Positions 1 through 64,000 of a stretch of 64,000 bases of DNA are shown piece by piece. Position 1 is the stretch's first letter. Every line of letters starts with the position of its first letter. Source of the stretch: Thermodesulfobacteriota bacterium (lineage in GTDB: Bacteria > Desulfobacterota > UBA8473); assembly GCA_040757775.1 (NCBI GenBank), contig JBFLWQ010000002.1, positions 124,001 to 188,000 on the forward strand, given 5' to 3'. Below the pieces are notes generated by a model that saw only the letters and a program-made list of their open reading frames with translations, was not told the origin of the DNA and made no database searches. The position numbers and the translations under genes were made by a program.

Positions 1-641
1 TTTTTAATATTCCACATTATAACAGGGCTAAATATTAAAAGGGCAATAACTAATGATATATAAGGTTCTTTACGGGTAAGCCAAAACCTATTCTTTTCAG
101 ACAATAGGAGAAAAATAAAAACAGAGGGGAATAAAAAAAGGGCGTTGTATTTACTTAAGAGTCCTAAACCTGCCACGCAACCTGCCAGATACCACAAAGA
201 CGACTTCTCTTCTTTTACAGCCCTGTAAAGAAGATAAAGAGCTATAACCCAGCAGAGCCCCAGAGGAGTATCCGGCAGTATAAGTATTGCCTCTAATACA
301 CTAAATACCGGTGTTAAATTCAGCAAAAGAGCTGAAAAAAAGCCTACCCTATTATCGTTGAAAATGTCTTTTGCAAGAAGGAAAACAAAAATAGAGGTAA
401 AGAAAAAAAATATTACAGCCCCAATTCTGACTGAGAATTCATTTATCCCTCCAATTTTTGTAAACATAGCTATCAGGTAAGCAACCATGGGGGGATGGTC
501 AAAGTATGAGAGACCTAAATATTGAGACCATGCAAAATAATGTGCCTCATCGTCTCCCAGACCAATCTTTCCTATGACACTCAGTCTAAGCACAGTTGTA
601 ACTATAAGCAGGATAAAGAATAACTTTTTATATCTTTCCAT
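1..641 (-). CDS. GT39/ArnT-like membrane glycosyltransferase, 3' part missing at left edge
   Basis: An open frame of 213 codons starts at the ATG at 641 and runs off the left edge. The N-terminus is one hydrophobic helix, then GDDEAHYFAWSQYLG (about residues 29-43) and YFDHPP (46-51), followed by further hydrophobic segments. The Asp-Asp-Glu after the first membrane helix is the acidic catalytic motif of the PMT/ArnT (GT39) fold, whose members move sugars from polyprenyl-phosphate donors on the periplasmic face. An AAGGA lies just before the start, which overlaps the last 14 bases of the heptosyltransferase gene, so the two are probably translated together. As last gene of the LPS cluster it may decorate lipid A or core, or a glycan or protein. 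The C-terminal half is not visible, so the acceptor cannot be judged. Confidence 0.75.
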   Translation of the reverse strand, partial: MERYKKLFFILLIVTTVLRLSVIGKIGLGDDEAHYFAWSQYLGLSYFDHPPMVAYLIAMFTKIGGINEFSVRIGAVIFFFFTSIFVFLLAKDIFNDNRVGFFSALLLNLTPVFSVLEAILILPDTPLGLCWVIALYLLYRAVKEEKSSLWYLAGCVAGLGLLSKYNALFLFPSVFIFLLLSEKNRFWLTRKEPYISLVIALLIFSPVIMWNIK

Positions 642-1746
642 TGTCCTTAAGCAGGTCTACCACAGCCTGGTAAACCTCCTCCAGGCCTATTGTATTCATG
701 CAGTTAATTTCCTTATTACATTCCCTTTTATAACAGGGGCTACATTCCAGTTTCGAAAGTATCTTCCTGCCCCTACCGTAGAGTTCAATCTCTTGAGCAC
801 AGGTGGGCCCAAAAATAGCAACTACAAGTTTTCCAAGTGCTATAGCTATGTGCATAGCAATGCTATCACCACTTACCACCATATCGCAGAGATTTATCAG
901 GGAAGAGAATTGTTGCAGGGAGTTATCACAACCAGTATCATAAACAAGATTCCCAACCCTTGAGTATATCTCCCTGTTCCGTTTAACTTCATTAGGGCCA
1001 CCCAGAAGAATTATCTTCCCATTTATCTCTGAACTTATAGTTTTAATCAATTCGACAAAGCCATCAACTGTCCATGCCTTATTTGCAAATATATCTCCTG
1101 CACCAGTATTCAATCCAACAATTAAAGCATCTCCACTAATTCCATGCCTTAATAAAAATGACCTGGCATAATCCATATCTTTATCAGGGATGGTCAGGAT
1201 GTATTCATCCTGCTGGTATTTTAACCTTGATGCCTCATATATCAACTCAGGATAAGTTTTGGCGTTAATCTCAAATTTTAATGGGTCGGATAGACCTAAT
1301 TTAACCAGGTACAAACTTTCTTCATTTAAAGGAAAGAGATTACCTTCGGGACTCATTCCAAAACCTAATTTTTCTTTTGCCCTGACCTTTATAGCCAAAG
1401 CGGTTGCTCGCGGTTCTTTGTCGAGACACAAAAGCAAATCAAATTTTTCTACTTCCAGTCGGAGGATGGTTTCGACATTAAAAACCAATAGCCTATCTAT
1501 CAATGGATTCTCTTTAAGCAAACCATATGCGTTTTCGTCAGTTAACCATGTAATATGGCTTTCGGGATACTTCCTCTTAAACCCTCTTAAAACAGGGGTG
1601 GTTCTCAATACATCTCCCATAGCAGCCAATTTTATTATCAATATCCGTCTACCCATTGGTGTGTATTTATCACAATCTTCGCATAGCAATTTGTATCTGC
1701 ATGGTTTTTCACCTACAAAGTGCTTGCAATCGAGCCTTAGTTTCAT
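628..1746 (-). CDS. Glycosyltransferase family 9 (LPS heptosyltransferase-like)
   Basis: A cytoplasmic GT9 enzyme of the ADP-heptose:LPS heptosyltransferase type, adding sugars to the inner core. IIKLAAMGDVLRTTPVLRGF is the family's N-terminal acceptor loop, and VVSGDSIAMHIAIALGK near the C-terminus is the nucleotide-sugar site. A stretch of about 30 residues precedes the GT9 domain and carries four cysteines (DCKHF, PCRYK, LCEDC), with three more near the C-terminus (CSPCYKREC); this could bind a metal, by inference. I prefer the ATG at 1746 (MKLRLDCKHF). A GTG-free alternative ATG at 1767 adds seven residues but has a purine-rich GAGAGG abutting it. The 3' end overlaps the GT39 gene. It lies downstream of lptF and lpxB. 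Confidence 0.85.
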   Translation of the reverse strand: MKLRLDCKHFVGEKPCRYKLLCEDCDKYTPMGRRILIIKLAAMGDVLRTTPVLRGFKRKYPESHITWLTDENAYGLLKENPLIDRLLVFNVETILRLEVEKFDLLLCLDKEPRATALAIKVRAKEKLGFGMSPEGNLFPLNEESLYLVKLGLSDPLKFEINAKTYPELIYEASRLKYQQDEYILTIPDKDMDYARSFLLRHGISGDALIVGLNTGAGDIFANKAWTVDGFVELIKTISSEINGKIILLGGPNEVKRNREIYSRVGNLVYDTGCDNSLQQFSSLINLCDMVVSGDSIAMHIAIALGKLVVAIFGPTCAQEIELYGRGRKILSKLECSPCYKRECNKEINCMNTIGLEEVYQAVVDLLKDNGKI

Positions 1747-1795
1747 CTTTTTCCCATCCAATCCCATCCTCTCTTTTCAAAAAAGGGAGGCTAAA

Positions 1796-1822
1796 CTAAA
1801 TTCCCCCTTTTAAAGGGGGATA
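1796..1822. repeat. Short intergenic palindrome (C5T3/A3G5)
   Basis: A 17-bp palindrome at 1803-1819, CCCCCTTTTAAAGGGGG, lies between lptF and the glycosyltransferase gene. It could be a folded element in the transcript or a relic of a dispersed repeat. No T-run terminator follows on either strand, so I do not call a terminator. Confidence 0.5.
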
Positions 1823-1887
1823 TCTGAAAAGGGCAATATAAATAAGCTCAGTTAAAAGTGTCTTCTAACGTGATTACAATCTCTAAT

Positions 1888-3051
1888 TTAGTGTTTAAAT
1901 CCAACTTTATATAAAATACGTTCCATCCACACTACAAAATTAATGGGCAAATCATTGGCTGTTTTGTATAACATGTATATTCCTAATATACCAATGAAAA
2001 AATTTGGCGCCCATAATGCGATGGGGAGAGGGATCTCACCATTCTTGGCTAAAATCTCTCCAAATGTAAGGAAAACATAGTAGGTCAGTATTACTCCCAG
2101 ACTAAGTATAAATCCCCAAAATTTGCTGGATGGTCTGGATTGTATACCTAATGGAATTGCAACTAAACCAAATACTAAACAGGCAAAAGGTAGAGAGAAC
2201 TTTTCATATAGTACCTGTAAAGGATGGTAAAGGTTCTTCTTTTTTCCTCTTAACTCTTCAATCTTTCTTTTTAGTTCACCGATTGACATTGCACTGTATT
2301 CCTTGGTAAAGTCCCCTTGCTCTTTTATAATCGTTCCTAAGTCCAGGTTTATATCGTAAGTACTGAAACCGATCTCCTGATATGTATTCAAATCCTTACT
2401 TGCCCTATGAATCTTCCCATCAATCAATCTCAAAGTAATAATGAGAGATTTTGGATCAGAGATTAGGTAGCCCTCTCTGGCAACAATAGTATTGGGTTCC
2501 CCTGTTTCCCCTTTTTCAGAAACTAAAATTCCTTTTAGTTTTTCACCCCTGACAGCTATTTCATTCACATAAAGAACCAACCCCTTAAAGTCACTGCTGA
2601 ATGTCCTCTCTTTTATACCAATGTTTACCTTGCTTCTGGCGATATTGAAGATCAACTCACTGGTAGAGCTGTTCCCCCAGGGAAGGGCATAAACTGCCAC
2701 AAAGGTAGTTAAGACCGAACAAACCAGAGAGAAAATCATTATCGGAGCAACCAGCTGGTATATGCCTATTCCAGATACCTTCATTGCAGTAATCTCATTA
2801 TCTCCAGAAAGTCTTCCAAGGGCAGCTAAAACCGCCATTAATAGAGCCATGGGAAGGGTAAACACAAGAAAGGACGGTATGGCATACAGAATTAACTTTG
2901 AAATGTCAATAAGTTTTACTCCTTTATTTACCACCAATTCAGTTAATCGTAAGATACTGTTCATTAAAAAAATGAAGGTAAATATCAAAAGCCCAATAAA
3001 AAAAGGCCCCATAATCTCTTTTATAAGATAAAAACTTATAGTCCTTTTCAT
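1888..3051 (-). CDS. lptF: LptF-type LPS export permease
   Basis: Inner-membrane permease of the LptB2FG exporter, which extracts LPS from the inner membrane and passes it to the periplasmic bridge. The 387-residue protein has the family layout: a helix near residues 13-35, helices near 50-82 and 98-125, a large periplasmic beta-jellyroll domain (about 130-270) and three C-terminal helices (about 285-370). The start (MKRTISFYLIKEIMGPFF) is typical of LptF rather than LptG. Only one permease gene is present here; LptG and LptB must be elsewhere. It follows lpxB by 33 bases in the same transcript. The ATG at 3051 is the only sensible start. Confidence 0.88.
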   Translation of the reverse strand: MKRTISFYLIKEIMGPFFIGLLIFTFIFLMNSILRLTELVVNKGVKLIDISKLILYAIPSFLVFTLPMALLMAVLAALGRLSGDNEITAMKVSGIGIYQLVAPIMIFSLVCSVLTTFVAVYALPWGNSSTSELIFNIARSKVNIGIKERTFSSDFKGLVLYVNEIAVRGEKLKGILVSEKGETGEPNTIVAREGYLISDPKSLIITLRLIDGKIHRASKDLNTYQEIGFSTYDINLDLGTIIKEQGDFTKEYSAMSIGELKRKIEELRGKKKNLYHPLQVLYEKFSLPFACLVFGLVAIPLGIQSRPSSKFWGFILSLGVILTYYVFLTFGEILAKNGEIPLPIALWAPNFFIGILGIYMLYKTANDLPINFVVWMERILYKVGFKH

Positions 3052-3084
3052 CGAATTATCACTATCTTTTCATGCTTAATTACT

Positions 3085-4266
3085 CTATGTCAAATGTAAA
3101 GGCTCAATTCCCATCATTCCTGTAGCTATTCTGGCAGCCTTAAAAGAAGCTCCGGGGGCACCCAGTTTCTCCTTAACCCAAGTTAATTCATTTTTGATCC
3201 TGGAATACAACTCACTATCTTCGAGGATTTTAAGGACTTCGTCTGCTATTCGCTCTGGAGTAACATCATGCTGGATTAATTCAGATACAACTCTTCTCTG
3301 TGCCACCAAGTTTACCAGTCCAATATTCTCAACCTTTATCATCAACTTACCGATCAAATACGTCAAAGGAGAAACTTTATACAGGATAACCATGGGAGAA
3401 TTAATTATGGCAGCTTCCAGAGTAGCTGTTCCGGAAGCCACTATTACTACCCTGGATATATTTATAGCGTCATAACTGTTATCTGTAATAACATTGACCC
3501 TTACGGTGTTACAGGTGTTACCGATGATTTTTTCTATTTGGATTTTATTTATAGTAGAGGCAACCGGTAATACGAACTGCAGGCTTCCCAGTCTCTTGTT
3601 TAATATCTCAGCAGCTTTTAACATTTCGGGCAGAAGAAGTCTAACCTCGCTCTTCCTGCTTCCAGGAAACAACCCTATGGTTATCCTATCCTTGTCAAGG
3701 TTAAATCTCTCTAAGGCTTTCTCTCTGGAAAACTTCGGTTTTGCAATATCAATCAAAGGATGTCCCACAAATTCAACATCAATCCTTTGTTCTTCATAAA
3801 AAGAGGCTTCGAAAGGGAGAATTACTAACAGTTTATTCACCAGTCTGGCAATTTTTTTCACTCTCCTCCTTCTCCATGCCCACACCTGTGGGCTAATATA
3901 GTATAGAACCGGGATACCTCTTTTTCTGGCAAACTTTGCAAGGTGAAGATTAAAATCCGGGTAATCAATCAAAATTACCAGGTCTGGTTGGTTTACCTTC
4001 AGCGATTTTTTCAACTTTCTAAATGCTCTTATTATCGTCTTTAATTTGGAGAATACCTCCATAACCCCAACTACCGCCATGTCAGAGGAATCAAACAGAA
4101 TATTAACGCCTGCCTCCTTTATTCTTTGCCCTCCGACACCATAGAAATGTACATTAGGGGTAAATTCCTTTATAGCCTTAATTAAACTAGAGCCATGAAG
4201 ATCCGCAGAAGCCTCTCCTGCTACTACCAAAATTCTCTTTGAAGGCTTATCCATTTTATTGCCCAA
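3085..4266 (-). CDS. lpxB: Lipid-A-disaccharide synthase
   Basis: A GT19 glycosyltransferase that condenses UDP-2,3-diacyl-sugar with lipid X-type acceptor to give the beta-1,6 lipid A disaccharide on the inner face of the inner membrane. Typical motifs: VVAGEASADLHGSSLIKAI near the N-terminus, LVILIDYPDFNL and YYISPQVWAWRRRR in the middle, GLFPGSRKSEV (about 200) and the donor-site VASGTATLEAA (about 280). Its 393 residues are a usual length. The ORF begins at 4266 (MGNKMDKPSKRIL); M5 at 4254 is an alternative. It is separated from gnnB by a repeat element. If the upstream GnnA/GnnB pair is active, its substrates would be amide-linked diacyl sugars. Confidence 0.93.
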   Translation of the reverse strand: MGNKMDKPSKRILVVAGEASADLHGSSLIKAIKEFTPNVHFYGVGGQRIKEAGVNILFDSSDMAVVGVMEVFSKLKTIIRAFRKLKKSLKVNQPDLVILIDYPDFNLHLAKFARKRGIPVLYYISPQVWAWRRRRVKKIARLVNKLLVILPFEASFYEEQRIDVEFVGHPLIDIAKPKFSREKALERFNLDKDRITIGLFPGSRKSEVRLLLPEMLKAAEILNKRLGSLQFVLPVASTINKIQIEKIIGNTCNTVRVNVITDNSYDAINISRVVIVASGTATLEAAIINSPMVILYKVSPLTYLIGKLMIKVENIGLVNLVAQRRVVSELIQHDVTPERIADEVLKILEDSELYSRIKNELTWVKEKLGAPGASFKAARIATGMMGIEPLHLT

Positions 4267-4274
4267 AAGGGTCC

Positions 4275-4386
4275 CAGGGGTCGAGGGTTCTAGGGTTCAA
4301 GTGTTTAAAGTATTTATAGCTTCGATCACTCGACCCCTTGACTCCTTGAATCCTTGAACCCTCAAACCATCGGCTTTAGCCGATGG
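4275..4386. repeat. Dispersed palindromic element, copy 1, between lpxB and gnnB
   Basis: Left arm 4279-4301 (TCGAGGGTTCTAGGGTTCAA) and right arm 4344-4365 (CTTGAATCCTTGAACCCTC) are imperfect inverted repeats. A perfect 9-bp-stem hairpin, CCATCGGCT-TT-AGCCGATGG, follows at 4367-4386. The stop codon of gnnB (4376-4378) lies in the middle of this hairpin. Copies with the same order of parts are at 38501-38617 and, decayed, at 42064-42098. Lone arm-like pieces occur at 8144, 10296, 19622 and 36907. Confidence 0.75.
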
Positions 4387-5542
4387 TAGTTGACATTGCA
4401 TTTTTTATTGTTTTACAGACTATCTGGATATGCTCTTCTGTCAACTCGGGGTACATAGGTAGTGACAATACTTCAAGAGATGCCGATTCACTGTTCCTCA
4501 GGTCATCTGCATTGAAGCCTAAACTCTTAAACACTGGTTGTTGGTGAAGGGGAAGAGGATAGTAAACAGCCGAAGCAATACCCTCATCTCTAAGGTATTT
4601 TGTTAATTTATCTCTATATCTGGTTCTAATCGTATACTGGTGATATACATGTTTAACATCCCTATCCTCATAGGGTGTTATTATATCTACCTCCCTAAGG
4701 TAATCATTATAAAGACTGGCATTTTTGCGACGTAACTCATTGAATTTATTTATTTTCCCTAGCTTTACCCTCAGGATTGCTGATTGGATCTCATCAAGCC
4801 TGCTATTGAAACCCATCTCAAGATAATAGTACTTCATCTTACTTCCATGGTTTCGCAGGATTCTAATCTTATCTGCCAGGTCTTGACTATCGGTAATAAT
4901 CATACCTCCATCACCGTAACAACCCAGGTTTTTGCTTGGGAAAAAGCTGAGGCATCCAATCTCGCCAAAAGTCCCCACTTTTCTCCCTTTGTATTCAGAA
5001 CCAAATGCCTGAGCACAATCCTCTATAAGTACAAGATTGTACTTACTGCATAGATTTACAATGTGCTCCATATCCGCAGATTGTCCATAAAGATGGACGG
5101 GTAGAATAGCCCTTATCTGATTTCCATTTTCCTTATTTATTAATATTTTCTCTTTCTCATTAAAGGATGTTTTTTTATCGATAAATTCTTTAATCTTTTC
5201 AGGGGCAATATTATATGTCCTGGGATCTATATCCACAAATATTGGGGTCGCTCCTACAGAAACAATGGTTTCTACAGTGGAAACAAAGGTAAAGGGGGTA
5301 GTTATTACATCGTGTCCTTTTCTTACCCCACACGCAAGAAGTGCCAGGTGTAACGCATCAGTACCTGATGCAAGACCAACAGCATATTTCACTCCTAAGT
5401 AAGACGCAATTTCTTTCTCAAGTTTCTCTACTGACGGGCCTAAAATGAAGTTCCCATCCTCCAACACTTCTTTAATAGCCCTGTCAATTTCATCCTTAAT
5501 TATTTCATACTGAACTTTGAGATTAACCATAGAAATCAGCAT
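4376..5542 (-). CDS. gnnB: PLP-dependent sugar aminotransferase (DegT family), GnnB-like
   Basis: A DegT/DnrJ/EryC1/StrS aminotransferase. GTDALHLALLA lies near residue 60, Asp175 (IEDCAQAFG) stacks on PLP, and Lys204 in FFPSKNLG forms the Schiff base. Neighbours decide the function. It follows a Gfo/Idh oxidoreductase and the pair sits between lpxA and lpxB, as gnnA-gnnB do in Acidithiobacillus ferrooxidans. There GnnB transaminates UDP-3-keto-GlcNAc to UDP-GlcNAc3N, the precursor of amide-linked lipid A. The start at 5542 has AAGGAG five bases upstream and is better than the internal ATG at 5530; it overlaps the end of gnnA by 20 bases. The stop codon is inside a repeat hairpin, so the last residues may be repeat-derived. 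Confidence 0.8.
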   Translation of the reverse strand: MLISMVNLKVQYEIIKDEIDRAIKEVLEDGNFILGPSVEKLEKEIASYLGVKYAVGLASGTDALHLALLACGVRKGHDVITTPFTFVSTVETIVSVGATPIFVDIDPRTYNIAPEKIKEFIDKKTSFNEKEKILINKENGNQIRAILPVHLYGQSADMEHIVNLCSKYNLVLIEDCAQAFGSEYKGRKVGTFGEIGCLSFFPSKNLGCYGDGGMIITDSQDLADKIRILRNHGSKMKYYYLEMGFNSRLDEIQSAILRVKLGKINKFNELRRKNASLYNDYLREVDIITPYEDRDVKHVYHQYTIRTRYRDKLTKYLRDEGIASAVYYPLPLHQQPVFKSLGFNADDLRNSESASLEVLSLPMYPELTEEHIQIVCKTIKNAMSTTIG

Positions 5543-6491
5543 AAATTCTCCTTAACCGGTCAATTTGTTCTAAAATCCGTAAGGCTGCAGAAAGTGCCCT
5601 TTTAGCATCGGTCCCGGATACCAAGGGTGGTTTCCTGGTGTTAACTGAATCGATAAAAGATTTAATCTCTTCTTCCAGAGAGTCCCTTGCGTTTATTTCC
5701 ACATTGCTAGCCACAATTTTAGGTAAACCACCATTTTCTTTTCCATTTTCAATCTTATTATAGATATCAACCTTTCTTGAGACAAAATCTATGGAGATAT
5801 AGGCATCTGGTTGAAATATGCGAATCTTTCTCATAGTCTTTTCTGAAACCCGGCTGGCAGTAATATTAGCTACACAACCATTGACAAAAGTTATCCTGGC
5901 ATTGGCTATATCTATCTTAGGAGAAATCACAGGGACACCCACGGCATCAATAATATCTATATCAGAATTAACAATACTCAATATGATATCAAGATCATGG
6001 ATCATCAGATCCAGAACCACATCTACATCGGTGGCTCTTTCGGTAAAGAAGCTCAATCTGTGGGATTCAATGAACATAGGATTATTTAAAACATCTTCTA
6101 TAGCAACAATAGCTGAGTTATATCTTTCTAAATGTCCAACCTGAAATATTAGATTTTTCTTCTCAGCCATCTCTATTAAAGAATCTGCCTCTTCAACAGT
6201 TGTAGCAACAGGTTTTTCAAGCAAAACATCTATACCATTACTAAAGAAATCCTTGGCAACTCTGTAATGCAATTTGGTTGGAACAGCAATGCTTACTGCC
6301 TGTACTTCACCGAAAAGATCAGAGTAGTCAAAAAAAGCCCTTGTATTAAAACGATTGGCAATCTCCATTGCCCTTGCATGATTAATGTCAACTACCCCAA
6401 TCAGATTGACCCCTGATAGGTTTGAATACTTCTCCGCATGATATTGGCCTAGATACCCTACCCCTACTACGCCAACTCTTATATCTTCCAT
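5523..6491 (-). CDS. gnnA: Gfo/Idh/MocA NAD(P)-dependent sugar oxidoreductase, GnnA-like
   Basis: A 322-residue oxidoreductase with the Rossmann start VGVVGVGYLGQYHAEKY, the family signature EKPVATT (about 92-98) and GHLERYN (about 119-125). By analogy to GnnA it would oxidise the 3-hydroxyl of UDP-GlcNAc to the 3-keto sugar that the next gene aminates. Genes of this kind next to lpxA are often annotated only as 'Gfo/Idh oxidoreductase'. The 20-base overlap with the aminotransferase argues for a stoichiometric pair. It begins 20 bases after lpxI. The family is diverse, so the substrate assignment rests on context. Confidence 0.78.
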   Translation of the reverse strand: MEDIRVGVVGVGYLGQYHAEKYSNLSGVNLIGVVDINHARAMEIANRFNTRAFFDYSDLFGEVQAVSIAVPTKLHYRVAKDFFSNGIDVLLEKPVATTVEEADSLIEMAEKKNLIFQVGHLERYNSAIVAIEDVLNNPMFIESHRLSFFTERATDVDVVLDLMIHDLDIILSIVNSDIDIIDAVGVPVISPKIDIANARITFVNGCVANITASRVSEKTMRKIRIFQPDAYISIDFVSRKVDIYNKIENGKENGGLPKIVASNVEINARDSLEEEIKSFIDSVNTRKPPLVSGTDAKRALSAALRILEQIDRLRRIYADFYG

Positions 6492-6511
6492 TTTTACCCC
6501 AGTATTTGAGG

Positions 6512-7321
6512 TTAGATTGCTACAATTGAAATGCCTTCCTCGTCAGCAAACCTAATCATTTCCTCCTTTTCCAGGATGATTGTATTGCCGGCTTCTATAG
6601 CCAGCACTGCCCCCTTGACCTCCTTTAAAGAACGAATTGTTTCCATTCCAACTACCGGGATGTCAAAACGCATATCCTGATTAGGCTTGCTTACTTTTAC
6701 AACAACTACTTGCCCATTTCCTAACCTTCCTCCCCGTTTGATAGTTTCATCAGTCCCCTCTATAGCTTCAACCGCCAGGATTACTTGATCTTTGACAACA
6801 ACGGTTTGCCCAATATCCAGCTTACCAACACCCTTTGCAATATCCCATCCAAAAGTTATATCCTTGTATTGATTCTTGGTTGGTACCCCTTTCGTAAGCA
6901 CCCCTTTTGGGGCTAAAATCGAAGGAAGGTAACGGGCAGAGCTCTGAACATTTATCCCTTCTTTTTCTAATACCTTTGCAAAAGAACGTAATAATAAATC
7001 GTCTTTCTTATGCGCCAATTTTGACAGAAGGGATATTGCCCTGGCATCAGGTTTTATCCCGGAAAACATTGATGCCTTGGTTATCCCCCCGACCATTACT
7101 ACATTACTGATCTGTTCCTCCTTAAATATTTCGATTAGTTTTTGAAGTTGTCCCACATCAATCCAGAAGATTCTGTCAACATATTCTTCAAGGTTACTAA
7201 GGGTTTCTCCTCTATGAGCAACAGCGGTTACCTTTAAATTCTTTTGCCCTAAAACCTGGGCAAATACAATGGGCAAATTCCCATTTCCAGCAATTAAGCC
7301 GATCTTTTCCATCATCGACAA
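6512..7321 (-). CDS. lpxI: UDP-2,3-diacylglucosamine pyrophosphatase LpxI
   Basis: A DUF1009-type protein that cleaves UDP-2,3-diacylglucosamine to lipid X and UMP. It is the non-homologous replacement for LpxH in many proteobacteria outside the gamma and beta classes. Its 269 residues match LpxI, with the N-terminal IGLIAGNGNLPIVFA and the C-terminal catalytic-domain segments GWDIAKGVGKLDIGQTVVV, EGTDETIKRGG and RFDIPVVGMETI. The start overlaps the end of lpxA by 10 bases (7321, or M4 at 7312-7315 region). It completes lpxD-fabZ-lpxA-lpxI-gnnAB-lpxB in one operon. Confidence 0.9.
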   Translation of the reverse strand: MSMMEKIGLIAGNGNLPIVFAQVLGQKNLKVTAVAHRGETLSNLEEYVDRIFWIDVGQLQKLIEIFKEEQISNVVMVGGITKASMFSGIKPDARAISLLSKLAHKKDDLLLRSFAKVLEKEGINVQSSARYLPSILAPKGVLTKGVPTKNQYKDITFGWDIAKGVGKLDIGQTVVVKDQVILAVEAIEGTDETIKRGGRLGNGQVVVVKVSKPNQDMRFDIPVVGMETIRSLKEVKGAVLAIEAGNTIILEKEEMIRFADEEGISIVAI

Positions 7322-8082
7322 ATACCTCTTTCAGATTTTCGAATAAACTCTACAAAACCGTTAACCTCTTCTGAATCAGGAAGTTCGAGCTTCACTTTCT
7401 CTAATGCATTATTCAGGGTCATGCCTGATCTAAATATAATCTTATATGCCTTCTTAAGGTTGTTTATTGTGGCTTCGGGGAAATTGTTCCTCTTAAGCCC
7501 TGTAATATTCAGACCAAATAATCTAGCTCTGTTGCCCACAGCCATAACATAAGGAGGAACATTCTTAGAAACCGCGGAGGCACCCCCAATAATGGAATAA
7601 GCCCCAATCCTGACAAACTGATGGACGGCAACTAACCCACCAATAATTGCAAAGTCTTCTATCTCGATATGTCCAGCGAGGGTAGCAGCATTGGCCATTA
7701 TGATATTACTTCCTATTTTACAGTCATGGGCTATATGGCAATATGCCATAAGAAAGTTATTGTTCCCTATCGTTGTTACCCCTCCACCGTGGGAGGATGC
7801 CCTGTTTATGGTTACAAACTCTCTGATAATATTATCATCACCAATGATTAAATCAGATTTTTCCCCTTTAAACTTCAAATCCTGCGGAGGGGTCCCAATG
7901 GATACAAATTGATATATATGACACCGCTCCCCTATCTGTGTGAATTTTTCTATTGTTACATGAGAACTTACATTTGTATCCTTGCCAATCTTGACATTCT
8001 CGGCTATTATAGAATATGGTCCTATTTTCACCCCTTCATCTAACTCTGCCTTTGGATGAACAATCGCTGTTGTATGTATCAT
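7312..8082 (-). CDS. lpxA: UDP-GlcNAc (or UDP-GlcNAc3N) acyltransferase
   Basis: Trimeric left-handed beta-helix enzyme for the first acylation of lipid A. Hexapeptide repeats fill residues 1-190, followed by the C-terminal helical domain (GLNITGLKRNNFPEA). The catalytic His119 is in CHIAHDC, matching His125 of the E. coli protein, and AGHIEIEDFAIIGG and AVHQFVRIGAYSIIGG are conserved. It has 256 residues against 262 in E. coli. With gnnAB just downstream, the natural acceptor may be the 3-amino sugar, giving an amide; residues selecting amine over hydroxyl were not resolved by eye. Confidence 0.93.
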   Translation of the reverse strand: MIHTTAIVHPKAELDEGVKIGPYSIIAENVKIGKDTNVSSHVTIEKFTQIGERCHIYQFVSIGTPPQDLKFKGEKSDLIIGDDNIIREFVTINRASSHGGGVTTIGNNNFLMAYCHIAHDCKIGSNIIMANAATLAGHIEIEDFAIIGGLVAVHQFVRIGAYSIIGGASAVSKNVPPYVMAVGNRARLFGLNITGLKRNNFPEATINNLKKAYKIIFRSGMTLNNALEKVKLELPDSEEVNGFVEFIRKSERGICR

Positions 8083-8143
8083 TTTGTAAAAATTCCTTTC
8101 CCTATTAATGGTTCTTCTCCCAATTAGTTGGAAGAAAGGGGTA

Positions 8144-8165
8144 GCAGGATTCGAGGGTTCAAGTG
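8144..8165. repeat. Arm-like fragment of the dispersed element
   Basis: GCAGGATTCGAGGGTTCAAG between lpxA and fabZ matches the left arm of the element at 4275-4386 and 38501-38617 but has no hairpin. It abuts the fabZ stop codon at 8166. Confidence 0.5.
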
Positions 8166-8600
8166 TTACTTATTAGATATTATACCCTGCAATTCACCTT
8201 CAGCAACCAAAGATTCCCCTACGAACGCCTTCCCACTAAATCTCCACAGGAAACTTCTCTGTTTAATTACCTCTACTTCAAACCTTACTTGATCGCCTGG
8301 TAATACAGGTTTTCTAAATTTAACCTTATCTATGCTAGAAAAGTAAAAATTCTTGTTTTTAACCCTTTCAGGTTCATAACTCAAAGCTAGGACTCCCCCA
8401 GCCTGAGCCATTGCCTCAATTAACAAAACTCCTGGCATAATAGGGTAATCAGGAAAATGCCCTTGGAAAAAAAGTTCATTAAAAGTAAGATTTTTTATAC
8501 CTACAACCCTTTTTCCCTTTTCCATTTCTAATATCCTATCAATTAAAAGAAAGGGGTACCTATGGGGCAAAACTTTCATAATATCTCTAATGTCTAACAT
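8166..8600 (-). CDS. fabZ: (3R)-hydroxyacyl-ACP dehydratase
   Basis: A hot-dog-fold dehydratase of type II fatty acid synthesis. It competes with LpxA and LpxD for 3-hydroxyacyl-ACP, so its place between lpxD and lpxA is a classic arrangement. The catalytic pair is His48 (GHFPDYPIMPG) and Glu62 (LIEAMAQAGG). I place the start at 8600 (MLDIRDIMKVLPHRYP), where GGAGGG sits six bases upstream and the lpxD stop is one base away. The longer frame to 8618 would put the ribosome site inside the gene. Predicted length is 144 residues, normal for FabZ. Confidence 0.93.
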   Translation of the reverse strand: MLDIRDIMKVLPHRYPFLLIDRILEMEKGKRVVGIKNLTFNELFFQGHFPDYPIMPGVLLIEAMAQAGGVLALSYEPERVKNKNFYFSSIDKVKFRKPVLPGDQVRFEVEVIKQRSFLWRFSGKAFVGESLVAEGELQGIISNK

Positions 8601-8601
8601 T

Positions 8602-9648
8602 CTATCCCTCCAATTCAAATTTGATTTTTTTCTCTATCTTTTCTATCTTTGATTCTAACTCCTTTAAAGTCTTTCTCATTTTCGGTAATTTGATAATACT
8701 TGCCTGGGACCTTAACCACTCTTTATGAGGGATTGCTGGAAGACCTGAAACAGTCTGGTTTGGTGCTATATCTTTAGTAATGCCAGATTGCCCGCCAACC
8801 GTAACATTATCCCCGATCTTCAGATGACCTCCTACACCAACCTGACCAGCTAAAACAACATTATTGCCTATTTCTGTACTTCCTGCTATAGCCACCTGGG
8901 CAACTATAATTGTATCCTCTCCAATAATTACATTATGACCAATTTGCACTAGATTGTCGGTTTTAACTCCCCTTTTAATCCAGGTTTTCCCCAGGGCCGC
9001 ACGGTCGATAGTATTGCCGGCACCGATTTCCACATCATCATCAATCTGAACTATACCAACCTGGGGAATCTTATGGTGCGTCTTCCCATCTTTGGCAAAG
9101 CCAAAACCATCACTACCAATAACAGTCCCACAATGGATTATAACTCTTCTACCAATCTTACATCCTTCACGGATAGAAGTATTTGCATAGACCACAGTAT
9201 CTTCACCAATGTGCACATCATCACCAACATATACCCCGGGATACAGGGATACCCTGTCTCCAATCTTTACATTGTCACCCACATATACAAAAGGATAAAT
9301 TGATACATCTATACCAATCTCCGTATTATTCCCAATAACGGCGCCTGGATCAATACCTTTTGCATCACAAGGCTTTTTATGAAATAAGCCAGCAATTTTT
9401 GCGTAAGCCAGGTAGGGGTTGTCAGTACACAGAAGAGGTTTTTCAGAATCTTTAAAACCGGAGGAAACTATTATTGCAGAAGCTTTAGTGGTTCTTGCCA
9501 TCGACAAATACCTGGGGTTAGTAATAAAGGTTATCTCCCCATTTTTTGCCTCATCGATACTGTTTATTCCGGCAATAATAATATTACCATCGCCTATCAC
9601 TTTACCATTGATAAAATCTGCCAACTCTTGCAGACTCTTATTTAACAT
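8602..9648 (-). CDS. lpxD: UDP-3-O-(or 3-N-)acylglucosamine N-acyltransferase
   Basis: Third acyltransferase step of lipid A synthesis. The N-terminal uridine-binding domain spans about residues 1-100, then a long hexapeptide beta-helix to about 315 and a short C-terminal coiled helix. GSDGFGFA (about 179-186), the catalytic His238 in [10 protein letters not shown], and AGSTEIGNN are typical. The ATG at 9648 has GGGAGG five bases upstream and is preferred over the GTG at 9654, which would overlap that site. It has 348 residues. It follows skp and precedes fabZ with one base between stop and start. Confidence 0.92.
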
Positions 9649-9727
9649 TTCCACCTCCCTATATTAGATAACAGTTCACAGGGATCAGTTGATAGAGCTT
9701 GGGAAAAGACTTTAAGAGTGAGAACTT

Positions 9728-10258
9728 TTACTTGTTTTGTTTTCTCTGTTCATTATAGGCTTTTATGACTTTATCGGTCAGATCCACAGCGTCAGGGGCA
9801 TAGAGTATTCCGCTCCTGGTCTTTTCAAGTATCATGGTGTAATTGCCTTCTCCCCCGATTTTGTTAACGATCTTTCTCAATTCATCAATTATCTTTTGAC
9901 TAACTTCGATCTCTTCACGATTAAGTTCATCCTGAGAGTCTTTGTATAACCTCTCAAAATCCCTCAGTTCTTTCTGGTATCCTTTTTCTTTCTCGGTTCT
10001 TGCCTTCTCGCTTAATATTAAGCCCTGTTTTTCTATATTATCCTTCAGCTTTTTTAGTTCAGCCTGTTTTCCCTCAAGAGATTTTTGAACCTTTTTTACT
10101 TTTTCAGAAAATATTTTTTTTGCTTCCTTCCCTGCATCAGACGTATTCAGGGCATTCTGAAGGTCAACATATGCTATCTTAACAGTATCAGTTCCTAAAG
10201 CCAAATTAGGGAAAAGTAACACCAACGATAAAGTAAAAATCAAACCTATTTTCCTCAT
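9728..10258 (-). CDS. skp: Skp/OmpH periplasmic chaperone
   Basis: A periplasmic holdase that keeps unfolded outer-membrane proteins soluble for BamA. Residues 1-22 form a signal peptide (hydrophobic run ending near LALGTD). The rest is long charged helix, the tentacle coiled coil (about 45-130), ending KAYNEQRKQNK. Length is 176. It lies between bamA and lpxD, the standard location. The upstream gap contains a short repeat fragment. Confidence 0.88.
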   Translation of the reverse strand: MRKIGLIFTLSLVLLFPNLALGTDTVKIAYVDLQNALNTSDAGKEAKKIFSEKVKKVQKSLEGKQAELKKLKDNIEKQGLILSEKARTEKEKGYQKELRDFERLYKDSQDELNREEIEVSQKIIDELRKIVNKIGGEGNYTMILEKTRSGILYAPDAVDLTDKVIKAYNEQRKQNK

Positions 10259-10295
10259 TTTAAACCTCCTCTGAAAATCTCACTTTTTATCCTTA

Positions 10296-10320
10296 TATCC
10301 TTGACCCCTCGAATCCTGAA
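10296..10320. repeat. Arm-like fragment of the dispersed element
   Basis: CCTTGACCCCTCGAATCCTG between bamA and skp matches the right arm of the element at 38560-38596. No hairpin follows. Confidence 0.45.
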
Positions 10321-10331
10321 AATTTTAACCA

Positions 10332-12977
10332 CTAGAACATCACCCCTATAGCAAACTCCCAGTTACTGCGTCTTTCGTCCGGTTTAGGATCTATATTGTA
10401 CCCCCATTCAAGTCTAAGAGGACCTATTGGTGAATACCATCTTATACCAGCACCAACGCTGGTCCTCAGTCCGCTCAGACTATAATTCTCGTTATCATCA
10501 AAGGCATTTCCCGCATCAAAGAAGACCACACCCTTAATCCCTGCTTTTTTATAAAGGGGAAAAATATACTCTATATTGAACAGCAATTGTTTATTCCCGC
10601 CAATAACATCGCCAGTAGCGGGGTCTTTAGGACCTACGGAATATGCCTTAAAACCTCTGAGGCTGTTTATCCCCCCTAAAAAGAACCGTTCAAAAAGAGG
10701 TAGCTCTCTGCCTTGATTGCCATGTGCAAATCCCATCCTTGCACGAGACATAAAAACAGTATCCCCGGGTAAGGGAAAAAACCACGTTGTGTTACCATAA
10801 TACTTTGTGAAATAATTGGTACCTCCCAAAACACCACCTGCATACTCAATTGCTATACTGTTTTCTGATCCCTTTGTTGGAAATATACGGTCGTTCGTTG
10901 AATCCCTCACCAGAGAAAGCACTATACTGCTCGTGACAGTTTTTCCCTCCTGCTCTTTTATCACTGTAGCAGCAGTATCCAGGACATCAGTTATATCCAC
11001 GTTTTCATATTTGTATGTCGCATACGCCCTGGTATATTCCTCCGTTATTGGGAAACCAAATCTAATATCGCCACCTCGGGAGTATTTGGTATAGTCATCG
11101 TACTCTCTTCTAATATCATAAACATCAAAACCAGCAGATACAGGCGTATCAAAGAGCCAGGGTTCAGTAAATCCTAAGTTGTAGTTTGAGCTTCGTCCAC
11201 CTATGGTAGCAACAAAAAATAATTTCTGCCCTCTGCCAAACAGATTGTCTTGGGTTATATTGAACATCCCGATAACATTGTCAATAGAACTGTAGCCAGC
11301 CCCAACACTTACTGCCCCTGTTGGTTTCTCCTTTACCTTAATATTCAAATTGAGTTTGTCATCATCAGTACCTTTTTCAGTATCAAAACTGAATTCTTCA
11401 AAGTATCCCAACCTATTTACTTTTTGGTAACTCTTACTCAATTTTTCTTTGTCATATATGTCTCCTTCCGCAACTTTTAACTCTCGCCTAATCACCTTAT
11501 CTCGGGTTTTAGTGTTCCCTGTTATAGTAATCCTCTCGAAATATGCCTTTTTGCCCTTATGGACATCAAGGATTAAATCAACCAATTGGATTTCCCTGTC
11601 AATAGAGGTCAAGGGTGTTACATCAGCAAATGCATATCCGGCACCAGCATATTTATCAGTAAGATTAACAACATCCTTTCTGAGTAACTGACGGTCGAAT
11701 ATTTTCCCTGTGGTCATACTTAATTCCTTCAGAAGTTCCTCTTTTTTCTCTATTAAATCACCTTTAATATCGACTTTACCGACTTTAAATTGTTTCCCTT
11801 CATTAATCGGAATAACAATATATATCCACTCGTTATCGTGAGTTATCTCGGGCTTACCAACTTTGATGTCTATATAACCATTATTGCTATAGAATGCGAT
11901 TATCTTGTCCAGGTCTTGCTGCAGCACATCCTCCTTTAACACCCCGGAATCAGTTAACCAGGAAAAGAAACCTTTTTCATCTGTCTGAATAATATCCCGT
12001 AATTCTTTTTCGCTGTATGCCTTGTTATCAATAAATCTAATCTTCTTTATTTTGGTTTTCTTATTCTCCGTAATCTTTAAATCTACTATAGCCTCCTTTC
12101 TTTTCAAATAGTACACTTTATAGTCAACTTCTGCTGCCCAATACCCTTTTTCTCTGTAGAATTTCAGTACATTTTTAATGCTGTCCTCTATTTTGTTAAA
12201 ATTCAAAATTGTGTGGGGTTTAATACTCATAACCTCCATAATATCTTTTTTTTCAATAAACCTGTTACCGCTTATCTCAATTTCCTTGATAGAGGGTTTT
12301 TCACTAACAATAAAATTTATTTCCTTGCCCGAAGGAGTATCTTCTTTAACAACATTCACATCTTCAAAATAATTCATATCGTAAATGCGTTTTATATCTT
12401 CCCTCAAGGTCTTTTGTGAGAGGACATCCCCTTCCTTACTCTCGATACGAGGCTTAATGGCATCTGCTTCAATTCTATCGTTTCCCTTGATAGATATCTT
12501 AACGATTATATCTTTCCCCAGTAATTTTAGTTTGATGCGTCTTGCCAGCTCACCAAGTTTAGAAGTCAGGCTATCCAGATCCTTGCCATCAATATAAATT
12601 CTGATAGGTGATTTATGTCCCTTAATCTCTAAAACTCTGGTATCAAGGCTAATGCCTTTTCCTATATTTGTAAAACTGCCCCAAATTACGAAATCCGCAC
12701 CTATCTTAGCACCAATTCTCCTTACAAAATCTTCAGCTATCTCCCCTTCTGATCTCCCCTTTAATTCAGCTTCCAGTACAGATTTTTCTATAAAAGAAAC
12801 CCTTTCACTTTCTTTGATATGAGAGATTAGAATATCTGGTATTTTCTCTTTTAAATATCCTAGGGGTTCCGGGCTATTAATCTGGAAAGGAAAGATGCCA
12901 ATTTTTATAGCTTCCTGGCCATAAGCAACCTGGCAAGTCAAAAAGCACACCAAAAAAACCAATATCTTTTTAAACAT
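10332..12977 (-). CDS. bamA: Outer-membrane assembly factor BamA with an extra N-terminal domain
   Basis: An Omp85 insertase for outer-membrane beta-barrels. It has a signal peptide (1-20), an unusual domain at about 23-150, POTRA repeats from about 155 (KISIKGNDRIEADAIKPRI) to about 555, and a 16-strand barrel from about 560 to the end. SLRGF near residue 780 is the L6 loop motif, and the C-terminus ends in phenylalanine (EFAIGVMF), as a barrel signal should. At 881 residues it is longer than the usual roughly 800. The extra domain (IKIGIFPFQINS, AELKGRSEGE, IGADFVIWGSFTNIG) resembles the periplasmic FlgO/TolB-N/CsgG-like fold. It sits in a lolD-bamA-skp operon. Confidence 0.95.
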   Translation of the reverse strand: MFKKILVFLVCFLTCQVAYGQEAIKIGIFPFQINSPEPLGYLKEKIPDILISHIKESERVSFIEKSVLEAELKGRSEGEIAEDFVRRIGAKIGADFVIWGSFTNIGKGISLDTRVLEIKGHKSPIRIYIDGKDLDSLTSKLGELARRIKLKLLGKDIIVKISIKGNDRIEADAIKPRIESKEGDVLSQKTLREDIKRIYDMNYFEDVNVVKEDTPSGKEINFIVSEKPSIKEIEISGNRFIEKKDIMEVMSIKPHTILNFNKIEDSIKNVLKFYREKGYWAAEVDYKVYYLKRKEAIVDLKITENKKTKIKKIRFIDNKAYSEKELRDIIQTDEKGFFSWLTDSGVLKEDVLQQDLDKIIAFYSNNGYIDIKVGKPEITHDNEWIYIVIPINEGKQFKVGKVDIKGDLIEKKEELLKELSMTTGKIFDRQLLRKDVVNLTDKYAGAGYAFADVTPLTSIDREIQLVDLILDVHKGKKAYFERITITGNTKTRDKVIRRELKVAEGDIYDKEKLSKSYQKVNRLGYFEEFSFDTEKGTDDDKLNLNIKVKEKPTGAVSVGAGYSSIDNVIGMFNITQDNLFGRGQKLFFVATIGGRSSNYNLGFTEPWLFDTPVSAGFDVYDIRREYDDYTKYSRGGDIRFGFPITEEYTRAYATYKYENVDITDVLDTAATVIKEQEGKTVTSSIVLSLVRDSTNDRIFPTKGSENSIAIEYAGGVLGGTNYFTKYYGNTTWFFPLPGDTVFMSRARMGFAHGNQGRELPLFERFFLGGINSLRGFKAYSVGPKDPATGDVIGGNKQLLFNIEYIFPLYKKAGIKGVVFFDAGNAFDDNENYSLSGLRTSVGAGIRWYSPIGPLRLEWGYNIDPKPDERRSNWEFAIGVMF

Positions 12978-12995
12978 CTAGTGGAATGTCCCTTT

Positions 12996-13020
12996 AAACA
13001 ACGCACTTAAGTGCGCTGTT
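12996..13020. repeat. Near-perfect palindrome between lolD and bamA
   Basis: CGCACTTAAGTGCG at 13002-13015 is a 14-bp perfect palindrome, extended by AACA and TGTT flanks after single mismatches. No T-run follows on either strand. It could be a protein-binding site or an mRNA hairpin limiting read-through from lolD into bamA. Confidence 0.5.
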
Positions 13021-13037
13021 GTCACTATGAATTTTAA

Positions 13038-13727
13038 TTACGATAAGACATCTGAAACAATCATGCCATCCAATAGGCTTACCCTGCGAGGCATTTTATC
13101 TGCCAGTCTGTTATTGTGCGTAACTACAACCAGGGTTATCTTCAGTTCTCTATTCAAATTAATCAACAAATCCTGTACTGCGTCTCCTGTCTTTGTGTCC
13201 AGATTACCTGTGGGTTCATCAGCAAGTATTACTTCGGGTTTAAGTATTAACGCTCTGGCAATAGCCACCCGTTGCTGTTCACCCCCCGACAACTCACCAG
13301 GCTTGTGGGTAATCCTATCTTTCAAGCCAACCTTCTGAAGTATATTCTCGGCTTCAATACAGGCATCTTTCTTTTTGACTCCCCGGATTAAGGCTGGCAT
13401 CATCGTATTTTCAAGGGCATTAAATTCAGGGAGGAGATGATGAAATTGGAATATGAAACCAATCGTTCTGTTTCTAAACCCTGCCAGTTTTTTATCGTCC
13501 ATTAAAAAGAGGTCTTCGGTACCGTAAAAGACATTGCCTGAAGTGGGCCGTTCTATTGCTCCAAGTATGTGAAGCAATGTACTCTTCCCTACCCCAGAAG
13601 CCCCCAGAATAGACAGCATATCCCCCTTCTTAATATCTAAATCTATGCCTTTGAGAACCTCTACTGTTTTATTATTGGATTTAAAGACCTTATACAGTTT
13701 TCTTGTCCTGATAGATACGTTATTCAT
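13038..13727 (-). CDS. lolD: Lipoprotein-releasing ABC transporter ATPase
   Basis: ATPase that powers release of outer-membrane lipoproteins from the inner membrane to LolA. Walker A is [14 protein letters not shown] (about residue 37), the signature is [15 protein letters not shown] (about 143) and Walker B with the D-loop is [12 protein letters not shown] (about 166). MacB/LolD-type ATPases look alike, but position between a LolC-type permease and bamA supports LolD. It starts two bases after the lolC stop. Confidence 0.9.
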
Positions 13728-13729
13728 TC

Positions 13730-14962
13730 CTATTCATACCTTAAAGCTTCAGCGGGGAGCAGTTTAGAAGCTTGCCATGAGGGATACAGAGTAGCAAGAA
13801 AACTTATTCCAATGGCAGAGATAGCTATCAAAATGGAATCTAAACTGTCTATTCTAATGGGGAGAGTAGATATATAGTATACATCACTGGGCAGCTTTAT
13901 AAATTTGTATTCACTGAGGAGGAAACCCAAAGCATAACCCCCAATTGTTCCAAGCAATGTCCCGGTAACTCCAACTACTAATCCTTCAATAATAAATATC
14001 TTCATTATACTGCTGGCAGTTGCCCCCATAGATTTAAGGATGGCAATATCCTTATTCTTCTCCATAACCACCATTATAAGGGTACTAACTATATTAAAGG
14101 CCGCTACCATAATTATTAGAACCAAGATTACAAACATTGTAATTTTCTCCATTTTTAATGCAGCAAATAGATTCCTGTTCATTTCCATCCAGTCTTTTGT
14201 CCAATATGAATAACCTAAATCTCTAACAATCCTGGAAGCAATCTCTTTAACTTTATAAATATCATCAGTCTTAACTTCTATACCCGTGACAACACCTGGC
14301 ATATTAATAAAGTCTTGAGCATTCTTCAGTGAAATATATAAAAAAGAGGAATCGTATTCATACATCCCGGATTCAAATATACCAACAATCTTAAACTTCT
14401 TCATTCTGGGCACCATACCCATGGGGGTCATAACGCCCATTGGCGAAATCAGATTTACCGTATCACCGTAGAAGATTCCTAAATTCCTCGATAATTCCTT
14501 ACCAATAATAATTCCAGGATAGTCAGCACTATTGTCATGCCCTTCTAAGTTTAGCAAACTCCCCTCTTTCATATTCGATCCTATATTTATTACCTTCCCA
14601 ATTGTTTTAGGATCAACCCCTCGTAAAGCTACTCCCAGAGAACCAGATTTTGAACTCAGCATTGCCTGCGTATATATAAATGGAGTTGCGGATTTCACCC
14701 TTTTTACTTTCTCAATTTTTTTTATTATCTCTTCATAATCATCCAATCCTTCGCTCTGTTTCAGCACCACTATGTGAGAATAGTATCCAAGAATCTTGCT
14801 TGTAAGGTCCTCCTTAAAGCCACTCATCACCCCTATTACCACAATCAGGGTCATAACCCCGACGGCCACTCCTCCAACAGATATAAGGGTAATAATAGAT
14901 ATAAAAGTCTGTTTTCTCTTGGCTTTTAAATATCTCAGCCCGATAAAAAATTCGTAAGACAT
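13730..14962 (-). CDS. lolC: LolC/E-type lipoprotein-releasing permease
   Basis: Inner-membrane subunit with one helix near residues 22-45 (ISVGGVAVGVMTLIVVIGVM), a large periplasmic domain (about 50-270) and three helices in the C-terminal third. It begins with the family-typical YEFFIGLRYLKAKRKQTFIS. Its 410 residues match LolC/E. Only one permease gene is present, so the complex probably contains a homodimer (LolF-like), as in many bacteria outside the enterics. Directly upstream of lolD. Confidence 0.88.
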   Translation of the reverse strand: MSYEFFIGLRYLKAKRKQTFISIITLISVGGVAVGVMTLIVVIGVMSGFKEDLTSKILGYYSHIVVLKQSEGLDDYEEIIKKIEKVKRVKSATPFIYTQAMLSSKSGSLGVALRGVDPKTIGKVINIGSNMKEGSLLNLEGHDNSADYPGIIIGKELSRNLGIFYGDTVNLISPMGVMTPMGMVPRMKKFKIVGIFESGMYEYDSSFLYISLKNAQDFINMPGVVTGIEVKTDDIYKVKEIASRIVRDLGYSYWTKDWMEMNRNLFAALKMEKITMFVILVLIIMVAAFNIVSTLIMVVMEKNKDIAILKSMGATASSIMKIFIIEGLVVGVTGTLLGTIGGYALGFLLSEYKFIKLPSDVYYISTLPIRIDSLDSILIAISAIGISFLATLYPSWQASKLLPAEALRYE

Positions 14963-15003
14963 GCTACCCTGAACTTATCGCACCTATGGTACGAAAATTT
15001 AGA

Positions 15004-15021
15004 GGTTCGATTTATCGAACC
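15004..15021. repeat. 8-bp stem inverted repeat between lysS and lolC
   Basis: GGTTCGAT-TT-ATCGAACC is a perfect inverted repeat in the gap between the two genes, followed by CCGCAATGACGGGAGTCAT. The second part resembles pieces of the CATTCCGG-type dispersed repeat seen at 53731-53820. Likely a repeat relic; no T-run makes it a terminator. Confidence 0.45.
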
Positions 15022-15050
15022 CGCAATGACGGGAGTCATAAATGACGCCC

Positions 15051-16532
15051 TTACTCTCTGGTTCTCAGTTGAGGGAACAGAATTACATCGCGGATAGAAG
15101 AAGTATCAGTAAAAAGCATCACCAGCCTGTCTATCCCAATGCCTTCACCAGCAGTGGGGGGCATACCGTATTCTAAAGCTTTGATAAAATCCTTGTCTAA
15201 CATACCAGACTCATCATCAGTTTCTCCCTTTTGCTGAAGTTCTGTTAAGAACCTTTCCTTTTGATCTATTGGGTCATTAAGTTCTGAAAAGGCATTTGCT
15301 ATCTCTCTTCCGCAGATAAAAAGTTCAAACCTGTCAACCTCATCCGGGTTTTCATCGTTTCTACGAGACAGGGGAGAGGTATCCGTGGGGTAATGAGTAA
15401 TAAAAGTAGGTTGAATTAAATTGGGCTCTGCAACTTCTTCGAAGATCTGGGTCAAAAGATTACCTAAGCGCATTTTTCTATCCAACTGAATGCCAATCTT
15501 TTGCCCATATTCCATCAGTTTTTCTTTATCCCCTAGAACCTCTTCCTTAAGTTCACTGTATTTTATTATCGCTTCTTTCAGGGTCAAACGTCTCCAGGGT
15601 GGTGTAAAATCGAGTTTGATTCCTTGATATTCAAATTTTAAATTATTAAAGATCGCCTTTGCAATACGGGTTAACAACTCTTCTGTGAGATCCATAAAAT
15701 CCAGATAGGTGGCATAGGACTGATAAAACTCCAGCATGGTAAATTCTGGGTTATGCTGGGTTGATATTCCTTCATTTCGAAAATTTCGATTAATCTCATA
15801 GACCCTCTCCAATCCACCAATAACCAATCGTTTTAAATACAATTCTGGAGCAATTCTCAGGTAGAGATCCATACCCAGTGTATTATGATAGGTTTTGAAT
15901 GGACGGGCAGTAGCCCCTCCAGGTATAGACTGCATCATTGGAGTCTCAACTTCTAAAAAGTCTCTTTCATTAAGAAATTCTCTAATAAGCTGTATGATAC
16001 GAGTCCGTTTGTAAAGCACCTCTCTTGTCTGGGGGTTAACAATTAAATCGAGGTATCTCTGCCGGTATCTGGTTTCGATATCTGCTAACCCATGCCATTT
16101 TTCTGGAAGGGGCCTCAATGCCTTGGTTAAAAGCTTAATCTCATCAACATATACCGTTAATTCCTGGGTCTTGGTTCGGAAGGGTCCCCCAAGAATACCA
16201 ATAAAATCACCAATATCGATTTTTTTAGAAATTCTAAAATTCTCTTTTCCAATAGTATCCTGACGTATGTATGCCTGAATCTTACCTTTTCTGTCCTGTA
16301 TATGCACAAAGATAGCCCTGCCGAAATTTCGAATGGCTATTACCCTTCCAGCAAGAGAAAATTTCTCCTTTACCTTTTCTAAGTCTTCATTACTTTTATC
16401 TTTAAATTCTTCTAAAATATCCTGAGTAACGTGAGTCACTTTAAAGTCATTAGTGTAGGGATTTATACCTTCTCTCCTCAGATCTTCGATCTTCTTTGCC
16501 CTCTGTAATATGAGTTGACTCTGCTCATCCAT
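15051..16532 (-). CDS. lysS: Lysyl-tRNA synthetase, class II
   Basis: Charges tRNA-Lys. It has an N-terminal OB-fold anticodon-binding domain (about 55-150; FSLAGRVIAIRNFGRAIFVH) and a class II catalytic core with motif 2 RNFRNEGISTQHNPEFTMLE and motif 3 GEGIGIDRLVMLF near the C-terminus. I place the start at the ATG at 16532 (MDEQSQLILQRAKKI), which has GAAAGG and AAGAGGTG upstream and gives 493 residues. The 30 extra residues of the frame to 16622 have no family counterpart. It heads the envelope operon, an order also seen in Geobacter relatives. Confidence 0.95.
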   Translation of the reverse strand: MDEQSQLILQRAKKIEDLRREGINPYTNDFKVTHVTQDILEEFKDKSNEDLEKVKEKFSLAGRVIAIRNFGRAIFVHIQDRKGKIQAYIRQDTIGKENFRISKKIDIGDFIGILGGPFRTKTQELTVYVDEIKLLTKALRPLPEKWHGLADIETRYRQRYLDLIVNPQTREVLYKRTRIIQLIREFLNERDFLEVETPMMQSIPGGATARPFKTYHNTLGMDLYLRIAPELYLKRLVIGGLERVYEINRNFRNEGISTQHNPEFTMLEFYQSYATYLDFMDLTEELLTRIAKAIFNNLKFEYQGIKLDFTPPWRRLTLKEAIIKYSELKEEVLGDKEKLMEYGQKIGIQLDRKMRLGNLLTQIFEEVAEPNLIQPTFITHYPTDTSPLSRRNDENPDEVDRFELFICGREIANAFSELNDPIDQKERFLTELQQKGETDDESGMLDKDFIKALEYGMPPTAGEGIGIDRLVMLFTDTSSIRDVILFPQLRTRE

Positions 16533-16739
16533 CTTGTGCCTTTCACCTCTTAAAGGAAAATGATTTAAGTTTTGAAGGTTATCGCAATTTGCTCTTGTAG
16601 TCAAGTCAAAAGAATTGGGCATTTTTCAAAGCTCTCAGATTAAGAACTAACGAAAAGAAATCGCATCTCAACTCGGACTGGAAAGATGTTTTTAGGTAGA
16701 CAATTGGCAGGGGGGGGGGAAGCGTTTAACTACTCATTC

Positions 16740-17753
16740 CTATTCTTGGAACTTTTTGTATACTGCATCAATTTCATCCAAACTGCGAAAGAATGCGTCC
16801 ACCACCTGAGGATCGAAGTGTTTGCCTTTTTCCTCCCTGATGATCTTATATGCCCTGTCATTTGAAAAAGCCGGTTTATAGGGCCGCTTTGTAGTCAAGG
16901 CATCGAAGACATCAGCAAGGGCTGTAATGCGGCCAACCAAAGGAATTTCTTCTCCTTTAAGCCCATAGGGATAACCCATGCCATTCCACTTCTCATGATG
17001 CGATATGGCAATCTGTTCTGCCATCTGGATTATCTCTGATTCCGAACCAACTAATATTCTGCCTCCAATGGAGCAATGGGTTTTTATGATTTCGAATTCT
17101 TCAGGGGTTAGCTTATCCGATTTAAACAGGATATTATCAGGGATGCCGATTTTACCAACATCGTGCATGGGACTGGCATAGAGGATTAAATCGACTTCTT
17201 TATCCCTAAGACCCATCCCCCTGGCGATTATGGCGGAATAATTGCTCATCCGTTTGAGATGCATGGCAGTATCTTCATCCCGGTATTCGGAGGCTATAGC
17301 CAGGCGATGAATTGCTTCCAGATATGCCTGCTTCAGATTATTATGGGATAACGAAAGATCCCGGGCATATGTTAGAAGCTGGATATTTTGCTCTCTGATG
17401 TTCCGGTTAAGCTGCTGCAATTTTTTCAGCAGGGAGTTAAAATGATCGGCGATATCGTTTAGCTCCTGATCAGCCTCTACCCGGATCGGCTCCTCCTTTT
17501 CTTCGGCTTGAACTACAGCTATTTCTCTGGACAGGCTAACGAGCTGGTCGGCAGACCTTCTCATAAGAGAGAAGCCTGCCAAAATAGAAAATAGTATCAA
17601 CGCCAAAAATATAATCATCGTTTCAGTCAAGTCTATTTTTTCACAAATAAACATATAGATAACCAGGAGAAAAGGGATAAACCCCAATAAAGCAAAAATA
17701 ATCCGGGTCTTTCCGTAAAAACTTCTGTAATCTCGATACTTTGATCTTATCAT
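16740..17753 (-). CDS. Membrane HD-GYP domain protein, probable c-di-GMP phosphodiesterase
   Basis: Two membrane helices (about 17-38 and 44-65), a HAMP-like linker and coiled coil (about 66-140), then an HD-GYP domain (about 150-330). Metal and signature residues are present: HDVGKIGIP, then HHEKWNGMGYP, with Asn at a position where Asp is common. Proteins of this class hydrolyse c-di-GMP and respond to membrane or periplasmic signals. It sits two genes after a PilC gene with a PilZ gene between, so control of type IV pili is a reasonable inference. A decayed copy of its 3' end is at 18185-18275. Confidence 0.88.
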   Translation of the reverse strand: MIRSKYRDYRSFYGKTRIIFALLGFIPFLLVIYMFICEKIDLTETMIIFLALILFSILAGFSLMRRSADQLVSLSREIAVVQAEEKEEPIRVEADQELNDIADHFNSLLKKLQQLNRNIREQNIQLLTYARDLSLSHNNLKQAYLEAIHRLAIASEYRDEDTAMHLKRMSNYSAIIARGMGLRDKEVDLILYASPMHDVGKIGIPDNILFKSDKLTPEEFEIIKTHCSIGGRILVGSESEIIQMAEQIAISHHEKWNGMGYPYGLKGEEIPLVGRITALADVFDALTTKRPYKPAFSNDRAYKIIREEKGKHFDPQVVDAFFRSLDEIDAVYKKFQE

Positions 17754-17793
17754 TGATAACCTTTCAGATTCCCTAGGGGTTTTTGTGGGTTGC

Positions 17794-18159
17794 CTACGTT
17801 TCTACATCAAGCCGTTCAAAATCTAGCAGGGTATCTATTCTGACAGCTATCTCTATTTCCTGACTCCTGTCACTAATATCTGAATTGCCCGGCATATCTA
17901 TCCGGACAACAGTTGCTTTCCCTTTCATACGGGCCTTTATGCCATTGGCTTCAGGCAGATAAATGGTAATTTCCAATGGTTGGCCAAGAAAATATTTGCC
18001 AGCTTGCAGGCTCATAAATTTGGCTCCTCCCCCGGAAATATCCTTTAAAATGGTCTTTTCCTTATAATTGTTTCCCCCAATGTCTTTGGCAGACACTTCC
18101 AGCACAAACTCTATTGGAAAACGTGTGAAATTTCTTCTGTTTGATTTATTGTTCATCAT
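17794..18159 (-). CDS. PilZ domain protein, c-di-GMP receptor
   Basis: A 121-residue single-domain protein. The c-di-GMP-binding residues are visible: the arginine-rich switch NRRNFTRF near the N-terminus and DISGGGAKF (about 42-50, the D/NxSxxG motif). A beta-barrel-like remainder ends in the acidic FERLDVET. It is 40 bases upstream of the HD-GYP gene in the same direction, so a c-di-GMP receptor and a likely hydrolase are co-transcribed next to pilus motor genes. Confidence 0.85.
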   Translation of the reverse strand: MMNNKSNRRNFTRFPIEFVLEVSAKDIGGNNYKEKTILKDISGGGAKFMSLQAGKYFLGQPLEITIYLPEANGIKARMKGKATVVRIDMPGNSDISDRSQEIEIAVRIDTLLDFERLDVET

Positions 18160-18184
18160 TCTTAAGTAAGCTCTTGTTCTGCCT

Positions 18185-18275
18185 TATTGATTCATCCAAA
18201 CTGCAAAAAAATCCATTTGCTAACCGAGAATCAAAGTAGCTACCTTTTTACATTCCTGATAACGGTATATCAATC
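18185..18275 (-). pseudogene. Decayed fragment of an HD-GYP gene 3' end
   Basis: Read on the minus strand this gap encodes KGSYFDSRLANGFFCSLDE, matching KGKHFDPQVVDAFFRSLDE at the end of the intact HD-GYP protein. The upstream match (IRNVK against IREEK) is one frame away, and a stop follows in one reading. It is a frameshifted relic of a duplicated HD-GYP gene between pilC and the PilZ gene. Nucleotide similarity to 16760-16855 is also visible, for example TTCATCCAAACTGC in both. Confidence 0.65.
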
Positions 18276-18317
18276 ATTGATTACTTCCAGAGAATATCCG
18301 GTTTGGAGATTTGTATT

Positions 18318-19526
18318 TTAACCAATAGCTGCTGCCATCTTGAATATAGGAAGATACATGGCTATTACCAAGCCGCCAAGAACAACCCCCAAAAAAACCA
18401 TTAGCATAGGTTCAAGCATGGCAGTCAAAGTATCAACTGCGGCATCGACTTCATCATCATAGAAGTCTGCGATCTTTGAAAGCATGGCATCCAGTGCACC
18501 GGTAGCTTCCCCGACGGCTATCATTCTTACTACCATGGGTGGGAAAACCCCGCTCTCAGCAAGAGGTTCAGCTATGGTTCTGCCTTCACTGATGCCTGCT
18601 TTTGTCTGGTATACTGCTTTTTCCACTGTCTTATTCCCCGCAGTCTTAGCTGTAATGTCCAGACCATCCAATATTGGTACACCACTGGAAATCATAGTCC
18701 CCAATGTCCTTGTAAATTTAGCAACCGCAGCTTTCCTTGTCAACGAACCAAATACAGGGAGTTTAAGGACAAGATCATCAATGATAGTTTTTCCCTTTTC
18801 TGTAGCATAGAATTTTTTGAAGGCAACTCCCAATGCGAATAGACCGCCGGCAATATATAAAATGCTGCTCTTCATTAGTTCACTAATCTTAATTACGATT
18901 TGGGTAGGGGCTGGGAGTGCTGCTCCAAACTCCATAAACATCTTTTGGAAAATTGGTATGACAAAAACAAGCAATACAACAACTACAATAACAGCAACAC
19001 CCAAGATGCTAATAGGATAGACCATCGCCCCTTTAACCTTCTTCTTTAGCTTTATGGCCTTTTCTATATAGTTTGCCAGTCTATTCAGGATAGAATCTAA
19101 TATACCTCCCACTTCACCAGCCGCAACTAAGTTGACATACAATTCATCGAATAGGTCCGGATGTTTTTTAAGGGCATCGGTAAAAGTCGAGCCTCCTTCT
19201 ATATCCTCTTTTATCTGAACAAGTATCTTTTTAAAGGTCTTGTTCTCCTGTTGGGATGCGAGTATATCAAGTGCCTGTACCAAAGGAAGTCCAGCGTCTA
19301 TCATAGTAGAAAACTGACGGGTAAAGATAACCAAATCATTCTCTGTAACCTTTGGTTGAAAAAAAGCAATATTTTCGAATAGGTCTTTTGGCTTTGCCTT
19401 GATCTTCGTTGGTACAGTCTTTTGTCTTCTAAGCTGCATCCTCACAGCAGATTCCGAAACTGCCTCAATTTCCCCTTTCAAAATCTTTCCCTGCCGTGTT
19501 TTCCCTTCCCAGACATATACTGGCAT
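18318..19526 (-). CDS. pilC: Type IV pilus inner-membrane platform protein PilC
   Basis: A GspF/PilC platform that couples the PilB motor to pilin assembly. After an N-terminal segment (VYVWEGKTRQGKILKGEIEA) come two repeats of the T2SSF domain (about 70-195 and 270-395), each with the motif of FTRQFSTMIDAGLPLVQAL and FTRTLGTMISSGVPILDGL. Membrane helices lie near 168-195, 220-240 and 375-400. Length 402 is normal. It follows pilB; no pilT is between them, as often occurs, so a retraction ATPase would be elsewhere. Confidence 0.92.
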   Translation of the reverse strand: MPVYVWEGKTRQGKILKGEIEAVSESAVRMQLRRQKTVPTKIKAKPKDLFENIAFFQPKVTENDLVIFTRQFSTMIDAGLPLVQALDILASQQENKTFKKILVQIKEDIEGGSTFTDALKKHPDLFDELYVNLVAAGEVGGILDSILNRLANYIEKAIKLKKKVKGAMVYPISILGVAVIVVVVLLVFVIPIFQKMFMEFGAALPAPTQIVIKISELMKSSILYIAGGLFALGVAFKKFYATEKGKTIIDDLVLKLPVFGSLTRKAAVAKFTRTLGTMISSGVPILDGLDITAKTAGNKTVEKAVYQTKAGISEGRTIAEPLAESGVFPPMVVRMIAVGEATGALDAMLSKIADFYDDEVDAAVDTLTAMLEPMLMVFLGVVLGGLVIAMYLPIFKMAAAIG

Positions 19527-19593
19527 GATTTAGCTCCTTAAGGTTCTTCTCCCATGTAACTATTCAGTCTTTATCTAAAGCCCTGTATTTATA

Positions 19594-19650
19594 GACAGCC
19601 GAGACGGCTGTCCTACATATTCCCCTTGAATCCTTGACTACTTGAATCGT
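19594..19650. repeat. Intergenic hairpin plus arm-like repeat between pilB and pilC
   Basis: GACAGCCG-AGA-CGGCTGTC at 19594-19612 is a perfect 8-bp-stem inverted repeat. It is followed at 19622-19650 by CCCTTGAATCCTTGACTACT, like the right arm of the dispersed element. On neither strand is there a T-run. Confidence 0.5.
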
Positions 19651-19725
19651 CATGATTTCACCAACTTTTTTGGAGATGATCCCTACTTAAAAAACGATAT
19701 TGTCCGTTCAAGTGAATCGATAGTT

Positions 19726-21423
19726 TTATTCGTCACATGTCGTAGTCCTCAAGATCTCTTCAATAGTGGTAATACCCTCTTTTAGTTTTGTAATTCCGCC
19801 CTGTCTTAAAGTTTTCATTCCAAGGGCAATTGCCTTCTTTTTTATCTCAGAACCAGGAAACCCATCCAGGATCAATTCTTTTAACCCATCTTCTACAGGC
19901 ATCACTTCATACAACGCTATTCTTCCTTTATATCCGGTATTGTTACAGTTTGCACAACCTTTTCCCGCGTAGCAGATTAAATCATGAACCTCATCCTTTG
20001 GAATTCCAAGATCTATCAATGTCCGGTTAGAAACCTTCAAAGGCTCTTTACATTCCGGGCATATCCTGCGGGCTAATCTCTGCGCCAGAATCAGGTTTAC
20101 CGAAGATGCAACAAGGAATGGTTCAACTCCCATATTTAAGAGCCTGCTAACTGCTCCAGGCGCATCATTGGTATGGAGGGTACTTAACACTAAATGACCG
20201 GTAAGGGCAGCCTTAACACTTATCTCCGCTGTTTCAAAATCCCTGATCTCTCCAACCATAATAATGTTAGGGTCCTGACGTAAAAAGGATCTAAGGGCAG
20301 CAGCAAAGGTCAGACCAATCTCCTCATGTACCTGAACCTGATTAATTCCGTGGAGGTTAAACTCCACGGGATCCTCAACAGTAGAGATATTCTCAGAAAC
20401 CTTATTTAAGTCTGATAAGGCTGAATAAAGGGTTGTTGTCTTTCCGCTTCCGGTAGGACCTGTTACCAGAATCATACCAAAAGGTTTATAAATAGCTTCA
20501 CTAAACTTTTTTAATGCATCTTCTTCGAACCCCAATTTAGTCATGTCCAATTGCAAACTTGATTTGTCCAGCAAACGAAGAACAACTTTCTCTCCAAAGA
20601 GGGTAGGCAGTACTGATACCCGAAAATCCATCTCTTTCCCTCTCCCGATTCTTAACTTAATCCTTCCATCCTGCGGCAACCTCCTCTCAGCTATATCAAG
20701 ATTAGACATAATCTTGATTCGGGATATTATGGCATTCCTCAGCTTCATGGGGGGCTTCATTATCTCATATAATACCCCATCCATTCTCATCCTTACTCTG
20801 AAGCTCTTTTCATAGGTTTCCAAATGGATATCACTTGCATCCTTTTTTATGGCATCTGTTAAGATTAGATTAACCAGTTTAACAACAGGGGCATCCTCGC
20901 TAGCCCTTTCGAGTTCACTAATATTTACTTCCTCTTCATCCTTAACGAATTCAACTCCTGTAACATCAAGGCTGGAGATAACATCAGAGAATGATGCAAA
21001 AGAATCATAATATTTATCTACAGCAGATCTAATTGAATTCTCCGATGCAACTACAACTTCGATATTAAGACCGGTAAGGAATTTGATATCATCTATAGCA
21101 AAGATATTTGAAGGGTCCGACATAGCAACAATCAGGGTTGAGCCAATCTTATTAATAGGAATCAACTGATATTTCTGGACTATACTGGCAGGTATGAGCT
21201 TAATAATCTCAGGATCAATGTCGAATTCCGAAAGGGTGACGGGGGGAACATTATACTGGGTACTTAAAAAAGAGGTCAGATCGCTCTCTTTCAAAAAACC
21301 CAACTTGACAAGGTTGTATCCTAATCGCCCACCGGAATTTCTCTCTTCTTCCAATGCCATTTCAAGCTGTTCCAGTGAGATCAGCTTCTTCTTGACAAGT
21401 AAATTGCCCAATCTTCTAACCAT
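19726..21423 (-). CDS. pilB: Type IV pilus assembly ATPase PilB
   Basis: The hexameric extension motor of type IV pili (GspE family). N-terminal MshEN-type domain (about 1-150: RRLGNLLVKKKLISLEQLE), then the secretion ATPase core with Walker A GPTGSGKTTTLYSAL (about 325), His/Asp boxes and Walker B IIMVGEIRDFETAE (about 395). A zinc-binding CPECK...CANCN tetracysteine lies near 465-495. Its 565 residues are normal. MshEN domains in PilB relatives bind c-di-GMP, which would link the motor to the adjacent HD-GYP and PilZ proteins; that link is inferred. Confidence 0.94.
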   Translation of the reverse strand: MVRRLGNLLVKKKLISLEQLEMALEEERNSGGRLGYNLVKLGFLKESDLTSFLSTQYNVPPVTLSEFDIDPEIIKLIPASIVQKYQLIPINKIGSTLIVAMSDPSNIFAIDDIKFLTGLNIEVVVASENSIRSAVDKYYDSFASFSDVISSLDVTGVEFVKDEEEVNISELERASEDAPVVKLVNLILTDAIKKDASDIHLETYEKSFRVRMRMDGVLYEIMKPPMKLRNAIISRIKIMSNLDIAERRLPQDGRIKLRIGRGKEMDFRVSVLPTLFGEKVVLRLLDKSSLQLDMTKLGFEEDALKKFSEAIYKPFGMILVTGPTGSGKTTTLYSALSDLNKVSENISTVEDPVEFNLHGINQVQVHEEIGLTFAAALRSFLRQDPNIIMVGEIRDFETAEISVKAALTGHLVLSTLHTNDAPGAVSRLLNMGVEPFLVASSVNLILAQRLARRICPECKEPLKVSNRTLIDLGIPKDEVHDLICYAGKGCANCNNTGYKGRIALYEVMPVEDGLKELILDGFPGSEIKKKAIALGMKTLRQGGITKLKEGITTIEEILRTTTCDE

Positions 21424-21460
21424 TTACACTCCCGGCAATACAATCTGTTTTCCAGACATT

Positions 21461-22348
21461 TTAACTTAGGCTACTACCTGATGTCAAGGGGAAGAGACTT
21501 AATCTCTCAGCAAGTATGTCTCTCATCAATTTAACAGGTACATCTACATCCGTCCAAATTTTAAAACTCAAAGCCCCCTGAAAGACCAGCATCCCCAATC
21601 CATTGTGAGTGGTTAAACCAGCTTTTTCTGCTTCCAGCAACAGAGGAGTCTTTAAGGGGTTATAGACTATATCGTATATCACAGTACTCTCAGGCAAATA
21701 ACCAAGAGGCAGGTTCAAAGAATCGCCGTTCATCCCAACAGAGGTAGTATTTATAAGCAGGTCGGTATCACCAAGACAATTCTTCAGGGCATTATTATCT
21801 AAAGGCAGGGCAAAAAATTTTACTGAAGGAAACCTGTCAGAGAATTCTTCTGTCAACTTTTCCGCTCTGTTATAAGTCCTGTTAGTAACATATATTTTTT
21901 TGGCACCACTTAATGCTAGACTAACTAATATCCCTCTGGCCGCCCCACCTGCACCTACCATTAATATGCTTTTACCTTTGGGACTAAAACCAAGATCATT
22001 TTTCAGGGATTCTACAAAACCCTGTCCGTCTGTATTAAATCCTACCAGTTCGCCATCAATATTTTTAACAGTATTTACTGCACCTATCAACTCCACCTCT
22101 GTATCAATTCTGTCCAGATACGCTATTACCTTTTCCTTGTGAGGGATTGTTACATTGACGCCAACAATCTTAAGACATCTAATGGCATTTATTGAATCCT
22201 TTAAATCCTCTGGTGTTACATTGAGGGGCAGATAAACGTAATTCAGACCCAGATGTTTAAATACAGTATTATGCATAAAGGGTGAAAGAGAGTGGTGAAC
22301 AGGATGCCCCAGGATACCTGTAATTTTAGTATTGGCATCTATATTCAT
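21461..22348 (-). CDS. aroE: Shikimate dehydrogenase
   Basis: NADP-dependent reduction of 3-dehydroshikimate to shikimate. Substrate-site residues are in HHSLSPFMHN (about 17-26) and NVTIPHKEKVI (about 63-73). The cofactor loop is MVGAGGAARGIL (about 130) and the following NRTYNRAEKL gives the NADP-selecting Arg. Length 295. It starts the pil gene run (aroE stop is 38 bases before pilB). The other aromatic genes in this window are at 45.4-49.8 kb. Confidence 0.92.
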   Translation of the reverse strand: MNIDANTKITGILGHPVHHSLSPFMHNTVFKHLGLNYVYLPLNVTPEDLKDSINAIRCLKIVGVNVTIPHKEKVIAYLDRIDTEVELIGAVNTVKNIDGELVGFNTDGQGFVESLKNDLGFSPKGKSILMVGAGGAARGILVSLALSGAKKIYVTNRTYNRAEKLTEEFSDRFPSVKFFALPLDNNALKNCLGDTDLLINTTSVGMNGDSLNLPLGYLPESTVIYDIVYNPLKTPLLLEAEKAGLTTHNGLGMLVFQGALSFKIWTDVDVPVKLMRDILAERLSLFPLTSGSSLS

Positions 22349-22460
22349 AATCTTCTATTCGTTTTTCCGAAGTATAAATACACAATAAAAAAGCAAGCAA
22401 ATGGGAAGCAAGATATGAAAACTGCTTAACTATAGAAAAACATTTGAGTTTTGTCAAATA

Positions 22461-22509
22461 AAAAAGGCATCTGCAAAAAAACTATCATGGAAATCCTGGT
22501 GCAGATGCC
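22461..22509 (-). terminator. Rho-independent terminator of the mutase/liv operon
   Basis: On the minus strand GGCATCTGCA (22509-22500) and TGCAGATGCC (22475-22466) form a perfect 10-bp stem with a 24-base loop, followed by TTTTTTATTTG. It lies 45 bases after the livF stop and before the aroE promoter region, so it closes the operon that begins at merR. Confidence 0.8.
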
Positions 22510-22553
22510 CAATAAACCTTAAGAATCCTTCAGACTCTATATGCTATCCCTTT

Positions 22554-23348
22554 TTATCCCAGCCACCTCTTCCTTCTCTTGTAGTGCTTCACATCCTTGT
22601 AGCTCTTTCTTTTCCCCATCTCACTGAGTCCCAGATAGAACTCTTTGATGTCTTCGTTCTCTTTTAACTTCTCAGTGGGACCATCTAAAACTATTCTGCC
22701 GTTTTCCATTACGTAACCGTATTCTGAGATGTCCAACGCCATTCTGGCGTTTTGTTCTACCAATAAAATAGAGGTGTTCTCCTCAGCATTAATACGTCTC
22801 ACTATCTTGAAAATCTCCCCCATCAACACAGGGCTGAGCCCAAGAGAAGGCTCATCTAGCAGCATAACTTTGGGGCGGGCCATAAGACCACGCCCCATCA
22901 CCAGCATCTGCCTTTCTCCACCTGAAAGATAGCCACTTGTCTGATACCTGAGGTCTTCTATCTGAGGGAAATAGCTGTAAACCAATTCCAGATCCCTTTT
23001 AATCGCTGACCTGTCACTTCGGGAAAATGCCCCTGTCAACAGGTTTTCTTCGACTGTGAGATGTTCAAATAACCTATGCCCCTCCATAACCTGCACGATT
23101 CCCATCTGGACAACATCTTCAGGGCTTTTCCTGTCTATTCTTACCCCATTAAACTCAATACTGCCATCGGTTACCTCCCCCAGCTCCGTATGAAGCAGCC
23201 CAGAGATAGCCTTCAGGGTAGTAGTCTTTCCTGCACCATTGGCTCCCAGTAGAGAAATGATTTTTCCCTCAGGCACATCCAGAGAGACCCCCTTCAGCAC
23301 AAGGATAACATCACTGTAAGTAACCTCAATGTTGTTTAGCCTCAGCAT
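22554..23348 (-). CDS. livF: Branched-chain amino acid-type ABC transporter ATPase LivF
   Basis: One of two ATPases of a HAAT-family importer. Walker A is LLGANGAGKTTTLKAI (about 33), the signature YLSGGERQMLVMGRGLM (about 140) and Walker B KVMLLDEPSLGLSP (about 160). A basic C-terminal tail (KRKSYKDVKHYKRRKRWLG) extends beyond the usual end of LivF at about 240. It is the last gene of the mutase/liv operon. In this setting the cargo is probably a carboxylic acid rather than an amino acid. Confidence 0.9.
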   Translation of the reverse strand: MLRLNNIEVTYSDVILVLKGVSLDVPEGKIISLLGANGAGKTTTLKAISGLLHTELGEVTDGSIEFNGVRIDRKSPEDVVQMGIVQVMEGHRLFEHLTVEENLLTGAFSRSDRSAIKRDLELVYSYFPQIEDLRYQTSGYLSGGERQMLVMGRGLMARPKVMLLDEPSLGLSPVLMGEIFKIVRRINAEENTSILLVEQNARMALDISEYGYVMENGRIVLDGPTEKLKENEDIKEFYLGLSEMGKRKSYKDVKHYKRRKRWLG

Positions 23349-23404
23349 TCCAATCTCCTTGAATAACTATCATGTCAATTGTAACTGCTCAATGCTCTCC
23401 TTCT

Positions 23405-23902
23405 CTACTTTGGAGCTGGCTTCAAGAATTCTATAGTGGTTGTAGAGACCTGTTCTGACTCAGCCCCTGACGCCTTAATGGTATAAACCCCGGGGGGAAT
23501 AGGGTTAAGAGACTTTGGGTCGAGAGCAAGGGTCTGCGCTATAGTACCTCTGTAGATAGTGATGATTTTTGCCATAGTCGCCATGGATGTCTTAAAGTCA
23601 CCAGCATCATCAGCATACGCATGGGCAATGGCAGCATCCTCTCCTGGTTCAATTCCTGGTATTTTCACATCTGGTGGCAGAACCATCTCTATCACAATCA
23701 TTTCCTTAGCTTCCCAGCCAGAACCGCTGAATTCAATAGGCACTTTCAGGATCGCTGGGAAGGCTAACTCTACCTTTGCCGGAGTTACTGTAACAGTTGC
23801 CTTTGTCTTTGAAGGTGGAGACTGAGACTTAGAGGCACTCAAAGGTAAGGCTAAGATCAATACTGTCAGAAGTATAATAGACATCTTTTTAAATTTTATC
23901 AT
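23405..23902 (-). CDS. Secreted protein of unknown function in the liv operon
   Basis: 165 residues with a signal peptide (about 1-23, MSIILLTVLILALPLSAS). The rest is beta-rich and begins ATVTVTPAKVELAFPAILKV, like an Ig-type or cell-surface beta-sandwich; there is no lipobox cysteine. I do not recognise a family. It lies between the substrate-binding protein and livF with 34- and 56-base gaps, so it is co-transcribed and may help substrate capture in the periplasm. The function is unknown. Confidence 0.7.
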   Translation of the reverse strand: MIKFKKMSIILLTVLILALPLSASKSQSPPSKTKATVTVTPAKVELAFPAILKVPIEFSGSGWEAKEMIVIEMVLPPDVKIPGIEPGEDAAIAHAYADDAGDFKTSMATMAKIITIYRGTIAQTLALDPKSLNPIPPGVYTIKASGAESEQVSTTTIEFLKPAPK

Positions 23903-23936
23903 CTCTCTTCCTCCTTTCTTTCTGATCGCTCAGCCT

Positions 23937-25172
23937 TTACCACTTGTACAAGGCTACGGCATCAGGCGCTTTCCGCCACTTAGTTATAGGGATAACCTTA
24001 CCACCTTTGACCTGGTAAAACTTTACATCCGTGCTCCCTCGCCGTGATTTGGGGCCGTAAGCACAAGGACCAATTAAGCCCTTCAAATCATTGCCGGTGA
24101 GCTTCTGGTAAGCACGATACATAGCCTCAGCATCCAGTTTTTCATAGCCAACCTCTTTTAATGCTATCTTCAGCGCGGCTTCAAAATTCATCGCCCAGGT
24201 CATCCCGACGCCATAGAGTTCGTTTATGTCGGTAATGGGATTCTTGTGGTACTTTGTCCAGAGTTTTTTTGCCAGGGGATGCCTCTGTATCTCAGCCCCG
24301 CGAATAAGGAAAGACGCGATAATTACTCCTTCTACAACTTCCGGATGTGCCCGGATACCAACACTCTCGGTGGGACCCCACTGGTCACAAATGAACTGGA
24401 TATTCTTGGTCAACCCCAGCGCACAGGCATCCCTGATGATATTGGTTGGTGTGGGATCAATAACCCCGGTAAGATAAATGTAATTTGCCCCGGCATCAGC
24501 CAGCCTGTTCAGATAAACATCGTGTTTAAGTGTTCCCGGGGGAAAGAATTCCGGGGTTAGCAAAGTTACTCCAAGTTTTTCAGCATATTCTTTGCCACCG
24601 CGAAGAGATTCTCTACCACCTGCGGAATCCCAAGCCATATAACCCACTTTTGGCATACCTGATTTCCTCTTGTCCTTCCAGTCCTTTACCATCCAGTCAA
24701 GGGTAGCAGCAAAGGTATCCTGATAAGGGGGTCCCCAGAGGAATGCCCTGCCAATGTTTGCCTGAAACTCGCCATCAATGGTAGCCAGTGTTAGAAGATT
24801 GTCTTTCTTGATTAAAGGATAAAGTGCCCTTACTACTGCGGTGTTTATAGGATTTACAACGAGAAGTTTATGTGCCTTTCGGTACCTCTTATAGGCTGAT
24901 ACCCCCCGAGCTATGTCATAGCGGGTATCCACTCCGATAAACTCTATTTTCACGCCATTGACACCACCCTTTTCATTTAGATACTTAAAGTAATCGCTGC
25001 AACCCTGATCGCCTGGTACGTTAAGACCAGCAATAGGGCCAGTGTAATCAGCCAAACTGAGATAGGTGACGTACTTCTCCTTAGCCTCGCCATATGGAAC
25101 AAAGAGTGTTAATAATAGTAACGAAAAAACAGCACCTGTAACACATGTTGTCAATAAGCCTCTTTTTTTCAT
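23937..25172 (-). CDS. livK: Liv-type periplasmic substrate-binding protein
   Basis: A periplasmic binding protein of the leucine/amide/aromatic-acid class. It has a signal peptide of about 27 residues (MKKRGLLTTCVTGAVFSLLL), then a two-lobe fold beginning SLADYTGPIAGLNVPGDQG. I use the ATG at 25172, which has AGGAGG six bases upstream; the frame to 25199 adds nine unlikely residues. Mature length of about 385 fits. The binding pocket cannot be read by eye. With an acyl-CoA synthetase and a B12 mutase in the same operon, a carboxylate ligand is more likely than leucine. Confidence 0.88.
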   Translation of the reverse strand: MKKRGLLTTCVTGAVFSLLLLTLFVPYGEAKEKYVTYLSLADYTGPIAGLNVPGDQGCSDYFKYLNEKGGVNGVKIEFIGVDTRYDIARGVSAYKRYRKAHKLLVVNPINTAVVRALYPLIKKDNLLTLATIDGEFQANIGRAFLWGPPYQDTFAATLDWMVKDWKDKRKSGMPKVGYMAWDSAGGRESLRGGKEYAEKLGVTLLTPEFFPPGTLKHDVYLNRLADAGANYIYLTGVIDPTPTNIIRDACALGLTKNIQFICDQWGPTESVGIRAHPEVVEGVIIASFLIRGAEIQRHPLAKKLWTKYHKNPITDINELYGVGMTWAMNFEAALKIALKEVGYEKLDAEAMYRAYQKLTGNDLKGLIGPCAYGPKSRRGSTDVKFYQVKGGKVIPITKWRKAPDAVALYKW

Positions 25173-25269
25173 ATAAATCCTCCTCTCTAACTTCTTCACA
25201 TTGTCTTAATAGTAAGTATGATCTTTAATTCAATATTGACCTCCTTTCCATATTTTCACAAGTATTATC

Positions 25270-26316
25270 TCAATAGATAAATGGATAGATCCTGTATGAT
25301 GCCTTGAAAATCTCCCACCGATGAGCCAGTCCTCTGGGATCAAAGATCAGAAAAAGGATAAGTACTATGCCAAAAGCGACAATACCCAGAGATGCAGCAG
25401 GAGCCATTCCGACCCAGGGAAAAGCTGCTGCCAAAGGCGGAGAGGCAAACATTACCAGTTCATCCAGGGCACGTACAAAAATGACACCGAAAAAGACGCC
25501 AGGGATGCTGCCCATACCACCGATAATTATCATCCCAACATACCAGAGTGCATGAAAGAGGGTAAATTGCTCGGGATGTACTACCTGCATCCAGTGAGCC
25601 CATAAAGAGCCAGCAATACCAGCATAAAAGCAGGAGATGAAGAAGGCAAGGAACTTATAATAATAGAGATTAATACCCATGACCTCTCCTGCCAGGTCGT
25701 TATCCCGAATAGCCACAAATGCCCTGCCTACTTTACTCCTGACCAGATTTCTGGCAGCATACGTCATCAGTAACATAATAAATACAATTATATAGTACAT
25801 ACTTTCATCACTATCAAAGACCAGATTGCCCAGTTTTGGTGGGGGAGGATTCAGCCCGCGCGTAGCCCCTGTTATCTCAAGGTGGAGGATGAGCCACATG
25901 ACCACGAAATGGATGGCAATGGTCGCCATCGCCAGGTAAAACCCCTTAACCCTGAGGGAAGGAGCACCCCCGACAATCCCGATCAAACCAGCAACAACAC
26001 CGGAGAGAGGCAATGCAATCCAGAAGGACACCCCCAATTTGGTAGTCAGGATAGCTGAAGTGTAAGCCCCCACTGCCATAAAGGCGGCCTGACCGAAAGA
26101 TATCTGGCCGCAATAGCCGCTAACAATCTGGAGACCAAGGACAACAATAACAGTAACACTGAGATAGTTTATGAAGCTTATAATATAATAGGAGCCAAAA
26201 AGGGGAAAGGCGAAGAAAAATATTAAAGAAGCAATCAATGCCCCCCAATGCCGTTTAGTCCTGATAATGGCTATATCCTGACCATAAGTCTCATCAAAAA
26301 CACCGCAGGGGCGCAT
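25270..26316 (-). CDS. livM: Branched-chain-type ABC transporter permease LivM
   Basis: A polytopic permease with about ten hydrophobic segments. It carries the family motifs GQISFGQAAFMAVGAYTSA (about 65-85) and GRAFVAIRDNDLAGEVMGIN with MGGMGSIPG near the C-terminus. Its 348 residues include an N-terminal cytoplasmic stretch (MRPCGVFDETYGQ). It starts one base after the livH stop, with AGAGG upstream. Confidence 0.9.
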   Translation of the reverse strand: MRPCGVFDETYGQDIAIIRTKRHWGALIASLIFFFAFPLFGSYYIISFINYLSVTVIVVLGLQIVSGYCGQISFGQAAFMAVGAYTSAILTTKLGVSFWIALPLSGVVAGLIGIVGGAPSLRVKGFYLAMATIAIHFVVMWLILHLEITGATRGLNPPPPKLGNLVFDSDESMYYIIVFIMLLMTYAARNLVRSKVGRAFVAIRDNDLAGEVMGINLYYYKFLAFFISCFYAGIAGSLWAHWMQVVHPEQFTLFHALWYVGMIIIGGMGSIPGVFFGVIFVRALDELVMFASPPLAAAFPWVGMAPAASLGIVAFGIVLILFLIFDPRGLAHRWEIFKASYRIYPFIY

Positions 26317-26317
26317 A

Positions 26318-27202
26318 TTATATCCTCTCTATCCTGATTAGTCCAAAAAAACCATAGGGTTTGATCAGCAAAACCAGGAGCAGCATAACGTAGGCAGCCA
26401 CTTCTTTAACCCCACCACCAACAATGGGGTCCAGATAGCCTGCCCCCATCTCTTCCAACACCCCCAGCATCAGTCCACCAAGAAGGGCGCCAGCCAGAGA
26501 GTTCAACCCACCACACAGAGCTACTATCAATCCCTTTATACCAATATAGGGCAGAGGATAATAAATATCCATTACATTGGCTGTGGCAATACCTGCAACC
26601 GCGGCCACCACAGCAGAAATAATCCATATTATGGAAAAGATATTTCTCACCCTTATACCTGTGGCCTGGGCTAACTGATGGTCATCAGCCGTTGCCCTCA
26701 TGCCCAGCCCTGTCTTCGTATACCTGAAGAAACCCGCAAGGATGAGGAATAACAAGAGAACTAGCCCAAAGCTGAGGAGCCCCGCCAGGGGTATACCTAA
26801 ACCACCTATCTTGAGCATCCTGAGATGTAAAAAGGATGGATACGCCCTTGATTCACCTGCCAGGATGAGTTGAAAGACACCGTCCATTGCCACAAAGACG
26901 GCAAAGGTCATAAGAAAAGCAGTAAATGCGGGTTGTCCTATCAATGGACGCATTGCAAAGCGCTCTACCAGAAGCCCAATAGAGGCAGCAAAGGCAAAGG
27001 TCAGAAGCAGACTGAACCATAGAGGAAATCCCAACGGTACCAAAAATATCCAGAATAAAAGTGCCCCGAATGCCAGGAGCTGGCCGTGAGCCAAACTCAC
27101 TACTTCGGTCGACTTGTAAACCAGGACAACGGCTGCCCCAACCAAGGCATAAAGACCACCAATCATCATGCCGCTAATAACTAACTTTACAAACTCCATC
27201 AT
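26318..27202 (-). CDS. livH: Branched-chain-type ABC transporter permease LivH
   Basis: Partner permease of LivM. 294 residues; typical opening FVKLVISGMMIGGLYALVGA, AHGQLLAFGAL (about 38-48), the ABC-contact region GLGMRATADDHQLAQATGI (about 165-183) and LNSLAGALLGGLMLG. The start overlaps the end of the acyl-CoA synthetase gene by four bases (ATGA), showing tight coupling of activation and transport. Confidence 0.91.
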   Translation of the reverse strand: MMEFVKLVISGMMIGGLYALVGAAVVLVYKSTEVVSLAHGQLLAFGALLFWIFLVPLGFPLWFSLLLTFAFAASIGLLVERFAMRPLIGQPAFTAFLMTFAVFVAMDGVFQLILAGESRAYPSFLHLRMLKIGGLGIPLAGLLSFGLVLLLFLILAGFFRYTKTGLGMRATADDHQLAQATGIRVRNIFSIIWIISAVVAAVAGIATANVMDIYYPLPYIGIKGLIVALCGGLNSLAGALLGGLMLGVLEEMGAGYLDPIVGGGVKEVAAYVMLLLVLLIKPYGFFGLIRIERI

Positions 27203-29127
27203 CCAGTCACCTCGTCAACACTATTTACTTTGATGGCCGTTTTTATGACCCCCCTTCTGCCATCACGGTAAGTAATAAGTGCATCTACATTGTACTCTTT
27301 ATCCTCTCCATAGAGGGCAGCTATAAGGTTTCCATAGCGATCTTCAACAAAGGTCCTCCTTAACTTTCTCGTCCGGGTAAGCTCTGCCTCATCCGCATCG
27401 AATTCCTTATGCAGATTGACAAATCTCTTTATCCTTGTCCATTCCGGTAGTGTCCTGTTTACCTTTTTGATTTCTCCCCTCACAAGTTCGATGACCTGAT
27501 CTTTCTGGGAAAGATCAGTGAAGGTAGTATAGGGAATGTGTTTGGCTTCGGCAAACCTGCCAACATTTTCTATGTCAATATCGATCAGTGCACCAACATA
27601 TGCATTGTCCTTTCCGCCCACAACAAGGACATCTTTGATATACGGGCTGAATCTCAGTCTTATCTCTGTATACTGCGGGGAGAATTTCTTTCCGCTGGAC
27701 AGGGTCTTGAGATCATCCATGCGGTCGATAACTATCAGATGACCTTCATCATTGAGATAACCAAAATCACCGGTGCAATACCACCCATCCCTGAGCTTTG
27801 CCTCTGTTGCCTTATGATCTTTGTAATAGCCCGAATACATATATTCGCTCTTCACAAGGATCTCTCCCTCATCGGACAGCATCACTTCTGCCCATGGAAC
27901 AGGGGTACCCGATGTCTCGGGCTTTATATCTCCTTGACGAGGAGCAGAGATAAGTCCTAATTCTGTACCACCATAGAAGAGCTTTATGCCAATTCCCAGG
28001 GCTTGAAAAAAACGGATAATCTCAGGGCTTATGGCTCCCCCTGCTGAATAAACCACTTTAACATTTGACAATCCCAGATTGTCACGCAGTTGCCTGAAAA
28101 CGGCATGGTAGGCAACCAGATAAAGAATCTTCCCAAAAAGGCTGACTTTCCCTTTATTAGATTGATGATCGACTACCCTGTACCCCAAAAGAAGGAATAA
28201 CCGGTATATGAATCGCCTTAAGAAGGTAGAATCGATCATCCTTGCCTGAACCATCCTATTCACGTTCTCCCATAACCTGGCGCCATAGAAGAGGATATCC
28301 GGGCCTATTTCCCTCAGGTCTTCCTGGACTGTCTCTGGTTTCTCCGGGAAATTAACAACTACGTCTGCCAGAAGAGAACCGGATATTCCAAGAGCCTGCT
28401 CTGTCACCCACGCTGGGGGGATAAAGGAGAGGTACTCATATCCCCTGTTTGCCCATCCATCCATATTGCTCCATTCAATAACCCCACCTACCAACCATTT
28501 CTGACTAAGCATGGCACCTTTTGGAAGCCCTGTTGTGCCGGAGGTATAACATATCACGCCGATATCACCGGCACTGCCCTTATCTATATTTTCATCGAAG
28601 AGATTAGGGTGATACCTTTCCTCCGCGCAACCAATCTCCACGACTTCATCAAAGCTGATCAGTATCGGGTCGCGGTAACTCCAAAGACCTTTAGTGTCCC
28701 AGTAGATTACCTTTATGAGCATGGGCAGCTCATTCCTGATCTCCAGAAGCTTGTCCACCTGTTCCTGGTCATGGACAACCACGAATCTGGAATCGGAATG
28801 TTCAACGAAATATTTGACCTCCTGAGGTGTACAATCGGTGAATATACCCACTACGGTGGCACCGGCAGATTGAACGGCGAGTTCAGCCCAATACCATTCA
28901 GGCTTGTTCTCCCCCAATATAGAAACCTTATCACCCCTTTGAAGCCCCAGATTAATAAGGCCGAGGGAAAAGTATTTCACCTTTTCATAATAATCCTTCC
29001 ATGTGTAGCTCCGCCAGATACCCTCATCTTTTACCCTCATGGCTACCTTTTTGTCTCTATATTTTCTGTAATTTCTCCTTAAAATCTTTGGTAACGTGTC
29101 TTCTACTGTCACTTTTCCCTCTTGCAT
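27199..29127 (-). CDS. Long-type AMP-forming acyl-CoA synthetase
   Basis: A 642-residue adenylate-forming ligase (FAA1/FadD15-like). The phosphate loop is CYTSGTTGLPKGAMLS (about 192-207); YGGTELG (about 385) is the A5 motif and WYCTGDFGYLNDEG (about 452) the A7 motif. RKLRR near residue 605 lies where the C-terminal catalytic region sits. It converts an acid plus ATP and CoA to the acyl-CoA. Lodged between livG and livH, it would trap the imported acid as its CoA ester. Such ligases inside liv operons are known for aromatic and branched acids; the chain preference cannot be told here. Confidence 0.9.
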   Translation of the reverse strand: MQEGKVTVEDTLPKILRRNYRKYRDKKVAMRVKDEGIWRSYTWKDYYEKVKYFSLGLINLGLQRGDKVSILGENKPEWYWAELAVQSAGATVVGIFTDCTPQEVKYFVEHSDSRFVVVHDQEQVDKLLEIRNELPMLIKVIYWDTKGLWSYRDPILISFDEVVEIGCAEERYHPNLFDENIDKGSAGDIGVICYTSGTTGLPKGAMLSQKWLVGGVIEWSNMDGWANRGYEYLSFIPPAWVTEQALGISGSLLADVVVNFPEKPETVQEDLREIGPDILFYGARLWENVNRMVQARMIDSTFLRRFIYRLFLLLGYRVVDHQSNKGKVSLFGKILYLVAYHAVFRQLRDNLGLSNVKVVYSAGGAISPEIIRFFQALGIGIKLFYGGTELGLISAPRQGDIKPETSGTPVPWAEVMLSDEGEILVKSEYMYSGYYKDHKATEAKLRDGWYCTGDFGYLNDEGHLIVIDRMDDLKTLSSGKKFSPQYTEIRLRFSPYIKDVLVVGGKDNAYVGALIDIDIENVGRFAEAKHIPYTTFTDLSQKDQVIELVRGEIKKVNRTLPEWTRIKRFVNLHKEFDADEAELTRTRKLRRTFVEDRYGNLIAALYGEDKEYNVDALITYRDGRRGVIKTAIKVNSVDEVTG

Positions 29128-29136
29128 GGGATATAC

Positions 29137-29913
29137 TTACGCTTCATCTTTCCCCAAATATGCCTTAATCACCGCGGGGTTATTCTTTATCTCCAGAGGG
29201 GTCCCTTCGGCGATCTTCTCTCCAAAATCAAGGGCAACAACCCTGTTAACAATATCCATTACTACCCCCATATCGTGTTCCACTAAGACGATGGGAATCT
29301 TTCTCAGTTCAAAGATATCCAGGATAAACCGAGCCATATCTTCTTTTTCCTCAACATTCATCCCTGCCATAGGTTCATCGAGCAGGAGGAGCTTTGGCTC
29401 CATAACCAGAGCCCTGCCCAGGTCAACCCTCTTTCGCTGACCATAAGGAAGAGACCCCACAACTTTTTTCCTTATTCCTTCTAACTCCAGAAGATCAATA
29501 ATCTTCTCTACCACCTTCCGATTCTCTATCTCCTCCCTGCGGGTTGGTCCAAAGTGTAAGGCAGCAGCCAGTGCCCCGCGCCTCATATGGATATGCCTTG
29601 CTGCCATAAGATTATCCAGGGCACTGAGTCCGGTGTAAAGTTCTATGTTTTGAAAGGTCCTAGCAATTCCCAGCTTGGCAATCTTATATGGGGGCAAATG
29701 GGTAATCCTCTCGCCTTCAAAATATATATCCCCTTTCTGTGGCCGATAAAATCGATTGATGCAGTTTAGGATACAGGTCTTCCCAGCCCCATTTGGACCT
29801 ATAATACCAAGAATCTCTCCCTCTCTTACCTCGAGACTAACGCATGAGAGGGCTTGAACTCCACCAAATTTCAATTCTATATTATCAATAGTTAGCTTAA
29901 CCTTTTTATCCAT
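29137..29913 (-). CDS. livG: Branched-chain-type ABC transporter ATPase LivG
   Basis: Second ATPase of the importer. Walker A IIGPNGAGKTCILNCI (about 35), LivG-type insert, signature LPYGQRKRVDLGRAL (about 155; the usual LSGGQ is replaced as in most LivG), Walker B KLLLLDEPMAGMN (about 175) and H-loop VEHDMGVVMDI. Length 258. It is 30 bases after meaB and 9 bases before the ligase. Confidence 0.91.
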   Translation of the reverse strand: MDKKVKLTIDNIELKFGGVQALSCVSLEVREGEILGIIGPNGAGKTCILNCINRFYRPQKGDIYFEGERITHLPPYKIAKLGIARTFQNIELYTGLSALDNLMAARHIHMRRGALAAALHFGPTRREEIENRKVVEKIIDLLELEGIRKKVVGSLPYGQRKRVDLGRALVMEPKLLLLDEPMAGMNVEEKEDMARFILDIFELRKIPIVLVEHDMGVVMDIVNRVVALDFGEKIAEGTPLEIKNNPAVIKAYLGKDEA

Positions 29914-29943
29914 TATAAAAGTGCCTTAAGAAGATTTGTTCGC

Positions 29944-30921
29944 TCAATAAATCTCGTTCAAGACCTCTTTTACATCATTCCGCAGCATTTCCAGTGCTAT
30001 ATTCGTGGCCTGTGTGAAGTCGATTTCCTTTGACATAACCCTACCTGCCAGATCCCATAGTGTAGCCTTGTTCCATGTTGAAGAAAGCTGAGCAAATGCC
30101 ATCCGCCGGATCAGATAACCGATATGACGCTGACGACGAGTCATCCTTTCCCCCGAAGTAGTGAGATAATCCTGATGTTCTTGGATATGCTGCCACAGTT
30201 TGTCCACCCCATCGCCAGTGTCCGCTCTTGTCTGGGTAACCTTAGGAATCCAGCCGGAGGTCTGACGATAATCCAGCATCAGTTCAATGTCCCGGGCCGC
30301 CGTTTCTGCTCCAGGCTGGTCCATTTTGTTGATTACATATATGTCTGCTATCTCAAGCAGACCAGCCTTCGCAACCTGCATAGTGTCACCCCAGCCGGGA
30401 ACAAGGACCACGATCGTTGTATCTGTAACCTCTGCTATCTCCACATCGATCTGGCCTGCTCCGGCAGTCTCAATCAGGACAATCTCCATACCAAGGGCAA
30501 TCAAAACTTCTATTGCCTCTCCGATACACGCAGACAGCCCCCCAAGATGACCACGCGTTCCAAGACTCCTGATCAGGATGTTCTTATCATGACAATGGCT
30601 TAGCATCCGAACTCTATCCCCCAGCACTGCCCCACCCGAAAACGGGCTGCTCGGATCAACCGCCAGTACAGCAACCTTCTTTTGTTCCTTTTTCCAAATA
30701 TCTAGGAGGCAGTCAATCAAGGAGCTTTTCCCAGCTCCTGGGGGACCTGTCAACCCTATTATACAGCAATCATGGGAGAGAACCCCTTTTTTCTGAATAA
30801 GATCCAGGGTTTCTATTGCCTGATTTTCAACCACGGAAAGAAGTCTCCCCATAGCGATCCTATCTCCTGATCTGGCTTTGTCAAACAGTTTCAGATTGTC
30901 TTCATTTTCAACCTCTTTCAT
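29944..30921 (-). CDS. meaB: MeaB/ArgK-type G3E GTPase, chaperone of a B12 mutase
   Basis: A GTPase that loads and protects cobalamin in acyl-CoA mutases. P-loop GLTGPPGAGKSSLIDCLL (about 56), Mg-binding VDPSSPFSGGAVLGDRVRM (about 95), ETAGAGQIDVEIAE (about 150) and NKMDQPGA (about 195). Length 325. It overlaps the B12-subunit gene by four bases (ATGA), so it surely serves that mutase. Presence of a dedicated chaperone supports the mutase being an adenosylcobalamin enzyme despite its divergence. Confidence 0.93.
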   Translation of the reverse strand: MKEVENEDNLKLFDKARSGDRIAMGRLLSVVENQAIETLDLIQKKGVLSHDCCIIGLTGPPGAGKSSLIDCLLDIWKKEQKKVAVLAVDPSSPFSGGAVLGDRVRMLSHCHDKNILIRSLGTRGHLGGLSACIGEAIEVLIALGMEIVLIETAGAGQIDVEIAEVTDTTIVVLVPGWGDTMQVAKAGLLEIADIYVINKMDQPGAETAARDIELMLDYRQTSGWIPKVTQTRADTGDGVDKLWQHIQEHQDYLTTSGERMTRRQRHIGYLIRRMAFAQLSSTWNKATLWDLAGRVMSKEIDFTQATNIALEMLRNDVKEVLNEIY

Positions 30922-31346
30922 ACCGTTTTGCCTCCACTGTCTCTCACCTGGGAGACCGTTTGCTTGATCTGGTCCACGATGCTGCCCAGGCTAACGCCAG
31001 GTAGAAAGACCCCGCGAACTCCAATAGCTTCCAATGCGGATGTGTCTTCAGGAGGAATAGTTCCCCCAACAAATACGCTAACCCGGGAGTCCATCCCTTT
31101 TTCTTTAAGGACATTCATAGTTTCATCGATCCAGCCAAAGTAGCTTAACGTATGGAAACTCAGCCCGATTGCGTCTACATCCTCAATAGCCGCTGTTTCA
31201 ACAACCGTCTGTGGTGTCTGAAAACACCCAAGGTATACAACTTCCATCCCCGCATCGCGAAAGGCATACGATAGCACCTGTAAGGGCCTGATATGGTCGT
31301 CAAGTCCCAATTTGGCAAGTACAAGTCGAACAGGTTTCTCCGCCAT
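30918..31346 (-). CDS. Cobalamin-binding small subunit of an acyl-CoA mutase
   Basis: A 142-residue B12-binding domain of the methylmalonyl-CoA mutase C-terminal type, as a separate subunit. The lower axial ligand is His18 in LGLDDHIRP. The usual DxHxxG is here DxHxxP, so the Gly is replaced by Pro21. The other nucleotide-loop motifs are present as GLSFHTLSYF (about 61) and VFVGGTIPPED (about 92). It lies 15 bases after the large subunit and overlaps meaB. Function in the named pathway is unknown because the partner subunit is atypical. Confidence 0.88.
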   Translation of the reverse strand: MAEKPVRLVLAKLGLDDHIRPLQVLSYAFRDAGMEVVYLGCFQTPQTVVETAAIEDVDAIGLSFHTLSYFGWIDETMNVLKEKGMDSRVSVFVGGTIPPEDTSALEAIGVRGVFLPGVSLGSIVDQIKQTVSQVRDSGGKTV

Positions 31347-31361
31347 AATATTCTCCTCCCT

Positions 31362-33143
31362 TTAATCGTAGTATAGCCAATCAGGGCGTGATACCATTTC
31401 GAACTGATCATATGGGAAGCCCATGCCTTCCCGAACCACACCCATGACTTCTCCAATAGTAGCATTGCACTTAAAAGCCTTTATCATAGCCGGCAGAACG
31501 TTTTTCCCCGATTTGGTCACCTGATAGAGTTCTCTCAAGGATGGTGCGGTTTCCTTAACATCCCGGCTCTTCATGAAATCATACCACTCACTCCAGTCTT
31601 TTTCCTGTTTTGTCGTGTAGCCTTTACCCTGCTTGCCCCGTTCAAAATCAAACCCGGGTAGTGGGATGGGGTAATCATTTAGATCCTCATAAGCGTTTTC
31701 TGCCACACGGATTTTTCGACCTTCTTCCAGTTCCCTGGCTCTCTCCTGTGCTGCTCTTTCCACCTCTTTCTGTATCCACCCATTCTTGATACAGGCTCTC
31801 ATACCCCCCATGTCCAGAATCTTCTGGAGAAGTTCCATTGATTTTTCCTCTATATGATTGGTCAGCCATTCAACATAGTATGACCCTCCAAGTGGATCTG
31901 ATACCAACGGAATGTTCGCCTCTTCTGCCAGAATCTTTTCAATTCCCCTGTTTACGATCCACCCCTCTGTAGTAGGGGGACTTACTGCCTCCGTATATGC
32001 CTTCATCTCCATTCCATTAACCCCGCCCAAGACGCTGGCCATTGCCTCAATGGTCTGACGAACCACGTTTAAGATTGGCTGTCGTTGGGTCATTGAATCC
32101 CCGGCACAGTTTGTACCAACAGGGGGACACTTCATCTTTGATGTATCAGCACCATAACGATCCCGACCTATCCTGGCCCACATACGTCGGGCTGCCCTCA
32201 ATTTACATATAGTCTCAAAGAAGTCGATCTCGCCGCTGAATGCCATGGCAGGACGATTTCCAAATTCTTCAAAACTCAACCCACGACGTACAAGTTCATC
32301 CGAATATTCAATAAAATTGCCAAAACGGAAGCCCAACTCCTGGAACGTATTAATCCCAGCCTCTCTGAGGTCATAGGCACAACCACCATTGGTTGGCCTA
32401 TACTTATGTATGTTTCTATAGGCATATTCCTGGGCGTCTACCGACACCCGGAATCCTACCTCCAGGGGCTGTTTATAAAGCATACACTGATTGATATGGG
32501 ATGTAAGGGGGTCATTTACCATATTGCCATGGAATTCTTTGGGGTTAAGCCCCATAATCTCGATTCCGGCGAGGCACATAGAAAACTCGCACACATCAGC
32601 AGGGCCGACCTGGTGTCCGAACTCGAAGACAAGCCCATCCTTTACGCTCCTCTCCAGGATGAGCTGATAGTGCTTCTTCCTGCCATGGAATATCTGCCAC
32701 ACAGAAAAAAAAGTCCCCGCACAATTGCCGATGTCATATTTGACAAGAGGATGATCCGGATCAACAGTTGCAAGGTTATGGTAATCTCCCCCGGTCCTGA
32801 TGGCAGAGCACAATATGCCCAGGCGAATCATCTCCCGCATGTAGTCCTCGCTCGAAATTCCCTTTTCCTCCATATAAGGCGTACTACCTCCAATCAGGGG
32901 ATTTCCAGAGGTCCACAGCCTTTCCCGATACATCCTCCGATACGATCCTCTCACATAGGGAAACTCCCCAGGCCGACCTATATCTTTTTCATAGTTCAGG
33001 TGGGCGATGTCTTCTGGGCAGTAGACTTCTTTTACCTCAATACCCGACTGGGTCTTCCCATCACCTTTGATAGTCCGGTCAGAATCACCACCAACTTTTC
33101 TCTCCAGTTTCTCCTGTGTTCCTGATATCTCTTGAATACTCAT
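31362..33143 (-). CDS. Divergent B12-dependent acyl-CoA mutase, large subunit
   Basis: A 593-residue TIM-barrel subunit of the methylmalonyl-CoA mutase family: PGEFPYVRGSYRRMYRERLW (59-78), EAGINTFQELGF (261-272), KLRAARRMWARIGRDRYGA and SDPLGGSYYVEWLT. Tyr68, Met71 and Arg75 match Tyr75, Met78 and Arg82 of the Propionibacterium enzyme. The segment after them (TSGNPLIGG) has no Tyr89, the His244 position reads Asp258 (AYDLREAG instead of GYHMQEAG) and the Arg207 position appears as Gln219. These changes make methylmalonyl-CoA unlikely as substrate. The ATG at 33143 has GGGAGG seven bases upstream. Second gene of the merR operon. Alignment was by eye. Confidence 0.88.
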   Translation of the reverse strand: MSIQEISGTQEKLERKVGGDSDRTIKGDGKTQSGIEVKEVYCPEDIAHLNYEKDIGRPGEFPYVRGSYRRMYRERLWTSGNPLIGGSTPYMEEKGISSEDYMREMIRLGILCSAIRTGGDYHNLATVDPDHPLVKYDIGNCAGTFFSVWQIFHGRKKHYQLILERSVKDGLVFEFGHQVGPADVCEFSMCLAGIEIMGLNPKEFHGNMVNDPLTSHINQCMLYKQPLEVGFRVSVDAQEYAYRNIHKYRPTNGGCAYDLREAGINTFQELGFRFGNFIEYSDELVRRGLSFEEFGNRPAMAFSGEIDFFETICKLRAARRMWARIGRDRYGADTSKMKCPPVGTNCAGDSMTQRQPILNVVRQTIEAMASVLGGVNGMEMKAYTEAVSPPTTEGWIVNRGIEKILAEEANIPLVSDPLGGSYYVEWLTNHIEEKSMELLQKILDMGGMRACIKNGWIQKEVERAAQERARELEEGRKIRVAENAYEDLNDYPIPLPGFDFERGKQGKGYTTKQEKDWSEWYDFMKSRDVKETAPSLRELYQVTKSGKNVLPAMIKAFKCNATIGEVMGVVREGMGFPYDQFEMVSRPDWLYYD

Positions 33144-33183
33144 AATCCAACCTCCCACGATTGTTGATGCAAGGTTTACTAAA

Positions 33184-33627
33184 CTACCGTTTTCTTTTGT
33201 CTCTTTGCTTCAGGAGTGATTGCAGCCTTTCAGACTCGTTAACCAGGATGCTTTTACTAACTTTAAGCTGTTCTTCTTGAGCAGAAACTCTCTTGATATG
33301 TTCCTTCAACATCTCGATGGAGCGTTCAATCACTTCCTTCTCCGTCGGATCCGGAGATTGAAAGAGTGACGATAATTCACTGATCTCATTCAGGCTAAGG
33401 CCAAGCAGACTTTTTGCCCTCTTGAGCAATTTTAAAAAATAGACGTCTCTTTCGGTATATCTCCTTCGATTGTAAGGATCCCTTGAAATCCCCCCCAATA
33501 TGCCTATTTCTTCATAATAGCGAATAGATCGAGGCGTGAGTTTAACTTTCTCGGCAAGTTCTTTGATTGTCATTGTTTTCTTAAACTCGCGCCCTTCAGA
33601 TGTACTTTCCTCTGCTTTTTTCAACAA
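33184..33627 (-). CDS. MerR-family transcriptional regulator
   Basis: 147 residues; winged helix-turn-helix at about 19-85 (TIKELAEKVKLTPRSIRYYEEIG, then YNRRRYTERDVYFLKLL) and a C-terminal coiled coil (about 95-145). No cysteine cluster for metal binding is seen, so it may sense an organic ligand such as an acyl-CoA. The start is TTG at 33627 with AGGAG upstream. It is the first gene of the operon with the mutase, MeaB, acyl-CoA synthetase and Liv genes, 40 bases before the mutase start, and probably regulates it. Confidence 0.87.
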   Translation of the reverse strand: MLKKAEESTSEGREFKKTMTIKELAEKVKLTPRSIRYYEEIGILGGISRDPYNRRRYTERDVYFLKLLKRAKSLLGLSLNEISELSSLFQSPDPTEKEVIERSIEMLKEHIKRVSAQEEQLKVSKSILVNESERLQSLLKQRDKRKR

Positions 33628-33669
33628 AAATCACTCCTAAAAATTACTGAAAAATATTACAAATTCGAT

Positions 33670-33697
33670 ATGTTATAGATAAATAAGAGAGAGTCAA
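33670..33697 (-). promoter_or_regulatory. Candidate promoter of the merR/mutase/liv operon
   Basis: On the minus strand TTGACT (33697-33692) is followed 16 bases later by TAACAT (33675-33670), overlapping TATAAC at a 14-base spacing. MerR-type promoters usually have long spacers of 19-20 bases, which I do not see clearly here, so the exact -10 is uncertain. It is 43 bases before the TTG start. Confidence 0.35.
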
Positions 33698-33750
33698 GTA
33701 CATACTTCTTATTAATAACATTGACCATTTTTTAAGATTTAAGAGGCGTG

Positions 33751-33771
33751 AGTTAACAGTTAACGTTAACT
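33751..33771. promoter_or_regulatory. Palindrome upstream of merR, possible operator
   Basis: AGTTAACGTTAACT at 33758-33771 is a perfect 14-bp palindrome, and its half AGTTAAC is repeated directly at 33751-33757. It lies in the 172-bp gap between rsmA and merR, upstream of the putative promoter. It may bind a dimeric regulator; the MerR protein itself would usually bind between -35 and -10. Confidence 0.4.
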
Positions 33772-33799
33772 GGCAGATTATCCTAATAATTGCGGGATG

Positions 33800-34681
33800 T
33801 CAAGAATTTTTTTCAGAAATTTTTTTCATTTTAAAGCCCTTTTTATTATCAGCCAGGCAGTTAGCCAGATCCTTAAACTCCTCCAAATTAAGGGTCTCCC
33901 CTCTCCGCTCCGGGTCAATCCCGCATGCCTTTACTGCATTTAGCACGTCGCTAAAAATTATATCGAGATTTAGAGTATTCTTCAGGGTGTTTTTTAGTGT
34001 TTTCCTTCTCTGTGCAAAAGACGCCCTTACCACTCTTTTAAAAATCCGTTCATCCTTAATTCCTTTAATGAAAGAATCAGAAAAAACAAACCTTACCACA
34101 GCAGAATCCACTTTAGGCTGAGGGTAAAAAGAGTATCTGGGAATTAATAGCTCTTTTGAAACTGCAGCGCTTATTTGAGAGAAGACCGACAGTACCCCAT
34201 AATCCTTTGTCCCAGGATTGGCAACTAATCTGTTAGCCACTTCCTTTTGAAACATTAAGATTGCCATAGACAAATAGTTCTTGTATTCTAGCAACTTAAA
34301 AAGCAAAGGTGCAGAGATACTATAGGGTATATTACCTAACACCTTTATTTTACATCCATATAGTTCTGCAACTTTAGAAAAGTCGAAGCTTAAAATGTCT
34401 TCATTGATGACTTCGATACTCTTATCCTTGATAATCTTATTCTTTAATAAGTCTACCAGGGCGTTATCAATCTCAATGGCAAGCACCTTTCGAACTCTTG
34501 AAGCCAACCGTGTGGTTAAAGCCCCTAAACCTGCCCCTATCTCAACAATCACTTCATCCTTTTTTAAATCATAAAGGTCTATAATCTCGTCCAGTATTCC
34601 CTCATCTACAAGAAAATTCTGCCCCAATCTTTTGTTTGGGCGGACTTTATAATTTTTAAATTGGTTTAATAAAGAAACCAT
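33800..34681 (-). CDS. rsmA: 16S rRNA (adenine1518/1519-N6) dimethyltransferase
   Basis: Makes the two adjacent dimethyladenosines near the 3' end of 16S rRNA (KsgA). The N-terminus NYKVRPNKRLGQNFLVD is the family start, VEIGAGLGALT is the SAM loop (about 46-56), IDNALVDLL follows, and NIPYSISAPLLFKLL is the catalytic NxPY (about 119). 293 residues. It begins one base after tsaD, and the two form a translation-quality unit. Confidence 0.93.
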   Translation of the reverse strand: MVSLLNQFKNYKVRPNKRLGQNFLVDEGILDEIIDLYDLKKDEVIVEIGAGLGALTTRLASRVRKVLAIEIDNALVDLLKNKIIKDKSIEVINEDILSFDFSKVAELYGCKIKVLGNIPYSISAPLLFKLLEYKNYLSMAILMFQKEVANRLVANPGTKDYGVLSVFSQISAAVSKELLIPRYSFYPQPKVDSAVVRFVFSDSFIKGIKDERIFKRVVRASFAQRRKTLKNTLKNTLNLDIIFSDVLNAVKACGIDPERRGETLNLEEFKDLANCLADNKKGFKMKKISEKNS

Positions 34682-34682
34682 A

Positions 34683-35684
34683 CTATCTTGGCCACCTGGA
34701 AACAGCGTTTATGTCCATGGATGACGTAATCCCTTTCCTTAAATAGTGATCACCAATCCCTGCAATCATTGCCGCATTGTCGGTACAAAGAATAGGGGAA
34801 GGTATAAATACTTTTATGCCTTTTTCTTCAGCCATTTCCTTCAATCTGCTACGAAGGCTGGTATTGGATGCCACTCCGCCAGCAAGAACAATTGTATCGA
34901 CACTACTACTTAATGCCGCTGTAAGAGTCTTAATAACCAGGACATCAACTATTGCTTCTTGAAAACTCGCAGCAATATCATGGATCTGACCGGATATTAC
35001 TTCCTTGGAACGGGTTCTTACGTAATTTAAAACTGCTGTTTTTATCCCGCTAAAACTGAAGTCGAGAGAGTTATGGGACATGAAAGCCCTAGGGAAGTCA
35101 ACTGCCCTAGGATTCCCCTCTTTAGCCAGTTGATCAATTACAATCCCTCCCGGGTATCCCAGCTTTAAAAGCTTGGCAACCTTATCGAAGGCTTCTCCGG
35201 CAGCATCATCTCTGGTCTGACCCAGCAACTGGCAGTTATCCAAATCATGAACCAGGTATAGACTCGTGTGCCCACCAGAAACTACCAATGATATAAAGGG
35301 GAAATCCATATTGTCCTCTTCCAGAAAGATAGCAGAGATATGACCTTTAATGTGATGTACCCCTATCATAGGTACATTTTTTACATAGGCTATTGATTTC
35401 GCCACTGATAACCCCACAAGAAGAGAACCAACTAACCCAGGTCCCTGGGTTACAGCAATTCCCTGAATCTCATCTAGGGATAGGTTGGCTATAGCCAGCG
35501 CTTCCTCTATTACCGGGATAATCGATTCAACGTGTCTCCTTGAAGCAAGTTCAGGGACAACCCCTCCGAATCTGCTGTGTACATCGATTTGAGAATAGAT
35601 AACATTCGATAGAATCTCTCTACCGTCCGCCACGACGGCTGCAGCAGTCTCATCGCAGGAAGACTCTATACCCAAAATTAACAT
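34683..35684 (-). CDS. tsaD: tRNA N6-threonylcarbamoyladenosine transferase TsaD
   Basis: Transfers the threonylcarbamoyl group to A37 of tRNAs reading ANN codons. ASKHA fold with start ILGIESSCDETAAAVV, the metal site GVHHIKGHISA (about 112-122), SGGHTSLYLV, and AGGVASNTSLR near the C-terminus. 333 residues is standard. TsaB, TsaC and TsaE are not in the window. It sits between the cysteine desulfurase and rsmA. Confidence 0.94.
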   Translation of the reverse strand: MLILGIESSCDETAAAVVADGREILSNVIYSQIDVHSRFGGVVPELASRRHVESIIPVIEEALAIANLSLDEIQGIAVTQGPGLVGSLLVGLSVAKSIAYVKNVPMIGVHHIKGHISAIFLEEDNMDFPFISLVVSGGHTSLYLVHDLDNCQLLGQTRDDAAGEAFDKVAKLLKLGYPGGIVIDQLAKEGNPRAVDFPRAFMSHNSLDFSFSGIKTAVLNYVRTRSKEVISGQIHDIAASFQEAIVDVLVIKTLTAALSSSVDTIVLAGGVASNTSLRSRLKEMAEEKGIKVFIPSPILCTDNAAMIAGIGDHYLRKGITSSMDINAVSRWPR

Positions 35685-35705
35685 AATAAATTCCTTATCT
35701 TAAAA

Positions 35706-36851
35706 CTACACCTGTCCAATTATCTCCTTAACCGCTTCACAGAGAATGCCAATTTCTTCTGTGGTATTAAAGTAACCTACACTTACCCTGACACAGCCCT
35801 CTGGAAATGTCCCTATAGTCTTGTGTGCCTCAGGGGCACAGTGCAGCCCTGCCCTCACTAACATATCATAGACATTATCCAGGATAAAACCCACGTCCAA
35901 AGGGTTCAACCCTTTGATATTAAAAGATACTATCCCTATCTTCTTTTCCTGGCTTTCAGTCCCGTACAATTCAATTTCTTCAAACTTATTAAATCTGTTG
36001 GTCAGTTCAGTGGACAAATATATTTCGTGCTTCCTTATCTTTTCAATTCTCTCTGTTTGGATGAAACTAATTCCAGCCCCCAGACCAATTATGCCAGGGG
36101 TATTTAAAGTACCACTCTCAAACTTTTCAGGCAGATTCTCTGGTTGAGCTTCAAGCTCAGAACTCCACCCTGTTCCTCCTTCCAATAGAGGTGTTAATTC
36201 AATGCCATCCCTTATATAGAGGAACCCGGTCCCCTGGGGACCAAGTAATGCCTTATGCCCTGGACATGCCAGCATATCTATCCCCAGTTTTTGGACATCT
36301 ATAATAATCGTTCCAGCCGTTTGAGAAGCATCCACCATGAAGAAGATACCGTTATCTTTAGCAATACTGCTTATATCCTCTATTGGCAGGATGGTCCCTG
36401 TCACATTGGAAGCATGGGTCGTAACTATCAATCTGGTATTGACCTTAATTGCTTTCTGAACTTCATATGGGTCTAAATACCCTTCTCTCGAACACCTGAC
36501 TACTGTTGTCTCTACCCCCTTCTTTGCCAATGCCTTTAATGGTCGGAGCACAGAATTGTGTTCCATTGAGGTCGTAATTACATGGTCACCTGGATTAAGT
36601 AATCCTTTAATCCCTAAGTTAATTGCCTCAGTTCCGTTATGCGTAAAGACAATATTGGAAGGGCTTAATATATTGAAAAACCTGGCTATGGTTTCTCTGA
36701 CATCGGTTATCAGGCGGTTTGCTTCTATCCCCCATTTATGCCCTGCCCTGCCCGGATTGGCACCTATGTTTCGAAAAACACCATTAACTGTTTGGTAGAC
36801 AGCCTCTGGTTTAGGAAAGGAGGTAGCAGCATTATCCAGATAGACTGGCAT
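35706..36851 (-). CDS. Cysteine desulfurase family protein (EF2568-type)
   Basis: A class V aminotransferase-fold enzyme that takes sulfur from cysteine. YLDNAATSFPKPEAVY opens the protein. The PLP lysine is in CPGHKALLGPQGTGF (about 195-209), and a catalytic-type cysteine is in RAGLHCAPEAHKTIG (about 335-350). It most resembles the stand-alone EF2568/Csd-type family, not IscS, and no scaffold gene is beside it. 381 residues. The sulfur acceptor is unknown; proximity to tRNA and rRNA modification genes hints at RNA thiolation but does not prove it. Confidence 0.85.
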   Translation of the reverse strand: MPVYLDNAATSFPKPEAVYQTVNGVFRNIGANPGRAGHKWGIEANRLITDVRETIARFFNILSPSNIVFTHNGTEAINLGIKGLLNPGDHVITTSMEHNSVLRPLKALAKKGVETTVVRCSREGYLDPYEVQKAIKVNTRLIVTTHASNVTGTILPIEDISSIAKDNGIFFMVDASQTAGTIIIDVQKLGIDMLACPGHKALLGPQGTGFLYIRDGIELTPLLEGGTGWSSELEAQPENLPEKFESGTLNTPGIIGLGAGISFIQTERIEKIRKHEIYLSTELTNRFNKFEEIELYGTESQEKKIGIVSFNIKGLNPLDVGFILDNVYDMLVRAGLHCAPEAHKTIGTFPEGCVRVSVGYFNTTEEIGILCEAVKEIIGQV

Positions 36852-36906
36852 ATTTAAACCCCTTTGAGACTAAGCAGATATAATCAAACTGTTTCTTATA
36901 CATTTC

Positions 36907-36940
36907 GCTCGAATCCTCGAATCCTTGACACCTTAAACCC
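36907..36940. repeat. Arm-like fragment of the dispersed element
   Basis: CTCGAATCCTCGAATCCTTG and onward resembles the right arm at 38560-38596. It is in the divergent gap (36852-37106) between the desulfurase gene and the plus-strand radical SAM gene. Confidence 0.5.
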
Positions 36941-37106
36941 TTCTCATCGACCAACTCTTTGGGAGATGAATTTTAATACTAGCCTAACATCCGTATAATT
37001 TCAAGGTATTTGTAAAGATATGCGGGATTGGACTTGACTGAAAAAACAATTGATTATAAATTGGTTTATAAAATATCAATTCAATTTCGAAAAGGAAAAA
37101 CTTTTA

Positions 37107-38012
37107 ATGTCATACATACCTGGATATATTGAGTTATATAAATCGGGTGAGTTGAAAAGAAGGATTAAGGTTCTCAATGATATACTGAAAGAGTGTAAAC
37201 TGTGCCCTCGCGAATGCGGTGTAAATCGCCTGGAGGGTGAGGCAGGGGTTTGCAAAGGTGTAGCTGAGTTGATGGTTTCCAGCGTTTCTCCCCATTTTGG
37301 CGAAGAGCCGCCTCTGGTTGGCTTTCATGGGTCAGGAACTATCTTTTTGACTCACTGCAATTTAAGGTGTGTATTCTGCCAGAATTACGATATAAGTCAT
37401 CTTGGAAGAGGTCATATAACCACCTCATCAGAGATGGCAAATCATATGTTGAGGCTGCAAAAAATGGGGTGCCACAATATCAATTTTGTTACCCCAACCC
37501 ATTATGTCCCTCAAATTACAGCTTCCTTACCAGAGGCAATAGATATGGGGTTGAGGGTCCCGTTAGTATTCAACTGTGGAGGATACGAATCCTTAGAGGT
37601 AATCAGGCTTCTTCAGGGTATTATAGATATCTACATGCCTGACGTTAAATATGCTGATGGAAGGGTCGCAAAGAAATACTCCATGTCCCCGGATTATCCT
37701 GAGGTAATAAAAAAGGTACTTTTAGAGATGTATCGTCAGGTAGGTGATCTAAATACAAACAAGGCGGGAATTGCTGAGAGAGGATTGCTGATCAGGCATC
37801 TGGTTATGCCTGAATGCCTGGCAGTCACTCGGGATATAATGGATTTTATTGCCACATATATATCAAAGAACTCTTATGTTAATATCATGGCCCAATATCG
37901 TCCTGTATACAGAGCATATGAGTTTCCAGAGTTAAACAGGCGGGTTACCTCACAGGAATATCAGGAGGCAATAAGAATTGCCAGAAGTACCGGGCTTCAT
38001 AGGGGGTTTTAA
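37107..38012 (+). CDS. Radical SAM protein, pyruvate-formate-lyase-activase-like
   Basis: A COG1313-like radical SAM protein. An N-terminal cysteine set (CKLCPRECGVNR, then AGVCKG) precedes the radical SAM cluster site HCNLRCVFCQN (CxxxCxxC, about 88-97). The SAM-binding glycine region and a barrel follow. The ATG at 37107 (MSYIPGYIELY) is preferred to a TTG at 37050. TTGACT and TATAAA at 37034-37060 with a 15-base spacer could be its promoter. It ends convergent with the NUDIX gene, stops overlapping by four bases. Substrate unknown; these proteins often activate glycyl-radical enzymes or modify small molecules. Confidence 0.82.
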   Translation: MSYIPGYIELYKSGELKRRIKVLNDILKECKLCPRECGVNRLEGEAGVCKGVAELMVSSVSPHFGEEPPLVGFHGSGTIFLTHCNLRCVFCQNYDISHLGRGHITTSSEMANHMLRLQKMGCHNINFVTPTHYVPQITASLPEAIDMGLRVPLVFNCGGYESLEVIRLLQGIIDIYMPDVKYADGRVAKKYSMSPDYPEVIKKVLLEMYRQVGDLNTNKAGIAERGLLIRHLVMPECLAVTRDIMDFIATYISKNSYVNIMAQYRPVYRAYEFPELNRRVTSQEYQEAIRIARSTGLHRGF

Positions 38013-38440
38013 ACCTTTATCCCAGCCAGAGTTAAAAGCTTTCTTGTATCTTCATGCAATTCATCCCAGACTGTTGAAATAGCATTCTTACTTACCCATA
38101 CAGCCTCTCCCACATCGTCATCCGGTTCCAGCTCTCCTCCTCTTACTTCTGCCAGATAATCAATATAGACTACATGGAGTTCTACCTGATTTCCTGAGCG
38201 TACTATCCTTTCAAATGGTTCTATAGGGGCTTTTAAATCAATATCCAGATGGGTCTCCTCTCTCACCTCTCTCTTAATCCCATCTTCTACGTTTTCACCA
38301 AGATTGAGTTTCCCGCCAGGACAGATCCATTTCCCTTGCCAGAACCCACCTCTTTCTGGAATATGCTTTACAAGGAGAATATTCCCTTTTCCATCCTCAA
38401 TAACCGCCCCTACGGCAATGATAATCCTACCTGATTCCAT
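38009..38440 (-). CDS. NUDIX hydrolase
   Basis: 143 residues with the Nudix box GKLNLGENVEDGIK followed by REVREETHLDI (about 47-71). The last consensus Gly is His, but the catalytic glutamates are present. The nearby WICPGGKLN resembles MutT-like nucleoside diphosphate hydrolases. I take the ATG at 38440 (MESGRIIIAV) with GAGAGGGG about 11 bases upstream over the GTG at 38461. The substrate cannot be told from sequence. It overlaps the radical SAM gene tail to tail. Confidence 0.82.
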   Translation of the reverse strand: MESGRIIIAVGAVIEDGKGNILLVKHIPERGGFWQGKWICPGGKLNLGENVEDGIKREVREETHLDIDLKAPIEPFERIVRSGNQVELHVVYIDYLAEVRGGELEPDDDVGEAVWVSKNAISTVWDELHEDTRKLLTLAGIKV

Positions 38441-38500
38441 GAAGCTTCTTACCCCTCTCACAAAAGTTCACCGTTTTTCCCTCCCTGACATACTGGCAGC

Positions 38501-38617
38501 AAGGATTCAAAGGGTCCAGGATTCAAGGGTTCAAGGACAAGAATGGACATCTGTTTTCACTTGACCTCTTGACCCCTCGAATCCTTTAACCCTCAAGCCA
38601 TCGGCTTCAGCCGATGG
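38501..38617. repeat. Dispersed palindromic element, copy 2, downstream of der
   Basis: Left arm AGGATTCAAAGGGTCCAGG (38501-38520 on) with GGATTCAAGGGTTCAAGG, right arm 38560-38596 (CTTGACCCCTCGAATCC), then the hairpin CCATCGGCT-TC-AGCCGATGG at 38598-38617. The der stop codon is 9 bases beyond the hairpin (38626). On the minus strand the hairpin would fold in the der 3' end, but no T-run follows, so it is more likely a repeat than a terminator. Confidence 0.75.
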
Positions 38618-38625
38618 TGGTTGAT

Positions 38626-39936
38626 TTAGCCCCTTTTCCTGAAGAAAACCCTTAAAGGTGTTCCATCGAACTCAAAATTTTCACGTATCTTATTCATTAT
38701 ATATCTCTCATAGGAAAAATGAACCCCTTCAGGATAGTTGACAAATATAACAAATGCAGGAGGCTTTATTGAAACTTGAGTTATATAATAGAGTTTCATT
38801 TCTTTGTTTCGGTACATCGGTGGCGGATTATAGCGTATAACCTCTTCAAAAACCCTGTTTAATTCAGAAGTGGGCACTCTCCTCTGATACTGTTCCGCTA
38901 CTCTGTCAACCATGTCTATAATCTTCAGTGCCCTCTGCCCGGTTAGAGCTGAAACAAAAATAATAGGGGCATATCTAATAAATTTCATATTATACCTTAT
39001 ATCTTCCGTATACTTATAGATTGTATAAGAGTCCTTTTCAATCAAATCCCATTTGTTCACCACCAGGACAGATGCCCTTCCTTTATCATGTGCCAGCCCG
39101 GCTATCTTGGCATCCTGTTCGGTAACCCCTTCTCTTGCATCTATCAGGATAAGGGCTATGTCGCATCTGTCTATACTTTTCAATGCCTCAACTACGCTGT
39201 ATTTTTCCAGTTGGCGACTGATCCTCCCCTTTCTTCTAATCCCCGCTGTGTCAATCAGAAGGTACTCTTTTTCTCCTATTTTAAGAGGTGTATCTATGGC
39301 ATCTCTGGTGGTACCTGGTTTTTCGCTGACAATCACCCTTTCATTCCCAAGAATCCTGTTAACCAGGGATGATTTTCCTACGTTTGGTCTTCCCAGCACG
39401 GCTATCTTTACCAAATTCTCATTGCATTTTATTTCAGAGGATGGAGGAAGAAGACTGAGTGCCTTATCCAACAGATCACCGACTCCTCTTCCATGTTGTG
39501 CTGATATTGGATACAGGGTTCCTACACCAAGCTGATAAAAGTCATATATCTTCTCTTCTTGTCTTTCACCATCAATCTTATTTATAACATGGAACACAGG
39601 TTTATTTACTTCTCTCAACCTGTTGGCTATCTCTATATCTGTAGCCGTAAGCCCCTCTTTACCGTCAACTAAGAAAATAATCAAATCCGCCTCTTCTATT
39701 GCTAATCGAACTTGCTGATGCACATGTAAAGCTACTTCGTCGTCAATTCCCGGTTCAAAACCGCCGGTATCAATTAATAAAAACTCCCACCCATCCCACT
39801 CCGCTTCAGCATAGTTTCTATCTCTAGTTATACCTGGTTCATCCCCTACAATAGCCTTTTTTCCCCTCACAATCCTGTTGAAAAGGGTCGACTTCCCTAC
39901 ATTGGGTCTACCAACGATTGCGATTACTGGTTTCAT
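38626..39936 (-). CDS. der: Ribosome-assembly GTPase Der (EngA)
   Basis: Tandem GTPase for late 50S assembly. First G domain GRPNVGKSTLFNRI (about 8-21), DTGGFEPG; second GRPNVGKSSLVNRI (about 182-195), DTAGIRRKG and NKWDLIEK; then a KH-like domain (about 355-436) ending RVFFRKRG. 436 residues is normal. It follows era by 3 bases in the rnc-radical SAM-era-der group. Confidence 0.95.
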   Translation of the reverse strand: MKPVIAIVGRPNVGKSTLFNRIVRGKKAIVGDEPGITRDRNYAEAEWDGWEFLLIDTGGFEPGIDDEVALHVHQQVRLAIEEADLIIFLVDGKEGLTATDIEIANRLREVNKPVFHVINKIDGERQEEKIYDFYQLGVGTLYPISAQHGRGVGDLLDKALSLLPPSSEIKCNENLVKIAVLGRPNVGKSSLVNRILGNERVIVSEKPGTTRDAIDTPLKIGEKEYLLIDTAGIRRKGRISRQLEKYSVVEALKSIDRCDIALILIDAREGVTEQDAKIAGLAHDKGRASVLVVNKWDLIEKDSYTIYKYTEDIRYNMKFIRYAPIIFVSALTGQRALKIIDMVDRVAEQYQRRVPTSELNRVFEEVIRYNPPPMYRNKEMKLYYITQVSIKPPAFVIFVNYPEGVHFSYERYIMNKIRENFEFDGTPLRVFFRKRG

Positions 39937-39939
39937 CTT

Positions 39940-40827
39940 TTATCTATAACCTAGCTTTCTCAAAGCCCTTACATCCTTGCTCCAGTCTTTCTCCACCCTC
40001 ACCCACAATTCCAGATAAACCTTGGCATCCAGAAGATTTTCAATATCAATTCTTGCCAGTTTACCAACTTCCTTTAACATGTTTCCTTTTCTGCCTATCA
40101 GAATACCCTTTTGAGAAGGCTTCTCCACATGGATTGTTGCCCTTATAAAAATGGTGTTTTCATTCTCCCTCTCTTTAAAATCATCTATTACAACAGCCAC
40201 GGAATACGGTATCTCCTGAGAGGTAAGACGGAAGATTTTTTCCCTTATTATCTCTGCCACTATAAAACGCTCCGGCAGATCCGTAATCATTTCTTCAGGA
40301 AAATACTTCGGTCCGAAGGGGAGTAAGCCCTCTATATCTTCTATCAACTGACAAACCCCCTCCCCTGATAAAGCTGATATAGGTATAATACTTTTAAAAT
40401 CGTATAGTTTGCTGAATTGATCTATTAGAGGCAAAAGGAATTCTTTTCTTATTAAATCGATCTTATTTAAAACCAGGATAACCGGTGCTTTAACCTTTTT
40501 AAGGGTCTCAATAACAAAACGGTCACTATCTCCCATCCTTGTGTTGGCTTCGACCAAAAGGAGGATTATATCCATATCAATGCAAGTCTTGATCGCCTCT
40601 TTCACCATGTATCTGTTTAGTTGAGGTTTTGCCTTGTGGATTCCCGGGGTGTCGAGGAAGACCATCTGGGCACCGGGGGTGTTTTTAATCCCCAATATCC
40701 TGTTTCTTGTAGTCTGGGGTTTATCAGAAACAATCGCAATCTTCTCTCCAAGAACATAGTTAAGCAGAGTGGACTTCCCTACATTCGTCTTCCCTATTAT
40801 GGAGATAAAACCTGATTTAAACTTCAT
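39940..40827 (-). CDS. era: Ribosome-assembly GTPase Era
   Basis: Binds the 3' end of 16S rRNA during 30S maturation, as does its neighbour in function RsmA. G1 is IIGKTNVGKSTLLNYV (about 10-25), G3 LDTPGIHKAK (about 56-65), G4 NKIDLIRK (about 121-128). The C-terminal KH domain (about 200-290) has the GILIGRKGNMLKEVG loop. 295 residues. Operon with der and, upstream, a radical SAM gene and rnc. Confidence 0.95.
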   Translation of the reverse strand: MKFKSGFISIIGKTNVGKSTLLNYVLGEKIAIVSDKPQTTRNRILGIKNTPGAQMVFLDTPGIHKAKPQLNRYMVKEAIKTCIDMDIILLLVEANTRMGDSDRFVIETLKKVKAPVILVLNKIDLIRKEFLLPLIDQFSKLYDFKSIIPISALSGEGVCQLIEDIEGLLPFGPKYFPEEMITDLPERFIVAEIIREKIFRLTSQEIPYSVAVVIDDFKERENENTIFIRATIHVEKPSQKGILIGRKGNMLKEVGKLARIDIENLLDAKVYLELWVRVEKDWSKDVRALRKLGYR

Positions 40828-40843
40828 AGTTCAAAGCTCATAG

Positions 40844-41905
40844 TTAACTGACAAGTTCACTGCTTTCAATAGAAGAGATGGAAGAATCGGTTATTAATTC
40901 AACGGTACCCTTTTTTACACCTATCTCCTGGATGACCCTTATATCTTTCCCTTTATATCTTTCCTTCAGTTTAGCAATATTACTATTCTTCTGGCCACAG
41001 AAGTAGGAACACTCCTCTGGCATTACCCTAAAAGTCAGCCTTTCATCATAAAAAGAGTTTTTTTCAATCAATCTCTTCGCCATCTCAAAAAAAATAGCAG
41101 ACTCTACCAGATGACGAAAGGAGGGGTGATAGGGACCTGCAATGATAGTTCCCTGTCTTTCTAACTCAGGGGTTGACTGCAACCCGAGTCTTACCACCGG
41201 AATATCAGCAATTTTAAATCTCAAAAGGGCATTTTTGCAGATACTTACAGCTTCATCCAACGTCATTGGCAAAAAGCCACCTCTTAAATAAAGCCCTTCT
41301 AATGGAGTATCTTTGATAACCAGGGTAGGATAGATGCGCACAAAATCCGGTCCCATTTTTATAATCTTATCCACCGTATTTATAATTAGATCCGGGGTAT
41401 CTTCCGGCAAACCCGGCATAATCTGAAGCCCCAGCTTTAAATCATATCTTTTAATGGTCTCTACAGCCCTCTCCACATCGGCTGAGGTATGCCCTCTCCT
41501 GGAAAGCGTCAATACCCTATCCGCCATAGATTGAACTCCCAACTCAATCGTATCAACTCCATAATCTTTAAGCAAATATACAATCTCTGAATCAATATAG
41601 TCCGGGCGGGTTGAAATCCTGATGGAGCTGACTTCTCCCCTGTTGATGAAGTTATGGGCTCTGGAGAGTAAAGATTCCTGAACCTCTAAATCCAGTCCTG
41701 TAAAACTTCCCCCATAGAAAGCGATCTGGGTCTTAAAACCATCCTTCTTCCCCCATGTCTCAAGATAGAGTCTTACAGTCTCCTCCAAAAGGTTCGGAGT
41801 TGTTGCAGGAGTAGAAACCCCGGTAATGCTCCTTTGATTACAAAAGATGCACTGATGCGGACATCCCAGATGGGGTACAAAGATGGGGATGATGAAGTAT
41901 CTCAT
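40844..41905 (-). CDS. Elp3-like radical SAM protein between rnc and era
   Basis: 353 residues with a radical SAM core: HLGCPHQCIFCNQRSITG (about 13-30), FYGGSFTGL, and TIELGVQSMADRVL. It resembles the SAM domain of Elp3-family proteins but lacks the C-terminal acetyltransferase domain. Two further cysteines follow in MPEECSYFCGQ (about 295-305). Its place in the rnc-era-der run is seen in other Desulfobacterota and suggests a role in RNA metabolism, but the reaction is unknown. It ends 16 bases before era. Confidence 0.8.
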   Translation of the reverse strand: MRYFIIPIFVPHLGCPHQCIFCNQRSITGVSTPATTPNLLEETVRLYLETWGKKDGFKTQIAFYGGSFTGLDLEVQESLLSRAHNFINRGEVSSIRISTRPDYIDSEIVYLLKDYGVDTIELGVQSMADRVLTLSRRGHTSADVERAVETIKRYDLKLGLQIMPGLPEDTPDLIINTVDKIIKMGPDFVRIYPTLVIKDTPLEGLYLRGGFLPMTLDEAVSICKNALLRFKIADIPVVRLGLQSTPELERQGTIIAGPYHPSFRHLVESAIFFEMAKRLIEKNSFYDERLTFRVMPEECSYFCGQKNSNIAKLKERYKGKDIRVIQEIGVKKGTVELITDSSISSIESSELVS

Positions 41906-42063
41906 ATTAAACGTTCACCGTTATCCGTCAGTTCAAATTGAAGTAAGTGCTTTTCTTAGTGCACATGATGCAGACATAAAGTAGCAGAGGCGCATAGGCA
42001 CAAAACAGAGAACCATGCAGAGAATAGCATGACTTTGTGCCTTTGGCACTCTGTGTCTTTGTT

Positions 42064-42098
42064 CCTCAAGCTCTCGGCTTTAGGCAACAGTAGTTGAC
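42064..42098. repeat. Decayed dispersed palindromic element, copy 3, downstream of rnc
   Basis: CCTCAAGCTCTCGGCTTTAG then GCAACAGTAGTTGAC matches CCTCAAACCATCGGCTTTAG and CGATGGTAGTTGAC of copy 1 with the hairpin broken by substitutions. The rnc stop codon (42108) is 9 bases away, the same relation as der to copy 2. Confidence 0.6.
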
Positions 42099-42107
42099 TT
42101 CGGTTAA

Positions 42108-42821
42108 TTATTGTCTGGTTTTTAGAAGTACATCCAAGGCTCCCTTTGCAGCCTTCTGTTCCGCCTCCTTTTTACTCTTACCCAAACCTTTTCCAAAGAC
42201 CTTACCGTTTATTAATATATTTATCTGAAAGGTCTTGCTGTGATCAGGACCAGATTCTCCAGTAAGTACATATCTAGGGGTAGTTTTAAAAAAACTCTGG
42301 GAATACTCCTGTAATTGAGTTTTGAAGTCTTTATAAAAACCCTCTTCTTTTTCTGAAGCCAATATCGAAGAAAAATGCCTGGCTATTACCTTGAATACCC
42401 TGTTAAAACCCCTATCAAGATAAATTGATGCCACAAGTGCCTCAAATGATGCCGCCAGTATAGAGTCCTTGCCTCTTCCGTTGGTGAGGTCCTCCCCCTT
42501 GCTCAATAGAAGATAATCACCAAGTTTTAAACTCCTGGCGATTGAAGAGAGCCGTCTTTCATTAACTATGGCAGCTCTAGCCTTAGAGAGGTCTCCTTCT
42601 GTGTATTCGGGAAATCTATCCATTAACAGGCGGGTAATTATCACATCCAGGACGGAATCGCCTAAAAGCTCAAGTCGTTCATTGTCTTTAAGTGATTGAG
42701 ATTGATTCTCATTGGCGAAAGACCTATGGGTAAGTGCCTGATCCAGCAGATTTATTTTTTTAAACTTATAGTAAATTATGTTTTGTAATTCCTTAAGCTT
42801 CTTGACTCTGGCCTTTTCCAT
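42108..42821 (-). CDS. rnc: Ribonuclease III
   Basis: Double-strand-specific RNase processing rRNA precursors. Nuclease domain with NERLELLGDSVLDVI (about 43-57, metal site) and DSILAASFEALVASIYLDRG (about 115-135). The dsRNA-binding domain (about 155-233) ends KSKKEAEQKAAKGALDVLL. I use the ATG at 42821 (MEKARVKKLKEL, 237 residues), five bases after AGG, over the GTG at 42827. It heads the rnc-radical SAM-era-der operon. Confidence 0.94.
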   Translation of the reverse strand: MEKARVKKLKELQNIIYYKFKKINLLDQALTHRSFANENQSQSLKDNERLELLGDSVLDVIITRLLMDRFPEYTEGDLSKARAAIVNERRLSSIARSLKLGDYLLLSKGEDLTNGRGKDSILAASFEALVASIYLDRGFNRVFKVIARHFSSILASEKEEGFYKDFKTQLQEYSQSFFKTTPRYVLTGESGPDHSKTFQINILINGKVFGKGLGKSKKEAEQKAAKGALDVLLKTRQ

Positions 42822-42955
42822 TATCACCTACTCTTTAACTGACAACATGCATCTTATATTAACAGTCTGATGGTGTCAATTCGATTTTACTATCTACCAT
42901 GCCATTTGATATCTACCAGACACGATATAACAGTCACGAACAGAAATGTTATTCC

Positions 42956-42984
42956 TTGACTTCCCCCCTCTTTTAAGGTATTTT
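42956..42984 (+). promoter_or_regulatory. Candidate promoter of htpX
   Basis: TTGACT (42956-42961), 17-base spacer, TATTTT (42979-42984) in the 251-bp divergent gap before htpX. The C-rich spacer (CCCCCC) is curious near a heat-shock-type protease, but the spacing does not match the sigma-32 pattern. A small inverted repeat (CTGGCT/AGCCAG, 43016-43038) lies in the leader. Confidence 0.45.
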
Positions 42985-43072
42985 TTATTTATAAATGTCC
43001 TGTTTGCAAGGGGATCTGGCTTGGCTGAGATGAGCCAGCTTCAAATCCTACAACTTAAGGAGGAAAGCGATT

Positions 43073-43903
43073 ATGAATAGCGTTAAGACAGTAGGTTTAA
43101 TGGTAGGTTTAACTTTACTACTGATCTGGGTGGGCGGTATCTTTGGAGGAAGAGGTGGCATGTTCTTCACATTCATAATAGCCTGCGCTATGAACTTAGG
43201 AACCTACTGGTTTAGCGATAGGATAGTTTTAAGGATGTATCGGGCTCAGGAGATATCTCCAGCGGATGCACCGGAGCTATACCGCCTGGTAGAGGAATTG
43301 AGACAGAAGGCAGGAATGCCTATGCCCAAGGTTTATATCATCCCCAACGATACCCCCAACGCATTTGCTACCGGTAGAAACCCCCAACATGCAGCAGTGG
43401 CAGTAACCCAGGGTATCTTGAAAATTTTAAGCAAGGAGGAACTATCCGGGGTTCTGGCCCACGAGTTATCTCACATAAGACACAGAGATATCTTAATCGG
43501 AACCATAGCTGCCACCATCGCTGGCGCCATCACCATGTTGGCTCATATGGCCCAGTGGGCCATGATCTTTGGAAGGGGGAACGACGATGAGGGAGGGAAC
43601 CCTATCGCTGGCCTTGCCATGATAATAGTTGCCCCCATTGCCGCCATGTTAATACAGATGGCCATTTCTCGGTCTAGAGAATTCATGGCCGATGAGGGAG
43701 GGGCAAGGATAAGTGGGAATCCCCGCTATCTTTCCCAAGCATTAAAAAAGCTTGAACAGGGGGTAAAAAGGCTCCCAATGGAGACCAATCCTGCTACTGC
43801 TCATATGTTTATAGTTAATCCGTTGCGGGGTGTTGGGATATTGAGCCTTTTCAGTACCCACCCGCCAATAGAGAAACGGATAGAACGCCTGGAGAAGATG
43901 TAA
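43073..43903 (+). CDS. htpX: Membrane metalloprotease HtpX
   Basis: An M48-family zinc protease of the inner membrane that degrades misfolded membrane proteins. Two N-terminal helices (about 8-25, 30-50), HEXXH site [12 protein letters not shown] (about 128-139), two helices (about 144-165, 180-200) and the third ligand in [13 protein letters not shown] (about 202-214). 276 residues. TAAGGAGG precedes the ATG. It is isolated between rnc and nth. Confidence 0.93.
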
Positions 43904-43934
43904 TAATGATGAAGTCGTGAAAGTCAAAAATTAG

Positions 43935-44059
43935 ACGGCACAGTAAAAAGCTCCAGATGCAAGCGCGCAAATCCGAAGGAATGAGGCGTACTTTACCTGT
44001 ACGCTGCAATGACTGAGGATGCAGCGGAACGCCGCAGATGGACTTTTTACGAAGCCATC
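43935..44059. repeat. Deltaproteobacterial-type dispersed repeat with terminal inverted ends
   Basis: A 125-bp element between htpX and nth. The ends GTAAAAAGCTCCAGATGC (43944 on) and GCAGATGGACTTTTTAC (to 44050) are imperfect inverted repeats, with GGCGTAC/GTACGC inside. It lacks a transposase, like a MITE. The nth stop codon (44047-44049) lies in it. A 23-base piece recurs at 50475-50497 at the end of cmk. I recall close relatives of this sequence in other Deltaproteobacteria, which a search would confirm. Confidence 0.75.
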
Positions 44060-44697
44060 ATAATTTTATCACAAAGATTCTCTATAGGACATTCAGTGCA
44101 TTTTGGAGAGATAGGACGACAAATTATTTGTCCCAGGGATACCAAAAGGTCATTAATTTCTATCCAAAACTCTTTGGGGAGCTTTGCCCTGAGGGCAAAT
44201 TCTGTGGCATGTGGATTTTTTGTATTTACATAACCTAAACGGTTACAAATTCGATGGACATGGGTATCAACACATATGCCAGGTTTTCCATACCCTTTAG
44301 TGACTACAAGGTTGGCTGTCTTTCTGCCCACCCCTGGTAGTTTCAGGAGTTCATCAATCTCATCGGGAACATGAGAATTATATTCCTCTACCAGTTTTTT
44401 ACATGTTGAAAGGATATTTTTTGCCTTATTTCGATAAAAACCCACCGGATATATAACCTCTTCCAGATTCCACTCCTCCAATTTAAGCATCTTCTCCGGA
44501 GTGTCCGCTATCCCAAAGAGCCTCTTTGATGCCTGAATTGTAGTTCCATCCTGGGTTCTCGTACTGAGTATGCAGGAAATTAATACCTTAAAGGGATCCT
44601 TTGATGTCTCGGCTACCATGTTTGTAACAGGGGACTTCCAATTTGCTATTTTCTTTCGAAGTATCCCTATTATTTGGTAAATATTATCTTCTTCCAT
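44047..44697 (-). CDS. nth: Endonuclease III
   Basis: Base-excision DNA glycosylase/AP lyase for oxidised pyrimidines. Helix-hairpin-helix LPGVGRKTANLVVTKG with the catalytic Lys (about 118-133), catalytic Asp in VDTHVHRICNRLG (about 139), and the [4Fe-4S] set CRPISPKCTECPIENLC (C-x6-C-x2-C-x5-C, about 191-207). 216 residues. The last residues and TAA come from the adjoining repeat, so the C-terminus may be slightly altered from its ancestor. Confidence 0.94.
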   Translation of the reverse strand: MEEDNIYQIIGILRKKIANWKSPVTNMVAETSKDPFKVLISCILSTRTQDGTTIQASKRLFGIADTPEKMLKLEEWNLEEVIYPVGFYRNKAKNILSTCKKLVEEYNSHVPDEIDELLKLPGVGRKTANLVVTKGYGKPGICVDTHVHRICNRLGYVNTKNPHATEFALRAKLPKEFWIEINDLLVSLGQIICRPISPKCTECPIENLCDKIMMAS

Positions 44698-44800
44698 CTT
44701 TAAGATTCGTTAAGAAATGTGACTTTTCTTGACTCTTAGCAATCATGACGTGAAAAAGTGGAGGGATTAGAAGACTTGAAGGATTAAGAAGCTAGCTCTT

Positions 44801-45076
44801 TCAACTGCTTATCTTCTCTTTTAAATCCTTACCAACCTTTAAAAAGGGCAATCTTTTTGCCTGGACTTCAATGTTACGTCCAGTTCTAGGGTTCCTGCCG
44901 ATATACGGTTTATACTCTCTAATCACAAAACTGCCAAATCCACGAATTTCAATTCTGTCGTTATTTATTAGGGCATCAGTTAGACTACCAAAAATTATAT
45001 CAACAATTTCATTTGATTTTTTCTTGGTAATATTGGCTTTAATACTCAATTGCTTTGCCAGATCAGATTTATTCAT
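44801..45076 (-). CDS. HU/IHF-family DNA-binding protein
   Basis: 91 residues from MNKSDLAKQLSIKANITKK. The family arm is RGFGSFVIREYKPYIGRNPRTGR (about 49-71). I use the ATG at 45076 with GGGGAG seven bases upstream; the upstream frame to 45091 lacks a site. It is HU/IHF-alpha-like and lies divergent to pheA. A second relative is at 53298-53585. Confidence 0.9.
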   Translation of the reverse strand: MNKSDLAKQLSIKANITKKKSNEIVDIIFGSLTDALINNDRIEIRGFGSFVIREYKPYIGRNPRTGRNIEVQAKRLPFLKVGKDLKEKISS

Positions 45077-45175
45077 GGAATCTCCCCTCAAGAAAAGTTT
45101 CCCAGAAAAAGTCCCTTATTATCACTCTCTCAAATCCTTCATGCATAGACCCTTTCCTTGCATGGATACAGTAAT

Positions 45176-45204
45176 TTTATAATAAGTAATAGATTCAAAG
45201 TCAA
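45176..45204 (-). promoter_or_regulatory. Strong sigma-70-type promoter of the HU gene
   Basis: On the minus strand TTGACT (45204-45199), exactly 17 bases, TATAAA (45181-45176). The leader to the ATG is about 95 bases. This is the clearest promoter in the window. It occupies the left part of the 366-bp gap 45077-45442, which otherwise is AT-rich with no gene. Confidence 0.65.
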
Positions 45205-45301
45205 GAGGTTTTTATTTTTTGGATCATAAAAAGGTAAAACATAATAAATAATCTTTTTAGAGTAATATAGAATCTTTCACTTTTCTATGCCAAAAAAAGG
45301 T

Positions 45302-45330
45302 TTGCAATTTCTATGTATTTAAGTTAGAAT
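45302..45330 (+). promoter_or_regulatory. Candidate promoter of the aromatic amino acid operon
   Basis: TTGCAA (45302-45307), 17 bases, TAGAAT (45325-45330), about 112 bases before the pheA start. The leader contains no Phe-rich leader peptide or terminator stem that I can see, so attenuation is not supported. Confidence 0.5.
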
Positions 45331-45442
45331 AACTTTTTATAAAAAATGCAAAAAAACAGTTAGGCATAAGCAATTTTGCAAAGTTCATTTTGAAATTTTC
45401 CAGCGCAAATTAATAAACATCTTTGGGGAGGAGGATTAAAAT

Positions 45443-46525
45443 GTGAGTAAACGGAGTGAATTAGATATTTCACGTGACAAGATCGACCAGATTGATACAG
45501 GAATACTCAAATTACTCAATAAAAGGGCTGAATTAGCAATTAATATTGCTAAAACTAAAGCCAAAAACGATATGGATTTTTATGCACCAGAAAGAGAACT
45601 CAAAATATATGAGAGATTAACAAAGATAAATAAAGGCCCTTTTACAAACGAAGCCATAAAGACTGTCTTTAGAGAGATAATCTCTGCTTCCCTCTCCCTT
45701 GAGCAACCCATTAAAATTGCATACCTGGGGCCTAAAGCCACTTTTACTCACCTGGCATCTATTTATCACTTCGGCCTGTCAGCAGATTTTATACAGAAAA
45801 GCAATATCCCTGAAATATTTGACGAAGTAGAACGAGATAGAGTCAATTTTGGAGTTGTACCAATAGAGAACTCAACTGAAGGAGTGGTCAGCAATACCCT
45901 TGATATGTTTGTTGACTATAGCCTGAAGATATGCGCAGAGATTTTATTAGAGATATCTCATCATCTTCTGTCGAAAACAGGCAAGATGGAAAATATCGAG
46001 AAGGTATATTCTCACCCTCATGCCATTGCTCAATGCCGTAACTGGCTCGAAAATAACCTGCCAAATATACCTATACTCGATGTAGCAAGTACCGCTTTGG
46101 CTGCTCAGAATGCATCCGATGATCCATCAGTTGCTGCTATTGCCAGTGAGTTTGCCGCTACTCTTTACGGCCTGAACATAGTAAGAAGAAAGATTGAGGA
46201 TAACATCAATAATTTTACCAGATTCCTCGTAATCGGCAAAAAGGAACCTGAGAAGAGCGGCAATGATAAAACATCCATTATGTTTTCTGTCAAAGACGAA
46301 GTTGGGGCTTTACACCGGATGCTAGAACCCTTTGCCAAAAATAATATCAATCTGACAAAGATTGAGTCAAGACCTCTCAAAAAAAAGGCATGGGAATATA
46401 TATTCTTTTTGGATATGGAGGGGCACATCTCTAATGAAAATGTAAAAAATGCTCTGGATGAATTGGATAAAAATTCTTTATTTCTAAAGGTATTGGGATC
46501 ATACCCTAAGAGCAAAAAAAAATAG
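45443..46525 (+). CDS. pheA: Chorismate mutase/prephenate dehydratase
   Basis: Bifunctional enzyme to phenylpyruvate. AroQ-type chorismate mutase (about 1-90: SRDKIDQIDTGILKLLNKRA), prephenate dehydratase (about 93-270; IENSTEGVV, TRFLVIG), and a C-terminal ACT domain (about 278-355) with the Phe-binding ESRP in TKIESRPLKKKAW. 360 residues. The start is GTG at 45443 (an ATG at 45441 would run straight into TGA); GGGGAGGAGG is upstream. First gene of the aro operon. Confidence 0.93.
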   Translation: MSKRSELDISRDKIDQIDTGILKLLNKRAELAINIAKTKAKNDMDFYAPERELKIYERLTKINKGPFTNEAIKTVFREIISASLSLEQPIKIAYLGPKATFTHLASIYHFGLSADFIQKSNIPEIFDEVERDRVNFGVVPIENSTEGVVSNTLDMFVDYSLKICAEILLEISHHLLSKTGKMENIEKVYSHPHAIAQCRNWLENNLPNIPILDVASTALAAQNASDDPSVAAIASEFAATLYGLNIVRRKIEDNINNFTRFLVIGKKEPEKSGNDKTSIMFSVKDEVGALHRMLEPFAKNNINLTKIESRPLKKKAWEYIFFLDMEGHISNENVKNALDELDKNSLFLKVLGSYPKSKKK

Positions 46526-46543
46526 AACCTGGAAGGAAATAGT

Positions 46544-47557
46544 ATGATTGTAGTATTAAAACCAACCTGTACTGAAGATGATCTTAATCGCGTCATAAAA
46601 AAGATAGAAGATCTGGGTTTGGCTGTCCATATTTCGAAGGGAAAAGAACGTACCATTATTGGTGCTATTGGAGAGGATGCCATACTTCATAGCCAATCAT
46701 TAGAGTCACTTCCCGGTGTCGAAAAGATAGTACCAATATTAAAGCCTTACAAGCTGATTAGCAGAGACTTCAAAAAAGACAATACAATAATAAACTCCAA
46801 TGGAGTTGAGATTGGCGGCAACAAAATACAGGTTATTGCCGGGCCCTGTTCAGTAGAAGGCAGAGAGATGCTTCTGGATGTGGCTCAATCTGTCAAAGCA
46901 ACAGGGGTAAACTTCCTGCGTGGAGGTGCTTTTAAACCCAGGACTTCGCCTTACAGCTTTCAGGGATTGGGTGAAGAAGGGTTGAGGTATCTTGCAGAAG
47001 CAAGGGAAAAAACAGGCTTGATGATAGTCACTGAATTGATGGACCCCAGAGATATTGACATGGTCTGTAAATATGCTGACATAATTCAAATTGGTACCAG
47101 AAATATGCAGAATTTCCGTCTGTTGAAGGAGGTTGGCGCCATCAAAAAACCTATTATCCTTAAAAGAGGTTTCAGTGCTACTATACTTGAGCTTTTGATG
47201 TCTGCAGAATACATTGCATCCCAGGGAAATGAGCAGATAATACTGTGTGAGAGGGGGATTAGAACATTTGAAACAGCTACACGGAATACCCTTGATATAA
47301 GTGCTATTCCAATAATTAAGGAGCTTAGCCATCTCCCCATAATTGTAGACCCAAGCCATGCCGTTGGCAAATGGAATCTGGTTGGACCAGTATCCAGAGC
47401 TGCCATCGCAGCCGGAGCAGATGGATTAATGATTGAGGTACACCCTTCCCCGCAGGATGCCCTTTCTGATGGACCTCAATCCTTGAAACCCGATAATTTC
47501 AACAGCCTGATGAATGATTTGCGAAACATAGCCAATACTATAGGAAGGAGTTTGTGA
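46544..47557 (+). CDS. DAHP synthase, KDO8P-like type with N-terminal regulatory domain
   Basis: 3-deoxy-7-phosphoheptulonate synthase, first step of the shikimate pathway. An N-terminal ferredoxin-like regulatory domain (about 1-70: [18 protein letters not shown]) precedes the barrel: [13 protein letters not shown] (about 93-105), [17 protein letters not shown] (about 122-138), [11 protein letters not shown] and [11 protein letters not shown]. 337 residues, the class AroF/AroA-beta of Thermotoga and Bacillus, not E. coli AroG. It follows pheA by 18 bases; its TGA overlaps the GTG of tyrA. Confidence 0.92.
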
Positions 47558-48429
47558 GAGTGGCATACCTCTTTGAGAAGGTTGCAATTGTCGGATTGGG
47601 GTTAATTGGAGGTTCATTAGCAAATGCCGCCAGGGGAGAAAACCTCTTCAAAAAAGTGGTTGGTATAGGCAGGAACGAAAAAAATCTGGAAAAGGGCATT
47701 GATCTTGGTGTCATTGATAGTTATACTACCAACACTGCTGAAGGTGTTTCTGATGCGGATTTAGTGGTAGTGGCTACACCTCCCGGAGCAATTGTTGAGA
47801 TAATCAAGAAAGTAGTCCTCTATATACCAGATGGGTGCATAATTACGGATGTAGGCAGCATAAAGGAAGAAATAGTAAAGGGTGTAGAGAGACTTATTAC
47901 CGATAATGATAAGATATATTTCGTTGGCGGTCATCCCATTGCAGGAACAGAGAATTCTGGAATTGAAGCCATAGATCCTTACTTATTTATCGGGCACAAA
48001 TGTGTACTTACCCCTACTCCCAAAACAAACAGAGTCGCCTTTGAAAAAATTAAAACTATGTGGGAAAAGGTCGGTTGTAAAGTCATTTCAATGGATATGA
48101 CAAAACACGACAATATCTTCGCTATAGTCAGCCACTTGCCACATGTTGTTGCGTTTTCCCTGATAAACGCTATAATCAATATCAAGTATCTCAAAGAGGA
48201 TATATTATCATATTCCGCCGGGGGACTTAAAGATTTTACACGGATTGCAGCCAGTCATCCTATAATGTGGAAAGACATCTTCTTAATGAACAAAGAAAAT
48301 GTGCTGAATGGTATAACTCATTTTCAATCGTCACTGGAGGAAATAAAGAAGGCCATTGCAGAAGGGGATTCTGAAAAGCTGGTATCAGAATTTCAAAGAT
48401 CAAGAGAAGTGAGGAGATCTATTAAATAA
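47554..48429 (+). CDS. tyrA: Prephenate dehydrogenase
   Basis: NAD(P)-dependent route to 4-hydroxyphenylpyruvate. Rossmann motif [17 protein letters not shown] (about 10-26), [13 protein letters not shown] (about 129-141, catalytic His) and [20 protein letters not shown] (about 226-245). 291 residues. GTG start overlaps the DAHP synthase stop (GTGA). A monofunctional enzyme without chorismate mutase, which is supplied by PheA. Confidence 0.92.
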
Positions 48430-48471
48430 ACCAGTATTCAGGAGTCATAAGACAGAAGTCAGAAGGTAACG

Positions 48472-49761
48472 TTGGAAAAGACGGTCGTTGAAAGAAAAGG
48501 AGGGTTAAAAGGAGAAGTAACTGTACCTGGAGATAAATCTATATCTCATAGGGCTGTCATTATTGGTTCTCTGGCAAAAGGCAAAACCAGAATTATAGGA
48601 CTCTCGAGAGGTGACGATAATCTTAGAACCCTGAATGCCTTTCGAATGATGGGCATTGAAGTGGATGAGCCAAAAGGAGACCAACTGATAATAAATGGTA
48701 GGGGGCTATCCGGTCTGACCGAACCTGAAGATGTTATAGACGCTGGCAATTCTGGAACCACTGTCCGACTTCTAACGGGTCTTTTAAGTGGACAAAGATT
48801 TTTCTCTGTAATTACTGGGGACAGATACCTCCGCAAGAGGCCCATGAAGAGGCTTGTCGAACCTCTTAGTTCAATGGGGGCTAAAATTTTGGGAAGGGAA
48901 AACGGAAACTTTGCCCCACTGGGTATTAATGGAACAAAGCTAAATTCTATTGACTATGCCTCTCCTATTGCCAGTGCCCAGGTTAAGTCAGCTATTCTTT
49001 TAGCCGGTCTTTATGCTGGTGGAGTCACAAAAGTAACCGAACCGTCCCTATCTAGGGATCACACTGAGCGCATGCTCAGTTTCTTCGGCGCCAATCTAAA
49101 AAGGGAGGGCAATTCAGTCAGCATATCCAATGGATCAAATATGGAAGGAAAGGAGATTGAGATTCCAGGGGATATCTCTTCGGCTGCTTTTTTTATAGTA
49201 GCGGCATTAGTCATACCAAATTCGGAACTTTTTTTAAAGCGGGTTGGGGTAAATCCAAGTCGTACCGGGATTTTAGAAGTATTGAAAAAAATGGGGGGAA
49301 ACATTCAATTATTAAATGAATATGAAACATGGGGAGAACCTGTAGCAGATATACTGGTTAAAACCAGTCAGCTTGAAGGAACTAAAATTGAAGGAGACCT
49401 CATACCAAAAACAATAGACGAACTCCCTATCCTGTCTGTTGCAGCATCAGTAGCAGAGGGCGACACAGTCATCAAAGATGCCAAAGAATTAAGGGTTAAA
49501 GAAACAGATAGAATCAAGGCTGTTGCCTCTGAATTAAAGAAATTTGGAGTAGAGGTAGAGGAATTCGATGATGGTATGAGGATATCAGGCAAAGATAGCT
49601 TAAGAGGATGTGACTGCCAGAGTTTCGGGGATCATCGCATTGCCATGTCACTGATAATTGCCGGTCTCATGGCATCAGGTAAGACTGTTGTAGAAGATAC
49701 TTCCTGTATTGGAATATCGTTCCCTGATTTTAAAGATAAATTATTTTCTCTTATTCAGTAA
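48472..49761 (+). CDS. aroA: EPSP synthase
   Basis: 3-phosphoshikimate 1-carboxyvinyltransferase. PGDKSISHRAVIIGSLA (about 19-35), DAGNSGTTVRLLTG (about 90-103), RDHTERML, KETDRIKAVASELKK (about 344-358) and SFGDHRIAMS (about 384-393). 429 residues. Start is TTG at 48472 with AGAAGG upstream. Follows tyrA by 42 bases. Confidence 0.94.
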   Translation: MEKTVVERKGGLKGEVTVPGDKSISHRAVIIGSLAKGKTRIIGLSRGDDNLRTLNAFRMMGIEVDEPKGDQLIINGRGLSGLTEPEDVIDAGNSGTTVRLLTGLLSGQRFFSVITGDRYLRKRPMKRLVEPLSSMGAKILGRENGNFAPLGINGTKLNSIDYASPIASAQVKSAILLAGLYAGGVTKVTEPSLSRDHTERMLSFFGANLKREGNSVSISNGSNMEGKEIEIPGDISSAAFFIVAALVIPNSELFLKRVGVNPSRTGILEVLKKMGGNIQLLNEYETWGEPVADILVKTSQLEGTKIEGDLIPKTIDELPILSVAASVAEGDTVIKDAKELRVKETDRIKAVASELKKFGVEVEEFDDGMRISGKDSLRGCDCQSFGDHRIAMSLIIAGLMASGKTVVEDTSCIGISFPDFKDKLFSLIQ

Positions 49762-49801
49762 GTTAACGTTAGACAATTGCTTGGCCAGGATGTTGGTAAA
49801 T

Positions 49802-50476
49802 ATGAAAAAGGGACTTATCATCGCCATTGATGGACCATCAGGCGCAGGAAAAAGTACAGTAAGCAAAATTTTAGCAAAAAGGTTGAACTATCTCTATATC
49901 GATACCGGAGCTATGTATCGGGCAGTAGCATTGAGTACCCTTGAAAAAAATATTAGCATTGATGAAGAAGACAGGCTTTTACAAATGTGCTTAGAGATTG
50001 ATATTTCATTTAGTATGGGAAATGGCTCTCCAAGGGTACTGCTAAATGGTAAGGACGTTACTGAGGCAATAAGGTCTTCCAGTGTGAGTATGCTGGCATC
50101 AAGCGTTTCTGCTAAAAAGGTTGTAAGGGATGCATTATTAAGGTTACAGAGAAAGATGGGGGAAGATGGGGGAGTCATTATAGAGGGAAGAGATATTGGA
50201 ACAATAGTTTTTCCTGATGCTGATATTAAATTCTATCTTGATGCTTTATCAGAAGAAAGGGGGAAGAGGAGATACAGAGAATTAATAGCAAATGGAGAAA
50301 AAGTCAGCTTGGATAGGGTTACCAGGGAAATAATCCAAAGAGACCGCAACGACAGTTCGAGGAAATATGCCCCGTTAAAACCTGCCATTGATTCTATTAC
50401 TATTGATTCTACCGACAGCACTATTGAAGAAGTTGTAGAGAAGTTGTTGGAGATTATTAGAGGAATTAAAAATTGA
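49802..50476 (+). CDS. cmk: Cytidylate kinase
   Basis: Phosphorylates CMP/dCMP. P-loop IAIDGPSGAGKSTVSKIL (about 6-23), DTGAMYRAVAL (about 37-47), EGRDIGTIVFPDADIKFYLDA (about 123-143) and RDRNDSSRKYAPLKPA (about 178-193). The ATG at 49802 (MKKGLIIAIDG, 224 residues) fits the family; the upstream frame from 49709 overlaps aroA and adds 31 unrelated residues. Its TGA coincides with the start of a repeat fragment at 50475. Confidence 0.93.
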   Translation: MKKGLIIAIDGPSGAGKSTVSKILAKRLNYLYIDTGAMYRAVALSTLEKNISIDEEDRLLQMCLEIDISFSMGNGSPRVLLNGKDVTEAIRSSSVSMLASSVSAKKVVRDALLRLQRKMGEDGGVIIEGRDIGTIVFPDADIKFYLDALSEERGKRRYRELIANGEKVSLDRVTREIIQRDRNDSSRKYAPLKPAIDSITIDSTDSTIEEVVEKLLEIIRGIKN

Positions 50477-50497
50477 TGGACTTTTTACTAAGCCATC
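50475..50497. repeat. Fragment of the 43935-44059 repeat at the cmk 3' end
   Basis: GATGGACTTTTTACTAAGCC matches GATGGACTTTTTACGAAGCC at 44038-44056 with one difference. It overlaps the cmk stop codon and fills part of the 61-bp gap before rpsA. Confidence 0.7.
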
Positions 50498-50537
50498 AAA
50501 GCTGTTAGAAAAAATAATTTAGGAGGATAACCTTTTA

Positions 50538-52304
50538 ATGGAAAATGAAACTGATGTAGTTCAAGATAAAGATTCTATCCCTGAGAGAAAGGATGCAGAC
50601 CCAGGTACTGCTTCAAAAAACAAGAGTTCTGATCTTGATGAAAATTTTGAGCAACTCTATGAAAAGAGTTTAAACAAGTTGCAAGAAGGGGAAGTGGTAA
50701 GGGGAAAGGTTATTCAGATAACTGAAAATAATATTATGGTAGATGTGGGTTACAAGTCTGAAGGACAGGTTCCGACTAAAGAATTCTTAAATGAACAGGG
50801 AGAGATAACTGTAAATATCGGTGATGAGGTAGACGTTTTACTTGAGCGAAGAGAAGACAAAAATGGATCTGTGGTTTTATCAAAAAATAAGGCAGACAAG
50901 TTGAAAGTATGGGATGAAATTAGCAGAATTTATGATGAAGATAACGTTATAGAGGGGGAAATCATTTCCAGGGTAAAAGGAGGATTTGCTGTAGATATTG
51001 GTGTTAATGCATTTTTGCCTGGCTCACAGGTGGATCTTCGCCCTGTTAGAAATTTTGAAGAATCCATTGGTAAAAGGTTTAAATTTAAGATATTAAAATT
51101 CAACAAAAAACAGGGTAATATCGTTCTGTCCAGAAGAGCTATCATGGAAAAAGAAAGAGAGATTTTGAGAAAAAGAACCCTGGAAACTCTGGAAGAGGGG
51201 CAAATAATTGAAGGTACCGTAAAAAATATTACCGACTATGGTGTCTTTATAGACTTAGGAGGAATTGATGGTCTGCTGCATATCACAGATCTGTCCTGGG
51301 GTAAGATAATCCACCCTCAGGATTTATGTTCAATAGGAGACAAACTAAAGGCTAAAGTTATAAAGTTTGACAGAGAAAATGAAAGGGTCTCCTTAGGGTT
51401 AAAACAAATCACGCCCGCCCCCTGGACCAACGCAGATGAAAAGTACCCAATAGGTTCAAGGGTTAAGGGAAAAGTAGTCAGTCTGGCAGATTATGGTGCT
51501 TTTGTCAGGCTGGAAGAAGGGATTGAGGGGTTAGTACATATTTCTGAAATGTCCTGGACCCGAAAGATAAGACATCCATCGAAAGTTGTTGCCATAGGTG
51601 ACGAAATAGATGCTGTAGTTCTGGATATTGATACGGCCAGAAAGAGAATTTCTTTGGGTATAAAACAAATAGAACCAAACCCCTGGGCTATAGTTAAAGA
51701 GAAATACCCCTTAGGCACAAAGATTAAAGGTATCGTCAAAAATGTGACTGACTTTGGTCTATTCGTAGGGATAGAGGAAGGGATTGATGGATTGGTTCAC
51801 ATATCAGATATTTCCTGGAAACAGAAAATAAAGAACCCTTCGGAGTTATATCACAAAGGTCAAAGCGTGGAGGCGGTCGTCCTAAATGTAGACCAAGAAA
51901 ATGAAAGGTTTTCCCTGGGTATCAAACAGCTTGAACCTGATCCATGGGATACGCTACTAAAAAAGTATAAACCGGGCAATGTAGTGTCAGGGATTGTTAC
52001 CAATATCACGGATTTTGGTATATTTGTTGAAATAGAAGAAGGGATTGAAGGTTTAATTCATGTCTCTGAAATTAGTAAAGAAAAGGTGGAAAAACCTGCA
52101 GATTTTACTAAAGTTGGAGAAGCGATATCTGCTCTCATTATCAATATCGCAGAGAAGGAAAAAAAGATCGGGCTGAGCATTAAAGAGCTCCACAAAATGT
52201 CAGAAAAAGCTGATTTTCAGAAATTTTTAACTAACCAAGAATCTGCTACCTCCAATTTGGGAGAACTAATTAGAGAAGAACTCGAGCAAAAAAATAGAAC
52301 GTGA
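50538..52304 (+). CDS. rpsA: 30S ribosomal protein S1
   Basis: 588 residues with six S1 RNA-binding repeats at about 48-116, 134-200, 221-290, 306-376, 393-463 and 480-550. The last four are closely alike (for example EGIEGLVHISEMSW and EGIDGLVHISDISW). An acidic N-terminal extension of about 45 residues precedes them. It brings mRNA to the 30S subunit. AGGAGG lies 8-10 bases before the ATG. Order cmk-rpsA-sppA-ihf is conserved in relatives; ispH, sometimes between cmk and rpsA, is absent. Confidence 0.95.
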   Translation: MENETDVVQDKDSIPERKDADPGTASKNKSSDLDENFEQLYEKSLNKLQEGEVVRGKVIQITENNIMVDVGYKSEGQVPTKEFLNEQGEITVNIGDEVDVLLERREDKNGSVVLSKNKADKLKVWDEISRIYDEDNVIEGEIISRVKGGFAVDIGVNAFLPGSQVDLRPVRNFEESIGKRFKFKILKFNKKQGNIVLSRRAIMEKEREILRKRTLETLEEGQIIEGTVKNITDYGVFIDLGGIDGLLHITDLSWGKIIHPQDLCSIGDKLKAKVIKFDRENERVSLGLKQITPAPWTNADEKYPIGSRVKGKVVSLADYGAFVRLEEGIEGLVHISEMSWTRKIRHPSKVVAIGDEIDAVVLDIDTARKRISLGIKQIEPNPWAIVKEKYPLGTKIKGIVKNVTDFGLFVGIEEGIDGLVHISDISWKQKIKNPSELYHKGQSVEAVVLNVDQENERFSLGIKQLEPDPWDTLLKKYKPGNVVSGIVTNITDFGIFVEIEEGIEGLIHVSEISKEKVEKPADFTKVGEAISALIINIAEKEKKIGLSIKELHKMSEKADFQKFLTNQESATSNLGELIREELEQKNRT

Positions 52305-52313
52305 GGTTAAGAG

Positions 52314-53201
52314 ATGAAAAGGCATCCAGTTTTACTAGGTATTATAATAGCAGGAATACTTCTAGTTGTCTTCTTCATCGCTGTATTTGCTATCACATAT
52401 ACTGGAGGGGATACCACTCTAGCCATGGGTGATAAGGTTGCAGTGGTAAATACTAAAGGAATAATTAAGGATTCAACAACTATTATAGAGCAACTTTTAA
52501 GGTTTAAAAAGGATAAAAGTGTCAAAGCAATCGTGTTGAGAATTGACTCTCCAGGAGGTGCTGTTGGGCCAACTCAGGAAATCTATGAAGAGGTAAAAAA
52601 GATCAGGGAGAAAAAAAAGGTATTAGTCTCTATGGGGTCTCTGGCAGCCTCAGGTGGTTATTATATAGCCTGCGCTGCTGATAAAATAATAGCAAACCCC
52701 GGAACTATAACCGGAAGTATCGGCGTAATCATTGAGTTCGGTAATATAGAAGAACTCATGAAAAAAATTGGGTTCAAAAGCGTAATAATCAAGAGTGGTG
52801 AGTACAAGGACGTTATGTCTCCTTTCAGAGGGATAACAGATCAAGAAAAAATTATACTCCGTGGGGTTGTTGATAGTGTTCATAGTCAATTTATTGAAGC
52901 AGTAGTGGAAGGTAGAAAGTTAAAAAGAGAAGATGTGGCTAAGATTGCAGATGGAAGGATATTTTCGGGAGAACAGGCTAAGGCATTAGGTTTAGTTGAT
53001 ACTCTCGGTAACCTACAAGACGCTATCTCAATGGCAGCTGAAATTGCGGGTATCAAGGGTGAACCAAATGTAATTTATCCCCCCAAGGATAGATTCTCGA
53101 TACTCGATTTTTTATTCCAACGAATGGCCACAGATTTCATTAATTATCTAGAAAACAAAAGTTGCCAGTTTAATTACCTGTTTGTCCCCAATAGATTATA
53201 A
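52314..53201 (+). CDS. sppA: Signal peptide peptidase SppA (short form)
   Basis: Membrane-anchored serine protease that degrades remnant signal peptides. One N-terminal helix (about 8-30), RIDSPGGAVGPTQEIYEE (about 80-97), catalytic Ser in SLAASGGYYIACAA (about 112-125) and catalytic Lys in IKSGEYKDVMSPFR (about 160-173). 295 residues, the S49 half-length form that works as an oligomer. Follows rpsA by 9 bases. Confidence 0.91.
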   Translation: MKRHPVLLGIIIAGILLVVFFIAVFAITYTGGDTTLAMGDKVAVVNTKGIIKDSTTIIEQLLRFKKDKSVKAIVLRIDSPGGAVGPTQEIYEEVKKIREKKKVLVSMGSLAASGGYYIACAADKIIANPGTITGSIGVIIEFGNIEELMKKIGFKSVIIKSGEYKDVMSPFRGITDQEKIILRGVVDSVHSQFIEAVVEGRKLKREDVAKIADGRIFSGEQAKALGLVDTLGNLQDAISMAAEIAGIKGEPNVIYPPKDRFSILDFLFQRMATDFINYLENKSCQFNYLFVPNRL

Positions 53202-53267
53202 CTATTTAATTTGCAAACAGACAGTATTCAGCAGCCACAAAGTCACCTTTCCATGGTTTAAAAAACG

Positions 53268-53273
53268 TATAAT
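53268..53273 (+). promoter_or_regulatory. Possible -10 box upstream of the IHF-like gene
   Basis: A perfect TATAAT 25 bases before the ATG, with no good -35 at 17 bases (reads ACCTTT). A private promoter for the IHF-like gene is possible besides read-through from sppA. Confidence 0.35.
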
Positions 53274-53297
53274 GTAACTTCATGAAAGGAAATTTCT

Positions 53298-53585
53298 ATG
53301 ACAAAGAGTAAACTAGTTGAAAAAATATCTGAAAACCTCACTAGCATCACCAAGAAAGATGTCAAAATAATAGTCGATATTATGTTTGATAGCATGATTG
53401 ATTCACTAAAAAAGGGCGAACGAATCGAAATCCGTGGGTTTGGAAGTTTTAAAGTAAAGGAAAGAAACGCCAGGAATGGAAGAAATCCCAAGACCGGGAT
53501 TATTGTGAACATCCCTGAAAAAAAGACTATATTTTTTAAACCTGGTAAAGAACTTAAAAAAAAGGTAGACTATCAGATAAGTTAA
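53298..53585 (+). CDS. IHF-like DNA-bending protein
   Basis: 95 residues: TKSKLVEKISENLTSITKKD, RGFGSFKVKERNARNGRNP (about 50-68; the minor-groove arm) and a basic end KPGKELKKKVDYQIS. The arm and position after sppA favour IHF-beta. It would bend DNA with a partner, perhaps the HU-like protein at 44801. GAAAGGAAA precedes the ATG. Confidence 0.88.
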   Translation: MTKSKLVEKISENLTSITKKDVKIIVDIMFDSMIDSLKKGERIEIRGFGSFKVKERNARNGRNPKTGIIVNIPEKKTIFFKPGKELKKKVDYQIS

Positions 53586-53730
53586 TTTTGTCTCTTTTCC
53601 TTCCTGCACACTCCTTGTGAGTAATTAGTCCACCCCGAAAAATGAAACATTCATGTCGCATGGCAACACAAAGGAGAATGAAAATCCCCTCTCACCCCAT
53701 AGGCGCCAACTTAAGAGAGTAGGATTCATT

Positions 53731-53820
53731 CGTCATTCCGGCAAAACCCGTATCAAGTAAGGGGCAGGCACCGGAATCCAGAGAACTATACAACTGGATT
53801 CCCGTTTTCACGAGAAGACA
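53731..53820. repeat. CATTCCGG-type inverted repeat element
   Basis: CGTCATTCCGGCAAAACCCG at the left and CTGGATTCCCGTTTTCACG at the right are imperfect inverted copies, with CCGGAATCCAG in the middle (53771 on). This matches the frequent 'CATTCCGGCGAAAGCCGGAATCCAG' extragenic repeats of Deltaproteobacteria. It occupies the 317-bp gap between the IHF gene and ppx, which holds no gene. Confidence 0.7.
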
Positions 53821-53902
53821 GATTAGAGTAGGGAATTTTCCAGGACGAACTAACTATGTAGTTCTATATAAATGCACTAAATTTTGAATCAGGAATAAAT
53901 TA

Positions 53903-54835
53903 ATGACAATAGTTGCCTCTATTGATATTGGTACCAATACAATTCGCCTTTTAATCGCTGATATAGGTGAGAGAAAAAAACTAAAAAGGATAGTATCAAA
54001 GAGGGATATAACCAGACTGGGAGAAGGCTTTATTAAAAAAAAGGAAATATCCTTTAAAGCGACCAAGAGAAGTATCAAAGTCTTAGAGGAGTATTTAAAC
54101 CTGGTAAATAAATACCGGGCAAAGAAAACCCTCGCAGTGGCTACCAGTGCCGTGAGAGAAGCTGCCAATAAAGATGAATTTCTAATGGAGGTTTATCGAA
54201 GTACCGGTTTGGAGGTACAGGTCGTCTCAGAAAGGGAAGAGGCCAGCATGACATTAGCAGGTGTTCTATCGATTATAAGCGAAATTATCGGTAGAACCTT
54301 AGTCATAGATATTGGAGGAGGAAGCACGGAATTTATCACCATTGAAGGCAAAATCCTTATAACGACTCACAGTTTAAACCTTGGAGCAGTGTATTTAACT
54401 GAAAGATTTATCCACTCTGACCCACCACCTCACCTGGAACTTGAAAACTTAAGAGAGTTTGTTGCTAAAAGACTATCCTCCCTGCCATTGGCAGGACTTT
54501 CTTTTTCTTCTTTATTGGGCACTGCTGGGACAATCACCACACTGGCAGCAATTGACCAAGAAATGAGTACCTATGACCCAGAGAAAATAAACAAATACAC
54601 TTTGACCAGAGAAGCGGTAAAGAGCATTTACAACAGACTAAAGAGTCTTAATAGAGTTGAACGATGCTTAAATCCAGGCTTGGAAAGAGGAAGAGAGGAT
54701 ATAATTTTGGCTGGCACCATTGTTCTCCTGAGTATTATGGAAACCCTCAATTTTAACGAAATAACAGTTAGCGACTATGGGTTACTGGAAGGAATAATTA
54801 TAGACAACTATAGAAAAAGGGGAGACCTTTTTTAA
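53903..54835 (+). CDS. Ppx/GppA-family phosphatase
   Basis: Hydrolyses polyphosphate or pppGpp. ASKHA fold with VASIDIGTNTIRLLIAD (about 3-19), AVATSAVREAANKDEF (about 72-87), the phosphate loop LVIDIGGGSTEF (about 133-144) and LGTAGTITTLAAIDQE (about 205-220). At 310 residues it is the short form without the C-terminal HD domains. Family members cannot be told apart by eye. Plus strand, convergent with the TlpA-like gene. Confidence 0.88.
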   Translation: MTIVASIDIGTNTIRLLIADIGERKKLKRIVSKRDITRLGEGFIKKKEISFKATKRSIKVLEEYLNLVNKYRAKKTLAVATSAVREAANKDEFLMEVYRSTGLEVQVVSEREEASMTLAGVLSIISEIIGRTLVIDIGGGSTEFITIEGKILITTHSLNLGAVYLTERFIHSDPPPHLELENLREFVAKRLSSLPLAGLSFSSLLGTAGTITTLAAIDQEMSTYDPEKINKYTLTREAVKSIYNRLKSLNRVERCLNPGLERGREDIILAGTIVLLSIMETLNFNEITVSDYGLLEGIIIDNYRKRGDLF

Positions 54836-54861
54836 TTTATTTCGTGTTGCCTCCGATATCC

Positions 54862-55617
54862 CTATAGCAGTGCTTTAATATCTTCGGCTATATCATTTAC
54901 TGCTTGTGCCCCCAGCCGTTTTGTCTTCATAACACCATCTTTCCCTATAAGGATAAACGCAGGAATGCCAACTATTCCATACTGCTTACTGAGGCTGCCA
55001 TCGTCTACAAATACTGGATATTTGATGGAATTTTTTTGCACATATGAGTTTACCGCTGGTATTCCAGATGGGACAGAATCTACGGACACTGCTATAATGT
55101 TTAAACCTTTTTGTTTATAATTGGTATAAAGGTTCCGTACTTCCGGGGTAATTTCTCGACACGGACCACACCACGTAGCAAAGAACATGAGCAGTAAAAC
55201 TCTGCCTTTATATTTTTTGAGATCCAGTTTCTTTATATCAGTACTGACTATTTCAGAAGGCGCTGTAATATCCTCTGATGGAATGACAGATGTTTCAGCT
55301 GGTTTTTTAGGAACAGGTGGAACCTTCATAGATTCCGGCGCAGGAACTGTTAGTTTGGTGATTCTCTTTTCAGGGGCTGTTAGAGCAGTTGAAGGTTCTG
55401 CTGTTTTCTGTTTTGGGAGTAACGCAGAAGGTGCTTTTTCTTTTTTCTGCACAGAAGATGGTAATGGAGTTTCAGCTGGTTTTCTTTCAGGGGCTGGTGC
55501 AGTTCTTACAGGTGCAGAAGTAGAAACCGGTGCTTTAGACTCTTCATCCTTTTTGCAGCCTGTTGAAATAAAGGCAGGCACAGACAATAACAGCAAAAAA
55601 AGTAAAAGCCTTTTCAT
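54862..55617 (-). CDS. TlpA-like thioredoxin-fold lipoprotein with long Pro/Ala linker
   Basis: Signal peptide with a lipobox-like ISTGC (Cys21; Ser at -3 is not ideal), then about 110 residues rich in Pro, Ala, Ser, Thr and Lys (for example APVRTAPAPERKPAETP), then a thioredoxin-like domain (about 127-251) with the active site FFATWCGPCREITPE (about 148-162) and cis-Pro loop GIVGIPAFILIG. It would act as a periplasmic thiol-disulfide reductant, tethered to the membrane on a long flexible arm. The partner, perhaps cytochrome c maturation, is not in the window. Confidence 0.87.
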   Translation of the reverse strand: MKRLLLFLLLLSVPAFISTGCKKDEESKAPVSTSAPVRTAPAPERKPAETPLPSSVQKKEKAPSALLPKQKTAEPSTALTAPEKRITKLTVPAPESMKVPPVPKKPAETSVIPSEDITAPSEIVSTDIKKLDLKKYKGRVLLLMFFATWCGPCREITPEVRNLYTNYKQKGLNIIAVSVDSVPSGIPAVNSYVQKNSIKYPVFVDDGSLSKQYGIVGIPAFILIGKDGVMKTKRLGAQAVNDIAEDIKALL

Positions 55618-55765
55618 TGAATCGCTCCTATATAATTACATTGAGATAGTGTTTGCAGTATTAATACCACATATATTAACTGTTGTCAAAAATTCAACAA
55701 CTACAATTGATGGACAAACTCCTCAATAACCTTAAAGTATTTCTTCATTCCTCCCATCATTATAA

Positions 55766-57052
55766 TCAAACTTTTCTCCTGTCATCCAGAACCCCCGCAT
55801 CTTGAGGTATAGTCCCTTCTTCTATCAGTACTACATTGGACTTAAGACGTATAACCTCTTTTAATTCATTGGTTAAAAATCCCTCTATCTTCCCCTTATC
55901 CACTAGTTTATTGAACTCCACCTTTATAGTTAATTCGTCCTCCAGTCTTGGTCTATCTACGATAATCTGAAACCTGCCCAACTCTGTATGCCTCTTTATC
56001 ACGCTTTCTACCTCGGAGGGGTTAATAAACATCCCCTTCACTTTTGCTATATCACTGGTCCTTCCTAAAATTCGCTTTAACCTGGGGGTTGATCTTCCAC
56101 AAGGACAAGGCTCTAAATTCAACCCTTCTGTTATATCACCTGTACGATACCTGATTATTGGCATAGCCCTTCTGTATATATCGGAAGCCACAACTTCGCC
56201 ACCCTCACCAAAAGGAACATGCCTGCCCGTCTTAGGATCGATAACTTCTACAAGGATTTCCTCATACAGATGCATACCGCCGCCCTCAGGACACTCGGCT
56301 GCTATCAGCCCAAGGTCAGCAGTTCCATAAGCCTCTCTGACCTCGGCTCCAAACGTCTCTTCCAGTCTACCTTTTGTATCTTCGGTCCTTACATCTCCCA
56401 GTACAATAAGCAGTCTCAATGATAGTTCCTTGCTGGGATCAATTCCCATCTCCTTTGCCGTTTCTCCCAATTTTAATACAAACATCGTAAATCCCATCAA
56501 AACTGTGGTCCCGGTTAACCTCATCATCTCTACATGCATTTTAGACATTCCAGGCCCCCCTGGCAGAACCGCACAACCGATCTTTCTGAATGCCTCATCA
56601 AGAGCAGTTCCGGCAATGACCCAGTGAAAGTTAGCAGCTAAATTCACTATGTCTTTTTTCCGAGCTCCACATATGTAAAAACCCTTGGCTACCATCGATG
56701 TTAACATATCATATTCTTCTTTTGTAAAAGGCAACGCTATCGGTCCAGGAGCTATATATATTCTGGAAAGATCTTCAGGGTTAACAGCAAGCAGATCGCC
56801 AAAAGGGGGATGAGCTTTCTGATTTTCAATTATCTGGATTTTCGACAAAAAAGGGACTCTTTCATAATATTCTTCAACTGTCCTCATATCATCTATCCTA
56901 ACCCCGGCATCTTCGAAACTTCTCCGATAATACAGGGCATTATTATATGCGTATCGTAACTGGGGCAATAGGTTACTCCATTGATATTCCAGAAGCTTAT
57001 CCCTTGACATCGTCTCTGTTTCCGGGTCCCAGTACATTTCCTTTTCCAGCAT
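55766..57052 (-). CDS. Phenylacetate-CoA ligase-like protein with degraded catalytic motifs
   Basis: A PaaK-family protein by overall likeness: YWDPETETMSRDKLLEYQWSN start, VPFLSK (about 66), EAYGTADLGLIAAEC (about 250), IRYRTGDI (about 297) and LKRILGRTSDIAKVKGMFI (about 325). The ATP phosphate loop, SSGTTGKPT in PaaK, reads IAPGPIALPFT (about 100-110). The C-terminal catalytic-lysine region reads QDAGVLDDRRKV instead of a GKxxR-type end. It may be inactive, or bind rather than ligate an acid. 428 residues, last gene of the minus-strand acyl-CoA group. Confidence 0.75.
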   Translation of the reverse strand: MLEKEMYWDPETETMSRDKLLEYQWSNLLPQLRYAYNNALYYRRSFEDAGVRIDDMRTVEEYYERVPFLSKIQIIENQKAHPPFGDLLAVNPEDLSRIYIAPGPIALPFTKEEYDMLTSMVAKGFYICGARKKDIVNLAANFHWVIAGTALDEAFRKIGCAVLPGGPGMSKMHVEMMRLTGTTVLMGFTMFVLKLGETAKEMGIDPSKELSLRLLIVLGDVRTEDTKGRLEETFGAEVREAYGTADLGLIAAECPEGGGMHLYEEILVEVIDPKTGRHVPFGEGGEVVASDIYRRAMPIIRYRTGDITEGLNLEPCPCGRSTPRLKRILGRTSDIAKVKGMFINPSEVESVIKRHTELGRFQIIVDRPRLEDELTIKVEFNKLVDKGKIEGFLTNELKEVIRLKSNVVLIEEGTIPQDAGVLDDRRKV

Positions 57053-57174
57053 TTATTAATACCTCCTCATATAGTCTTTAAAGTATTGCCGTTATCCCAA
57101 TTCCACAAAAAATTACATTCTTTATTTATTTATATAGGCTTTATGGTTCTATTACTATACAACCTAAAAAAACG

Positions 57175-58458
57175 TCAAGAGTTTGCCAAAGGTTTATCCG
57201 GTTGTTTTAGCACCAAAGAAAACGCTATTGAAACTGCGTAAGACCCAAAAGCCAGTAAAAAGGCTAAAGTATAATTTCCCATAATATCGTAAAGATACCC
57301 TCCCAGTACAGGACCTATCATTCCACCAATACCGGCACTCGTTGCTATTATCCCTATTATCTCTGCCAGAGAATGTGTCCCAAAAAGAGAACCTACTAAC
57401 CCAGGCAGTATAGGCACCTTGCCCCCATAAAAGAAACCAAATAATGCTACAAACACATAGAGTGCCCATGCGCTTTTAACAAAAATAAGCCAGAGGACCA
57501 TAATCCCACAAAAGCCTATACATATAATAAGCCCATACTTCCACCCTATCCTATCTGAAAAACTACCCATTACTATCCGGCCTAAGATACTGAACCCACC
57601 TATAAGTCCTAGGGCACTGGCTGCAATTACCTTTGGAATCCCTACATCTGTGGCAAAAGGCACTATATGAACCATTATCAAAAATAAGGGGAGAATAGCA
57701 AAAAAGTGGACAAGATATATTACCCAAAAGGTCCATGTCTTTATTGCATCTCTGGTAGTCCAGATCCGCAATCCTTCTTTACTGACAGTGCCTCCACTGT
57801 TATCTGCATATTTAACTCTTTGAAAAGAGAAATCATGTCCCTTTTCGTTATTAAACCCATATGGTTTTAACCCAATCTTTTCTGGACTGGAAACCATTAT
57901 CATGGCAAAAGCCATAAGGAGAAACATAGATGCACCACCTAATATTATGTAAGCCATTCTCCAACCGTAGGACCAGATAAAATACTCCGTAAGAGGTGCC
58001 AAAATCATGGTCCCAAAACCAACTCCCGACATGGCGATACCCAACACCAGCCCTCTTTTTTCTGCGAACCATCTCTGCACTGTAGCAGATGGGAGAGAAT
58101 AGACAATCCCTGCACCTAAGGAGGCTACGAAACCATAAAAGATATATAAATGCCAAATATTCCTGATCTGACTGGAAAGCATCAATCCTGCGCCTATAAG
58201 AAATGCTCCAATGGCTAAGGCTAACCTTGGACCATATGTATCAGTCACTCTACCTATTATGATACCGGATATGCCATAGACCACCAAATGTACTGAAGAA
58301 ACAGATGCAGTCAGTGCCCTGCTCCAGCCAAACTCTGCTTGCAACGATTTAAAGAATACACCAAAAGTGTAAAAAAGCCCATAAGACATGGCTGCCATAA
58401 AGGAGGCTGCTACTATTATCCAACCATAGAAAAATACAGGTTTATTTCGTTTTTTCAT
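57175..58458 (-). CDS. MFS transporter, oxalate/formate antiporter-like
   Basis: 427 residues with about twelve hydrophobic helices in two bundles and a central cytoplasmic loop (about 200-235). The opening FFYGWIIVAASFMAAMSYGLFYTFGVFFKSL and GWSRALTASVSSVHLVVYG are typical of OFA/monocarboxylate-type MFS proteins. It probably moves a carboxylate, in line with the CoA ligase-like neighbours. The direction and substrate are unknown. It begins 42 bases after the truncated synthetase. Confidence 0.85.
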   Translation of the reverse strand: MKKRNKPVFFYGWIIVAASFMAAMSYGLFYTFGVFFKSLQAEFGWSRALTASVSSVHLVVYGISGIIIGRVTDTYGPRLALAIGAFLIGAGLMLSSQIRNIWHLYIFYGFVASLGAGIVYSLPSATVQRWFAEKRGLVLGIAMSGVGFGTMILAPLTEYFIWSYGWRMAYIILGGASMFLLMAFAMIMVSSPEKIGLKPYGFNNEKGHDFSFQRVKYADNSGGTVSKEGLRIWTTRDAIKTWTFWVIYLVHFFAILPLFLIMVHIVPFATDVGIPKVIAASALGLIGGFSILGRIVMGSFSDRIGWKYGLIICIGFCGIMVLWLIFVKSAWALYVFVALFGFFYGGKVPILPGLVGSLFGTHSLAEIIGIIATSAGIGGMIGPVLGGYLYDIMGNYTLAFLLAFGSYAVSIAFSLVLKQPDKPLANS

Positions 58459-58500
58459 AAAAAATTTTTCTCAAATCTCTCTTCAATATCTACAATATTT

Positions 58501-58875
58501 TTAAGACCTTTTACATCTGGATCGGATGGAATTTGCCGTTTCAAGAAACTCCTTTCCAACTATCAACATACTGACTTTAGAATCATTCAAAAGGAAAGAC
58601 AGTTCTTTTCCTGTTAATCTGAAATTCAGTGGAACAACAATCATCCCGCTCTTTGCCGCTGCAAAGAAAACCTCTATATGTCTGTGACAGTTATGTTCCA
58701 GGATTGCTATCCTTTCCCCTTTCCTCATCCCCATCTGGAACAATGCATTTACCAGCGAATTGATTCTTTCATTCAACTCTTTGAAGCTGAATTTAATATG
58801 ACTATCTATACAAACTACAGCAGTTTTCTGTGGAAATTTTCGAATATTTCTAGCCAGCAAGTCCCCCAGAACCAA
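58501..58875 (-). pseudogene. Truncated acyl-CoA synthetase (N-terminal 124 residues only)
   Basis: LGDLLARNIRKFPQKTAVVC, FSFKELNERINSLVNALFQMG and AAAKSGMIVVPLNFRLTGKEL are the N-terminal lobe of an AMP-forming acyl-CoA synthetase. The frame ends after 124 residues, before the phosphate loop, and only 42 bases separate it from the next gene. About three-quarters of the enzyme is gone. It starts at a TTG at 58875, 15 bases after the enoyl-CoA hydratase. Most likely a deletion relic of a once complete gene in this operon. Confidence 0.8.
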
Positions 58876-58889
58876 TCTGATGTTACCCC

Positions 58890-59666
58890 CTACCTACCCT
58901 TAAACTGCGGTTCCCGCTTCTCCATGAAGGCATTTACCCCTTCTGCATGATCTTCGGTATCACACAATCCAGTCTGAACCATAGCCATATGGTCCAACGT
59001 TCCTGTCAGATCTGAATCCAACCCCCTGTTTATTGCGGATTTTGCCTTGCCAATAGCCTTAACTGCCCCCTTTGTCAACCTTCTTGCCAATTCCATTGCC
59101 TCATATTCCAGCTTGTCCGCGGCAACCACGCGGTTTACCAGACCAATCCTCTCTGCCTCTTTTGCATCAATTATGTCTCCGGTAAATATAAACTCTTTTG
59201 CTCTGGCAAGACCGATTAACCTGGGTAAAAGATATATCCCCACCATACCGGGAATCAGTCCGATCTTTATAAACAGTTCACCAAATTTTGCATTTTCTGA
59301 TGCTATTCTCATATCACAGGCTATAGCAAGTTCACAGCCACCGGCTGTGGCGTATCCATTAACCGCGGCAATAACCGGTTTTTCCAGGGTTATTATACTC
59401 ATAACCAACCTCTGTGCCCTGGGACAACCCTCCTTTACAAAGGCACAATTTGCCTGCACATCAGATAAATCCGCCCCCGATGAAAATGCATCCCCTGCCC
59501 CGGTGATAATCAGAGCCTTAACGTCATCATCATTTCCGGCTTCCTCAAACACCCTTCTAAGCCCTTCAACCATTTCCATACTAAGAGCATTTAACACATG
59601 GGGACGATTCAAAGTTATCTTTAAAACCCCCTCTCTCTTCTCCAAAATAATGGTTTTATCTTCCAC
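58890..59666 (-). CDS. Enoyl-CoA hydratase/isomerase family protein
   Basis: A crotonase-fold protein of 258 residues. Oxyanion-hole segments GAGDAFSSGADLSDVQ (about 55-70) and NGYATAGGCELAIACDMRIA (about 105-125) are typical, followed by GLIPGMVGIYLLPRLIG. It hydrates or isomerises an unsaturated acyl-CoA. The glutamate that acts in hydratases (around residue 112-135) is not obvious beyond CELA, so dehydratase, isomerase or hydrolase roles remain open. It starts the minus-strand acyl-CoA group. Gap 59667-60054 upstream is gene-free, with a palindrome CCTGATAATCAGG at 59881-59893. Confidence 0.88.
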   Translation of the reverse strand: MEDKTIILEKREGVLKITLNRPHVLNALSMEMVEGLRRVFEEAGNDDDVKALIITGAGDAFSSGADLSDVQANCAFVKEGCPRAQRLVMSIITLEKPVIAAVNGYATAGGCELAIACDMRIASENAKFGELFIKIGLIPGMVGIYLLPRLIGLARAKEFIFTGDIIDAKEAERIGLVNRVVAADKLEYEAMELARRLTKGAVKAIGKAKSAINRGLDSDLTGTLDHMAMVQTGLCDTEDHAEGVNAFMEKREPQFKGR

Positions 59667-60054
59667 CTGTATCTCCCTTCCCTTTTTTCAGCGCCCCAGT
59701 TATTTGGCTATTATGAATAACAACCATATAACAGCCTCAATATCTCTCTGTCAATAAATTATTAGGAGATTACTGAAAAACGAAAAAATTCCCTTTGAAG
59801 CGAACATCTGCCTGTGCGTTGCATGCAGACAGGTGGGTAGGATTTTTGAGTTACCCCTTCCCGGAGTTTCTGCCGTGTTTCCTGATAATCAGGGAATTTA
59901 TTCTGAGGATCGGATTCTGCGTTTGCTTTCCATGCTTTCCAACAATAATCTTTGACTTTTATTAGCAGTAGATATAAAATTTGTCAAAATTATGTTTGTC
60001 GGCAGGGTAATTAAGTATTATGTATATTAATTGTTAGCACTAAAGACCAAAATA

Positions 60055-60459
60055 ATGCCCATGAAACAATACTTGATAAAAAGAATAAAAAAGCTCTTCG
60101 AAAATATTGAGTCCACAATAACGACTCTAATTGTTCTTTTTCTTCTAAGTAGTTCAGTTGGTATTCTCGCCGTATCAAAGAAAGCATTAAATTTCTTCCT
60201 TCAAACCATAAATATACCAACGCCACTATACATAACAATAATCCTGCTGGTCGTTGTTTTAATACTTCACTTAAAGGCAAGAAAAAGTTATTCATCACAA
60301 AACCTAGATTTACTGGCGAATATTATTGAAAAAAATTCAATGCAAGATGCCGCTATTGATGAACTTAATAAACGAATTGAAACCATCGAAAGACACCTCG
60401 AAATTGATGGAGTTAGTAAACTCAATGAATATATTAAAAAACTTAGCACGCCAAAATAA
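60055..60459 (+). CDS. Small membrane protein with coiled coil, unknown function
   Basis: About 134 residues from the ATG at 60055 (MPMKQYLIKRIKKLF). Two hydrophobic segments (about 22-45 and 58-76: PLYITIILLVVVLILHL), then a charged helix predicted as coiled coil (NIIEKNSMQDAAIDELNKRIETIERHLEI). No family recognised. It is the first gene of cassette 1, 22 bases after the boundary, as expected for a cassette gene. A TTG at 60031 would give a longer form that crosses the boundary, so I do not use it. Confidence 0.6.
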   Translation: MPMKQYLIKRIKKLFENIESTITTLIVLFLLSSSVGILAVSKKALNFFLQTINIPTPLYITIILLVVVLILHLKARKSYSSQNLDLLANIIEKNSMQDAAIDELNKRIETIERHLEIDGVSKLNEYIKKLSTPK

Positions 60460-60471
60460 AGGAAGGTAATC

Positions 60472-60810
60472 ATGAAGAGAACCAATGTATTGTTTGCGCT
60501 TCTCGTTGTTCTTTTTTTGGCTGGATGTGTCACTAGCAAATTCACACAGACAGGAGAAGCATACCCGCCTTATGAAGGAATAGTCAAGGTTTTGACTGAG
60601 CCACCCAAGGATAAGAAGTACGTAGAAGTTGGCTGGGTTGCTTCCTCTGGAGGTATGATTCATGAATGGACAAATTTGATTGAAGCAATGCAAAAGGAAG
60701 CTGCTTCTAAAGGCGCAAACGCAATCATTCTTAACCAGCAATTCGGGCTTGTCGAAGGATCGAGTACGAAAAAATCCTTGATGGCTATAGCCGTAAGAAT
60801 ACTTGAATAG
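60472..60810 (+). CDS. Small lipoprotein, unknown function
   Basis: 112 residues with a clean lipoprotein signal: positive start, VLFALLVVLFLAGC, lipobox LAGC (Cys19). The mature part has KKYVEVGWVASSGGMIHEWT and KEAASKGANAIIL, a pattern like small heavy-metal-domain or DUF4156-type lipoproteins, but I am not sure of the family. AGGAAGG is upstream. Follows the membrane/coiled-coil gene by 12 bases. Confidence 0.72.
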   Translation: MKRTNVLFALLVVLFLAGCVTSKFTQTGEAYPPYEGIVKVLTEPPKDKKYVEVGWVASSGGMIHEWTNLIEAMQKEAASKGANAIILNQQFGLVEGSSTKKSLMAIAVRILE

Positions 60811-60865
60811 TAAGACATAATCAATCATTCGAGCCGTCCCTAAAAAAACATGCAAAGGAGCTTCT

Positions 60866-61069
60866 ATGGAAAAGAAATTTAATGACTGTAAACTTGGTGG
60901 AACACATCATTGTCCCAAAATAACTAATCCAATTATGAAAACATCAATACCGCCTAGAAAAGATACCGAACCGGTTACCCATGAAATTACAGAAACCCTT
61001 ATTGATGTAAGAAATCAAATATGCAGCAAATGCGATTCATTTACGGACAATTTGGATGTGATTCCTTAA
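60866..61069 (+). CDS. Small Cys/His-containing protein, unknown function
   Basis: 67 residues: MEKKFNDCKLGGTHHCPKIT and, near the end, QICSKCDSF. Four cysteines plus two histidines could hold a zinc ion. AAAGGAG lies five bases before the ATG, so translation is plausible. It overlaps the 3' end of the opposing gene (61041-61256) by 29 bases. No relative recognised. Confidence 0.5.
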   Translation: MEKKFNDCKLGGTHHCPKITNPIMKTSIPPRKDTEPVTHEITETLIDVRNQICSKCDSFTDNLDVIP

Positions 61070-61256
61070 ACATAGATGGAGTATCAATAAAAACGTTCAA
61101 TTCTCTTAACTTTACACGAATAGCATTAAACATAGCATGGAATAGTTCTTTAAATACCTCTTCTTTGAGAGTTCCATTATCATACGATTCAGACATGTCT
61201 ATGCCTTGCTGATATTCTTGACTGTTATGACATAGAACAAAACTTATTTTTAGCAT
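61041..61256 (-). CDS. Small protein of unknown function on the opposite strand in cassette 1
   Basis: 71 residues: MLKISFVLCHNSQEYQQGID, then KEEVFKELFHAMFNAIRVKL, ending HPNCP. AAGGAGG is five bases before the ATG at 61256. It runs against the array direction and starts just inside the attC-like site at 61278. No family recognised; could be a regulator or antitoxin-like peptide, but nothing shows this. Confidence 0.5.
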   Translation of the reverse strand: MLKISFVLCHNSQEYQQGIDMSESYDNGTLKEEVFKELFHAMFNAIRVKLRELNVFIDTPSMFKESHPNCP

Positions 61257-61277
61257 AATAGCCTCCTTAAAAGATTT

Positions 61278-61400
61278 GTGCTAACAAATCATTGGAGTTG
61301 ACGGCCAACATGTCTGCATGGTTGGATTTAATCCGTTCACTCAGTGTTACGCCATGTCTCTTAGGACATATTGGCCGCAACTCACTTCTATGTTATGTTT
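61278..61400 (+). other. attC-like recombination site 1
   Basis: Outer arms GTGCTAACA (61278) and TGTTATG (61391). Inner arms GAGTTGACGGCCAA (61295-61308) and TTGGCCGCAACTC (61371-61383) pair with one unpaired T, and pairing continues CATGTC/GACATA. Unpaired 8- and 7-base spacers separate outer and inner arms. This R-spacer-L layout with an extrahelical base is that of integron attC sites. Confidence 0.65.
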
Positions 61401-61411
61401 AGGATGAATAA

Positions 61412-61921
61412 ATGCAATTACGCTTCAGTGAACAGAACTTAATAGGATTATCGAATAGATATAATTATCGAATAGCGGACGATGATATTATGAATCTAAA
61501 GGATAATATTCAATCTAAAAGATATATAGAAAAGAAAGAATTATTTAAGATAGCTCATTGGAAAGCTCCTAGAAGCGCAAATCATGTGTATAAGAATGAT
61601 GAAGACTATATAAACGAAGTTACAAGGTTATCATTCACAACAACATCTGAAAGAGCAAAAATAGAAGTATTAACAATTCTTGATGGCGTATCTTGGCCCA
61701 CTGCATCGGTCATATTGCATCTATTCCATAGTGATCCATACCCAATATTAGACTTTAGAGCATTATGGTCTGTGAGTTTAGATGTTCCAGTTCAATATAG
61801 TTACAAGTTTTGGTGGCCATATGTTGAGTTCTGTAGAGATATAGCAGGACGCAATAATGTTGATATGCGAACATTGGATAAAGCATTATGGCAGTATTCA
61901 AAAGAAAACCAAGAAACATAA
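61412..61921 (+). CDS. Cassette gene: protein with helix-hairpin-helix-like segment
   Basis: 169 residues, starting 19 bases after the cassette boundary and ending within the next attC-like site. ILDGVSWPTASVILHLFHSD (about 89-108) looks like a helix-hairpin-helix of the DNA-glycosylase type, followed by YPILDFRALWS. The N-terminal half (RYIEKKELFKIAHWKAPRS) is unfamiliar. It may bind DNA, by inference only. No catalytic Lys/Asp pair like that of Nth can be assigned. Codon use looks AT-rich relative to housekeeping genes. Confidence 0.7.
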   Translation: MQLRFSEQNLIGLSNRYNYRIADDDIMNLKDNIQSKRYIEKKELFKIAHWKAPRSANHVYKNDEDYINEVTRLSFTTTSERAKIEVLTILDGVSWPTASVILHLFHSDPYPILDFRALWSVSLDVPVQYSYKFWWPYVEFCRDIAGRNNVDMRTLDKALWQYSKENQET

Positions 61922-61980
61922 CAAGTCATTGGAGTGAACGAGTGCCACAGGACACTTTTTGAGGTAGCATTATTATGAGG
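61914..61980 (+). other. attC-like recombination site 2 (repeat copy A)
   Basis: Starts AAACATAAC, the exact complement of the start of the cassette (GTTATGTTT, 61392), and ends ATTATGAGG with A where the crossover G is expected. The interior AGTGCC/GGACACT forms a small stem with a bulged A. The 68 bp at 61917-61984 match 62873-62940 with three differences. Confidence 0.6.
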
Positions 61981-62101
61981 AGTGCAAATCGGTTTGTACG
62001 AGAAAAGAGGGACGACCTTAAATAATTAAATATCCACACTGTTTAATAATGTTATTTACGAATTTAAGGTCGCCCCCCAAATCCCCTGTGAGTAAGAAAA
62101 C

Positions 62102-62869
62102 ATGAAAAAGGCATCAGAGCTTCCATGGGCTTCCGGTCCCGGCGAAATACTTCGGCATGGGTTATCACTACTTAATCGTGATACGGATACTAATCGTCGT
62201 CTCGCAATGATCAGCATCGATAATGCCGTAGAACTTATGGTAAAGACTTATCTGGGTCTCCCCAAAAGAATCACGGGGCTGTCCATCACTAGGAGAGAAT
62301 ATAATGACATTGCAGAAAGTTTCCCGGCTTTACTCGATGGACTAGAGAAACATGCTCCTGATAAGCTCGACGGGATTGATCTTGGCACAATCGAGTGGTA
62401 CCATCGCTTGCGTAACGAACTTTATCACCAAGGTAACGGTCTTACGGTTGAGCGTGATAAAATCGAAATTTATGCGGAACTCGCCAATCTCATGTTCAAA
62501 AACTTATTTGGCGAGGAACTTGTGCCACATGCCACACCGGCAACGGAACTCCTCGGTGAGTTCATGGCTACATGGGTTTCGATTGAGCGAGTGATGTATC
62601 GTTTAGCGGAGTTAACATATCCTGACCGACTAGAAGGAAAACGAATCAATATCGGACCGATTCCAAGTTTTCTTGCGCGAGACAAAACGCTTGACAAGTC
62701 TTTAGCTTCTGAAATTGATCACCTTCGGCAAATAAGAAACCAGATTGTACATGGTGAAGCCGATTATAAATCAATAATAACAGCAGATATAATGACGAAG
62801 ATGCAGAGTGTCCATGCAGTGCTTGATAAGAAGATTTCTGAAATAGAGGAGAAAGAGAAACAAAAATGA
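62102..62869 (+). CDS. Cassette gene: protein with two HEPN-type Rx4H motifs
   Basis: 255 residues, mostly helical. Two motifs of the HEPN kind: YHRLRNELYHQGN (Arg104-Asn105...His109) and LRQIRNQIVHGEAD (Arg212-Asn213...His217), each in a similar helical setting, suggest two HEPN domains. Many HEPN proteins are RNases in toxin-antitoxin or antiviral systems, and others are structural. No antitoxin-like partner gene is obvious next to it. It is the sole gene of cassette 3, which starts at 61973, with its TGA touching the next attC-like site. GTGAGTAAG lies before the ATG; no strong ribosome site. Confidence 0.75.
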   Translation: MKKASELPWASGPGEILRHGLSLLNRDTDTNRRLAMISIDNAVELMVKTYLGLPKRITGLSITRREYNDIAESFPALLDGLEKHAPDKLDGIDLGTIEWYHRLRNELYHQGNGLTVERDKIEIYAELANLMFKNLFGEELVPHATPATELLGEFMATWVSIERVMYRLAELTYPDRLEGKRINIGPIPSFLARDKTLDKSLASEIDHLRQIRNQIVHGEADYKSIITADIMTKMQSVHAVLDKKISEIEEKEKQK

Positions 62870-62870
62870 A

Positions 62871-62936
62871 CTCATAACAAGTCATTGCAGTGAACGAGTA
62901 CCACAGGACACTTTTTGAGGTAGCATTGTTATGAGG
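62871..62936 (+). other. attC-like recombination site 3 (repeat copy B)
   Basis: CTCATAACAA at the start and TTGTTATGAG at 62926-62935 are perfect inverted ends, 66 bp overall. CTCATAA also complements the start of cassette 3 (TTATGAG, 61973). Nearly identical to copy A, as attC sites of one chromosomal array usually are. Confidence 0.6.
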
Positions 62937-63050
62937 AGTGGGGTTGGTGGGGTCAAACCTTGAATTGTGAATAAACGTTTTTCAAGAGATTAAAAAAATG
63001 GCAGTCGGAATTTCAAAACAATAACATTCAGATATAATGGATAAAATACC

Positions 63051-63109
63051 TCAATCCTAAAATGAAGTTGACGCCAAAAGGCGCGGCACAACTTATTAAT
63101 TCGTTAGAT
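63051..63109 (+). other. attC-like recombination site 4 (degenerate left end)
   Basis: Ends with GTTAGAT (63103-63109), a perfect GTTRRRY. Inner arms AAGTTGACGCC (63065-63075) and GGCACAACTT (63085-63094) pair with an extra base; alternatively CGCC-AAAA-GGCG folds. The left core (TCCTAAAATG) is degraded. The stretch 62937-63050 before it holds no gene. Confidence 0.5.
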
Positions 63110-63181
63110 TTAAAAACGAAACTTTTGATCCCTAAAACTCACCGCTAATAAAACACGAGTAAAACACTGAGAGCAAAACAT

Positions 63182-64000
63182 ATGAACGCAGTTGAAATTA
63201 TGAAAGACCTGTTTTTTATCGAAAGGGGATATCTGAATTCGAATCACTTCGTTTATCGATCAGAACAACCGGCTCTCATTGACACTGGTTATGTCGCTGA
63301 TTTTGATATAACAGAGCGCTTGATAAAGGAAATAGGCGTCAAGCTCGCACAGACTCGGTTAATCATAAGCACCCATACCCATTGTGACCACATTGGAGGA
63401 AATAGAATTATTCAAGACATATCTGGTTGTGACATCGCCTTGCACAAAGTTGGGAAATATTTTATGGATACACAGGATGACTGGGGCACATGGTGGAGGT
63501 ATTACAGCCAGGAAGCTGATTTCTTCAACTGTACCAAGGCATTATATGACGAAGAAGTAATCCCCATTGGGCCCCACGAATTTCAGGTCATCCACACACC
63601 AGGTCATGCCTCTGATGGTATCGCCCTCTACAATAGAAAAGCAAAAATTCTTATCTCTGGAGACGCGCTTTGGCAAGAGAGAATACCCACGATTACGATG
63701 CGAGTAGAAGGCAGTACATGTCTTTTTGATCTTTTGGAGTCCCTCGAAAAACTTGAATCGCTTGATGTAGGAATCGTGTATCCCGGGCACGGGAGGCCAT
63801 TTGCAGATTTCAAAGAGGCCATATCCAAGAGCAAGAGAAAGGCTAGGGACTACATTAATCACAAAGAAAAAACCGGAGACTCCCTCCTCAAGAAGATCAC
63901 TATCTACACCCTTCTTATGCACAGGCAGATGGATGAAGAAAAGTTTTTCGACCTTCTGATGGAAACCTATTGGTTCAAGGAGACTATTGATCTATTCTTC
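63182..64000 (+). CDS. Metallo-beta-lactamase-fold hydrolase, 3' end beyond window
   Basis: An open frame of 273 codons from the ATG at 63182 to the edge. Metal site STHTHCDHIGG (His65, His67, Asp69, His70), HTPGHASDG (His142), SGDALW (Asp161) and VYPGHGRPF (His203) give a complete MBL dinuclear centre. The C-terminal part after residue 210 has a helical tail (RKARDYINHKEKTG). Related enzymes hydrolyse thioesters, lactones or glyoxalase substrates; the fold alone does not decide. It lies 73 bases after attC-like site 4, so it may be the last cassette gene or resumed chromosome. Confidence 0.85.
   Translation, partial: MNAVEIMKDLFFIERGYLNSNHFVYRSEQPALIDTGYVADFDITERLIKEIGVKLAQTRLIISTHTHCDHIGGNRIIQDISGCDIALHKVGKYFMDTQDDWGTWWRYYSQEADFFNCTKALYDEEVIPIGPHEFQVIHTPGHASDGIALYNRKAKILISGDALWQERIPTITMRVEGSTCLFDLLESLEKLESLDVGIVYPGHGRPFADFKEAISKSKRKARDYINHKEKTGDSLLKKITIYTLLMHRQMDEEKFFDLLMETYWFKETIDLFF

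Follow-up and report, generated by a model that had tools for sequence, protein, structure and literature searches.

A probable adenosylcobalamin-dependent acyl-CoA mutase of the Asp244 type, encoded with predicted importer, CoA ligase and MeaB genes

The mutase gene and its operon

The window, by which we mean the whole 64,000-nucleotide stretch of DNA analysed here, encodes on its minus strand a complete open reading frame running from 33143 to 31362 (Table 1), with an ATG start at 33143 just downstream of GGGAGG and a stop codon at 31364-31362; on the plus strand the interval 31362-33143 is filled with stop codons throughout. The PF01642 profile matches the encoded protein from end to end (model positions 1-512 of 512, E 9e-101, score 338 bits, cut-off 22.1), which bears out its earlier assignment to the methylmalonyl-CoA mutase (MCM) family. 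Its score with the NCBIfam model TIGR00641 (acyl-CoA mutase N-terminal domain) is 275.8 bits, under the cut-off of 303.8, and with TIGR00642 (MCM beta chain, MutA type) 145.6 bits against a cut-off of 617. The best solved relatives by sequence are 2-hydroxyisobutyryl-CoA mutase (HCM; PDB 4r3u), human MCM, Mtb MCM, Propionibacterium MCM and IcmF. AlphaFold reached a pLDDT of 34 from two input sequences and of 54, with a pTM of 0.61, from six; the latter model suffices for a fold match, not for pocket geometry, and the top structural matches of this low-confidence fold are HCM and MCM.

The mutase belongs to an operon that runs in one direction from 33627 to 22554 in the order MerR regulator, mutase large subunit, mutase small subunit, MeaB, LivG, acyl-CoA ligase, LivH, LivM, LivK, 165-residue protein and LivF. 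No gene for an acyl-CoA dehydrogenase or hydratase was found in the operon, and at the Rfam gathering threshold the window holds no RNA family and hence no cobalamin riboswitch.

Table 1. Genes and sequence features of the mutase operon, with their positions in the window
Feature	Position	Strand	Basis
MerR-family regulator, directly upstream of the mutase	33184..33627	-	profile
Large subunit, binding the substrate, of the AdoCbl-dependent acyl-CoA mutase; 593 aa, Asp244 type	31362..33143	-	open reading frame, PF01642, alignment, tree
Gln219 codon, Arg207 position; Arg in both Rokubacteria homologs	32487..32489	-	alignment
Asp258 codon, His244 position of Propionibacterium MCM	32370..32372	-	alignments and arithmetic from the ATG at 33143
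CPPVGTN block, residues 339-345, in place of LRxHxQT; His328 to Gly, Gln330 to Asn	32109..32129	-	alignment
B12-binding small subunit, 142 aa	30918..31346	-	profile
DDHIRP: DxHxxP replacing DxHxxG, axial-ligand His kept	31284..31301	-	small-subunit alignment
MeaB, cofactor-loading GTPase; 4-nt overlap with small-subunit gene	29944..30921	-	profile
LivG-like ABC ATPase	29137..29913	-	profile
Acyl-CoA ligase (AMP-binding and AMP-binding_C_3)	27199..29127	-	profile
LivH-like permease; 4-nt overlap with ligase gene	26318..27202	-	resemblance only
LivM-like permease	25270..26316	-	resemblance only
LivK-like periplasmic solute-binding protein	23937..25199	-	PF13458 at G000:C2:147997-149055
165-aa putative secreted protein inside the operon	23405..23902	-	open reading frame only
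LivF-like ABC ATPase	22554..23348	-	resemblance only

Among 30 aligned small subunits, nearly all keep the glycine that ends DxHxxG, a few varying elsewhere in the motif, and proline in its place occurs only in the window protein and its Rokubacteria counterpart (DDHTRP). As the axial histidine and its aspartate are both present, cobalamin binding would be expected. MeaB proteins deliver AdoCbl to their mutases (PMC10481361), and the host genome has only two such genes, one in the window operon and the other beside a canonical MCM; with two MeaB proteins for 28 mutases, the one encoded here may therefore serve many paralogs.

Two homologs from Rokubacteria, one from 'Candidatus Rokubacteria bacterium GWA2_70_23' and one represented by loci L071 and L073, are 50-52% identical to the window mutase and retain Asp258 together with the motifs NGGCAYD, CPPVxTN and VNGMExKAYTE. 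Between these two homologs dN is 0.079 and dS 0.58 (dN/dS about 0.14), and the first 105 codons of the window gene differ from those of a sibling species by six synonymous and no non-synonymous changes. The intact frame, the persistence of the Asp258 block at this level of identity and the purifying selection together exclude chance or decay. Only the 5' end of the gene is present in the sibling genome, at a contig edge, along with the same MerR gene and flanking genes; the MerR gene and mutase 5' end (window 33040-33627 against L010 3868-4647) are 97% identical and the neighbouring genes 88-91%, a contrast that could reflect either stronger constraint or recent exchange. Among 395 genomes of its own phylum, no close relative (E 1e-120) was found outside the window's own genome. 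Around the Rokubacteria homolog and its B12 subunit are encoded acyl-CoA dehydrogenases and enoyl-CoA hydratases, together with a CoA ligase, an amidohydrolase and a protein resembling citrate synthase. A short gene of the last kind, covering the C-terminal domain (L073 6752-7582), directly precedes the Rokubacteria mutase and is a possible C-C cleaving partner.

Active-site residues and comparison with known mutases

Catalytic positions are numbered here as in Propionibacterium MCM, with which the 1req alignment agrees once the missing first residue is counted. The window mutase keeps Y75, M78 and R82 (its own Tyr68, Met71 and Arg75) as well as Y243, E247, R283 and E370, and has replaced Arg87, Tyr89, Arg207, His244, His328, Gln330 and Gln361. 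Arg87, Phe117 and His328 have become glycine, Gln330 and Gln361 have become asparagine, and the Tyr89 position falls in a rebuilt stretch, TSGNPLIGG, around Leu/Pro. Thr384 stands directly before the Glu370 position, where 99% of other family rows have aspartate. The match of Asp258 to His244 (CAYDLREAGI against SGYHMQEAGA) is not in doubt, since conserved Tyr and Glu-x-Gly flank it on either side. On each of these points, namely the retained Tyr, Met and Arg, the lost Tyr89, Gln219 at position 207 and Asp258 (AYDLREAG) at position 244, the alignment agrees with the preliminary description. The changes are not uniform within the clade formed by the window protein and its Rokubacteria homologs, both of which have Gln at Met71 and Arg at Gln219. 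His122 and His177 are invariant across this clade, His122 being missing from nearly all other family rows at its column, and either may line the pocket or supply a hydrogen bond.

In Propionibacterium MCM, His244 touches the thioester carbonyl, and Arg207 and Tyr89 touch the second carboxylate of the substrate. With all three replaced, another acyl group is predicted: the alignment indicates an acyl pocket altered relative to MCM, and methylmalonyl, isobutyryl and 2-hydroxyisobutyryl are improbable as the acyl group. The earlier suggestion of a substrate free of a second carboxylate is favoured by Gln219 and the lost Tyr89 but weakened because both nearest homologs carry Arg at 207, so that the position is not fixed in the clade. 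His occupies position 244 in every solved large subunit without mutations that we examined, and IcmF is no exception; the PDB also holds the mutant structures 1e1c and 5req.

Compared with MCM (human MMUT, Propionibacterium, Mycobacterium and E. coli ScpA), the window mutase shares the fold, the family and Y75, M78, R82, R283 and E370, yet is only 24-26% identical and differs at all seven replaced positions; Tyr89, Arg207 and His244 are lacking, and placement in the MCM clade is marginally rejected by the approximately unbiased (AU) test. HCM (HcmA/HcmB) likewise has separate large and small subunits and Gln at 207, but keeps His244, His328 and Gln330 and has Asp in the 116 column (D117 in HCM), where the window mutase has Gly. 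With Gly in place of Asp117, Asp258 in place of His244 and the HCM clade rejected by the AU test, an assignment as HCM fails. IcmF (PDB 4xc6, 5cjw) and the isobutyryl-CoA mutase (ICM)-like paralog L011 have lost Tyr89 and Arg207 in the same direction but keep the histidine (ISGYHIAEAG), and IcmF fuses the GTPase and B12 domain that are encoded by separate genes here; of the ICM/IcmF residues Phe89, Gln207 and His244 only Gln207 is present. Assignment as an MCM beta chain is set aside as well, the protein falling short of TIGR00642 and a second large subunit being absent from the operon. A mutase on a plasmid of Paraburkholderia sp. PGU19 also has Asp at 244 and an adjacent B12 subunit and MeaB, and in one tree is, weakly, the nearest row to the window clade; it differs in having about 31% identity, Ala and His at 328 and 330, and a neighbourhood of two acyl-CoA dehydrogenases and an enoyl-CoA hydratase without an importer or ligase.

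The Asp244 group and the paralogs of the host genome

In a tree of 55 rows, the window protein groups with the two Rokubacteria proteins at a support of 100, and the stem of this clade, at 1.3 changes per column, is long enough to leave the exact position of the clade uncertain. A branch with a support of 96 separates a side of 19 rows, namely 16 Asp rows and single Ala, Tyr and Asn rows, from the MCM, ICM-like and HCM rows opposite. A second tree, in which a branch with a support of 80 sets the Asp rows and one Ala row (L036) apart from the others, is suggestive of the same grouping, not decisive. The AU test rejected grouping the window clade with HCM (p 0.018) and marginally rejected grouping it with MCM (p 0.047). 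Named ethylmalonyl- (Ecm), pivalyl- (Pcm), benzylmalonyl- (IaaG) and alkylmalonyl-CoA mutases were not among the rows. The alignment and tree, part of the check that the preliminary description had proposed, support a position outside every characterised clade that was placed, isolated from MCM, ICM-like enzymes and HCM. We define the Asp244 group of PF01642 by Asp at 244 together with a place on the Asp side of the tree, both of which hold for the window protein, and on sequence grounds we regard this protein as a new subfamily within the wider group, marked by CAYD, by CPPVxTN and by DxHxxP in its partner.

The host genome (3.1 Mb in 50 contigs) has 29 PF01642 matches, comprising 28 complete large subunits and one cut at a contig end. 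Residue 244 of the complete paralogs is Asp in ten, His in six, Asn in four, Val in three, Ala in two, with one paralog each for Gln, Tyr and Gly; just two (L012 and L013) have the full Y89/R207/H244 set. Because ten of the 28 share Asp244, the window gene is not a lone oddity. The earlier remark that no named mutase was known with this combination of residues stands in so far as the protein lies outside the characterised clades tested and the solved wild-type large subunits examined keep His; Asp244 itself, however, recurs in other proteins. A B12 small subunit adjoins most of the complete mutase genes. All eight genomes surveyed from the bacterial family carry 13-30 PF01642 matches each, a genome-wide specialisation on B12 acyl-CoA mutases; in first-look counts, the other genomes of the phylum that were covered gave at most 11 matches for the window protein. 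Asp244 occurs as well in the Rokubacteria proteins and the Paraburkholderia plasmid protein; with the exception of the latter, the named plasmid homologs of other Asp244 paralogs are of the His type. A scan of IMG/VR returned four distant family members, three of which span position 244 and have His or Asn there. In a search of mostly non-subscription papers, we found no literature that describes the Asp244 group or genomes carrying dozens of mutases. The Asp-type enzymes make up a deep and apparently unstudied part of the mutase family, and the window enzyme probably has a substrate and chemistry unlike those of textbook mutases.

The host genome also has 40 matches to the acyl-CoA dehydrogenase profile PF00441 and about 77 to PF13458, the profile of LivK-type solute-binding proteins. 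Roughly half of the mutase genes have one or two LivK-type genes next to them (for example L076, L110 and L125), often with no transporter gene detected nearby in a limited tblastn set. Active-site positions are extremely varied among the mutases of the eight genomes. L036 (G000:C4:50220-51776), nested among Asp244 enzymes, has Ala at 243 and 244 and Gly at 283. The mutase L033 (L115 7194-9294; L129 2842-5065) is without the residues near 117-118 and 207, and in its small subunit PGHSTG takes the place of DxHxxG; the odd pair is conserved in a second genome. On a plasmid of Sphingobium sp. TomTYG65 (L138 2962-6079), a mutase with Ala243, Gln244 and Pro247 has its own B12 subunit and GTPase, and genes for a cytochrome P450 and a TonB receptor lie close by.

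Proposed function and its alternatives

We favour, with a probability of roughly 0.6, the reading that the window encodes a two-subunit AdoCbl-dependent acyl-CoA mutase of an uncharacterised subfamily that acts in a module of uptake, activation and rearrangement. The LivKHMGF-like importer would bring in a branched or substituted carboxylic acid; going by their families, the acyl-CoA ligase would make its thioester and MeaB would load and protect the cofactor. Fold, cofactor subunit and operon suggest that the mutase would then generate a substrate radical and shift the thioester carbonyl to the adjacent carbon, and that the isomer so formed would be open to general beta-oxidation. Asp258 and the clade-specific H122, E174, H177, N252 and T384 may stand in for the MCM contacts. 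To our knowledge, an activity is known for no Asp244 enzyme. This module is favoured by MeaB, ligase and ABC genes that are codirectional with the mutase, with 4-nt overlaps, and by the acyl-CoA dehydrogenases, enoyl-CoA hydratases and CoA ligase at the Rokubacteria mutase locus. The reading as a mutase draws further on the full-length PF01642 match, the predicted fold, the B12-binding partner, the tree and the purifying selection. Precedents for such an operon may be seen in the Methylibium and Xanthobacter plasmid loci for HCM, where the mutase has genes for a CoA ligase and for MeaB as neighbours, and in the iaa pathway, in which a B12 mutase is combined with a binding protein and a CoA ligase; by this pathway description, the IaaGH mutase of Aromatoleum aromaticum is likened to ours as acting after binding-protein-dependent uptake and a CoA ligase (PMC8360864). 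Against the module stands the lack of a uniform substrate pocket in the clade, with Gln at 207 here and Arg in the nearest homologs, as does the absence of a dehydrogenase or hydratase gene from the operon; the cargo of the Liv-type importer might also be an amino acid that has nothing to do with the mutase.

The protein could instead be a diverged mutase of a known type (isobutyryl-, 2-hydroxyisobutyryl-, ethylmalonyl-, pivalyl-, or benzylmalonyl/alkylmalonyl-CoA) that works on its usual substrate, the lost contacts being supplied from elsewhere, for example by His122 or His177. HCM as the best solved relative, the Gln shared at 207 with HCM and ICM-like proteins, and the invariance of these two histidines in the clade would fit such an origin, but we consider it unlikely in view of the AU results, an identity to HCM of only 29% and the Arg at 207 in the nearest homologs, where the AU and identity evidence bears on HCM and MCM rather than on Ecm, Pcm, IaaG and the alkylmalonyl-CoA mutases.

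With seven MCM active-site positions and the Asp before Glu370 changed, the protein may catalyse a different reaction. A radical enzyme that shares the fold and uses AdoCbl but performs no carbonyl shift, and instead an elimination, an amino-group shift or some other radical reaction on a CoA ester, would account for the joint loss of His244, Arg87, His328, Gln330 and the Asp before Glu370, and acidic pocket residues in Asp244 paralogs, with Glu at 116 as well in L034-L037, might accommodate a cationic acyl group. The CoA-side residues Y75, R82 and R283 are nonetheless kept, as is Glu370, and a CoA ligase and MeaB are encoded in the operon just as they are for mutases, which makes such a reaction quite improbable. 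A catalytically dead or regulatory protein, comparable to the beta chain in the MCM heterodimer, we hold very improbable: MCM beta chains have likewise lost many catalytic residues, but the window protein is the sole large subunit of an operon with its own B12 subunit and MeaB, scores higher with the general mutase model (275.8 bits) than with the beta-chain model (145.6 bits), and is under purifying selection, and since 22 of the 28 paralogs are without His244, most of the set would have to be dead, which is unlikely.

Beyond the module, we advance with considerable doubt a broader proposal: that the Asp244 group, a large part of the MCM family, uses a carboxylate-containing pocket in place of the His244 contact to stabilise the thioester radical as it migrates, that the window subfamily catalyses an undescribed rearrangement, and that this bacterial family bases its metabolism on 13-30 different B12 mutases in each genome.

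His244 is regarded as part of the core machinery of MCM. An Asp244 group that is selected and expanded within genomes would test whether this histidine is needed for the radical rearrangement itself or for certain substrates only, and the Asp244 mutases would offer a set of very different pockets for carbon-skeleton chemistry. The bacterial lineage that carries them may consume branched acids that are otherwise hard to degrade.
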